A DNA stretch of 64,000 bases, from assembly GCA_035235625.1 (NCBI GenBank), contig CP141150.1, positions 6,510,001 through 6,574,000 of the forward strand. Direction: 5' to 3'. Below the pieces are notes generated by a model. The model was given only the letters and a program-made list of their open reading frames with translations. It did not search any database and was not told the origin of the DNA. Both the position numbers and the translations under genes were made by a program. This document shows, piece by piece, positions 1 through 64,000 of this stretch; positions within the stretch are counted from its first letter, which is position 1; each line of letters starts with the position of its first letter. Origin of the DNA: Saururus chinensis. Lineage: Eukaryota > Streptophyta > Magnoliopsida > Piperales > Saururaceae.

Positions 1-1923
1 TGTGGCGTGTCATAATCTTTCAAATGGTTGATTCGTTTGTCCTTTCTCTAAGATAATCTGTAAGGAACTCAGTCCCTCCACTTTCTTAGGCGTGGTCTCT
101 GCCATCCAATCAACGCTCTGTTGTTTAATTGGTTTTCAATCGATTCATCGTGACCTTTCACGTAACCAACTAGTCATCAATTAATGTAGAGAAGTCCCAC
201 TAGCCAGATTTTGTAAAGGGAGTTGAATGGGGTGAGTAAGATAGGATGAAAGAGGATGTGAGTAACCTTGATTAACTAAGCCATGGTGGTATATAATGAC
301 TAAATGATATGTAGGAAAATATGTTGTGAAAAGAGCTACTCGTGTAAGAAGTATTACTGCTAAGGAGACCAGTGGAGGAGGCCACCTCTTAGCATTTAGC
401 AAAAGTTTGAGCAAAAGCTTTTGGTATTCAAGACAACCTCTTCCTACACGTTAAGCCTTTAGTTCAGTTGTAAATTACGATCCCATTTTATTATTTATCA
501 ATATTTAAATCATTCATTAGATCTAGTTATCCTCTAAGGAAATACACATATTGTTGGATATATCTAAGAATACCTAGCTCTTGCTTTAGATTGTATTATA
601 AGTAAGATGGAAACAAGTGGCCTCACGGGCCTTGTATGACAAAGATAATAGAAAAGTGTTTTCCAAGATTTTATTTGATTCATTTTTTGTTTTTGTTTTT
701 ATGATCACCATTTAAAGTGGAGCATTTTCTATGCTCCCCACTTACCATGACCTTAGCATAAAGAACACTTGAAAACTATTTAATTTTAATATCAACGGTG
801 CACACATTATTGTTTAAGTTTAAGATCAACGGTGTGCACGCTAACACACGTTAACATCAATGTCATTGAAGCTAATGTGCACTAACATGTGAGTTGTCAA
901 TCTCACATATGAACGGTTCTAAGTGTTAGCGTTGTCAATCTCACTTAGCATTGTCAATCTCACATATGAACGGCTTCTAAGAGTTCCTTAGCTGGGCTCA
1001 TGGTAAGTAAGTATGTGTAGAACTTAGAAAAGGTTTCTCATCTAAAGACTATTCAAGCATGGCTACTTTCTACACATCAAAGATCAATATGTAGGATGAA
1101 TTAACGATCACAAAACTGGTTCCATTTACGTTCTGGATTAGTGATTGGAACTCCCAAGTAGGCCACATCTTACAATGTCTCTGCCTCAATGAAAGGCAGA
1201 ATGGTGAGAAAGAAAATGTATATCATTTTTGGAACTAAAAATATGGTGATCATAAGGTGTGCTCAAGAGTTTATCACATCTGGTCTCACACTGCTTAACG
1301 TGAGCCCAACATCAAGATCTGGCAGCAACAGGGGCAGAAAATTAATCTGACCCTTAAGTAATGTCCGCCGGATGCTTATCCAAACAGGACTCCTCAAAAA
1401 TAATGTGTTTCTTAGTTATCGTATGCCTTAACCCAGCTAGTTGTGGCTGGAAATAAAGGGTTACTTTTAACTAGCTTTGGATCACGACATGGAACCCATT
1501 TAAAGACATTGAAATAAATATTATGCTACATGCCCTTCCTGACACAACGCTCACTTCGGGAAATTTTACAACTCAAGCCATAAGATACAAAGATAACTTC
1601 CTCTTCTCCCTAGACATTCAATTTTTGGGGCAGCTTCTTTGCCTAATCATCTTCATTAGCCTTATGACACCTAAATTTAGCCTCTCACTCGGTTCATGAT
1701 CTCAAGCTTATTCAACAATAAATACACGAATTCTGGAAAGACAAAATCCCATACCAAAGATTTATCTACAGAATTGTATCAATATACAAAAACATCTAGT
1801 ATTATATTCTGATTGAATGAACTCCGGGATCCTTCTATTAAAAGAAGAAATTAAACCACCCAAAGACAACATTTATATATCATTATAAGACAAACCAACG
1901 TGTATAAGAGTAGTAGCATCCAA
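1..1923. other. Intergenic DNA downstream of FREE1
   Basis: No coding region is supported here; the open frames are short and unrecognised. The only structured feature is the fold-back repeat around 725-1015, listed separately. The FREE1 3' UTR and polyadenylation site must lie just below position 1924, because that gene runs on the minus strand, but I see no decisive polyadenylation signal. Confidence 0.6.
725..1015. repeat. Fold-back (hairpin) miniature element, copy 1
   Basis: The left part (CTTACCATGACCTTAGCATA near 742) is roughly the reverse complement of the right part (CCTTAGCTGGGCTCATGGTA near 987). Between them are several GTGCACAC and TAACACACGTTAA-like palindromic pieces and a short repeated unit reading GTCAATCTCAC. 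The same pattern recurs, more compactly, at 51015-51180, which supports a mobile miniature element. Ends and target duplication could not be fixed. Confidence 0.45.
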
Positions 1924-4900
1924 TCAGTGCGCACTAACAAGGAAGGGATGCTGGCAAACCCCACATTCTATAGTTTCGGAACCTGAGGTTGGAACTTGAA
2001 CCTGTTGTTGAACATTAATACCAAATCAGAAACGTACAGAACGAGTGACAAAATCTATCAAATAAGAAACTACTTAAGAAAAACTAATTTGGACAATACA
2101 CCAGAAATTCCGCAATGTCAGTAAAGATGAAGACCTGCAAGTGGACAGTGCACGTTGGACAGGCAACTTCTCTCATACGTTTTCCAGATCCATCTGATGC
2201 CTTTGAACCTGCAGAGTTGCAAATAAGCATGAGGTGGGCAGAAGCCTAAACGTGGGAAAGAAGATACAGATATCAAAATTTACCCAAAGATGGTTTGCGA
2301 TTTCTGTCCATTTCCTCCTGAGAAGGAAAACAAGAAAATTTTTCAAATTTTTTTTCAAAAAAAGGAATAGAACACATTCACTGAAGATCAAACATATACA
2401 AGTCAAGTGGGAGAGGTAAGTATCCCCATAACCACATTAAAAAATTATATTCCATTAATTAACCTTTTTACACCATCCACTAACCCTTTTTACTCCACCC
2501 ACTAATTACTAAGAGAAAGATAACATGAAATAGGCCTAATATGGGACAAAAGTTTTTTGAAATAAGACTAAAATGGGACTGAAGGAGTACATTCTATTTT
2601 CCTTTTTCTGTGTCAATGGAAGGTGTCCACATCCTTAAGACCCGGCTAGAAAAGAAAGGGCAACCGGCCAAGGATCATATCCCACTGTCTATTCCCTCGG
2701 GTATGTGGAACACCCACACATCACATGCACCAGTTTAGTCAGGATATAATTTCCATGGGTGACCAACAATGTGGGGGGTTCAAACTTAGGGAACTTAGAA
2801 ATGGTCCTATCCATCCCACCAACACTTTTGGCTTTTTACCTTTTTATTTAATTATTTTCACCAAACAACAGATACTAGCATGACCAAAAATTTAAAGTAC
2901 ACTTACACAGTCTAATCAAAGCATTGAGAAGAGAGCTGCTCAAAGATTACAGTAGGATTACTAGAACACAAGAAGATATAAAGCACTAGAAAAATAATAA
3001 AATTCACCTGAAGTTTTTTGGCGAGATCCTCATGACTGGTGAGCACAGACGATCTATTAGCTGCTTCTTTTGCAATGCTCAACCTGTGTGTAACTTCTGC
3101 CTGTTGATAAAAATGAAAGCAAAACAGGATTTCAAATTCCTAGATTATCATTTACATAAGCTGAAAAATTCTGCACTAAAGACACAAGATCCATACCATG
3201 CATCGATCACAAACACGCACTGGCTGCGCATCCGCATCTGCAGTAAGAGCAATTCTACCTTGGGTACACTTGTCACAGAATATATCTCCACAATTCCTAC
3301 AGTGATGCTAGATTACAGGAAAGAATATAGCACACCAATCAAGATCAATGCAAGGAAATAGAATTATAGAATCTGGTCATAGTAATAATAACAAACAAAG
3401 TATCTCATTACCCTCCGAACAAAAGCTCCAAAGTCAGTTGCACAGGATGTACATTTGGTAACTGCTTCATCAGGCACCTATATATAAATAACAAATCAGC
3501 CAGTTTGTGGAGACAATATTTAAGGAGATCCCAACCATAATTCTTAAGTAGCAAAAGTATGGATAGTAGAAAGCAAAAGGAGAAAAAAATCCATATAAAT
3601 TAGACTTAAGCTATATCAGCTGTTTATATTCTCAATTCCAGGTACCATACGAGCAACTCAGAAAAACACAATCAAATAAAAAATTCCCCCATTTTCCTAT
3701 CAATGACCTTCCACAGTACAACTCTCTCTGATAATGTTCGCATTCATCACAATTACATCAGTTTTACTGCTTATATGGCAAAGAACTTGAATAATATTTA
3801 AATCATATTTCCCCCTTTCCTCTTCTCCTTTATCTATTTAAAGGTTGGAATTTCTAAGAGAAAGGAAAGCAGACAAATGATGCCAAGAGCTACCTCTCCC
3901 CCTACCCATGTGGGATTATCCTATGCAGTTTCCTCACTGTTCATACATATTTTTCTTAATGTACGGCATATTTCTTACAAAAATTGGCACAATAGAATGG
4001 AGGCACAGGATCCGTGTTTTTTCTTAAATCTGTGTGACAAAAATTTGTTAAGAAAAGGCACTTCATGATTATGGTGTTGATAACGAATTAATGTGACATA
4101 TTTTTTGGCCAAGACAACAGACAAGCACAATTTCCACTGGATTGGTAAATAAATAAACTGCCATAATTGGACAATAATATAGCTACTGTGCCTAATATAA
4201 GTGGCCTGCAAAGTGCACTCCACGACTGGCAACATCATCCTAAAGGGAGTTTGTTTCTGAACTATTATTATTATTACAATTGTGAATATGGAGGAGGAAA
4301 CCACTACGGGCACACTCTTATCGGGACATAATAAAGGAAAGTGTCAATGCCACAACCTTCCCCTGGGACATAATTTTATTAATTTATGCCCTGCAATTTT
4401 ACCAAGATAGCAATATCTTCCAAGAAATGTGCCAACTTATTTATGTAAGAAGATCCGCACACAATTCTTAAGAATCTTGGATAGTATAATTATTCAAAAT
4501 ATACGATGTACTTTAAGAAATACAGATGGAATCTAATACATGTTGGAAGCCAAAAACAAGATTCACTCAATTAGCTCTCCCGAATAACTGAGCCAATCAT
4601 TTACTAAACATATGATGTCCTTCCTTTAAGTGGATGGCTACCTACTACAAATTTTTGTCACTAAAAATAGCTAATTTTCTAAAATCATAGAAAGAGTAAC
4701 AGCACTCATATTACTCATCCTTTCACATATCGCTGTGGTAAAACAAAGGGAACCGCTTTCCACAGGAAAAACAATAATTTAATAAAACTAGCAGGGAACA
4801 TTGCTGCTTATATTCAGTACGAACTCAAAAAAAAAAAGGCTTACCCAGTGATCTTTTTCCTCATTGGCAGGCTTTATCATGTTCATCCAATCCCCAAGAC

Positions 4901-7730
4901 CTTTCTTTTTCTCAGCAGAAGTTTCGATTGACTTACCGGCATCGGAAGAGCCTCTGGCTCTAAGACTATCCTTACCACCCATCTCCTTAAACTGTGGATT
5001 CCAAAAAAAAAAGAAATTCTTACCACACAGAATAACGATGCAGACAGCAGGTAATAGCAAATAACAGAACTATTGCACGGGTGCACACTTAAGGGGGGAG
5101 GGGGGGAAGAGAGTACCTGAACAGTTGCTGCAGTAACCGTGTCAAGAATTGTATTGGTGGTATAGCTGTTTGATTGAAGTCTTATCCGCCTTGCTTCAAC
5201 GTCAACAGAACTTTTAGACCAAAAAGTATATATAGTCGGTTCACTTACCTAACAAGGATATAAATTTGTAAAGAATATTTCAAATTTAGAAACAACTTAT
5301 AATGTAAATCAAATGTGAAGCTACCTCCCATCTAGTCACAGTCTCCAATGGATAGATCCTCAACATCCTACTGGTATTGGGATCAAGCATACGAATTCCA
5401 TCCAATCCAATCTAAAAACAAAAGGAAACAAGGTGAGAATTACAAGCATATATAACAAAGGAATTGGCAAAGAAAAAAAATTAAAGGTAATCACAATGAA
5501 CAGCATGACTAAGAAACAAAAAACGGCAGCAAATTCCCTAATGATCCCAGTGAGACATGTTATGTAAAAACAAAAACACACCACAACATTGCATACAATA
5601 TCAAAGAATTACAAACATATATAAAAAAAGGAATTAGCAAAAGAACAATAGATAGTTCAAGATAACCCCTATGAACAGCATTTGCAAGAAACAAAAATGC
5701 CAACAAACACCCTAATAATCCCAGCGTGAAATGTATAGTAAAGAGTATATACACATCACAACATTGCATACAATATCAAAGGTATGCTTCAAACGGTTTT
5801 GACTAAAACTGATACAACCCCCCTAAAATATGGACAATAGACGCATAAGCAGAGCTCTGGAGGTGCAGCATTAAGCACTTCAACTGCTTCCACCAGCTAT
5901 CAGTTTTAAAACATTTCTGCCAATTGTTCGTGAGTACTAAAGAGTAATAATACATGATGTGGAAAACTGCCATGTCATTTACCACCTCCGTCTCATATTA
6001 GTTGTCCACATTTGAAAAATACTCCCTCCGTCCCATATTAAGTGTCTCATTTCAAAAAAAATACCTGTCCCACATTGTGTCCTATTTCTCATTCTCCTAC
6101 TAATTAAAAAGCTTCTAATATACTTCTTCCATTAGCAAGAGGAGCACGGGAATCTAAGTGAAGAAAAGCGATAGCAAATTTTTGTCTTTTTTGCGTCTTG
6201 AAAAGGTGATAAGTTAGTTACATTTTTGTTTTTTTGTGGTCTAAAATGCTTCTCACTTTTCATACCATTTACATTTTATCTAAATGGGACACTTACTATG
6301 GAACAGAGGGAGTATGTGATACCTAAGGAAGCCAATTATTAACCTTTTTACTCCATCTGCTGATTAGTATGATAAGAATAACATGAAGTAGAACAATTAA
6401 TATAGTAAAAGTTTTTTCCAAATCCAGACAATTAGTATGGGATGGAGGGAGTATAAAATTTCAGCTCCAATAAGTTGGCTATAAACCATGGATTCCAAAT
6501 TCCCATTTCAAAGGGGAAAAAAAGGATTTTCCTTTGTAAAATTGCTTTCTTCTATCTCTCACGTCTTCAGCCATTCACGTTCCAATAGGTTCTAAGATTG
6601 CTTCTAATTTCAATTAGATAAAATTTTCCCAGACTATCAAACTATATGAAAAGTATAAATTGGATCCAGTGAACACATTTCTCATCGAAAAAAAAAGAAA
6701 GACCTTCCACAACAAGTTCCTAGTCTACAATGTAGATAAATTGATAACAGACCACTTAACGCATGAACATAAAACCCAGAAAATAAAACAGGTATTCGTG
6801 CAAAACCTGGCAAAGGACATCCATGGTGCTCTGTCCCCAGCTCTCCGGCAGAAGCTTCACCCGAAATTTCTGCACCCCACTCTTAACATCTTGCTGGGTG
6901 TCCGCCTTCGGCACTGCCCTGACGATCTTACCAGAACCACCCGACGGCTCCTTACCAGAAGCAAAACTGCCAATCGACCTTCCATAATCATCAAACATCG
7001 CGGACGATGACTTAGACCCACCACCCCCAGTCCCACGGGCGCCGTACGGCTCCGCCCTACCGCCGTCGTACCGGTAAACCCCATCGTCCAGCGCTTCACT
7101 CTGGTCGAAGCCGGAACGAGGCCCCCCAAGACCATACCGACTGTAATTCTCGTCCCTGTATGGCGCATACTGATCGTATTTTCCGCCGCCAGACTCGTAA
7201 TAAGGCGGAAGAGGTGATTCGTACGCGGGCTGCGGTGGAATCGGAAGCGGGGCGGCAAGATGGGGGTACGTACTATTCCCGTAAAAACTCGAGTTTTGAT
7301 CGGAATTGGACACGAAACTCGACCCCACGGGCGGCGCCTGCGAGTGGGCCTGAGATGGGGGGGTGGAGTATTTTCCACCGACAGTCGGCGGCGGATGAGG
7401 CTCGTAAGGATTATACGACGCGGGAATAGAGGGCGGGGCAGCGGCGGCGGGAGGTGGAGCGAAGGAATTGGGGGCGTATTGTGGGTGGGAGAAGGTAGGG
7501 GCCGCAGAAGCAGGAGCAGGATCGGGATTGGGATTGTGAGGATACTGCAGGTACGCGGAGGAGGAATAGTCCGGCGGGGGGGCGTACGTGGAGACGGGAG
7601 GCGCGGAGGCGAAGGTGGCGGCGGGGGCGGAATTGGTCAGGAGGTCTCCGGTGTAGGAATTGGGGGTAAGGTTTGGTGGGTAGTGGTGGTAGTAGGAGGG
7701 GGCGGAGTAATCGCCGGACCCCGGCTGCAT
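1924..7730 (-). CDS. FREE1: FYVE-domain ESCRT component FREE1 (FYVE1), 10 exons
   Basis: The product is a plant-specific endosomal sorting protein that binds PI3P and ubiquitin, joins ESCRT-I on multivesicular bodies, and acts in vacuolar sorting and autophagy (family knowledge). Exons: 7730-6807, 5411-5325, 5248-5117, 4991-4845, 3477-3412, 3307-3197, 3100-3008, 2317-2284, 2208-2135, 2001-1924. Together they give 581 residues, against about 600 in Arabidopsis. The first 308 residues are a Pro/Ser/Tyr-rich disordered region. A conserved stretch with EKKKGLGDWMN precedes the FYVE finger at about 431-500, which has C439/C442, RRHHCRNCG (C455/C458), C463/C466 and C485/C488. A coiled-coil-like segment HEDLAKKLQEEMDRNRK follows. 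The end is a small CPTC...CGVC zinc-ribbon-like module finishing in SAH. The start is the ATG at 7730 (MQPGSGDYSAP). All introns are GT-AG and in phase. Introns 1 and 7 carry miniature transposons. Confidence 0.97.
2420..2592. mobile_element. Truncated Stowaway-like MITE in FREE1 intron 7
   Basis: This stretch contains ATTAACCTTTTTACACCATC, then ACTAATTACTAAGAGAAAGA and TAACATGAAATAG, and ends near GGGACTGAAGGAGTAC. It matches the 3' part of the outer MITE at 6330-6453 in intron 1 of the same gene. Only one end is recognisable, so it looks like a decayed or truncated copy. Confidence 0.5.
5980..6453. mobile_element. Outer Stowaway-like MITE in FREE1 intron 1
   Basis: The left end reads TA-CCACCTCCGTCTCATATTAG and the right end reads TTAGTATGGGATGGAGGGAG-TA. 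These are inverted repeats of the CTCCCTCCGTCCCATA type, with TA at both ends, as expected for Tc1/mariner-derived Stowaway elements. The inverted match extends inward: CCACATTTGAAAAA on the left against TTTTTCCAAATCCAG on the right. A second element (6020-6314) interrupts it. Confidence 0.8.
6020..6314. mobile_element. Inner Stowaway-like MITE nested in the outer one
   Basis: The ends are TA-CTCCCTCCGTCCCATATTAA and GACACTTACTATGGAACAGA then GGGAG-TA, inverted repeats of about 25 bp. The element lies between the two halves of the outer MITE. Their sequence resumes after the second TA, so this element inserted later. Confidence 0.82.
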
Positions 7731-10700
7731 GATCGATCGGCGAGGAAAGACTCAAACTTTACGGATCGAAGGATGGAACTGGAGGCGGAAGATGAGATGG
7801 GAGTCGGGAGCGGTGGGCGAGAAGGCGGAGAGAGTTGGCGGAATTGCGTCGGCGAAGCACTGCGAAGTCTGCGTGAAGCTTCTCTGGTGGAGAAGACGAT
7901 GCTGGGAAGGGAAATACGCGAAGTCGGGGGGGGGCGGGGGGGGCGGTGGAGTGGGCTTTCCGAGTTTGGGTAGAATTTGGTGGGCCTAATTATTATGAGG
8001 ATTTGATGGGCCCGTCCTATTTGGTCCACAATCCATTTTTTTGGGGGGGGTAGCCAGATGTAATTGTTTCTCCTGAGTGTTCCTAGGTGGGCCTAGCATA
8101 TTGACATCGAATTTTGTCTAAAATTTGGTTGGATTTTTTTACCCCAAATTTATTGTTGTTTCTAGCTAGGTTCAGTTTTTTATAAAAGCCGATGTGGACA
8201 AATTTTCATGATGAGTTTTATTAATGGGTATATTTTTTTATCACGGGTCTCATTAATTGGTTAATTTTTAGGCTTCATTGATACTCGATGAAGCTCTTGG
8301 CAAGTTTCTCCCCAGCCCCCTTGAAGCCTCGAGCTTACCTTGTCATGAATGTGCTTGCGGAGCAGTTGACTGTTCAATGCTTGCATGCTAGATGCCTAAC
8401 AAAAAAGCCTGGGGCAATATGGTTCCCTTTCACAGATATGTTACACAAATTATTTATGAGAATTCATGCAAAGCAAAAAGTAGGAGACAAAGAAACAAAT
8501 AAACACAAGTAAAAAATATATTATATTTTATTATCAAATTGCTTACAATGCAACTCGTGCAACATTATAACAACTAACAACATTAGCACATCCTATCCCC
8601 CTATATAAAAGATGAGATATCTTGTATATTGCTAAATTGGTAGCCAAAGTAATATATATACATAGTTACAACTTTAAACATAATAATTAAAAATATAATA
8701 AAAAACTAAGTAAAAATAATCTATAACAATTTGCCCCCCTTGGCCAAACGTTTCTCGACATTTCTTCTCAAATCAAACCAAAATGATGTGGTCAATTTGA
8801 AGCCAATTCTCAAACTTAGCACTATGTTCTTTAGTGTAGTGGTAGAAGGTTGCATTGGAATTGCTTATTAAAAGCTCAATATAAGAAGCGACTCAAATGG
8901 TTTTTAAAGTTGCTTGTTTTTACGGCTTTAGCATAGGCTTTTAAGAGAAAGAAAAAATATTTAAAGCCATTTTTGGGGGAATTTTCCTTAGGCCACATGT
9001 TTTGAAAAAGAAGCTGATTATTCCTAGTTAATTTTCTCTACACTAAGATCCTACGCCTATATCGTTAACTGGATAGAAAAGATGAGTCACACCTATGACA
9101 AGGAGAATTATTTTTTTAGTTCATTTATATACAGAGTAGGCTTTTGATGTAGAAAAAGTGGAGTAGGAATATTATTTTCCTTCTAAAAAAGCATACAAAA
9201 ATATAAATGTGACAATTGTGTACGACATGGTGAACACAAAAGTGGTTTTTCTTTCCCATGAAAGCCCATGTCAAACAACACCTTAGTTGGAAGGAGCTTG
9301 TGCAACCAAGCAAGCCTTTGTTAAAAAAATCATGTGCTCTAGAGCATTAGCATGTTTTATTGTGTAACAGGGACAAACTAACATACACAAATATGCCCCA
9401 TGACGGCCTCATTGTGTCATGCAACCAATAGCCAAATGTCTCGCTTTCACCCAATGTTTTTGCACGCCAAGAACAAGTACAATGTAGGAAAAGGTAATTA
9501 AAAAGAGGCATCGCATCAAAACCTTTAGTTCAATCATTACAATGAACAAGGCCCTCTACCTTGCTCCCCCAATACAAGGAACTCATTTTCATTCGCACAA
9601 GATCACCCCCTTATGATGTTAGGCCCTGCCCAACTTGCCTCAGCTTTCAGTTTGCCAAGAACTGAATTTGACAAAGTTCTGGTCCATTCCCTTGGTTGAA
9701 TCCGCCCCATGCAAATTGCCCCAAGTCTGGCTGAATTGAGTTCCCTCAACCATCCAACACTCCCCCTTTATATAGAGGAAGGTCGAGAAACCTAGTACTA
9801 CTAGAACTTGCCCACCCTTTTTACAAATTTGTCGCCTAAGAGTTTTAGCCCAATACAATAAGGAAAGCAGCTCATAGTCCTACCCAAAACCATCTCTCCG
9901 AAGTCCCAACCTAGCTAAAAACCAAGTGGCGCACTCCTTCAAGAGATTTGTCTCATCTAGTTGCCTTCGGGTCTCTTACTTCAGCTTGAAGTCTTCAACT
10001 TGCAAACTTTTTTCCTCAGCAAAGTCCTAGTTGTGTTTACTTCTTGCATAGAAATCTAATTCCACTAAGGTTTGGTCGTCTTCATAAGTCCTACTAACAT
10101 CCAACTTCGTCTTTGGGTTTCCCACTTGTGCTAAGCCTCCAGCACACTCTTAATGATGCTAGGAACCTTTGGTAACCAATCATCACGTCTCCTACTCCAA
10201 GTAGGAGTCCTCTTCATAAGTCCCAACGCGCATAGGACTCTTCCTATGTTGATGGTGCCCAACCCGCCATTGAATCCCACTCCTAGTAAGACTAGGAAAA
10301 GTCCTACTCCTAGTAAGACTAGGAAATTTGTCTGTCAATGATGCAACAACTTAGCATACTCGCCCTAAAGTATGATTTCCTTGGTTATCCGCATGCCAAG
10401 ACTGAGAAGTGTCCCGCGCTTTCACCTATTTAGCAGCTAAGGGTCTAATAGATTGGGTCTCAAAATGGCTCTTGAGTACCATCATGTTTGATTGGGTCTC
10501 AAAATGGTTTTACTACTTTCACGCGATCAGCCTGAACAATGTGGTTTGAACTAATAGTGTCAAACAAAAATTTTACCTACGACATCTAACATTTCTAAGG
10601 CACTTAGCCCTATAATAGGTGTATCAAACAAAACATATATTTGTACAAGCTACTTCTCTATATTACAAATGACAAACCCACAATATCAAAAGACAAAGAA

Positions 10701-11135
10701 AGAAAAAGAAGCTGATATTTTAGAAAAAACAATATGAGATATTAATGTGGGGTGGATGGCGTATTATAATTATAAGAGCAATACTACGATGGCTTGCATG
10801 CAAGAATGCATTGCACACAATGATGGATAGGTGTTAGCCCCTTAGCTCAATTCTTAAATATTGGCGTCGAGCACAGGGGTGTTCATTGATGCCCGTTGTC
10901 CATATGTCTGTCCATATTCGCATCTATTTTTATATAGAATGGACAATTTTTTGTCCGGGGCGGACACAGATACAGATACGGACCAAGTTTTTTGCCTGCA
11001 CTAATAGAGAGCTACGGACTCGGACATACCATTGTCCGTGTCCGCGGACATCCGCGTCCACCACCTTTACCTAACACTCCCTTAAATATAGTAGTAATTA
11101 TTATTAATTATTATGAAAAAATAAAATTTAGTTCT
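7731..11135. other. FREE1 upstream region and repeat-like intergenic DNA
   Basis: The first 250 bp beyond the FREE1 start hold GC-rich 5' UTR or promoter sequence with G-runs near 7926-7942. No convincing TATA box was fixed. From about 8050 to 10750 the DNA is unrecognised and non-coding, with a worn repeat-like look. Around 10870-11060 there is a stretch rich in GGACA/CCGTGTCC words with local palindromes. No gene could be supported. Confidence 0.5.
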
Positions 11136-11395
11136 TATATTGTAAGGTCACTGTTTTTTCTATGATTTTATGTGATTTTCCTGCTATTTTTCTAGTCATT
11201 TTCAGCGAGAAAATGTGACGCTATGGCGTATTTGTATTTATATATTTTACCCCATATTTATACCCGTAGAGTCATGTGTGGAGCTTAGTCACGGGCCTTA
11301 GGCTTCGCCATGCACTTACGGCGCGAATTTTGGAGGTACGACACATAACTAGGAGGTGAACGTGCATTGGGGACATAGATGTAAAAATTAAAAAG

Positions 11396-11398
<3 letters not shown>

Positions 11399-11443
<45 letters not shown>
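11399..11443. repeat. (AT)n microsatellite
   Basis: An uninterrupted AT dinucleotide run of about 45 bp in the 5' part of element C. It could overlap the TATA region of that element's promoter, but no other promoter evidence was found. Confidence 0.95.
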
Positions 11444-11445
<2 letters not shown>

Positions 11446-12964
11446 CATCCATCGGATTCCACAGAAGCGACTTAGAGAAGCTTTTTCACGTCCAGTAACA
11501 TTTTGTGAGAACCCGAGCTTGATTCTCGTCGCTCCGTTCTCCCTCCTTCGTTGTCAGATTCACTGGTTCTTGTCAAGATCTGCTTTGCCTCACCACCACG
11601 AGTCCGTAGCTATCGGCTATGACCGCCGCCACGGCCTCTTCGCTCCTCCATGAGGTACCGAACTTTTCTTCGGGTTTTTCTCTCCTTCAATCCCATTTTT
11701 GAGTTGTGGGTGTACGATTTTGATGTCGTTTGCAGCCACTTTCAACTAGACTTATGTTTAATTGGCTGCTAAGAACCCATAGGCGCTAGCTAGAGCCGCT
11801 GCTATACTTTGTTAGCTCCGCGGTGAGCTACCGGCACTTTGGTCAGGTTTTAGTTATGTTTCCCTCTCACTGTCCGTGGGATTTTTTTGAGACGCCGGTG
11901 TTTCCGGTCGTCGTCTAGCCACGGGACGGACTCCATCCAGCCTACCTCAACCCAGTGTCGGTAGGGGGTTACCGTTTCCGACCCCGCTTCACCCTATTGT
12001 ATTGCTATGCCCGATTAGATGCATTGGGTGCATCTCGGGTTGGCATCGGCGAGCCGTGGGCCATTTGGCCATCGTGGGCTCTACCCCAGTTCGACGACAG
12101 TGAGGGTCAGCCCCAATTGGCCCGATTATACACTCCACCCAGAATGGGCCGCTTGTCATTGCCCTATACCGTGCGAGATGCACAGCCCCCCATACCATGG
12201 GTTTTGGTTGTGGGTGACTATCAGCAATGTCGCCGCTTTGATTGGCCACAACTAGGGCCTTAGCCCTGTTGGCCTTTTGTGGGCCTTGGGTGGCCTCCTT
12301 TCAACCCTCTCCCCCACCCCTTTGGGTCGCATGTGCATGTGGCCACGCATGTGCTTTTGGGTTTAGGCGCCGCATTCGCGCCGCCTGACCATCGGTTGGC
12401 TTTGCCACTGAGTGGAGTTGAAACATAGCCCTCCTCCACCTCTCCTTTGTCCTCGAGCGTTGCCCCACACTCTCCGCCCATATGTGGGCCCTTGTTGATG
12501 TGAAATCATCACCGTTGGGTGCTGTCCATGGCCGATTTCGACGTCTTGCAGCTGGCTGAGTACTTCTTAGCCGCCGGCCGACCTTCAGTGAGTACACCAT
12601 CGACTTCTGGTTGCACTGCCACCTAGGTTGGCTTTACTTTTCTCCCGGTCGCCCTATGTGTCGCTGTGGATCGCGGGTTTTGCCGCATTGACTTCTGACA
12701 CCTCATTTGGCCATGATTGTTTCCGACACATCCTAAAATCCTCGGGACAACAGCTCTCTCAGTCAGGCAACAGTTTTGGCCGCCAACCCCGCCACCGTCA
12801 TGTGCTCACCATCAAATGTCATGATTATGAGGTAGGGGAGCTTTGAACTCTTAATTTCATGATAGCATGCTTTGAATGAGTAGCAGCATGCTAGGATTGT
12901 ATGATTCCATGCTTTGGATGTTAAGTAATGATCTGATTGCATGATGTGCATGTAAGCATGATTA

Positions 12965-13440
12965 TATGGTATGTTGAAATGCATATAACATGCATGTTTG
13001 GAGTATGTATGGATTATGCATGTACTAGTGATGGCTAGCGTGCATGTTTGAAGTATGTATGAATGTGTATGTATGTGCTAGTGATGGCTAGCGTGTATGT
13101 TTGATGTATGTATGTATGTGCTAGTGATGGCTAGCGTGTATGTTTGATGTATGTATGCATGTGCTAGTGATGGCTAGCGTGTATGTTTGACGTACGTATG
13201 CATGTGCTAGTGATGGCTAGCATGCATGTTTGTAGTATGTTTGGATTATGCATGTGCTAGTGATGGCTAGCATGCATGTTTGAAGTATGTTTGGATTATG
13301 CATATTCAAGTGATGGCTAGCGTGCATGTTTAGAGTATGTATGGATTATGCATGTGCTAGTGATGGCTAGCGTGTATGTTTGACGTATGTGTAAATGTGT
13401 ATGTATGCGCTAGTGATGGCTAGTGAGAATGTTTGTAAGG
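12965..13440. repeat. Minisatellite in element C, 43-57-bp units
   Basis: About nine units contain CTAGTGATGGCTAGCGTG followed by TATGTTTGA-type sequence and GTATGTATG runs. Unit length varies from 43 to 57 bp through gain or loss of the GTATGT part. It lies just before the D insertion. Confidence 0.9.
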
Positions 13441-14240
13441 TACGTATGTATGACCGTATGTGTATGTTATATGTATGTGTGATAGACATACGTATGTATG
13501 ATGACTATTCGCCTATGCTATGGATATGCGTATGTGCATGTGGGCAGTGTCAGTATTTGGTATGGATTTGGGTATGGATGTGTAAGCGTATGACAGATGA
13601 CAGAGGATATGGGTATGACGGGTGAGGTTTGTCATACAGTAAGAGTGTGCATGTGACAACCCGACCCGAGCCGGGCCCACAAAATCGCTAATAGGAAATT
13701 TTCTCTTTCCTTGAGCCAGGAATCATCGTCTGAGTGCGAGAGGTACAACGTTCGTCTACACACTACGGAGCTTTAAGGCTTCTTCGTACGTAGATTTAGG
13801 TTGTAACGAACACATACACACGACGAAGTTTCATAGTTCATCGCGTGTAAAATAAAATAAAACATATTATTATAATGATTTGGATCGGGCCAACGTTGCC
13901 TTGCCGTTGGTTGCCTACGTACGTATTGGATATTATCCCAATACGATCGGATCCGAACGTAGTTCTGCCTAATGGCTACTACATACTACAAACATCACAA
14001 AATCATACGTATAAAATACATATCTCCAAATATTTAATCGGAGTATACAAACACTCATCATATATCGGAGTCAAGCGGAAGTTAATAAATTAACGGAATC
14101 GTACATCTCGCTCTACCATAGAGCGGGATCGAAATCTCATACACGTATCTCGCTCTATCACTGAGCCGAGACCGAGAACACAAATTACACGTCTCGCTCT
14201 ACCCTAGAGCGAGACCACACACGTCATATAAGTATACATC

Positions 14241-14610
14241 ATGGCATCTAGGCACATAGCATAGTATATAGGCACATAGCATGGCATATAGGCACATAGC
14301 ATGATATATAGGCACATAGCATGACATATAGGTACATAGCATAGTATATAGGCACATAGCATGACATATAGGCACATAGCATAGTATATAGGCACATAGC
14401 ATGGCATATAGGCATATAGCATAGTATATAGGCACATAGCATGGCATATAGGCACATAGCATGGCATATAGGTACATAGCATAGTATATAGGCACATAGC
14501 ATGGCATATAGGCACATAGCATAGTATATAGGCACATAGCATGGCATATAGGCATATAGCATAGTATATAGGCACATAGCTTGGCATATAGGCACATAGC
14601 ATGGCATATA
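14241..14610. repeat. 20-bp minisatellite, about 18 copies
   Basis: The unit is GGCACATAGCATGGCATATA with frequent AGTA/GGCA and C/T variants. The period is exactly 20 bp for about 370 bp. Variant units alternate in blocks (GGCA, then AGTA), which suggests higher-order duplication of pairs. The matching element at 18479-20596 has only about three units. Confidence 0.97.
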
Positions 14611-15492
14611 GCATATAGGTATAGTAGCGGGATACAGAGTTGCTTACTGCCCTTATGTCTCGTATAGTAGAGGTACACGGAGTTGCTCACACGAGCATCC
14701 TTCCCTTCAGATCCGAAGATATTAGACGGAGCTTCCTCTAGCCTTCATACGTTCCTCGTCTTGTACAGAAAGACTACGTATAAATGTTCTCCTTGCCAGA
14801 GACTCTTCTCGTTTCCTGTGCCCGTGAGTGGCGGACAGAACCTCCCCTAGTCTAGATTACTTCTCTTGATGTAGCTTGGCAACTTCGGACAAAATCCCAT
14901 CTTGCTCCGGGCCCATATTTCTTGTTCGTTGCTCGAGGATGACGGGTGGAGCCACTCCTTGTCTCGGGGCATTTCCTCCTTATACGGTTGCCGAATCAAA
15001 AAAACGGACCTCTCCATCGCGTAGAACATACTTGATTTAGTCAAGAACACCTCTTGGACTGACTAAATCGGAGTTGGGATGGCCATAAACAGAGAAAACA
15101 AAGTTTGTCGGTACGGGTAGAACCTTTCTTTGTCTTGGGGCGTTTCCTCTTCATACGATTGCCAACTCAGAAAACGGAACCCTCCACCACGTAGAACATA
15201 CTCGATTTAGTCAAGAACGCCTCTTGGACCGACTAAATCGGAGTTGGGATGGCCAGAAACAGAGAAAATGAAGTTCATCGGTGCATGAAGATAACGGACA
15301 TGACCTCCTCTTGTCTTGGGACGTTTCTTCATCATACGGTCTCCAACTCAAAGAACGGGCAGCTCCATTGTGTAGAGCATACTCAATTTAGTAGGAAACG
15401 GGTCTTGAACGGCCTTAATCGGCCTCAGAACGGTCAGAAACGGGGGTAGAGAAGTTCTAGGTCAGAGAAGGAACGAAATGAGGTATATATAG

Positions 15493-15660
15493 ACCCCCGA
15501 GCCGCCGAAACCGCGGCGCTGCGCCGCCAAATCCGGCGGCGCCGCTGTTTTGGCGGCGGCGCCCGCCGAAACCACGCGCGGGTCGCGTTCGCGTGCGGAA
15601 CCGCGGCGCCCGCGATAACGCGGGCGCGCGCCAGCCGTGCGCCGCGCGCCGGCTAACCCA
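15493..15660. promoter_or_regulatory. CpG-rich block upstream of the TATA box in element D
   Basis: A run of GCGGCGCC, CCGCGG and GCGCGC palindromes with very high CpG density in otherwise AT-rich DNA. It lies immediately upstream, on the minus strand, of the TATA-like stretch at 15483-15492. The same arrangement is found at 20037-20240 and 48040-48200. A promoter role is inferred from position only. Confidence 0.55.
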
Positions 15661-16306
15661 TTTTCCATATTTCTTTTTTATTTTTATACTTAAAATTACA
15701 AACGCGCGCATCTTTCTACCCCGGAATCGGATTTGTGCGTTCTAGGTACCGTTGGACTCGTATCGACGAGCCCTTTGATACCAATCCACTAAAGTAGCAA
15801 ACCACACTATTTCCAAGTGGGTCCCGCCTATAAAGCACGTTTCTCAAATATCGTAATTTCCGGTCCCGACCTCTGTTTCGCGCGTTCTTCGAATCGTTAT
15901 GCTCGTAATGCCAAGCTCTACCTGGCTACGGGTATTTCATCTAATGAAAACCCTTAATATTAATCTCAAATTACCGAATTACCCTTAACCCTCCCGGGTT
16001 AAGCGTAACCAAAAAACGGGTCATTACAGTGCATAATTGTACAAATATAACGTACAAATTATGAAGTGAAAAGTAACCATAATAAGTGAGCTATAAGTAA
16101 GAGGGTGACAACTGGGTTGGCTATGAGGAGCTTCATTTGATGATGTCAGTGTAAGATGATTTGGCCATAAGATGGATGGCGAAGTATGTAAGACTACAGG
16201 GGTCTAATGTACAATGTGTTATGATCATGATGTGGACGAATTAAGTGAAGTCTGCTGCCCTGACGAACTTGGGTTTCGATCAGGCTCAGCTTCGGTTTCA
16301 TCAGTA

Positions 16307-16584
16307 GAGGACTATGAGTTTGTTTGGCATAATTATACTGCATAATGTACTTAATTCAAACTTGAATTATAAGCACAGCTAATGATAGCGTTGTGAGTTT
16401 GAGACCTGAGGGTTTGACGGATTAAGTTTTGTGTTTGAGCTAGTCGAGGACTGTGAGTTTGTTTAGCATAATTATACTGCATAATGTACTTAATTCAAAC
16501 TTGAATTACAAGCACAGCTAATGATAGCGTTGTGAGTTTGAGACTTGAGGTTTCGACGGATTAAGTTCCGTGTTTGAGCTAGCC
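16307..16584. repeat. 139-bp tandem duplication in element C
   Basis: Two adjacent copies (16307-16445 and 16446-16584) both start GAGGACT(A/G)TGAGTTTGTTT. They share GCATAATTATACTGCATAAT and GCACAGCTAATGATAGCG with few mismatches. Confidence 0.93.
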
Positions 16585-16644
16585 GATAATGAGTCGGCTG
16601 AGCATTTTTCATGTCTTACCATGGTGTTTATTGTGCGGGATGTT

Positions 16645-16893
16645 GTCTGTGTGCTATATAGAGCACCAGACATCTGATGCTCTGCTGAGAGCGACATATA
16701 TTTCTGATTTGGTCTGCGTGTTGTATAAGCCTAGACATTTAATGCTCTGTTGAAAGCGATGTACATTTTTGACTTTGTCTGTGTGTTGTTTGAAGCCCAG
16801 ACGTCTGATGCTCTGTTGAGAGCGAAGTATGTTTTCAATTTGGTTTGTGTGTTGTATAAGCCCAGACGTTGATGCTCTGTTGAGAGCGTTGTA
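16645..16893. repeat. About 65-bp tandem repeat in element C, four units
   Basis: Each unit contains a GTCTG(T/C)GTGTT-like stretch, AAGCCCAGAC, then GATGCTCTGTTGAGAGCG. The four units are diverged and are followed by the A insertion at 17023. Confidence 0.88.
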
Positions 16894-17445
16894 TAATTCC
16901 GCCCAAAAGTGGCACTGTATATTTCAGCCCAAGTGGCATTGTATGATTTCTGCCCAAGAGTGGCACTGGCACTATAAGACCCATTATCGTGGGCAATTCT
17001 ATGGCACTATAAGACCCATTATTGTAAGGACTCTCATCTCTAAACCGGTTTTCGTTTCTTTTTAATTATCGGTTATTTCATGGTTAACTCATTTTCTTAT
17101 CAATTCAGTGGTTTCGTAAATAAATGGTGTTTATGATGGTTTTAATTGAAATCAACTTTTTAATTAGAGGTTTTAAGTGATTTTGAATCAAATGTGATTT
17201 TTTGAGATTTTTTTGAATTTTTACTATTTTTCCAAAAATTAGGGTTTGGCAAGACCCCCTGTGGGCCCCACCGTCAAAATTTGGGTTTTTTGTGTCAAAT
17301 TAACCCCGACATCAACACAAGCCCTTATAAAAATTTTCATAATTTTTTCAGGTTTTATTAGTGCTCAAATAACTAAATTACCCATTTTTAGCCCATTTTT
17401 CTATTCATACCCCACAATTTACCCATACACACCCCAAAAACTTAC

Positions 17446-17453
17446 TATAAAAG
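17446..17453 (+). promoter_or_regulatory. TATA box of element A
   Basis: TATAAAAG lies about 420 bp into the element. The same octamer occurs at the equivalent place on the opposite strand in copy B (25092-25099), so it is conserved between two insertions. Use as a promoter is inferred. Confidence 0.6.
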
Positions 17454-19084
17454 GACAGACCTAAGCCATTTCCATTTTTGGGAATAGGCTGAGAAGGAGA
17501 CGTTAGGCCTAATCCCCAATAAGGCCCAGATTAGAAGGTATTTAAGGTAAGTCCCTTCTAATTAAGCACCAAATCCTATCTTTTCTCTTAATCCCTTCTA
17601 GATCTACCATTTTCCCTTTGTTTTGATTCGTTTTTAAACATCAAAACTACTGATTTCCATCTTTACTTCAAACCCTAGCTCTAAAAATCCATTTTTTATG
17701 TTCAACAAGCCCTAGATCTAAGTTTTTAATTAGGGTTTTCTTTGTTAAATTGGTTTTAATGGAGTTTAATTCAAAGTCTATGTCTTTGTAAGGTTTTCAA
17801 GAAGGGTGACCATCAAATCTAAGCCTAATCAAGGGATAAGGTAGTGGACTTTCGAAATTTCAGTCTTCCTATGGTAAAACTCTTGATTTTGTGGTTATTT
17901 TGAATGGATTTACTTGATTTAATGCTTTAATGGCATGATTAGTAAATGGTAATCTTTAATCCAGATTGCATAGGGTTTCATCTTATTATAATGTAGATTA
18001 GCTTTCTGGAAGTTATGGTGGAATTTTATTGGCATTTAGGTTGTTACATGGAGATTTTATGATTTATCAATGGAGTTTCAGTTTGAAAATTAGAAAGGAA
18101 AAAGAAGGTTGATTCTGCCTTGTTGGCGTTCGAACGACCCTCCTAGGCGTTCAAATGGCAACACTGTCAGTTCGACAAATTTCCAATGTAGCCGATCAAA
18201 CGGCCCTTATGGGCATTCGAACGGCTACACAATAGATTTTTTGTATTAGGTGCATGATGTTTATTTCGATTATTCTACTTTAATATGCCAATTTCAATGT
18301 GGAGTGTTTTGAGCTATAGTATGCTACTGGAAAGGCATACCATTGAGGTTATGAAGTTGAGGTATATATTTAGAGTTATGTGGAATGACTTATGGTTGGA
18401 GGTATGATGTTGGTATTGTCATCTTGAAGTTATGAATGGTTGATTCTCTATGGTTAAGTATATTTTCAGTAGAGCTATTGTAACGACCCGACCCGAGCCG
18501 GGCCCACAAAATCACTAATAGGAAATTTTCTCTTTCCTTAAGCCAGGAATCATCGTCTGAGTGCGAGAGGTACAACGTTCGTCTACGCACTACGGAGCTT
18601 TAAGGCTTCCTCGTACGTAGACTTAGGTTGTACACACGACGAAGCTTCATAGTTCGTCGCGTGTAAAATAGAATAAAACATATTATTATAATGATTTGGA
18701 TCGGGCCAACATTGCCTTGCCGTTGGTTGCCTACGTACGTATTGGATATTATCCCAATACGATCGGATCCGAACGTAGTTCTGCCTAATGGCTACTACAT
18801 ACAACAAGCATCACAAAATTATACGTATAAAATACATATCTCCGAATATCTAATCGGAGTATACAAAAACTCGTCATATATCGGAGTCAAGCGGAAGTTA
18901 ATAAATTAACAAAATCGTACATCTCTCTCTACCACATAGCAAGATCAAAATCTCGTACACATGTCTCGCTCCATTACTGAATCGAGACTGAGCACATCAC
19001 CCGGCTCGCTCTATCACTGAGCAGAGACCGGACACACACATCACGTGTCTCGTTCTACCATAGAGCGAGACAACACACATCAAG

Positions 19085-19146
19085 GCATATAGGCACATAG
19101 CATAGTATATAGGCACATAGCATAGTATATAGGCACATAGCATGGC
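19085..19146. repeat. 20-bp minisatellite, about 3 copies
   Basis: Three GGCACATAGCATAGTATATA-type units at the place equivalent to the large array in element D. This may be the ancestral short state of that array, or a contracted one. Confidence 0.9.
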
Positions 19147-20036
19147 ACACACGCCGTTCTATAATTAAAACAGGAGATCAGAAAAGCTTACTGCCCTCAT
19201 GTCTCGTATAGTAGTGGTATACGGAGTTGCTCACACGAGCATCCTCCCCTTCAGATCCGAAGATATTAGACGGAGCTTCCTCTAGCCTCTATACATTCCT
19301 CGTCTTGTACCGAAAGACTACGTATAAATGTTCTCCTTGTCGGAGACTCTTCTCGTTTTCTGTGCCCGTGAGCGGTGGATAGAACCTCCCCTAGTTTGGA
19401 TTACTTCTCTTGATGTAGCTTGGCAACTCCGGACAGAATCCCGTCTTGCTTCGGGCCCATTTTTCTCGTTCGTTGCTCGAGGATCACGGGTGGAGCCTCT
19501 CCTTGTCTCGGGGCATTTCCTCCTTATACGGTTACCGAATCAAAGAACGGACCTCTCCATTACGTAGAACATACTTGATTTAGTCAAGAACGCCTCTTAG
19601 ACCGACTAAATCGGAGTTGGGATGGCCAGAAATAGAGAAAACAAAGTTGGTCGGTACAGGTAGAACCTTTCCTTGTCTTGGGGCATTTCCTCTTCATACG
19701 ATTGCCAATTCAGAAAACGGAACCCTCCACCACGTAGAACATACTCGATTTAGTCAAGAACGCCTCTTGGACCGACTAAATCGGAGTTCGGATGGCCAGA
19801 AACAGAGAAAACGAAGTTCGTCAGTGCATGAAGATAACAGACAGGACCTCCTCTTGTCTTGGGAGGTTTCTTCATCATACGGTCTCCAACTCGAAGAACG
19901 GACAGCTCCATTACATAGAGCATACTCGATTTAGTAGGAAACGGGTCTTGAACGGCCTTAATCGGCCTTAGAACGGTCAGAAATGGGAGTAGAGAAGTTC
20001 TAGTCGAAAAAATGAGCTCAAATGGGGTTTATATAA

Positions 20037-20240
20037 GCCCCGGCGCGCCAAAAACCGCGGCGCGCCGCAAATTCAAACCGCGGCGCCAGGAAACTGCGGC
20101 GCCGCGCCGCACGAAAATGCGGCGCCGCCAGAAATGGCGGCGCCCGCTGTTTTCCCGCACCGTGCACCCACCGCGCGTCACCCGCGCGTTACGCGCGCCG
20201 CGATCGCGCGTGTCGCGCGCGCGTCGCGCATTTCTTTTTA
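20037..20240. promoter_or_regulatory. CpG-rich block upstream of the TATA box in element X
   Basis: Dense CGCGGCGC, GGCGCCGC and CGCGCG words directly upstream, on the minus strand, of the TATA-like stretch at 20028-20036. The exact words differ from those in element D, although position and composition are the same. Confidence 0.55.
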
Positions 20241-21373
20241 TTTTCCTTTTTTTAAAAAAAAAGAAATCGTTTAAACGCGCGTAACTTCTTACCCCGGATT
20301 CGCGCGTTCTTGGTACCGTTGGACTCGTATCGATGAGCCTTTCGATACCAACCCACTTAAAGTAATAAATCGTGCTCTTTTTAAGTGGGCCCCACCTATA
20401 TTGCACGTTTCTCAAATATTGTAACTTCCGGTCCTGACCTCTATTTCGCCCGTTCTTTGATTCATTACACTCGTTTCTTCAAGTTCTACTCAAATATGGA
20501 AGTTTAAACCATTGAAAACCTCTAAAATTTATCCCAAAATTATCCAATTAGGCCTAACCCTTCAGGTTAGACATAATCGAAAAACGAGTCGTTACAGCTA
20601 TAGCCTACTAACCGACTGATATGTCATGATAGGATGTGGTTAATTAATGTGTGAATGTTAGTGAACGTCATGGCTTAAGGATGAAGTGAATGATCTTACA
20701 TGTGTTTAGCTTGTGGTTGAGCTTTGATTTGAGTTATGATTTTAATGATTCTTCTCCTATTATTTCCGCTGGAATTCATGATTAGATGTTAATTTACATG
20801 CGTAGTGTGGTAGTGGGTTAATTTCAAGCATGTTGATATGCATTGAGTGAAGTGCTTCTACTAGGTATACACACACATGTGGGGTTTAATGATGATGTTG
20901 AAGCTTGATATTATAATTATGAATGATGCATTAGGGGCTGATGAGAGCACTTATCATGAATTAGGATTCATGTATGCCTTGCCCACGTATGTGTCATGTT
21001 GTATGCATCATGAAAATGAATTTCCAATTGAGGCTTTATCGAGGTTAATCGAATTTGATCGATTGGATGCAATGTGGTGAAATTGCATGTCGGGTTGATC
21101 GGCCGTGGCTTAATTAAAATTTGGTTGGTTCGAAAGGGCATGTTTTCGATTTGAGTTCCTACGTGGAACATGGATACTCCCCGGGTTGAGTCTAGTTAAA
21201 TGAAGTTATGTAAGGACGAGTTGTGTACTTGTCTTGCGGATTGAGATTATTATGATTATCTGGACCCTGAGAATCCAGCTGGTTTGTCCGAGTGCACCGG
21301 CTTACCAGGTATTGTTGCTTGGGACTTTAGTCTTGACAAGCAGGGTTGCCCGGGAGTTTAGACTTGATGGGCG

Positions 21374-21472
21374 GGAGTTGCTCGAAGGCGTTGGCTTTGA
21401 GGAGCAGGAGTTGCTTGAAGGCGTTGGCCTTGAGGAGCAGGAGTTGCTCGAAGGCTTTGACCTTGAGGAGCA
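21374..21472. repeat. 33-bp tandem repeat in element A, three units
   Basis: Three units start GGAGTTGCT(C/T)GAAGGC and end TTGAGGAGCA. Being a multiple of three, the repeat keeps a frame open that reads LLEGVGLEEQE. I regard this as a by-product of the repeat, not a gene. Confidence 0.93.
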
Positions 21473-21534
21473 GGTTTATTCTCTGTGTATGGACTTGCTT
21501 GTTGGACTAGTGTGTGTGTGACACTTATACATGC

Positions 21535-21960
21535 ATGATGAATGAGAATGTTGATGCATGATTGGATATGTATGTTAGAGATACATCTCATGCAGGTTTA
21601 TATGATGTTGATACATGATCTGAAATGTATGTTAGAGATACATCTCATGCAGGTTTATATGATGTTGATGCATGATCTGAAATGTATGTTAGAGATAATT
21701 TCATGCAGGTTGATATAATGTGATGCATGATTAGATATGTATGTTAGAGATACATTTCATGCAGGTTGATATGATGTGATGCATGATTAGATATGTATGT
21801 TAGAGATACATTTCATGCAGGTTGATATGATGTGATGCATGATTAGATATGTATGTTAGAGATACATTTTATGATGGTTGATATGATGTGATGCATGGTT
21901 GGATATGTATGTTAGAGATACATTTCACGCAGGTTGATATGATGTGAATGGCACTATGTG
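21535..21960. repeat. Minisatellite in element A, about 57-bp units
   Basis: About seven units contain GATGCATGAT, ATGTATGTTAGAGATACAT and TCATGCAGGTT. The inverted counterpart in copy B (22745-23035) has about five diverged units, so the array has changed length since the copies separated. Confidence 0.93.
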
Positions 21961-22080
21961 GATTATACACTATGATGCAGGTTTAGGTGATGTGTATGTG
22001 TGATCAGAAAATATTACATCTTGTCAATCTTTGATTTGAATGATTATATTATATTGCTGCCATGTTGCCAATACTGATAG

Positions 22081-25000
22081 TGTCACGCCCCAGCGATGCC
22101 CGACCCGAGCCGAACCCAGTCCAAGGGCCGGTCAAGCGCGCGAGGGCAACGAAGGGAAATTGAGAAATGATTTAGCGGAAGACTTAACCCTAACCACAGG
22201 CGATTTAACAAAATTACGGAGTACGCACAATCCTTTGAGCAAGAGTAAATAAGAAGGAAAGGAAGAGAGTTGCTTAACACAAAGTAAACAACTAAACTCA
22301 AACCCACATGCTTAGTCAACTATAGCCCACACCGGCTCAAAATAAGTCTTAAGCAACACAACTGTAAAATGTGACATAAATCCAAAACAACAGAGAACCC
22401 TACACAAAGGTTCTAAACATAAAGTATAAAACCAAAGGAAATTAAGTCACACAAAACGATCTCCACGATCACATCTAAGTCATCTCCGACCTTTCCTCAA
22501 AGAGGAGATCCTGTCCGTCTACATGTCGCGCCACGCAGCCCCAAAGCAAAACACAAGAAAGAGGGGTGAGTTTAACAAACTCAGCAATGGTTTTTAATAT
22601 CATTATCATCATCAAAAATACAATAGCATAGCAATATAATCATTCAGATCAAAGATTGACAAGGTGCATCATTTTCTGATCACACATATACATCACCTAA
22701 ACATTCATTATAGTGCATAATCCACATAGTGTCATTCTCATCATAACATCTTGCATGTAATGTATCTCTAACATACATATTCAATCATGCGTCGACAACC
22801 ATATCAATCCTACATGAGATGTATCTCTAACATACATATTCAATCATGCATCCATCGTATCAGCCTACATGAGATGTATCTCTAACATACATATTCAATT
22901 ATGCTTCACATCATATCAATTTGCATGAGGTGTATCTCCAACATACATATTCCATCATGCATCACATCATAACGACCTGCATGAATGCATCTCTAACATA
23001 CATATTCCATCATGCATCACATCATAACAGGAATGCCTCCATCAAGGAGTAAAACACAATCATTTCCGCAAGTCTGGACGTGGTCCAAATTTCCTAACCG
23101 GAAACCTGGGGCATTGCTCGCTCAGGACACAGTCTGAATTCCATATGAGAAACCAAGATGTAGGGGTAGTCAGCCCCTCTGCTTGCTAAGGATAATCCAC
23201 ACGGGAAATCCAAATTCCCCAAAGGGAACCTAGAGCAGGTCTACTCGCTAAGGACAATTTGGGCCAAGAACGTCCAAATTTCACGTAGGGAACCTATAGC
23301 AGGGTGTTCGCTAAGGACATTTTTGCGGTGGGGAGAGTCCAGATGTGACTATTCTCAATAAATAAATTTCAACCGCAACAAGTATACGACGCGTCCTCAT
23401 ATAATCTCATTTTGACTCAACTCAACCCGGGGAGTGCACATGTTCCACACAGGAACTCAAATCCAAAACATGTCCTTTCGAACCAATCAAGTTTCGATTA
23501 AGCCACGACTGATCAATTTGGCACACAATTTCTCACATTGCATCCAATCGGTCAAATTCGATTAACCTCGATAAAGTCTCAATTCGAAATTCATTTTCAT
23601 GATGCATGCAGCATGGTACATACGTGGGCAAGGCAGACATGAATCATAATCCATGATAAGTGCTCTCATTAGCCCCTAATGCATCATTCGTAATCATGAT
23701 ATCAAGCTTCAACATCATCATTTAACCCCACATGTGTGTGTATCTAGTAGAAGCACTTCACTCAATGCATTTCAACATGCTTAAAATTAACTCACTACCA
23801 CACTACACATGTGAATTGATGTTTAATCATGAATTCTAGCGAAAATCATAGAAGAAGAATCATTGAAATCATAACTCAATTCAAAGCTCAACCACAAAGG
23901 CTAAACACATATAAGATCATTCACTTCATCCATAAGTCATGACATTCACTGACATTCACTAACATTCATACATCAACTAACCACATTCTATCATGACAAA
24001 TCAGTCCATTAATAGGTTGTAGTCCTACTGAAAATATGCTTAACCATAGGGGATCAACCATTTATAATTTCAAGATGACAATCCCAACATCATGCCACAA
24101 AACATAAGTCATTCCACAAAATCTCTAATCATATATCCCAACTTCATAACCTCAATAGCATGCATTTCCAGTAGCATAATATAGCTTAAAGCACTCCACA
24201 TTCATATAAAATTGGCAAGTTAAAGTGGAATCATCGAAATAAACATCATGTAAATAACATAAAATTCTGCTGTGTAGCCATTCGATCGGCTAAACGAAAA
24301 AAATTCAAATTCACAGTTTGGCCGTTCGAATGCCCAGTAGGCCGTTTGATTAGCTGAACTAGAAATCTGTCAATTCAACAATGTTGTCGTTCGAACGCCC
24401 AGAAGGGCCGTTCGAACGCCAACAAGGCAGAACTTACCATCTTCTTCCTTTCGCAAATGCAAACCGAAACTCCATTGATAACACTTTAAATCATCATCTA
24501 ACATCCTAAATACCATCAAAAGTCCTCCATGACTTCTAGAATGCTAAACCATATCATAACAAGATAAAACCCTATGAAATCGGGATTAAAGATTACCATT
24601 TTCTAATCATGCCATTAGCACACCAAATCAAGTAACTCTATTCAAAATAAGCCACAAAATCAACAGTTTTACTATAGACAAACTGAAATTTTGAAGGTCC
24701 ATTACCTTATCCCTTGATTAGACTTGGATTTGACGGTCACCCTTCTTGAAAACCTTACAAAGACATAGAGTTTAAATTAAACTCCATTAAAATCGATTTA
24801 CCAAAGAAAAACCTAATTAAAACTTAGATCTAGGGCTTGCTGAACATAAAAATCAGATTTTGAGAGCAAGGGTTTGTAGTAAAAATACAAATCAGTAGTT
24901 TTGATGTCCAAAACCGAGTTGAAACAAAGGGGAAATGGTAGATTTTGAAGAGATTAAGAAGAAAGTTATAGTTTAGTGCTTAATTAGAGTAGGCTTACCT

Positions 25001-25520
25001 TAAACACCTTCTAATCCACGCCTAATTGGGGATTAGGCCTGACCTCTCCTCCTCAGCCTATTCTCAAAAATGGAAATGGCTCAGGTTTGACCTTTTATAG
25101 TAAGGGTTGGGGTATGTATGGGTAAGTTATAAAGTGTAAATAGGAAAAGTAAGCTCAAAATGGGCATTTTACAAATTTGAGCACTAATTAAGTCTAACAA
25201 AATTCTGAAAATTTTTGTATGACCTTAAATAGATATCTAGGTTCATTTGACCCAAAAACTAAAATTTCGACGGTACGGCCTATAGGGGTCCCGCCAAAAC
25301 CCTAATTTTTGGAAAAATAGTAAAAATTTAGAAAAATCCCAAAAATTCACATTTGATTTAAAATCACTTAAAACTACTAATCTTAAAGTTGATTTTGGTT
25401 AAAACCATCATAAATACTATTTATTTATGAAACCACCGAATAAATCAGAAAACACTTAACCTCACGATAACCAACAATTAAAGAAAACCAAAAACCGGTT
25501 TAGAGATGAGGGTCTTTACA
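22081..25520 (-). mobile_element. Solo-LTR-like element B, second copy of A in inverse orientation
   Basis: On the plus strand it begins TGTCACGCCCC and ends GGTCTTTACA. On its own strand it therefore runs TGTAAAGACC...GGGGCGTGACA, like A. GATAG flanks it on both sides (22076-22080 and 25521-25525). It is 3440 bp long. Landmarks shared with A in reverse order include the TATAAAAG box, ACCGGTTT near the start, repeated GTTCGAACG words, the GATACAT minisatellite and AGGATCTCCTCTTTGAGGAA near the end. No coding domain was found. Confidence 0.92.
22745..23035. repeat. Minisatellite in element B (inverse of the A array)
   Basis: About five units contain ATGTATCTCTAACATACATA with CATCATGCATCACATCATA-type spacers, the reverse complement of the 21535-21960 array but with fewer and more diverged units. 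Confidence 0.9.
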
Positions 25521-26261
25521 GATAGTATATTATAAAAACCATTGTTGAGTTTGTTTAAACTCACCCCTCTTTATTGTGTTTTGCTTTGGCGCTGCGTGGC
25601 GTGACACGCAGATGGACAGGATCTCCTCTTTGAGGAAAGATCAGAGACGACTTAGATGTGATTGTGGAGACTCTTATGTGACTTATTTTCCTTGATTTAT
25701 GCTTTATGTTTAGAACCTTTGTGTATGGTTCTCTATTGGATTTATATCACTTTACACAGTTATGTTGTCTAAGACCTATTTTAGAGCCAGAGTGGGCTAT
25801 GATTGACTAAGCTTGTGGGTTTGAGACCAGTCGTTTATTTTGAGTTAAGTGACTCTCTTTCTTTTCTACTTATTTACTCTTGCTCAAAGTCGTGTGCATA
25901 CTCCGTAATTCTGTTAGATCGCCCGTAATTAAGGTTAAGTCTTCCACTAAACCGTATCTCAATTCCCCTCGTCGCCCCCATACGCTTGACCGGCCCCTGG
26001 ACTGGGTTCGGCTCAGGTCGGGCAGCGCCGGGGCGTGACAATTATGGTGGGCAACTGTTTGACCCCTTATGTGTGGGTGTTTATGTTGCGCCTGTACTCT
26101 GACGTGTTTGATCCAGTGCCCCATAAGCATTGGTGTGCCTTACCTTCGGAAAAGTCCATGACATCTAGTCACTCCCCGGAGGTTAAGGTGTTGCCCCAGT
26201 GGCCTTCTTTTCCATTCGACGTTGGAGCTTATTAGTTGTAAAGAGCTTCAGTGGTCAATAG

Positions 26262-26475
26262 TATGAGCACGACTGTAAGCGTATGTGCATGAGCACAACT
26301 GTAAGAGTGTGTATGAGCACAACTATTAGAGTATGTGTATGAGCACGACTGTAAGAGTATGAGTATGTGTACGACTGTAAGAGTATGTGTATGAGCACGA
26401 CTGTAAGAGTATGTGTATGAGCACGACTGTAAGAGTATGTGTATGAGCACGACTGTAAGAGTATGTGTATGAGTA
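26262..26475. repeat. 26-bp tandem repeat in element C, about eight units
   Basis: Units read GAGCACGACTGTAAGAGTAT plus GTGTAT, and the last four are nearly identical. The array lies in the 3' part of element C, after the A insertion ends. Confidence 0.94.
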
Positions 26476-26995
26476 TGAAAATACTCATTACCCTACTTTT
26501 TAGCCCCGTTGTACGGGAGGTTTTGCAGGTTTGTGCGGAGAGCTCCTGGAGATGGATGCTCATTTCAGCGGTGGATTGATTCCCGTTGACTCAGGTATAT
26601 GCTTAACTCACTGCGAGTTTATTTGTGTCACGATCTCTTGTATTGGGTGAGACAAGAATTAAGATATGTATGTATTCTGGACTTTCAATTGGATTAGACT
26701 GTGGACTGTTATGGAACTTGCACTCAGGGATGCATGGGAGATATTTATATTTTAAATCTATGATCATAGCAATTTAGTTGTACATGTGTTTTCGAGTAGC
26801 GCTTGAGGATATTTGCTTTGGTCGTACGATGTTTGACCCTATGATGGAAAATTGATGTTTAGTATTTTAAATTATAAACTGTTTTATCAGGTTTTAATTT
26901 CGTCATTTTTCCTCTGATTTACAGATAGTATATTGCAAAAAAATTTCGTGAATTTTAAGGAAAATGTATGAAAAATCATGGGCGTTACATATATA

Positions 26996-27310
26996 GCGTC
27001 TTCGGACAGTCCTAACACGCTACATAGGCACTTGATAACGTAAAAACATGAATCTAATATTTATGTAAGCTACATAGGCACTTGACAACTTAAAAACATG
27101 AATCAAGTACTTATGTAGCATGTTTGAACAGTTCTAACATGTTACATAGGTACTTAACAGTTTAAAAATATAAATCCAGAACTTAAGTAGCATGTTAGGA
27201 CAATCTTAATATGCTATATAAGTATTAGACAGCTTGAAATATGGATCTAGTACCTATGTGGCATGTTATGACAGTTTAAACATTCTACAAAAGCACTACA
27301 AAATTTAAAC
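26996..27310. repeat. About 72-bp diverged tandem repeat, 4-5 units
   Basis: Units contain AGCATGTT(T/A)GAACAGTTCTAA-like sequence, then a CTACATAGGCACTTGACA-like stretch, TTAAAAACATGAATC and ACTTATGT. One unit lacks its first 24 bp. It starts directly after the target duplication of element C. Confidence 0.85.
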
Positions 27311-27344
27311 TGGGATAAAAATTTAGGTGTTAAATATTTGTGCC

Positions 27345-27720
27345 ACTATCTAAAGTATTGGGTGAGATGAGAATTAAGATGTTTATGTATTCTGAACTTT
27401 TAGTTTGGATCAGACTGTCGACTGTTATGGGAGTTGCACTCAACGATGCCTGGGAGTGATTTGTATTTAAAGTCTATAATCATAGCAATTTATTCGTACG
27501 TTTATTTTTGAGTAGCGCCTAAGGATATTTGGTTTAGTCATACGATGTTTAATCGAATGAGTAAAAATTTGGATGGAAAAATGATTGATGTGTGATGTTT
27601 TAAATTTTGAACTGCTTTCCTAGGTTTTGTATTCGTCATTTTTCCAATTTACAACCATTATATTGCAAAAAATTTCTGTGAATTTTAAGGAAAATGTGAT
27701 AAAAAATCTCGGGCATTACA
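27345..27720. mobile_element. Second copy of the 3' end of the element C family
   Basis: It matches 26640-26989 throughout: ATTGGGTGAGA, GACTGTTATGG, GAGTAGCGC, ATATTGCAAAAAA and the terminus GGGCATTACA at 27720. No 5' end was found within the window, so it is a fragment or the far part of an older copy. Confidence 0.75.
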
Positions 27721-27867
27721 ACTACAAAGCTAACAAAGTCTTGGCTTGGCGATCAAATCTCAATATGATGGTCACATTGCCTACACTAAGTTCACGAGCG
27801 AGTGGAGATGGCTCTATCCGAGCATTGAGCCAAATCTAGCCGAGGTAAACCACTGTTTTCTTTCTAT

Positions 27868-28764
27868 GTAATGCTGCATGTTTTTTATGTTGATATTTCT
27901 CCTACAAAATCTCTAAGCACATATGTAATTTGTATCTCATAGGAGTAGCCTTTCAAGGTTTCTACATTGCTTTTTTGAGTCAGCACATGATGACCCTCCT
28001 GAATAATTTATTTTCTGAAATAAGACATTTAATGGTATAGAGATAGTACTTTTTTCTTACTTAATAATATTAAAAGACATAACATAATCCTCTCTTTACC
28101 TGCATTAATAGTTTTATTTGTTTTTAAAATAAATTATTTAAAAAATCAAATAGAGCTATTAACACTGAACAGAAGGAGTATTTTGTTAATAACTACATTA
28201 AAAACCAAGTCTATCAAAATAGAAAATATAGAAAATAAAACAACAATGATATTTATATTATTATTTTTAGTTACATCGAAATATATGTAAAACATACATA
28301 AAATCATAGCTTAACTTAGTTTTTCAATCTAAACTAGTGTAAGTGTGTCGGTGATGGACAAAGTATATTGTCGGCAAGTAACATGTCATTGAGCGTGTTA
28401 GTGAAACCATTTAAGAGTTTGTTACAATAAGAACATGGGTAGTTACGCGGATATAAGTTTAAAGAGGTGGTTATATCCCTTAAAAAATGCAAAGGTTACA
28501 TGATTACGTATGAAAGGAGTCAAGAGACTCAAAAAGAGGTCAAGAGTCTTCTTACAAGGGACTTGAAAGTAAACTCCACTGCAGAACATTGACGTTCTTG
28601 AGAAGTTTTATATATATGATATCATGACCACTTTTAATTTACAAATTCATTCTGTTAAATTATATTTTAAAAAATTATACTTTATAAAATTAGGGGCAGA
28701 ACAACTAGATCAAGTTGTATTGAGTTTAATATTGTCTCAATAGACTTATTTTTTAGCCATATTT
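27868..28764. repeat. Long direct duplication, copy 1
   Basis: About 0.9 kb starting GTAATGCTGCATGTTTTTTATG and ending near TTTTTTAGCCATATT. It is repeated at 29062-30029 with an offset of about 1195 bp. It contains a MITE-like stretch (AAATAAGACATTTAATGG ... AACAGAAGGAGTATTTT). No coding sequence is present. Confidence 0.9.
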
Positions 28765-29061
28765 GAAGCCAAGTTGTGACCCTTGTGCAATATTGTTTGA
28801 TAGAGCTCGAATTTAGAAACATAATGATACCAAGAACATGCATATTCGAGATCGGGAGATAAAGTTAGATTAATTTAAAGTTTAAAATCTGGGTTTGACA
28901 CGATATCTGAATTTATTCTAACAATTTTTATTACTATACGTAATTCATATTTGGCAGTAAATTTTTTAAATTAATTCTAAAAAATTATAATTTTGTTTCT
29001 ATAAAATTTGACACCTAAACAACCCCTTAAGCACTTGATTTGGAAAACTCTTCTCATTTAA

Positions 29062-30029
29062 GTAATGCTATATGTTTTTTATGTTGCTATTTCTCATATA
29101 AAATCTCTGAGCACAAATGTAATTTGTGTCTCATAGGAGTAGCTTTTCAAGTTTTGTACATTGCTTTTTTTGAGTCAGCACATGATGAACCCTCCTGAAC
29201 AATTTATTTTCTGAAATAAGACATTTAATGGTATAGAGAGAGTACTTTTTTCTTACTTAATAATATTAAAAGACATAACTTAAAACTCTCTTCACCCGCA
29301 TTAATACTTTTATTTATTTTTAAAATAAATTATTTAAAAAATCAAATAGAGCTATTAATGCTGAACAGAATAAGTATTTTGTTAATAACTACATTAAAAA
29401 TCAAGTCTATCAAATTAGAAAATATAGAAAATAAAATAACAATGATATGCTATATTATTATTTTTAGTTACATCGAAATATATGTAAAACATACATAAAA
29501 TCATAGCTTAACATAGTTTTTCGATCTAAACTAGTGTAACCCCAAAAAAAATTTCTAAATAAAATTTCAAAATTTTGTACTATCAACAGGTCACAAATGC
29601 GTTGCTTAGTGCACCGGTGAAGGACAAAGTATATTGTCGGCAAGTAACATGTCATTGAGCATGTTAGTGAAACCATTTAAGAGTTTGTTGCCATAAGAAC
29701 GTGGGTAGTTACACGGATATAAGTTTAAAGAGGTGGTTATATCCCTTAAAAAATGCAAAGGTTACATGATTACGTATGAAAGGAGTCAAGAGACTCAAAA
29801 AGAGGTCAAGAGTCTTCTTACAAGGGACTTGAAAGTAAACTCTACTGCAGAACGTTGACGTTCTTGAGAAGTTTTATATATATGATATCTTGACCACTTT
29901 TAATTTATAAATTCATTCTGTTAAATTATATTTAAAAAAATTATACTTCATAAAATTAGGGGCATAGCAACTAGATCAAGTTGTATTGAGTTTAATATTG
30001 TCTCAATAGACTTATTTTTTAGCCATATT
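29062..30029. repeat. Long direct duplication, copy 2
   Basis: This is the second copy of 27868-28764. It carries about 70 bp absent from copy 1, around 29540-29612, just before GGTGAAGGACAAAGTATATT. A unique spacer of about 300 bp separates the copies. Confidence 0.9.
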
Positions 30030-31743
30030 CCAAGGTGAGTGGTGTAGTGGTGCCATCCCTTTTTTTGTTAAAGAATCAACCGTTATAAGACAACTTCTTC
30101 TAAAAAAAAATGGTGAGAGACTCAGGGAACATCCCTGCTAATTTATTAATAAGATTTTAATATTCAAGATAGGTGTTTTTTTCAAAAAAAACTTGTTCAT
30201 TAAATATCCATGAGACGTTAAATTTCTTCAAAGGTGATCATAAGCTTATGCACGACTATATTAATTTATGAGACAATGGCGATCAGCTTAATTAACGCCG
30301 AGCTCGTAATTAATTTGAAGACAACATCTAAATCATCTTTGCATTTTTCTTCGTACCGACATCTTGATTCTTGCCTTCCTACCCGTCAATGGTCAAATGA
30401 CATGGATGAATGACGTGAAGGGGAAGGAACGTTTAGGTGACATTGAGTTGCATGCCCCTACTTTGATATATTGTAACTTTTTCTTTAGAAGGTAGGCCCC
30501 ACTTTCGTAACCATAATATTCTCTTTGTCATTTATTAATAGTTTTATTTAATTTTTAAAATTAATTAATTTTAATTTATTAAAAAAATAAAATTATTAAT
30601 ATAAAATAAATAAAATAAAATATACAACAAATAAAATAATAAAAAAGAAAACACTTGCATAAAAATCAATTACAAGGATTACAAAGTCAAAACCGTTATT
30701 GAATTTAAAAACATAACAAATTTAAAACCTATTCTTACGCCCACCTCTCTTTTTTATTTCTTTCTATGAACCTTTCCCGACATTTTTACTGCCACTTTAG
30801 TTTTTAAATAAAAATATTTTAAGCTCACATCACTTTGTAAACTAAACTTTATACTATTTTAAAAAGACTTTTGAGACTTAACCCTCTTCCATCCAAACAG
30901 GCACTTGCCCAGAAAAATATTAAAATCATCATCTTTATTAATGTCATTGAATGGGGCATACCAACACAAACGTCGTATGAAACTCAATGTTAATGTAAAC
31001 CTTACTCCAATGGGGGGAGAGCTTCATAAAATTTCTCTTTCTAACAAGCCATAAAGATTAAAACATCAAGTTATTACCATTACCATAACAAATATCCTCT
31101 TCATCGCCCACAACAGTAATAGCAGTCAAAACCCCTCTCTCTATTGAAACTGGAATTTTGTGTACTTTGCATTGGCCACAAATTATGTAGGGCCAATTAA
31201 ACTCACAGAATAGGGCTCAGAAACCGTGCCCAGGTGCCACACTAGGTTCTCCGCTGTCCGTACCTCATACGTACACACCATGCAACACGGTGGCCCATGC
31301 TTCAAAGTAAATGTAAACCAATAAATGCAGCCCCCGGCCCACCACTTGAAGCCCCATCCTGTACAGAAACATATTGGGCCCCACATACACTAAAGCCAAA
31401 GCTTCTGGGGACCCACCTCATGACAGCAGGCAAAACAGAAGGGGGTTGGTTAACCACAACAAGGGGAGGTAAACCGCATGACACATGAAGTCAGGCTGCC
31501 GTTGTGCTTAGGTACTCTCCAGGCCATGCATACTCCCCTATTCAACTGCATTCCATGATCATTTATGGCTGTAGCATAATATTTAATTTCAATCTTTGGC
31601 CCCATATTGCCGATGTGTCATGTCACATTTGTACAAAAATAAAGTTGTTACATCTTATAAACGTTGTATCATAAGATGACCATATTAAGTTGTTACAAGA
31701 AAAGAAAAGTATCAACTTTGACTTAATAAATATTTTGTGTCCC

Positions 31744-31812
31744 ATTATGCTACATGGTTAGGGATGCTGCTGATTTGAAATCATAGGTTTAAGAATCTAT
31801 TTTTTTTGCTTT
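31744..31812 (+). mobile_element. SINE-like tRNA-derived promoter remnant
   Basis: ATGGTTAGGGATGCTGCTGA resembles a polymerase III A box. AGGTTTAAGAATCT about 35 bp further on resembles a B box. A GATTTGAAATCA stem-loop lies between them and a T-run follows. This layout is typical of tRNA-derived plant SINEs. The boxes are degenerate, so this is a remnant at best. Confidence 0.4.
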
Positions 31813-32051
31813 TGAAAGAATTTGATCTAACTTTTCCGAGTTAAAGTCAAATACAACTTAAAATTAACACGATTCCTTGATTAAGTCCATTAATTCCTTA
31901 GTCAAATACAGAAACTCGTTGAATTCCAATACCTAGGATTACTCTATCTGGTTAATATCACCTTTTAAATAAAATTTATTTAACACAACATATAATACTA
32001 TTCAATTATGATATTATTCTTATTTTCAGTTGAATATATTATCATTTTATT

Positions 32052-32157
32052 TCCTCCAGTGTCATGTTAAGTATCTTATTTGGTCTTTCAAAATGTATTA
32101 ATTTTAGTTTATTTTAAAAAACTAAATATGACACTTAACACAAGACGGAAGGAACAT
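32052..32157. mobile_element. Short Stowaway-type MITE
   Basis: The left arm CCTCCAGTGTCATGTTAAGT and the right arm ACTTAACACAAGACGGAAGG are approximate inverted repeats of the CTCCGTCC family. The element is only about 105 bp long. Confidence 0.55.
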
Positions 32158-32334
32158 TAAAAAGATAACTTTTTGTTTGATGAGCAATATACAGCCAATC
32201 GATGGCGCTCACATGAGTCGGAAATGTTTGCTCTTCTCTTTTGTTCTCACCTCTACTAGTTAAAATGAGTAAATTTTATTAATCTAATTTAAATTTGATA
32301 AAACATTTATAATTTCAACATGACTCCTCTAATT

Positions 32335-32478
32335 TTTTTTGTTATGAATGTTGTTTGTTCCAGTAGTGGAACGACACAATTTGATGCTATTCTTAGAATC
32401 TTTACTCCTAGCATAGGATTCAAACCCAAGCTTATGGATTGAAAACCAATGTCCACAGTCCAAAACCTACCAATGACG
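32335..32478 (-). mobile_element. SINE-like element, minus strand
   Basis: Read on the minus strand, GGGTTTGAATCCTATG fits a polymerase III B box well (GGTTTGAATCC). A weaker A-box-like TTGGTAGGTTTTGG lies about 45 bp upstream. The element ends with an A-run near 32340. Target duplications were not identified. Confidence 0.45.
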
Positions 32479-33785
32479 CTGACTGAAAACCCAAAATATC
32501 AGGCTGTTTCTTCCAATCACTTTCAATTACAAAAGAAAACCCCATAAGACTGTCAATCTTCTTTCTTTTGATTCTAGAGAACCAACAAACCCGAATTCAG
32601 AAATTGAACCAACTAATAGAACCCCGTTTATATGAGTCAAGGTTTATGAGGTTGATAATATATAACGCACATAAAACATAGGGCAGGTTTAATTCAAAGG
32701 GCAGATTTATTTCTTGCAATTTGAAATTCATAAGTTCGTAATGCCCGGGCTAATAGAAGTAAAAAAAAATTAATTCCACAGGAAGATCAGTCAGGGGAAA
32801 TGTGGGTCCCACTCCAATGACCCCACAACTGGCATCAACTATCTTTTATTTTTGTTTGTTGGGTACATGCCATCAACGATCTTAAGGTAAAAGAAAAGAA
32901 GACAGTGATCCGTCTGCATCTTTGGGTTGCAGAAAGGTCATCTCTCTTCTTTTATCTGTGCATGTTGCCTATAATGCCTTGGCTTTATTTGGCAAGAACG
33001 AGCTTGTCTCCTATTACGGTAAAAGAGAAGGGCTGTAGTTAAAACCGGAGCCGGAAGGAAACCAAACAAACAGAGGAAACTGAAAAAGAGAAAGATTTAA
33101 AAGCTCTGCACGAATCTGAAACTGAAAGGTCAGTCATCTCACCCAGTCGAATATAATTGCAATCCCTGACATATTCAAACAGGCGGAGATTAAATGGAAA
33201 AAGGACTAGAAACCAAATAAAGCACACAGGACAACAAAACTTCCCCGTAAAAGGAAAAGATGCTCTTTCCCATCCCAACGGGTCCTTTCACGTCCAGTTA
33301 ATGTCAATCAATGAAAAGATTTATGCTTCTTAATTAATTTGCTCAGAAGCAACCACCATTTTTTTCTTTCTGAATTCAATCCTTCTTGCACCGAACTTTG
33401 CCTGTCTGATCAAATTAGAAAGAAATATTGTAACAAAGAACGGAGAACGCTGGCTCTAGCTTCATGTATTGATCTCAATGCAGCTGGCTTGCAGGCTTCC
33501 ACCTTCCAGTCAGTCTTCTGCAGAGATTGTAATTGCTTTTGTCTTTTTATTGAATTATTGAAGACCCATTTGGAACGAGGACGACTAGATCATTTTAATG
33601 CAAGTACTGACTGTGCCTACTGCCTGAAACATGTGTATACATGAACAAATGATCTTCTGGCTTTTGCAGATTGAGTTTCCGTCTTGTTCGTTGTTTCTAT
33701 GCATTTTTTTTGGCTAAATCAGGCGCAATTAGACTAAAAAGAGAGATTCAATGCATCAAATAATGAAAAATAGAATTGATTTAGT

Positions 33786-34608
33786 TTAGTTCATGTAAAC
33801 CTCAATGCTGGCCTTCTTTACAGATTTACAGACGGGACAAAAGTCCATAAAAGCTTCACACGATTTGCAAGCGCAGAGGTGCCTGCAGGGCAGCAGCAGA
33901 ACGCACGAGTCCATCGTATTACACGCCCGGCAAGCTCCCCCGCTCCTCCCCCGCCGCTCCCTTTTCCTTCTCCTCGTGGCCGACGAGGAGGGAGGCGAGT
34001 CGCAGCAGGACTCGGCGTCTTCGGCGGCAGAGTTGGAGCAGCAGGCTGTCTCCCGGACCTGCTCCAGCGTGTTGCTAAGAGCCACCGCCATGGCCTCGTT
34101 CTCCCTGGCTATCCTCTGCCATGTCTCGTTCTCTGCCTCCACCCTCCTCAGGCACTCCTCCAGCTCCATCGTCTTGCTGTTGGCCTTCGATATGTCCTCC
34201 TCCTTCTGCTGCAGCAGGACCAGCGCTTTCGACTCCAGCATCCTCATCAAGGACACCAGTTGCTGGTTTCTCTGCTGTTGCAGTGCTAGCCTCAATCTCT
34301 CATTCTACAAGGATTAAAACGCATGCAACGAGTACATAAACCCACTTTTCATTCAAAGATAAAAATGAGAGAAACTAATCTACATGAAGCGAGACACACA
34401 CCTGCAATGCAATGAAGCTATCAATACCGTCATCCTTCTGCCTCTGGAACTGGGCTGCACCCATGGAAGGAGACGACGCCAAGTGAGGGATGAAGCTGCT
34501 CTCGTTGCTCAAGAAAAAGCCCGCGCTTCTCTGGTTCAGCGGCAAAACCGGTTGGTGATAGTCACAAACCCCTCCAATCTCCTTCCATTCCTGCGCTTGC
34601 ACCGCCAT
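33786..34608 (-). CDS. BOI/BRG-type RING E3 ubiquitin ligase, 2 exons
   Basis: Exons 34608-34402 and 34304-33786 give 241 residues. The product belongs to the plant BOI-related group of RING E3 ligases, which act in stress, cell-death and gibberellin signalling (family knowledge). The start MAVQAQEW is typical of the group. A long coiled coil (about 70-150; LALQQQRNQQLVSLMRMLES onward) is the WRD-like interaction region. The C-terminal RING has CRAC (194/197), C209-x-H211, C215/C218 and CPVC (225/228), the BIR-type spacing, and ends EVYMN. Between them is a low-complexity Ser and Arg/Lys-rich linker that may act as a nuclear localisation signal. The protein is somewhat shorter than typical members, mostly in the N-terminal part. 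The intron is 97 bp, GT-AG, phase 0. No symbol is given because the subgroup member is uncertain. Confidence 0.92.
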
Positions 34609-34742
34609 GAAACCTTCCACCCACCACCCAGATCGCCAAAACAGAAGAGCAAGAACAAGAACGTGAGAATGCGCGGTTGGACGATCAGAAGCAGGCCTGC
34701 ATGAGGAAGGAAAAATTCTGGGGACCTCGCCAAAGCAGGACA

Positions 34743-34769
34743 GATATATATATGGCCCCTATATATGTA
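34743..34769 (-). promoter_or_regulatory. Candidate TATA region of the RING ligase gene
   Basis: On the minus strand, CATATATAGGGGCCATATATA provides TATA-like sequence 135-160 bp upstream of the ATG at 34608. This would give a 5' UTR of roughly 100 nt. Another CTATATA-type stretch lies further up, near 34832-34841. Confidence 0.4.
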
Positions 34770-35140
34770 CTGCTATACTAAAGGCACTGTTACTATATAC
34801 ACATACGCGTCGGATCTTCACGTACTTGTCTCCTATATATAACATCAATTTGTTCTGTACACAGAGGTCTGAAACGGCCAGAGGGGCTTTAAAGGGGAGG
34901 GAGGCAGGAGGAGGGCAGGGCGCATACACAGGAGGGAGGCTGTGTATATCTTGGGATTCTTTCTCTTTTTTGCTCTATCCGGTCGCATTCAAAAGGGGGT
35001 GGCAGTAATGAGCGTGGGGGCAGCGGACGTACATGCAGATTTTGTGACAAAACTATCGGGTCAGAGATATCAGAGGCGTTGCGGGAAAAATCAATTCAAT
35101 GACATCTCTCGCTTCTCTCTGCGTGTGAGGTCGTACGCAA

Positions 35141-35160
35141 GAGAGAGAGAGAGAGAGAGG
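35141..35160. repeat. (GA)n run upstream of the RING ligase
   Basis: About ten GA units lie roughly 530 bp upstream of the RING ligase start. Such runs are bound by plant GAGA-binding (BPC) factors, but a role here is only a possibility. Confidence 0.7.
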
Positions 35161-38100
35161 GCCAGCGAGAAAGAACAGGTTTGTGCTGTAAGCAAGGACA
35201 AGAAGACGAGTCAGATGAGCGGTGTCAGTTTTGATGCATTGGGAAGAGCCTCTTCTAGGACTAGGACTTAGTTTTTTTTGGTGGGGGGCCATGTCTAGGA
35301 CTTAGTTTTTTTTTCTTTATGTTATGTGTTGGTTTCTGTATTTTTATGTGTTTATTTTGTTGTAACTGCAAAATACCCGCAGAGAAAGGCGGCAGCAGGG
35401 GGGAGAAAAGGGCGTGCAAAACCAGGAATAATGCTAATAGGAATTGACCTTGAAAAGGGGTTAAATTTAAAGGCCTACGTGCCCCAAGTAGCCCAAAGGT
35501 TGTGTGGATTGAATGAAAAGATTTGGCTGCAATTTAGGGTGTGGTTGTCCATGGAAGATAACTAATTGCGATTAAAAAAGGGATGAGGCAAATCAATTCA
35601 TTTGAAACTTTCAATGAGGGAAACTGATGAATAATAACATAACCATGAATAGGGGTGCCAAATATATTCAAGACCCATCAATGATTTAATCAAATTTGGA
35701 TTTAATTTATAAGTTAGATACCCAAGAAGACGGGACATGTGTCGATATGGGTCCTCCCCAAATTGGATACATGCAAAACCTAGTGATATTTGGTATAAGA
35801 TAAGATAAATATTATATGGTCAAAAAGTTGAAGTCAGTACATGTTAGTATCTATATGGCATTGTTTATGTCCCACATTACATGTAATGTAGCACTTCCCA
35901 AGACATCAGACTTTCATCGAAAAGATGGAGTCGTCTTGAAACCGTTTGGTTGGCCTCGAGAAAGACACTGAAAGGTGAGGGGGATAGAGGGAGGGGAGGG
36001 GACATGGTCGCCCATGTGCTGCCCACCGACCGGAGTACAAGAGGCTAAAGCTGCTTGGGGGATGAAGCTGAAAGGAGTGGTGCGGTCATGTGATTTGAAG
36101 CCAAATCTCTCCAAAAGACAAAAGACCCACCAATGCCTGAGTTTTCTTCTATATATTTATTGTTGTTGCCCTCCATATATGATAACATATCTGCTCTGTT
36201 ACGTGGGAGACTTATTTATCTTACGCTCGTACTACAATAATGGCCTTGTATTTGTAAGCGAAAGCAGCTTGAGTGCTGTATAAGTCCAAATCCCTCGTAG
36301 TTGATGAAGACTCGAGACTGTAGAGTTCCTCTTCTTGCCATCCCTTTCACCCTTTTCACCTTCCCCATGACCGAGCTTCTTGGGGCTTGGCCTCTTTTCC
36401 GGAACCTTTTTTCTATGTGTAAATTAATCTCTCTCTCTCTCTCTGAGTCTTCACATAAGAATCATGAGTGACTTCAGCCATTGCCGCTGCTGAATGAAGA
36501 AGGTTCATAAATGCTGTGGCAAGCATATAAATTCGTAGAACACAGCAAGATCTAGATCTACGTATATTTGTAAGCATATGAACATCGACAAGATTCAAGT
36601 TCTACAATTTATTGGGCGATGTTGAAACTAGGTAGAGATCAGGCTTGGCGACACCCCACAGCACAGGTTACCTGCTGCATGGGGCCTATGTGACACTGCA
36701 TTGTTGGTAATCACGTGGACAGCTTATGTTTCTCATAAAAGCTGCCCTGTTCACAGGTGTACCATTGTAGTACATGGTCGTCTATTAGTTTATATCCTTG
36801 CAAATGAACAAGAGAGTTTTCACTTGGCTGAAGACAAAAGATGAATAAAATTAGTCTAAGACAAACGCAGTTCCTATCTTCCTCTTTGGCTTTGTATGGA
36901 AGGGATTGACACGTGAGTTGTTTTCATTCTCTTTATAAAAGAGAAGCCAAGTCTGTATGGGAACCACGACCAGCTTTGTTGTGTAAGAGAGGTGCTTTTG
37001 GCATTGCTTACCGATGCCTCTCATCAGGATAAAGACGAGGCCATGTGAGAAGCAATCTTTCATACGGTGGTCATGAAACCCATGTGAAGTGTCTCCATGT
37101 AACCCTGCTTTCCTCCCTTCTTTGACACATGGGGCACTGCCTGAAGAACTTGTCAAGCTTCATAATTGGCTTATTGACACAAAATAGGTGGAGGAAGTTG
37201 CCTCACCCCTCCCCAATTCCCTCTTTTTGACCTGTTCTAGATTCCGAGAATTAGCTGCAAGCCACCTCTGTTAAATTGTGATCCAGTGAAAATAAAAAGA
37301 AGCAAACTGTAGATAAGCAATATAATGGAGATGCCCTCTTGGACTTGTTAATAATTGCAAGCAACTATAATCTCAATCTCCTAGGATGAGAAGTCACTGC
37401 AATATTATAGAGTATTTTAAAGTAAGTATGAACTGGGGATTGCTCCTTCCTATGTTTTTGTCCTCTCCTTCCTGTTCCCCCCTATTTTTCGGTTAGAATC
37501 TTTTGTAACCCTAATTAATCCCCCTTGCCATGGCATGAATGTTTTGACTTGAATGCATGGGACAGTCCCAAAGTCCGGGCCACGTGATGTGAACGTGACC
37601 GGCAAAGACTTGCATTCACATGAACTTCACTGGATGAATGCTAAGTACAGTCTGATCAAATTAAACTTTACATCGATCAGGTTCAAAGACTGTCGACGCG
37701 GCGAAATTACCTACTACATGCCACAAACTGACAGAACACATATGCATCCCTCTAACTTGAGAAGAAAAAAAATCAAGTTTGTACTCAAAGAGAATATATT
37801 ACCATGCTTGCATTTCTTTGTACACAACTCTTAATTGTTTGCATCTTCGGTTATTTATTTTTTTAATGAGACCTCTGTTAAGATTTTGAATGAGCATTTT
37901 TTCACGCATCAGGGAGGTTGATTGTAATTTTTTTCAAACTTAAGTAATTCATCCCTCATACTTAAAAATATATGTTGTGATGACTGGGGAGATGGTTTGT
38001 AATGTCCTTTGCTCACTGTTGCAAGAATTCAAATGGCCTGGTGAAGCTTGATTTGCAAGTGAAATTTCACTAGTGATTGATGGCCACAGATCAATAGTGC

Positions 38101-38275
38101 AAAGATTTTATGTGTTATATTATGCGTCGTCGATCTAGACCATCTGGTTAAATTTCACAAGCCAATTTGAGTTCATGTTGCAAAGGGCACTTCGATGCTA
38201 ATAGAAGTATCGGTACTATAATGTACCCTCCTAAAGATCAAACTTTTAGGCAAGTCTGTGGTAGCAGGAAATTTC

Positions 38276-38277
<2 letters not shown>

Positions 38278-38311
<34 letters not shown>
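38278..38311. repeat. (TA)n microsatellite
   Basis: An uninterrupted TA dinucleotide run of about 33 bp in the intergenic region upstream of HIPP. Confidence 0.95.
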
Positions 38312-38316
<5 letters not shown>

Positions 38317-40302
38317 AGAAAAAAAATTCAAGGTTGCGCTCATGGAGAATATATGGTTATGCTTGAGCGTCTTAATTATATAGAACTCTTGTTTGCATTT
38401 TCCGTTAAGAATTGGATTGAACATTTTTTCATGCATGGGAGCTTGGTTATAATTTGAAAATTCAAGAAAGGACTTGGTTCCAAACTATTCGATTTGAGTT
38501 TACTCATAGTTTTTATGGAGTCAAAATGGAATCATATATTAAAATTTGAATATTCGATGAAAAAATTTGGTTAGAATGGAAATAAAAAAATAAACTAATT
38601 TTATTAAATATAAAAATAAAAAAATTGTAACTATTTCATTATTTTTCAAGAAATCAGACTTTAATTTACGTACATAAAGCTAGTATTGTTCATATTATTA
38701 CAAGAGGAAAATAATATTAGGTCACAACAATATGAGACGAAAATAATATTACAAGAAGAAGTCACATTAACTAATAGAGTTTGACAAATTTTATAATTTG
38801 ACTTAATTGAAGTTGACAATGAAATCATACAAATTAGTGAGTGTAACAATTCATGATTAACCTTAATTTGATTAGTTAAATTCTTTAATGAATCAATTTT
38901 ATGTTTGGTAATGCATATTCTGTTAATATGATTTATAAGAGATTTATGGTACGAATCATGTTTGGTAAACCTATAGAAAAATAAAATTTATAAATTATAA
39001 ATTACACATATACCCATTTTAAAAGGAAATCCATTTTAGAACATTGTGTATAAACCTATCTAATTTTAATAATTTATAAAATACACAAATGGGCATTGAA
39101 CCTTTATTATCAATTGGCATCTTGAATATCCAAATTCTATGGATTATGATAAATAAATAAATAAGTGATTTTGATTCTAATAAAGTCTTGTATTGAAAGG
39201 TTTACGCTAAAGGTCATTAGCATAGTTAAGTCTTGACAATCTTTGCTTAATGAACCTACCTACCAAATTTTGTGAAAAATTTTAGTGAGTTACAACTTGG
39301 GAGAAGCTGACAACTCTGGAGAGAGGAAAAGCCTCTCATATTTATAATAAAATTGTCAATAAATTTTTTTAGATTACTGTTTTTGATTACTTAGGTAATC
39401 TTCTCTCGAAGAGATTAGATAGGTAATCTAAAATTAATTGTTAATTAACTTTAAATCACTAATTAGTGAATAATCAGATTTTTCCATTAATTTGTGCATT
39501 CAAACACTATTAACAAGGTTTTCACTTAATTTTTCATAAATCTTTATCATAAATTTGTATCTAAATAGTCCCAAGTCACTATATAATTTGATTCCAAAAA
39601 CTTAAAAATGAAATCAACAAAGGATCTTTAGACTCAAAATGGCATTTTAAAACTATAAGGTATTGTCTATCATAAATTAGAAGGATTTTTATAATGATTT
39701 TCGAAAGAATTTGTATTTTACTCCTTGTTTATTAATATTGTAAAGGAAACTTTGATATTAAAGGATGTATTGGTACTACAAAGCACACTCCTAATGATTA
39801 AACTTTTAAAGCCCCATTAATATGAGCCCACCCAACATCATGTGGTCAAGCGTGAGCTTGAGCTTCGGATGCTATTGAATTAAGATTCGACGATCATAAT
39901 GCCGGAGCTCACACTAGCATCCATGAGCCTGGGCTCATTAGAACTTCTTACAAACTCTTAAGCTACTAATATTTCCCCCCTCTCATACACTACAAAATTC
40001 ACTTATTTTAAGGTTTGTCATGGATCCAACAACACAAATCCGTTTTGTGAACAGTATAGAAGGTCCTTATGATATGTCAATCTCCGCTACATGGAGGATT
40101 CCTTCATGTTAATGGAGGTCCATGTGTCTTGGACCCATGTGTACCAGCGGGCCTAAAGCCCACTCGATTGGGCTTGTAGAAAACACTCCATGGGCCAAGA
40201 ATCGTCCAGCGTGTCCTGAACCGAACCGACCAAATCCTAAACCTGATCCCAGCCCGGTCGGCCCTGCCGCCTCCCCCGCTTCCCGCCCGCCGACCTTCGG
40301 CC

Positions 40303-40311
40303 CCACGTGTC
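40303..40311 (+). promoter_or_regulatory. G-box / ABRE in the HIPP promoter
   Basis: CCACGTGTC contains a CACGTG G-box and an ACGTGTC abscisic-acid response core, about 265 bp upstream of the HIPP start and 160 bp above its TATA box. Related HIPPs are induced by cold, drought and salt, so an ABA-responsive site would fit. It has not been shown. Confidence 0.5.
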
Positions 40312-40464
40312 GGGTCCCACCACTCCGCGGACACGCGTTAAAGACCCACGTCCTCAGGCAGCCATGAAAGCTCCTCGGAAACTGCCACACACTGCTGCAG
40401 GTCTCTTCCCTTTCTTCCTCTTCTTCTTATCCTGTTTCTTCTTCCCTCCTCTGCTCCCATGTCC

Positions 40465-40472
40465 ATATATAG
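40465..40472 (+). promoter_or_regulatory. TATA box of the HIPP gene
   Basis: CATATATAGAG lies about 100 bp upstream of the ATG at 40568, within pyrimidine-rich DNA. This predicts a transcription start near 40497 and a 5' UTR of about 70 nt. Confidence 0.65.
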
Positions 40473-40567
40473 AGCCCCCTACCCCAGCAGTGTTCTTCAC
40501 CAGTCATTGGCTATATTGAGTTCCTGATAAGAGTGTGTGAAGTGCTTCTGTTTCATGTTCTAAGGCC

Positions 40568-41373
40568 ATGGGTGCTCTGGACTACATCTCCAACCTCTGT
40601 GACTTCTCCTCGCTGTCGCGCAGCAGGAGGTTCAAGAAGAAGAGACAGTTGCAGGTGATTCACCAGACCTGAGCATCTCTTTGTTGCCTTCTCAGAGTTT
40701 TCTACTTTGTGGGTATGTGAGCTCTTGTCTTCTAATTATGTCTGTGTTTGAACATGTTTTGTTGCTGGGCTTGTAATTGCAGACTGTGGAGATCAAGGTG
40801 AGAATCGACTGTGAAGGCTGCGTGAGGAAAGTGAGGAAATCTGTACAAGGAATGAAGGGTGAGCAAATCTGTACTAGCTTAATGCATACAATTATATATG
40901 TCGTAGCTGCTGATTAAGCCATTAAGCCATATTTTTAGTGTATAATAATCATCACAAAGAGTAATGTAATGAGAAAATTAACGTCAAATTAAGTTCATGA
41001 GGAGCTTAGCGTGGTGCATATATGATTGTTGAGGCTGGAGTTTGTATTGGGTGCAGGGGTGACGAGTGTGGAGGTGGAGCCGAAGATGAACAAGCTGACG
41101 GTGGTGGGGTACGTGGACCCGGCGAGGGTGGTCCGGCAGGTGAGGCGGCGGACGGGGAAGGTGGCGGAGCTGTGGCCTTACGTGCCCTACGACGTGGTGT
41201 ACCACCCCTATGCCCCTGGGGCCTACGACAAGAAGGCGCCGGCCGGATACGTCCGCAACGTCATGGCCAACCCCAACCTCGCCGTGTCGTCGGCCGCAAT
41301 GGCCAGCCCGGAGGAGGAGCGCATCTCCACCGCCTTCAGCGACGACAACCCCAACTCCTGCGTTGTCATGTAG
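40568..41373 (+). CDS. HIPP: Heavy-metal-associated isoprenylated plant protein, HIPP26/27-like, 3 exons
   Basis: Exons 40568-40654, 40783-40858 and 41057-41373 give 159 residues, the usual length for this group. HIPPs bind metals such as Cd, Zn or Cu and link to membranes or transcription factors in stress responses (family knowledge). The start MGALDYIS and a basic patch RRFKKKRQLQ precede one HMA domain (about 30-95). Its metal-binding loop is IDCEGC, with Cys39 and Cys42. The family signatures LTVVGYVDP, ELWPYVPYDVV, HPYAPGAYDKKAPAGYVRN and AFSDDNPNSC follow in order. It ends in CVVM, a CaaX box for prenylation of Cys156. The third exon is very GC-rich. Both introns are GT-AG. The closest named relatives are HIPP26 and HIPP27; the exact orthologue is not resolved. 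Confidence 0.96.
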
Positions 41374-43825
41374 TGGCGGTAGCCTCCAGCAACTGGCTGT
41401 AGGCTCGTAGCATGGGAGTTAATTTTTTGTTTGTTGGATCATTTTTTGGTGCAATCTTTGTTTTTTTTTTTCAGGTCAATGTATTGAAATAGAAGCGTAA
41501 ACTTGAGTCTGCAGTGGCTGTAAATAGTTTAATTATCATCTTCTTCATTATCTAGATGAAGTGAAGAAGTACAAGAAATGCATATTTGTTTGAATTGCAC
41601 AAGATCTAAGTCTCTTCTTAGCTATGCTCTTGGCAGCATCTTTATTTCTTTTGTGGACTGGAGAGGACATGTTAAGTCTGATATTGAAGAAAATATAATG
41701 GCTGCCATGACTTGTTAATTATTTTTTATAGTTTAAAACAAACAGTTTTATTGATTTAACAGCACAAGGCTTCTTGCTGAACAAGAACTCAACTTCTTAA
41801 TTGCATAAACAGTATGTCCCACCTTAAGGGAAGGCAAGCACAATACCCAACCAGGAGACATTGAGAATTAGTCAGATTACTAGCAAATATATATTCCCTC
41901 CATAGCGACTTTTTTCTTGTTTTTTAAAATAGATTAAAATTAGTTTATTTTCGAAAGTAAATAAACTAGCTGTTTTTTTGTTTTTTAAAATAAATTAATA
42001 TTAATTTATTTTTAAAATTAAATTAAGTTATTAACTTGACATGGAAAATCTTAATTTTAATTAATTCATAAATTTATTTGAAAAAAAATTTATTTTATAT
42101 TAATAGTTTTATTTTGTTAGATTTAAGTGTTTTAATTACTTAAATTTATGTGATTAGGTACTTAAAATTAGGTATATCATGTTAATATAAGACAAGAAAA
42201 GTATTAAATAAAAATTTTAATATGAGCCCCAAGGCCCAATTACCCTTAACTACCTTTCAGAGTTCTGGGACCTTTCATTTAATATGTGGCCCAAAGCCCA
42301 ATACCTTAACTACCTTTCAGAGTTGAGAGGTAGTACAGGGGTAGGAGGTGGGAAGAATGAGGGCAACTGACAAGGCTTTAACGTAATTATATTAAATTAA
42401 AAAAAAAAGCCCCAAATCCCAATTAGTCTTAACCTCCTTAACCTTCAACTACGTTCGAGGGTTCAGGGACCTTTCAGAGTTCAGGGGTAAAAGGGGTAGG
42501 AGGTGGGAAGAAAAGGGCTACTAACAAGGCTTTAACGTAATTGTATTAAATAAATAATAATAATAATAATATGAGCCCCAAAGCCCAACTACCTTTAACT
42601 ACCTTTCATAGCTTAAGGTAGGAGGCGGGAAGAAGAGGGCTAACGAGGCTTTTAAGGTTTAGCGTAATTGTGTGAGACGGGGAGAAAATATTGGGTATGG
42701 ATAGGGTATCAACTTCCATGCCTAGCATATGAATGAGGACGTGATATATAATCATGTTTCAAATCACCTTTGGGATTATGTAGGGTATTTTTTCAAAGAA
42801 TAAAAAAACTATGTTTCTTATTATGTCGGTTATTTTTTTAAAGAATATAAAAATATATTTCCTATTATATCGGTTATTTTTAAAAAAAAATTTAAAAAAA
42901 TATAAATAAGTCACTTTATAATTGGTAATAGACACAACTTAAACTATGTCAGGTTAGTACCCTATTTATATCTATCTGTACTTAATATTTTCTCGAGCCA
43001 AATAGCAAATTATAGAAGGGTCTTACACGTTGAGTAACGTGCTTGACTGGGGTTTATATTAACGGGACACAATAGCCAAATTAACGTGCAATTCCCAAGG
43101 TTCACATTAACAAGGCTCAATAGACTCAATTGCTATGACTTGTTAATGGAACTTGTATTTCTTAGGACACTAAAAAAGGTAAATTAAGCCCCCATCCTGT
43201 CGTATGGGGTCACCCATGTAACTATATAGTCTGAATTACACAACATCACTGATACTCAAGGGAAATACATCACTGATCCTCGAGGGAAGGTCACAATTCA
43301 TCGAAAGGTCAAACGTAAAGTGAATCTTGAACATTGGTAGTGCGGAGCTCTTGAAAACACGGAGCTTAATTTAATTTTTGCCTTTTAATTGCCAACGCAC
43401 ATTGATGCTTTCAAAGTCTTCAATATTCATGACTCTTTAAATGGGTTTCCTCTTTCTTTGTGAATGACTCCTGGTGGCTGTTCTCTCTTATGAAGTTGGG
43501 TCCGACAAACACATTGACCTTGGATTAACCGTGCAAGGGTCCAGTTACAAAGCTGGTGAACAGATATGCCCGGAAGCCAGATTAAGGGTCTTGCTTTGGC
43601 CTTTTCGTGTCACACATGCCATGGTTGGGTAGGGTCTAATTTGGGAGGGAAGACTTCTTTGCTACCTAAAGTGGCCCTTAACGTGTTCCTTGGATACTGT
43701 ACAACGAAGACTTGGGGAGTCATGATCAGCTAGTGGCCCTTGATGTGGACAGAGACTAGACTTGGGAGATTTGATTTCATTTATGACTTACTTGGCACAT
43801 ATATGTTTATCTCCTATTCACAAGA
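41374..43825. other. Intergenic DNA between HIPP and the RING-CH gene
   Basis: The first ~300 bp should be the HIPP 3' UTR. Around 41895-42110 there is an AT-rich Stowaway-like patch with CCCTCCATAGCGAC at its start. A tandem repeat follows (listed separately). No gene is supported. Confidence 0.5.
42222..42680. repeat. Diverged tandem repeat, about 3 units of 120-165 bp
   Basis: Each unit runs GAGCCCCAA(A/G)GCCCAA..., AACTACCTTTCA, GGGTAGGAGGTGGGAAGAA, AAGGCTTTAACGTAATT and then an AT-rich or (AAT)n tail. Unit spacing varies through deletions inside units. Copies start near 42283, 42407 and 42571, with a partial one at 42222. Confidence 0.85.
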
Positions 43826-45221
43826 ATGATATCATGCAAACATTCCAACTCTGTAATGGAAGATTCAAAGGATTGTTTGATTCCAATCAACACAAGCATT
43901 GAGAAGAGCTTGGATGCATGTGTTCAGCAAAATCAGGTGGCAGAATGCAAGTTTTGTCAAGAAGAGGAAGAGCATCTGGACCTCCTAGAAGCCCCATGTG
44001 CTTGCTCTGGAAGTATCAAGGTCTTTTAACATTTCTTCTTTCTCAATCATCTGAACAAGACTATGAACATTGGACCTGCCTTCTTTCATTCGTATTGTTG
44101 TCTCTGGATTAAATCCTGATTGTGGGTCATTTCCAGTATGCTCACAGTGTGTGTCTGCAAAGATGGTGCAACATGAGAGGAAGTGTTATTTGTGAAATTT
44201 GTCATCAGGTGGAAGCAGACCTCATCCTTTTTCCTCCATGCATTATCATCACAAAGAGTTCTTCATTTCCTTTAGGCATCGAATATGATCTATTTTGGGT
44301 TTTGTGTTTCTTTTCCTCATTAGCCGTACAGAGGCTACTATCTGGTATTTCCTCATCAAATTGAAGATGGACCATTTGAAATCGCCAGGTGAAATCCTGT
44401 GTGAAGTAAGAAATTTAATTATTTTATACATATTCATCTCTATATCTCAAATTGCACTTCAACGTGCTGCCTCTGTACATTATACAACAGAGCAGAGGAC
44501 AGTATTCGACTCGCAAATTTGGATTCTCACAGTGAATACTGTGAGGATAGCTTAAATCTCGCAGCATGCTGCCGGACAGCTGCAATCCTTGTAAGTTAAG
44601 CATTCTATGAGGATCACTCCTATCTATCTGACTTTAGACATTACTTTCAGAACATGCCACAAATATTGCAATACATGATTTTACTGTGTTGCTTGGTTAA
44701 TTGCATTGCACCATTTGGTGTATTATGGTTTTCTCCAGTTAGTAGTTCAAGTGTTACTTCAGCATATTGTGGCATTTCTAGGCGGCCAAAAGATAGACCA
44801 GAATCAGTTCTTGTGGATTGTAGTAAGATAATCTCTTCTCAAAAGCTTGAAATATGAATAGATAAATATGAATTTCAACCACCCAAATGCCCTTCATGAA
44901 TTTTTTCTCAGATTTTGGCTGTGAAGGCCCTTGGAGTTCTTCTGCTATGCTTAATCTCAATTAGGGCCTTGCTTATCCTGAGACACCATTATCAGATGCA
45001 TCAAGGGGTGAGTTCTAACAGTACTTGGCGGTTCTGCCCTTCTCTTTCTTCTTTCTTTGTTGTCTGTTAGTGTGTGTTAATTGTTTTAACATGAGTGGCT
45101 TCTTAATGTGTACCAGGACCAAGAATGCAAAATGTCTGTGAAGGAAGTGTTCATATACTTCTTTTTCATTTTCCTCTCTTTCTTCTGCCTCCTCTCCAAT
45201 CAATGGCTCACCAGACATTAA
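43826..45221 (+). CDS. Small RING-CH (RINGv) membrane E3 ubiquitin ligase, 7 exons
   Basis: Exons 43826-44020, 44137-44208, 44324-44388, 44491-44590, 44739-44822, 44912-45007 and 45117-45221 give 238 residues, all in phase with GT-AG introns. RING-CH proteins are membrane-anchored ligases that ubiquitinate membrane proteins (family knowledge). The zinc finger has C41/C44 (CKFC), C58/C60 (CACSGS), H68/C71 (YAHSVC) and C84/C87 (CEIC), the C4HC3 order. PYRGYY follows. Three hydrophobic segments come next (about 135-157, 166-196 and 213-232). The block AACCRTAAIL and the later VKALGVLLLC resemble the DUF3675-type tail of plant members. Exon 5 was chosen because it alone keeps phase and supplies the expected hydrophobic stretch. 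The start is the first ATG; Met11 is an alternative. The C-terminal transmembrane segment FIYFFFIFLSFFCLL is unusual. Confidence 0.88.
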
Positions 45222-47584
45222 CTAACTGATACTAGCTGCAAATTTCATATTCAACCATTTGCATAATGGTCAAGAAATGAGTACAAATGGAGAAGAAAAG
45301 GATCCAGCACTGAATTAAGAATATTTAACAGCAAATGGTCATTGTATATTAGTAATTTAATTGATGTATCAATGAATAAATCTCCGTTGGTCCCACTTTC
45401 TTCCCCCTGTTATGAGATGGCTTTCTTTCCTCTCTTCTGCACTTCCCTCTCATCATCATGTCCCTCTTTTTGTGGCCCTGTTTAAGAAAAGACACTATCT
45501 AGAAAGGTCTATTTATTTAGTATGATAGTAAGTTCCCTCGAGTCTCCATAGTTCATAGTTCAACTCTTAGAAAGCAAAGGAGGCCACTTTGAGCCTCAAC
45601 AATGTATTGAACAATGTACGTCTAAGGGATGCGTTTCATTGATATTGTGAGAAGTCCTCATTGATATAGTGAGAAGTCCTCGTTGATATGAGGATGCTTA
45701 TATGTTTTGGTGTGTTATTAACTTCCAACATCTAATGGCCAACTCCCAACTTCATTAAAACTTCGACCCTCAAACTGTTAAGAGACAACTATAACAAGAC
45801 AATTGCCAACTGCTAATACGTATTAAATAAATGGAAGTAGAAGAACAAGCTTTGTTTTTGTGTTTGGAATGACACCAGAAAATAACTTGTTAGCTCATTT
45901 GTGTTCTGAATTATTAGATATTACATGATGTGGATGCACGCTTTAAGGAGTGTTCGTTGAAATTGATTTTCACATATTTGGCGGTTCCTATGGACTTGCC
46001 ACCAACATAAATTTATGGCACCAGAACTCTTCATAGTTTCATGAATGATACGAAATTCAGGTTGAATGGAATCCAGTTAATCATAGCCAATAAAAGAAAA
46101 TAACTTTTTAATTAAGGAGTTGTGGAAAATGTGGGTGCAACAATGGAGTCAAGCTTGTGCCACCTACTCAATAACAAGGCATAGGAGAAGAGGCACAGTG
46201 AAAGAAGCAAGGGGTGGTCAACATGTCAAGAAGAGTGGGGTGCAAAGGAAGGAGATTATGGGAGGAAGTGGAGTAGAGTTTGAGGGGAAGGATACTATGA
46301 TAAGCAAAGTAGACGACGATGATAGTTTCTCAAATATAAATGTAGAGAGATTAATTTTTTCCACGGTGACGAGTGTAAACCTTATAATACAATTGTAAAT
46401 TTAAATTGTGACGAAGAAATTGATGATTTAAACATGCCCACTGACATGTCATTGGCGTAATTGTACAAATTTCTGATACATGTTTCTCCTATTTAACAAG
46501 AGAGTAATCGTAGATGAAATTATTGGAAGGTCTGTTTAGAAATATAGCTTGAAGCATTTACCAGCGAAAAACATGGATCCGAAGTAGATAACAACAAAAC
46601 GCATGAAAACAATGCATATTGGATCAGATGATGCGAATCAACATCTATTTTGTTCATCTTAGTTCCAAAAGAAACAAATAAGCATACATTTATAATAAAA
46701 AAATCTCTCTGTCTGCAGATGAACCGAAGCAAACCAACCGGGAGCTAATCAGGAACCAACGGAAAACGGCCACAACGGAAGACCACCAATCTCACTATTA
46801 CAGAGGAGTAAAACAAAGAGTTTCAAGTTCACTATTCTAAGTGGTAAATAATTTTTTTTCTTAAAAGCAAAAACACAATTTAAACCCTAACTTCTTTAAA
46901 AATTTAAGTTTATGTCATATTAAAAATAATATTTTAAAAGTTATATAAGATCAATAAGGGTAGGTCCATGTAATTTTTATAATTATTTTTTTACATATAG
47001 TTGTCCACAAATATACATTTATTTAAACATATAACTTAGACTCATATTAAGCATATTATTTATTTTAAAATAAATTAATTTTAAAGCACTTAATATGAGA
47101 AAGAAGAAGAAATAATTTGTACGGGACAAAGAGAATAATAGTCTATGGTTCCAGATGAATTAATTTTAGAATACATGTATCGGTTTATACATCATTTTAC
47201 AGTTTTATTATGCTATAAAAGAAGTATTATAATAATATATTATGAGTTATAATATCTTTTTATATTTATAAAATTATTTATGCCCATTTTGGTGCGTACC
47301 AAGTGTATCATCGGTGTGAACCCGTAACCATAGTCATTGATATTGTCATTCGTATCTATGGCGCCTTCCATGCATGTAGCTCAAATTAATCAAGTATGAC
47401 ACAATTGTCACTAGTTAATCAAGCACAGAGTTTCATTAAAATATTGGGACCTTCCTTGGATGAGCACAAAGAGGAACTTACTGCAAATTCCATGCCCCAT
47501 ATACCTCCAATTGGATGAACACAGCTAAAAAGTAAGCCTTTTTTTCTTGAATGGAGCATGAAGATTAAAGCATGGACTCACATA
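45222..47584. other. Intergenic DNA downstream of the RING-CH gene
   Basis: No gene is supported. A 92-residue open frame at 46120-46398 is unrecognised. A short local repeat (GATATAGTGAGAAGTCCTC-like, 45636-45690) and the dispersed repeat at 46850-47370 are the only structures seen. Confidence 0.5.
46850..47370. repeat. Dispersed repeat, copy 1
   Basis: About 0.5 kb shared in the same orientation with 53575-54040. Landmarks are AAAAACACAATT, CATATTAAGCATATTATTTA, GCACTTAATATGAGAAAGA, TTTTATTATGCT and a 3' part with CGTACCAAGTGTATCATC. AT-rich and non-coding. Confidence 0.85.
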
Positions 47585-47713
47585 AAATATGTTGGACCAT
47601 GGTATGGGCTTGGGCCCGGTTTGGTCCAATGGTGTCGTGGTCCGGGTGAGCCGGTATGGGCCACGAGGTCCAAGGGTGGTGGGGGTGGTCGCACCGACCC
47701 CACATGTACCTTC

Positions 47714-49316
47714 TGTAATAACCCTAAATTCTAACACGGTCTCCTTATATATTTTGTTATTTATAAATTTTTTAAGTGTTGGTTAGAGCTTGTAGAGATG
47801 AGCGTAACAAGTCTTAAAATGCGAAAATCGGAGGTCGGGAACAAAAAGTACGACCTCGGGAAATATGTTCAACCGGCAGGACCCACTTTTGAAAATTGGG
47901 TAAAACTATTCTTAAGTGGTCTAGTCTCGTAGGGCTCGTTAATACGAGCTCAACGGTACCTAGAACGCACAAATCCGAGTTCGGGATAGGAAGTTACAAT
48001 TTTTGAAATTTTTAAAAATTAAAATAATTAATAAATATATTTTTTCGGCGGCTCGGCGCGGAGTATGTTGCACGGCGTGCGCCGAACACATGCGTCACAC
48101 TCGTCAAATGCGCGCACTCTATTTCGCCAGTGCCAGTGGGTGCCGGCCGGTTTTTGCGGCGGCGCCGATAGGCAGCCACCGGAATATTCCTCCTCCTCCC
48201 CTATATATACCCATTCCGGCCAGAATTTTATCCCACATCCGATTTTCAACCCCTTTCACTGTTTTCACCATTCCCGACCCGTTTTAAGTCCGATTTTCAC
48301 GTTCCAAGACCCGTTTCCTACTAATTCAAGGGTGCTCTATGCACCGGAAGTATTATTTTCTCAAGGCGACCCCTCTAAGACCTCGAAAAATATGCCCCTT
48401 TCCTAATCTTCCATTTTCATCTTTTTACTGTTTCTGGACCATTCCCAACTCTTTTTAGCCCGTTCCAAAGCCCTACCCTACTAAATCGAGAGCATTCTAC
48501 GTGTTGGAGTGGTTATTCTGCCGAAATTCTCTCTCGAAGGCTGATATCTTAAGGAGGGACTTTCTTTACTCTATAAGGAGATTTCGTTTTATTTCGCACG
48601 TGTCATAGGTAGGTAGCTTTAAATTCTAATCATATGCCGAGATTTTTACTCGCTAAAGTTTTACTAAAAAGTTTTCTGTTACTTTATGAAAACAAAAGCT
48701 CTGACTTTAAAATCATCTCCTCTTTTCGAAAATTTCTCCAAGTTTTGGGCAATCGTGCCGTCTGGATAGTTCTCGGTTCCTCGGAGCTAAGAATTATTAT
48801 GATTTTGGATACCGCCAAATTTAGCATCTGGCGCACACAGGATTGGGATGTCATGGGTAAATCTCTTCCTTTCTATCTTGCGTCGCCCCATGGGCGCGGG
48901 TGTAAGTCATCTGGTATCACAATATTCTGTGATTGTGTTTTCAAATTTTCTGGATGATTTCAAAAGAAAAATGGCATGATATGTACACAAAGCATATTCT
49001 TAGAACTTAATTCGACCTACTGAGTATGAAGTTACTCACCTACCCTCAGACTCTGCAGGTGTTTCACTCGAATCTGAAGGAGTTGATGAAGGGTTTCCTT
49101 AAATTACAGTTTTGTACTACTGTTTTTGTACTTATGTAAATTATTGTACTGACTGATGTATAAGGCATGTGATGCCCAATTTTGGAAATCTTTGTATAAT
49201 ACAAAGTGTGTTGTAATTACTGTTTTAGTACACGGTGATCCTTAGCAATTGTAATTAAATTTTGTTACGTTTTCAAAAATTATTTTCTTTTATTCGAAAA
49301 TACAAGGGACGTTACA
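47714..49316 (+). mobile_element. Solo-LTR-like element E
   Basis: It begins TGTAATAACCC and ends AGGGACGTTACA, with CCTTC on both sides (47709-47713 and 49317-49321). It is 1603 bp long. Related to D and X in opposite orientation, it has the stretch TCGTTAATACGAGCTCAACG and GGTACCTAGAACGCACAAAT. A CpG-rich block (about 48040-48200) lies directly before CTATATATAC (48201-48210). A 107-residue frame at 48634-48957 has no recognised domain. Confidence 0.87.
48040..48210 (+). promoter_or_regulatory. CpG-rich block and TATA box of element E
   Basis: GGCGGCTCGGCGCGGAG, GGCGTGCGCCG and GCGGCGGCGCCG words precede CTATATATAC. The TATA stretch matches the one in element D on the opposite strand (CTATATATACC). 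A promoter role is inferred. Confidence 0.55.
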
Positions 49317-51014
49317 CCTTCGTTACACATAATTCAAGTGGGACCCACATATGTCACACACGTATACTAGACATACATCTAGGTGTGCATTTACACATTG
49401 TGGGGCCCAGACACGCGAATTCGGTGTTGAGGGAGGGACCCGCATATTCAGTGAGGGGTCGACCTTGTCGCGGGCTTGGCCGTGTTTAGGGGGTCTAGGC
49501 CTCCCGGGCTTCGTGGGATAGAGCCCGCTCCTGTTGTGTTAGACCCTCTTGTTAAACCAAAATGATGTTGTCAGCTTGGCCAATTAGATTCAGCCCACTC
49601 AATAGCCCATTAAGAGAGCCAATTTCAAATACCGTCTAAATAAGGAAAGGGGGGGGGGGTAAGGGAGTGAATTAAAGAGAATTAAATGGATTTTATTTCA
49701 TGTCATATTTGCTTGGGGCGCCCCACCCCCTTGAATTGGATCATCTTCCCAATTGTGAGATCTCTCTCACACACTTGCTCTCTTGCTCTCACTTGATCCT
49801 CCATTGGTGCGGCCTGCTCCTTCTTTGAGAGAAGCTGCTAGCCTCTCTCTATCTCCCTCCTCCAACATGTGTTTGGTGGATTGAAAGAGGAAGAGGGATC
49901 TCTTCCTAGGCTGGGCTGTGAAGGCTGAAGTGAAGGGCTAATCTTGCTGAGTTTCTTCATCAATCCAAGCACAGTATTGAGGGATTTGCATATAAGAAAG
50001 GTAATTCTTAATCTTTTCCTCTAGATCTAATGTTTGGCGTACACGAATTGATTTGGAGGGCATGCTAGGGCTGGATCAAGCCCAGGTCAGGATGTATCAA
50101 TCCAATATTTTATATTCACATGCTTGGTTTGATCATTTATATGTTGTTTTTGCTAATTGGTATTAGTTTAATGCATGTATCTTGTAGATCTATTGTAAAG
50201 TTTTAATTTTTGTGGTGTGCCACCTCTCCCACCATTGCTTTCGCTGCTGGCCGGCCACTCTACAAAATATTGATTTCCTCACCACTAACATAGAACCAAT
50301 TACAAAAGATTTGTAAAGCTTAACAAGATTCGTCTTATTCAGACTAGTCTACAAATCCACTGTTATTAAGCTTTCAATCTCTCAACACTTGAAAGCAAGG
50401 TAGTTATCGTATTCATGACTATCTGTTTGAACTTAGTTTGGTGACTTTGAGCTTTGTTTTCCGTTAAATCTTATGCAAAGTAACTTATTGTTGTTTGAAA
50501 GTCGGTGAGAATAAGAATGTGTTTTCTTTCTTTTATCCTGTTGACATTGCTTAAGTTATTGTTAATTTAATAAATTAGGCTAGGTTCAGTGCAAATAGGG
50601 CCATACAGATTTTTTTCTTCACAATTATTACAACTCCGACCAAACGCTTGTAGAGAGAGAGAACTGAGACTCTTCAATTTTTGGAAGAAAAAAAATGTAA
50701 TTTTTTCTATGTTATTCTTGACTTGATGCCATGTCCAACTCCACTTTCTCTCTCCCCCATGTCAAAACGTTAGAATTTGTATAGGATGGAGCCCATCATA
50801 AAATCCTCCTAAGTTATGAGTTGAGTCCATTTGCATCATGCAACATCGTATGGGATTTAGGGGATTGAGTCGTATTGAGGAGTGAATGAGAATACTCAAG
50901 TTGTAAATGAAGGGAAGCAAATAGTCTAACATTAAAAGTGAGAAGGAAATTACATGTGTTTAAAAAAACTAAGTTATCATATATGTTGGGAAGGGTTTAG
51001 TGAGTCGAGTTTAA

Positions 51015-51180
51015 GAAATGCCTAAGAAGCGTTTGATTTTGATATCGACGACACACACGCTAGCGTGCGTTAGTGTAAGTAATGAAAAACGCTAACGTGT
51101 GCCCCGTCGATCTCGAAATCGGATGTTTTTCAAGCGTTCCTTACGCTCGGCTCACGTTGAAGAGAAAGCATGAAAAACAC
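51015..51180. repeat. Fold-back miniature element, copy 2
   Basis: The left arm around 51034-51066 (TTTTGATATCGACGACACAC) pairs with the right arm around 51087-51121 (CGTGTGCCCCGTCGATCTCG). Outer parts, AAGAAGCGTTTG and CAAGCGTTCCTTACG, extend the symmetry. The right half resembles the reverse complement of 760-830, so both are one element family. Confidence 0.55.
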
Positions 51181-52517
51181 TTCCACTTTTATAGGGAAGA
51201 GATGTGCTAGACCTATGCACCTTTATGGGCTAATCAATACGCAACCAATTGGGTTGGGTTCTTTAAACATTATTTAAAAAATTAATTTATTTATGATAAA
51301 TTAAAAAAATGATATTCTTACTCTATTTTCTCTATACTAAAAGTCTATTGAAGCCTATGATTAGATTGAAAAAAGTGATTCTCTGTATTGTCAAGTGTGA
51401 CTCGCCTTTTTAATTTGTCTAATCAGAGGTCAGAGTAGCTAGGCTTTTGATATAGAAAAAGTAGCGTATCATGAATATCAACTTCCATTAATTATTTTTT
51501 TAACAAAATAAATTAATTATAATAGTATACTATTATTATGTATTCTTTTGTATATTATATGGATGAAGTCTTATATATTTATTATACCCCTCTACTTATA
51601 CAATTATCATACACCTCTACATATTGTCTTTAAATACTATCCAATATTTGATCCGTGTACATTTGCATATTTTATATGAGTTTTCTCTTCATTAGAGTGT
51701 TTGCATCCGAGGAGAGTAAAAACATTGTTTAGGTTTGCTTGCCACGTAGTTTGTCATGCTACTACTATATGTGCATGTGCTTGTGCATGTACGAGTACTA
51801 TCATTGTATTGTAAAAGACATACGTCCAATGGATCCCAAAAACCCAACCCAAAGGAGGACGAAAATATGTCTTTTAAAAGGATACAATATTTAACACTAG
51901 CTAGCGTTAATCGTTTTTGTCATTCAAGTTACTCTAAGTTCAAGAATCATAGATGCAAATAAGTAAGGATTTCCAACACAAACCATTCCATTTCTTTCGT
52001 GATAATGTGTCAAGCTTTCCCCCTTAGGATTGATATTGCACTTGTTCCTCATCCTGTCACTGCCAACAAAATTGTTGAAATAGATGGCGGTGGCTGTTTC
52101 AGATATTAGCTATGGAATTTCTTCCACTCCTGTACTTGAAAATGGACTGGGAGGCAAAGAGAAGATCATTCAGAAAATAATGAAAATACATGTGTTTCGT
52201 ATATAATTAACTAAGCCTTGCCACAAAGTAGTTCTTTGGCAACGCCTATTTTCCCCTTATCCTACGAGTTAATCTCATTACCCACCAAAGTTCAAACATT
52301 TATCAAATAAGATCTTGTCATTAGAAAAAATTATCCACGAGTAATGAGCTTAAAATGAGCCCCCGTCTAAGTGGGTTAGCCCACAATTACAATCTGAGGG
52401 CTCATTGTAAGTGGGCACATTTAAAAATTACACATAGCTTATTGAGAGTCATATTCAACTGATCATTAATTACATGCAATCACTGCAAATTAAGTGGAGA
52501 TAAGTTGCACAGGAGAG

Positions 52518-52563
52518 CCCTTGATATTTAAGATCAACAAGGGCCGATCTTAAATATTAAGGG
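52518..52563. other. Short near-perfect hairpin
   Basis: CCCTTGATATTTAAGATC is followed after 10 nt by GATCTTAAATATTAAGGG, an 18-bp stem with one G-U pair. It is too short for a typical plant microRNA precursor. A function is unknown. Confidence 0.6.
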
Positions 52564-53574
52564 GGAAGCTCACAGTAAATAGGGACCATAAAAAAAAGCT
52601 TCTATGATAGAGATGGCTACACAAGTTCTCTTTCTTCTTTCTTTGTCTTTTTATTTTTTTGAATTTGTTGGCTTTGGCTACATAAGTTCTAAACCCAATA
52701 GTGCCATTTTCTAAGCCAGTTCGTTCTTTGCTTTCATTTCAGATACGGACAAGCTGGAACGCAGCAGGTACTCATAATGCTTTCAAATGTCTTATGCAAA
52801 CTACTGACGTGAGAGCATGGGCCATACATGTATTAAAATTGTTTTCCTGACCATGGAGCGGGACCAAGATTGTGTGGAGCACGTGAACATTTGGATCATG
52901 TGCCTAAGTTTCTCTTCCATCACTTCTTTATGATTTGCAGTTTTCCATTTATTGGTGACTAAGACCTAGCGATGAAATCTGGTCTACCTGTATGGGACGT
53001 ATGGGCCCATTGTTCTCCTGACTCTTCATATGGTTCCATGAAAAGTAAGTTAAAATGCTCTAGGATAGAAACGAGGGAATGTCTACAATCTCCATGGTTG
53101 TGCATGTAGTTAGGGGCAGGCCAGACCAAGGCCTTGATTATATACTGCTAACCTATTTTCTAGAGCATATGCAGGATTTTAAAAGTTTAACCCTGGCCCT
53201 AGAGCCAAGTTATGAGCTTATTTTCTTTTCTTTTTTAAAAAAAGTTTAAAATTTAATGGGTGGGATCTCACTGGTTGATCATGTAGAGCCAAGTTAGGGA
53301 TTTAACTTTGGTCACTAATTCGGTTTGGTTCGAAAGAATTCGAAAATACTTGAAAGAAAATTTAGCTGAGGGGGTTGTAGGTATGGAAGGTCGTACTGGT
53401 CGATACGGCCTCGTATCGACTGATATGTACTTGTATAACTGATACAAGTATGGGCTAGTATACCTCTGCACTAAAAATCAATATGTAATAGCCGTATCTA
53501 TTACACTGTATCAATATGGCTGATACGTATTAATATAGTATTAAAAAATATTTTTTTGTATACAAAAATATTTT

Positions 53575-54040
53575 TTATTAAATTTTTTTCCTTAAAAATA
53601 AAAACACAATTGAAACCAACTTCTTTGAAAGTTTAAATTTTTGTTATATTAAAAATAATATTTTTACATATAGTACTTCACAATTATGTATTTATTTAAA
53701 CATATAATTGTGACTCATATTAAGCATATTATTTAGTTTTAAAATAAACTAATTTTAGAGCACTTAATATGAGAAAGATTAAGTAATAATTTGTATAGGA
53801 CAGAGAACATAATAGTGTATAGTTCTAAATGAACTAATTTTAGAATACCTATACGGCATTTTACGGTTTTATTATGCTCTAAATGAAGTATTATAATGAT
53901 ATATTATTACTTATAATATTTTTTAAGTTTATAAAATAGTTTATGCCTGTTTCGACACGTATCAAGCATATCATCAGCATATACCCGTATCCATAATAAT
54001 TAATACTGCTATTTATATCGATACGACCTGCCATGAAAGA
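53575..54040. repeat. Dispersed repeat, copy 2
   Basis: Same orientation as 46850-47370, with many substitutions and small indels. It ends with GATACGACCTGCCATGAAAG, against GCGCCTTCCATGCATG in copy 1. Confidence 0.85.
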
Positions 54041-54884
54041 TTTTCAATTGGTACTGTGATATCCCAAAATTAACCTATCAATGAAACCCCTATTTCAAAA
54101 ACTAGGCTAAACCGACTTAAGAACAAAAAGAAAATGAGCCAAGAGATAAACCTAAAAAGGACAATAAAATCAAGGTAAAAAAAAATGGTAAGAATTCAGC
54201 CCAAGGTCCATTTAGATATATTTAGGAGACTATCAACAAAATTTGAATTACTTTGTCATTATGGTTAGAAAAATGCTTTGACGACTTAAAAATTCACACA
54301 TCAAAACACTACTTCATCACATTCACACCATTGTTATGTGGGGCCCACAAAAATAGGCCCTATACATCGACGGTGTAGAGGTAATGAAATAGCTTTATGA
54401 AGTGAGAATCTTTCACATCAGAATAGCATTACTTTTATGGTTAACCCTATAAAGCAAAAAAATCATAGGCCTTTAACTTTTGGGTGGAATCCTTTACAAC
54501 CAACCATCATAACTTCTTAATTGTCAATCTTTTAAGTTTTTAACACACGCAACTTTCTTTCTTCCTCTTTTACCTTCCCTCCCATGTTAGTATATCCAAA
54601 CACGTAAATATTTTTTTATATACTTAAGGCTGCACCAAACGAGCTTAACCCTAGCCCGACCCTATTTAAGGCAGACCTAAATTTTAATACCTAGCCTAAA
54701 ACTTTTATGCCCTAAACCCCCCTAAAACTCTCACCCCTAAAGGCCATTAGTACCGAGGTAGGGATTACAAGTGACCTAATCGATTTTAATTTGTTGAGTC
54801 CATTATAATGATTTCATTCCTTGATGAACGTTACATATGAAAAAGAAACGTCTCACGAGCCGTCGATTTTCCCCTTTTGAGTAA

Positions 54885-59389
<4,505 letters not shown>

Positions 59390-60008
59390 ATTGTTGCAGG
59401 CAATTTGCTTTGCTCAAGCAGTTGTAATACATGGACGAAGTATATTTTGGCTTGGAATTTTACTAGCTACCTCTACCGTGTAGAATAGCCAAGACATGTA
59501 TTACCTACGCTGATCTGTTGAAGTTGATGCTCTGTAGAACCATGGTTGGTCCATTTTAAGCAGATGTGGCAAGGATATTTTGCTAATAGTCAGTATTTTA
59601 AGCATTTAACTTTTGCACTTTAATATATTCGGCAAAATCAATTTTTTAATTACCGAATTAAAAGAGCCTAAACCTCATCCGAAAATTTTCACTTCAGTAC
59701 AAAAAATTATGTTCAAATTGTAGCCCCATATAATGGGAGCAAACTGTCGCCATCTCTTGTTTGCAGGAACTTGTCCAGCTCAACTATACATACAATGTTG
59801 TCGCTTTTAATTCAAAATTCCTCCCTGGCAAAGGTCTAACAGCTCAAACAACAACAATAGTAACATTATTTAAGGTTCAGAACCCGAACAAAATTGCAGT
59901 TTGCCAGTGAAATAAATAATGAATTACAGCAGAAGCAGCATTTGATAAATACCAACAGACTGCTTCTTGTGTGACCATATTAAACTTCTCTATGTATTCA
60001 TCTGCATA
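59390..60008. other. Convergent intergenic gap between MSI and the PTGES2-like gene
   Basis: Both genes end here, so 619 bp hold both 3' UTRs. No further gene is seen. Overlapping transcript ends are possible at this spacing. Confidence 0.6.
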
Positions 60009-62876
60009 CTAAGCATTAATTCTGCCAGACTGTCCAACAGCCGATTCCATCCTTCCATACCATTCTCCAATTTTTGTGTTCTCCACCATATCTCTGCCCG
60101 ACTTTAAGTATCTAATAGGCCTCAAGACGCCAAAAACGGCAAGATCTGCTAAGTTTGGTTTAGATCCCCCTGTGGAAGTGAAAGCATGACATAATCTCAT
60201 TAGAAAAGAAATATCTAACACACAATTTTGACTAGGTAAGCTGGCAACAAACTCAATAACGGAATATTAGACACATAATTTTGACCAGGGAAGCTGAGCA
60301 ATACACCTAAAAAATCCCTGCCATCGAGCGCTCCAACCCAAGTGTGAGCTGCATCGTACAAGGCAGCACGCTCATCAGTGATGTTATGCTTCTTCTTTAG
60401 CTTCTTTGATACAAAATACATGGCTGCTGCTCCAGCATACTTCACACTCATCCTCTCCATAAAGCTGAAATTGCCTGCACATTTGGCAAGTTCTTGACAG
60501 TATAGCAGATGAGATAAAAGGTGGAAACTACAAACATGTAGCATGAGAATTCATGTGCACTCAAAATATTTTTTAACAGCAGAAGTCACATTTTTAACAA
60601 AAAACATAGCAAATAGGATGAAAGGATGAAAAACAAGTCTTTTTTCCTAAAAGACCAACTAGGAAAAAACATACACATGTACTCACCATTGCTTGTGATA
60701 TAGTCAAATGCTTCTAGGGCTTCTGAAGTATTCCTGTATATGTTTGGTGATAGAACATGTACCAGATGGTCATCAACCCATCTACAAAATAACAGGATGT
60801 CATCATCAACCACTTATACAAAATAGCTGAATTCAGTTTGTGATTTACTAATTTAGACATATTAGCAACAGTTAGATGTTTATTTATATAATAATTGAAG
60901 AAAAAAACTGGTGAAATTTATATGAGCATTGGTTGAACTGAATTTCAGGTTATGAAGCTACAAGCATCTCTCTCATTTCAAGCTAGTAATACTACTTGTG
61001 ACCTATCTCTCGAAGATGTATTCCTTCCTCGGAGTCCTATATTTTACATATATATTAGCTTAAGCCTTTTTGGGTTCAATACAATTGCCAGTTTTTTGTT
61101 TAAGAGAAATGCTTGCACATCCATTTGTAAGGATCAATTTGGGTACACACCCTAGATATTGCAAGCAAAAATTCCTGTCTTTTTAAGTTGAGAATAAATT
61201 GCTTGCCAGATATGTTGAAAAGAACGGATGGGTCATCCAAATCATAAGCCCGCCTATAATTCAAGGGAAAATAATAGACATGCTTATGGTTCCTTCAGCT
61301 AAGACAATAGCGTAAAAGATCGGGTAGATGCTTGTGTCAGCAATCTATGAATACAAACCAACAGGCAGAAGTCGATCAGTCATCAAAACTCAATTGAGTG
61401 ACCAAATAAAACAGAAAAGTAGATTGAATGAATATATTGGAAAATTTAAGTACAAATGTACAATAAACGGTTTTTGCATAGAAAGCATAATTCGAATCTC
61501 AGAACTAATTTTATTAATGGGAAATTTGTAATAAGAAGGTTAAGCAGACAAGGTATACATCAAAAAGTAACCATGGCCATGGGAAAAAAAATATAAGAGG
61601 ACACATACTTGCGCCACTTGTTCTCTTCCTCATCTTTCAGAACTGGTTCGTTTGGATGAATTTTGAAGCTCAATTTGTCAATTATATCTGAAAATCATCC
61701 ATATGTTAACTTCTTTCAGAAAAAGAATTATGCTGAAACATTAAGATATGTAATATATCACATATAAACACATAGATAATGAGTTAAAGTAGGTGTTAGA
61801 CTAAACCTGAAGAATCTACAAGCTGTTCGCCATCCACTGTCAATATTGGCACTTTCTTATAATCCGACCATTTAATTTCCTTTTTGCTGAGGGGATTGAC
61901 CTCTACAACTTCGTATGGTATATCATAATAGTCCAAGAATGCTGGAAATGCAAAACATAACAGGAAATCGCTAAGAGTTCATCAAATTTCAAAAAATAAG
62001 AAACATTCCCTATCTACTTTCATATGTTGATCTTGTAAGCTTAAGTAAAAGGGTCGCATTTTCACTCCATGACAAAGGTATTGACCATTAACATATAGAA
62101 ATATACGCATCACCACCATCATTATCATCAACACCATATCCAATTTATATTGGGTCCGCGGTACACACCATTCGGCCCTATCAAACATCATTTCCACATC
62201 CAAGTCGTATACACAAGCAAATATATAAAGAAAAACAAAGCCAAAAGATGATTGCAGTCAGGACATAACAATAGGGAGGAATACATTTCATGAAGCAACA
62301 CTAGGGAAGCTACAAAGTTCCACCTGAAAGTCACATAAAAATGTGTACAAACCGCCATCAAATCAAAATGATAATAACTAGAATGACGGGCATACATAAG
62401 CACACTTTCATTATTAGTCACATAAGAAATGCAATCCCAAAAAGTTAAAACATTTGCCTTTTTTGAATTAAAGAACTGTGAATTACACAATTGTCACTCT
62501 CACGAAATACGATTCCAGTAGAGGTGTCCAAGAAATCACCTTTAACCTTGTTGCAAAAGGGGCAAGCCTCGTACTGGTAGAGCACGACGTTCTTCGGTAG
62601 CCGCTCAGGGAAGGGCGGCTCCTTGGCATGGGCGGCGGGCGACGAGGCGGCGGCGGCAGCGGCGGAGAACGACAGTAAACCGGCGAGGCCGAAAGGGACC
62701 GAGCGGGGCGAGGAAGACGACCCCGGGACGGGCCGGTCGTCGGAGGAGGAAAAGCGCGAGCAGCTGTGGAATGCCGCGGTCAGGACCCTCCGTTCGACAG
62801 CCGGCGTGGATGAGGCGCGCACGGCCTGGGCCCCGCGGAGGAGGAGGGAGGCGGCTAGGCCGTGCGCCCTGCTCAT
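60009..62876 (-). CDS. PTGES2: Prostaglandin E synthase 2-like thioredoxin/GST-fold protein, 6 exons
   Basis: Exons 62876-62540, 61941-61807, 61687-61609, 60781-60687, 60474-60307 and 60169-60009 give 324 residues, in phase with GT-AG introns. The family joins a glutaredoxin-like domain to a GST C-terminal helical domain. Animal members are called membrane-associated prostaglandin E synthase 2, but the plant substrate is not settled. Residues 1-90 are Ser/Arg/Ala-rich with a hydrophobic patch (about 62-77), consistent with a mitochondrial or membrane-anchored N-terminus. The CPFC active site (Cys105/Cys108) follows in LYQYEACPFCNKVKAFLDYY. Then come VNPLSKKEIKWSDYKKVPIL and VDGEQLVDSS. The GST-C part has KWVDDHLVHVLSPNIYRN, GNFSFMERMSVKYAGAAAM and GGSKPNLADLAVFGVLRPI. 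It starts at the ATG of MSRAHGLAAS and ends GRINA. Exon 1 is very GC-rich. Confidence 0.94.
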
Positions 62877-64000
62877 GGTTCGCCCGGCGAGAGAGGCGGC
62901 GGAAGCGATCGAAAGGAGCGGCTCAGATTTGTGGGAGGCGTGTTAGTACGTCCATGTTAAGCTTAATGAACAGGGTTTAGACGGCGTATCGTCTCATGGG
63001 TTTTTTGTACGTATCGACGCATCTCTTGGTTTTGAATCTTCGATACGGTACGTTCGAATCCAGGTTTATTTTAATTTTTTAATACATAATAGTTAAGATG
63101 TGCACCTCGGTGCTTGTGAGCGGCTGGATGGGCAGATGCACCCGACGACATACATTAACGAGACTCCTTTTAATATAAACCACTAAAACTAATGAGTCTT
63201 ATTTAATAGTCAAAAATTAAAACTAACTAATTAGTTTATTTTATTTTTAAAAATTTAATATAGACTATTAGAAGGGAGTAATAAAATAATAGTAATAATT
63301 ATTAATAATAGTTTTTTCCAATTAATATCAGGCAATTAAGGTAGCAAAGCACAATGACAAGCCCAAAATAAAAACATGTTAGCTCTCTGGTCATCTTTTT
63401 TGTAGTGTGTAATAATTTTAAGGCCGATTTGGATAGGTCAAGGTGACCGAAAGATTTTGTTTCGGTGAAATAATACTAGCTTTATTTTTTTTTAAATTTA
63501 GTTCATTTTAGAAAACTATAGAGTTTTTAACATGAGACGGAGAACATATACTTTAAATACTCTAACAAAGATAATTTTGAGAAATATTTTCACAATTGTC
63601 ACCAACTCTTATATTAGAAGTGATGACATTCATTTCTATGTTCTATCTAATGCGCTATTTAAAATTCAAGAAGGATATATTTTCCATTGAGGTGAATTAT
63701 CAAAACTGCCTTAAAAATACTCAAACCCTTATTTGTTCAAATAGTAAACAAAAAGGGTTCATGTTTAGGATTATGAATAATATGCAAGTGGCATACATTA
63801 ATCTAGATCTGTAACCAAATTCATGCTTTGGGAAGCCTTAGTCACTCTAGGGCTCTGTCAAAAGCCTAAAACTAATTTGTACATTCTCTTACCTTATTTT
63901 TATCGTATTTTATCTTTCTTTCTCTCTCTTTTTTATTTTATTTTATAATTTACTTAAAAAATAGCAAAAATATGATAATTTTTTTGGTCCTTATCAGAAA
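62877..64000. other. Upstream region of the PTGES2-like gene and intergenic DNA
   Basis: The first ~70 bp continue the GC-rich 5' UTR. Around 62990-63060 there are GTATCG/CGATACG words. AT-rich patches at 63180-63310 and 63480-63545, the latter ending TTTTTAACATGAGACGGAGA, look like worn Stowaway-type fragments. No gene is supported to the end of the window. Confidence 0.5.

Follow-up and report, generated by a model that had tools for sequence, protein, structure and literature searches.

The stretch of Saururus chinensis DNA considered here raises the question of how five repeat elements came to lie one within another, and whether they are whole mobile elements or the remains of larger ones. 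By the window we mean the whole stretch analysed, 64,000 nucleotides long (C11:6510001-6574000); the S. chinensis assembly that was searched comprises 516 Mb in 11 contigs. The reading that we hold with high confidence is that the five are solo LTRs of three long-LTR families, serially nested and shortened by LTR-LTR recombination after insertion. General literature searches found no study tied to this locus. The layout is as follows, in window coordinates, with the elements named according to the reading just given.

11136..11140, no strand: left target duplication of C (TATAT)
11141..26989, plus strand: C solo LTR, U3 start at 11141 and U5 end at 26989
13647..13651, no strand: left target duplication of D, within C (GTGCA)
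13652..16028, minus strand: D solo LTR, D/X family, 2377 bp
16029..16033, no strand: right target duplication of D (GTGCA)
17018..17022, no strand: left target duplication of A, within C (ATTAT)
17023..26040, plus strand: A solo LTR, A/B chromovirus family, 3450 bp without X and B
18474..18478, no strand: left target duplication of X, within A (GCTAT)
18479..20596, minus strand: X solo LTR, D/X family, 2118 bp
20597..20601, no strand: right target duplication of X (GCTAT)
22076..22080, no strand: left target duplication of B, within A (GATAG)
22081..25520, minus strand: B solo LTR, A/B chromovirus family, 3440 bp, in opposite orientation to A
25521..25525, no strand: right target duplication of B (GATAG)
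26041..26045, no strand: right target duplication of A (ATTAT)
26990..26994, no strand: right target duplication of C (TATAT)
27335..27720, plus strand: further C-type LTR, truncated to its U5 end and starting 345 bp past where C ends

The initial annotation was right about the boundaries of C, D, A, X and B at these coordinates: all five have TG...CA ends, and all five are flanked by perfect, identical 5-bp duplications. It had called the arrangement a four-level nest, which overcounts by one, there being three levels of insertion (C; D and A; X and B). Without D and A, each taken with one copy of its duplication, C is 4444 bp long. A 20-bp repeat array lies inside D at 14240-14611, and A has a TATA-like box at 17446. 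The further statement that the nest holds no gag, protease or polymerase was borne out by a domain search of 98 open frames of at least 50 aa, which returned no match of these kinds; weak matches to 14 families (E 0.0019 to 0.099) included no retroelement family. Neither Rfam families nor tRNAs turned up when the window was scanned.

Comparison of the window with itself sorts the five elements into three families, namely C, A/B and D/X, and the A/B and D/X relations are an addition to the initial account. D and X have both ends in common, with 0.847 identity over 2085 aligned bases, as do A and the reverse complement of B, with 0.802 identity over 3363 aligned bases, while both ends of C are common to seven other genomic copies. 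Because the ends recur in this way among the D/X, A/B and C copies, the limits of the elements are fixed independently of the target duplications. Since A and B are members of one family in opposite orientation, B sits within its own relative. A second inverted self-nest was seen at L012, where an A/B LTR is interrupted by an A/B LTR of the opposite orientation (L041). The truncated C-type LTR at 27335-27720, which is 79-83% identical to C copies, was absent from the initial account as well.

The identity and orientation of the ends can be read from the flanks of other genomic copies. Among 30 left ends of the B family, the window's own included, two (L021 and L033) share a 1.46-kb flank that encodes gag with a zinc knuckle and an aspartyl protease, both reading away from the LTR. 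Between the A/B LTR and gag lies a primer-binding site (PBS), which we take to resemble the initiator-Met motif. The TGTCACGCCC end was ruled out as an LTR start by the adjoining gag and protease and is a U5 end, which places A and C on the plus strand and B, D and X on the minus strand. U5-PBS junctions number 163 genome-wide for A/B (35 places, at most three mismatches), and exact junctions number 39 for C and 52 for D/X, with a reversed-pattern control of 0 in each case. These junctions give the orientations of C (plus) and of D and X (minus), and that of C can also be taken from the polypurine-U3 junction of one C-family copy. The PBS of C and of D/X is of the same type as that of A/B. The search for fuller members elsewhere, which had been proposed as a check, was successful in that LTR ends run into a PBS in all three families; since the same three LTRs do so elsewhere, the copies in the window fit solo LTRs.

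For A/B, the coding capacity of the parent can be pieced together. The gag/protease region beside the A/B LTR of L021 matches PF03732 (3.6e-12) and PF08284 (6.1e-32), and the piece behind that gag (L079) matches reverse transcriptase (PF00078, 4.3e-16). Another A/B copy, L080, has a frame directly before the LTR with integrase zinc-binding, core and SH3-like domains and a chromodomain (PF17921, 7e-19; PF00665, 2.2e-6, and PF00385, 3.8e-5, the last two both below the Pfam curated cut-off). Given gag, protease, reverse transcriptase and integrase with a chromodomain in A/B neighbours, a set pooled from three genomic places and not one element, the A/B family is a Ty3/gypsy chromovirus. Its long LTRs make the Del/Tekay lineage a candidate placement.

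The internal regions of C and D/X are of another character. For C, no gag/pol was found in 40 of the 73 frames of at least 35 aa beside six PBS sites (1.5 kb each), where the two matches obtained were at chance level and to unrelated families. Two C internal copies have 1507 bp in common at 93%. One C element (L096, L100) has a PBS, an internal part of ~1.66 kb and then a further C-type U3, with AAGGAGGGAAGAA, a polypurine tract, directly before TGTAAGG (U3). For D/X, no gag/pol match came from nine frames of two pieces, one of 1.5 kb next to a PBS and one of 1.2 kb that lies within another element, and these two internal pieces share short repeats. The complete internal region was covered in the one C element and in no D/X element, the other reads being partial. 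On these data, the C and D/X parents may be non-autonomous and LARD-like. The initial annotation had left the choice between solo LTRs and non-autonomous elements; the former holds for the copies in the window, and the latter is possible for the C and D/X parents.

An alternative account of the nest is that the five elements are complete non-autonomous single units with TG...CA ends that never had two LTRs. It would agree with the self-comparison of the window, in which no direct terminal repeat pair bounds any of the five, and with the genomic copies read to both ends, which are in the majority single units with 5-bp duplications. All seven C copies, of 4063-4711 bp, have a matching duplication at both ends (four perfect, three with one mismatch). 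The duplications are perfect in the three A copies with both ends read (L068, L069 and L071, of six fetched). For B, the right end was examined in 21 of 29 other copies and was present in 15, of which 11 have a matching duplication (nine perfect, two with one mismatch); the fetched stretch held no right end in the other six (L012, L014, L016, L019, L020 and L029). The four B copies with both ends and no matching duplication are L021, L022, L028 and L015. At L021, gag adjoins the other end, and L022 and L028 have a common 48-bp outer flank at 83%, which could be a polypurine tract. No explanation is at hand for L015, the outer flanks of which are similar to those of L017 (735 bp, 92%) and L021 (481 bp, 72%). 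For D/X, left ends only were read, in 11 other copies. Most flanks of the loci read are mutually unrelated, so those copies are not 5' LTRs.

Against single units of this kind, the U5 end is followed by a PBS in all three families, A/B LTRs abut gag-protease and integrase-chromodomain, and the polypurine tract before the U3 start in one C copy is LTR anatomy. We reject mobile units without LTR pairs on the U5-PBS junctions and leave them a very slight chance of being correct.

A second alternative keeps the LTRs and holds that each of the five arrived as a single LTR through copying, with no shortening afterwards. One sequence cannot separate single insertion from later shortening. U5 ends number 3192 for A/B (23 letters, at most two mismatches; control 0), 4139 for C (20 letters, at most two mismatches; control 1) and 1100 for D/X (25 letters, at most two mismatches; control 0). 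Among the matches listed, with the U5-end and U5-PBS lists paired by eye, 4 of 100 zero-mismatch A/B ends (all on C1), 4 of 100 C ends and 13 of 94 D/X ends on C1-C5 run into a PBS. If one 3' partner is assumed for each 5' LTR, about 92 of every 100 ends sampled, for A/B as for C, are single or truncated LTRs, a point that also suits insertion as single LTRs. Per full element, that makes ~23 such LTRs in A/B, ~23 in C and ~5 in D/X, ratios that are rough and biased high, truncated LTRs being counted as single, mutated PBS missed and the samples small. A/B and C look solo-dominated.

What speaks against insertion as single LTRs is the regular LTR-internal units that spacing indicates in A/B and D/X, the expected reciprocal product of exchange, and we know of no route for many single-LTR insertions in plants. 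At C1:20677344-20706002, five U5-PBS junctions of A/B lie on the same strand, spaced 7161, 7158, 7152 and 7153 bp apart; those at C10:348008-362447, also on one strand, are 7204 and 7201 bp apart, and at C1:26328813-26342898 a spacing of 7038 bp is followed on the same strand by 7030 bp to a U5 end. Spacing this constant in A/B suggests LTR-internal units arrayed head to tail, as the reciprocal product of LTR-LTR exchange would be. At C2:8713143-8723693, and in six further pairs, U5 ends of D/X follow one another on the same strand at a spacing of 5028-5834 bp, mostly ~5.26 kb, with three in a row at one place (C2), which implies short internal parts of ~3 kb. We regard insertion as single LTRs as still less credible than units that never had two LTRs.

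If the five are solo LTRs nested in series, as we hold, relatives of the outer elements should be found without the inserts, and they are. The C relatives compared were L045-L051, the best 7 of 39 other copies listed (plus-oriented BLAST rows only). At the D site, five of the seven are exactly contiguous and two have ~60 bp between the aligned parts; at the A site, four are exactly contiguous and three have 35 bp between them; neither insert is present in any of the seven at either site. Six of the 39 other A copies listed were compared after alignment rows of 200 bp or less had been dropped. All six are exactly contiguous at the B site, and the five that cover the X site (L070 does not) are within 5 bp of contiguous, with the B insert in 0/6 and the X insert in 0/5 of the A copies read. 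B itself is continuous across both of the sites in A at which X and B are inserted. The claim that the outer elements rejoin once the inner ones are removed is thereby matched, for each of the four inner insertions, by relatives that lack the insert, and the possibility named against it, that the inserts are a constant part of other copies, is excluded for the C (n=7) and A (n=6) copies read. Around 26420-26478, L045-L051 hold roughly 240-360 bases more than C in the window; the shortfall is perhaps a loss beside a 26-bp repeat array. Misassembly or a segmental-duplication mosaic, which might be suspected where repeat ends number thousands (A/B, C) or ~1100 (D/X) in the genome, is rejected as the least credible account of all, since a misjoin would not create the perfect 5-bp duplications found at every junction together with interrupted sequences that rejoin in relatives.

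By the nesting, C is older than both D and A, and A is in turn older than both X and B, with D versus A and X versus B left unordered. The age order first proposed (C, then D and A, then X and B) is the one that the nesting gives, and the insert-free relatives agree with it. The outermost insertion, that of C, rests on its own duplication and ends. In a ranking of end identity to listed genomic copies, taken from the best 40 candidates per query and covering C, A, B and X, the best values are 81% for C (39 others listed, 76-81%), 93% for A (39 others, 91-93%), 94% for B (40 others, 87-94%) and 96% for X (39 others, 93-96%). The rank C < A < B < X agrees with the nesting order, A and B hardly differing, and nearest-copy identity is not the same as an insertion date.

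LTR-LTR recombination is the standard route to solo LTRs. In the sequence of events that we favour, C entered host DNA, D and A entered C, and X and B entered A. Each integration would have been the work of a retroviral-type integrase, producing the 5-bp duplication that is observed; C and D/X, whose internal pieces as read are non-coding, were possibly moved by enzymes of coding relatives. LTR-LTR recombination would then have removed one LTR together with the interior, so that a single LTR stayed behind between the two copies of its duplication; the anatomy, a single LTR within a duplication, is the basis for this step, of which the product is what is seen.

A broader reading, to which we give somewhat less than an even chance, is that C and D/X are non-autonomous and carried by A/B-like chromovirus enzymes, with LTRs about as long as the internal part, or longer, such that exchange is frequent, most copies become solo and the reciprocal arrays survive. 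If this is true, one genome holds both products of the same LTR-LTR exchange. With many solo copies, few full copies and some arrays in one genome, the relation of LTR length to the rate of solo formation would become measurable, and such families could serve to compare deletion with reciprocal duplication. The nest is itself a worked example of chromosome growth by nested insertion and of shrinkage by LTR recombination.

Elsewhere in the window, a direct duplication of ~0.9 kb (27852-28763 and 29047-30029; 92-97% identity, ~0.28 kb between the copies) is unclassified. A scan outside 11100-27000, covering 128 of the 182 open frames of at least 60 aa, gave a few matches to WD40/RBBP4-type histone-binding (8.7e-26), RING (1.6e-8) and ZF-HD (0.0007) families, frames pooled, which point to ordinary plant genes nearby.

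Among known systems, Del/Tekay chromoviruses are like the families here in their long LTRs, TG...CA ends and 5-bp duplications, and like A/B in having a chromodomain behind the integrase; an initiator-Met-like primer site is also common to them and the families here. A difference from Del/Tekay is that no gag/pol match came from the internal pieces of C and D/X that were read. LARDs have long LTRs, a PBS and a polypurine tract, and a conserved non-coding internal part. C resembles LARDs in one element with a PBS, an internal part of ~1.66 kb and a polypurine tract before the next U3, and in six places read without a gag/pol match, and D/X in the repetition of U5 ends at 5028-5834 bp and in the two pieces without a gag/pol match; C and D/X stand here without an identified autonomous partner. 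The name LARD (large retrotransposon derivative) is used in PMC1940013, and Del LTRs are given as 1143 to 4831 bp in PMC4029996.

Solo LTRs and nests of this kind are well known, and what the window holds is textbook biology, cleanly preserved. According to a fifteen-plant study (PMC7251063), which cites solo formation as being linked to LTR length, solo LTRs per full-length element in plants follow the regression 2.69 + 0.00114x; A/B and C, at ~23 per full element by the rough count of 100 ends each, can be set against this. The same study and REANNOTATE (PMC2672092) both deal with nests of this type. Nested clusters of solo LTRs in plants are like the present one in having a single LTR within an intact duplication and the younger element within the older; the present one differs in that all five members are solo and two families occur twice.
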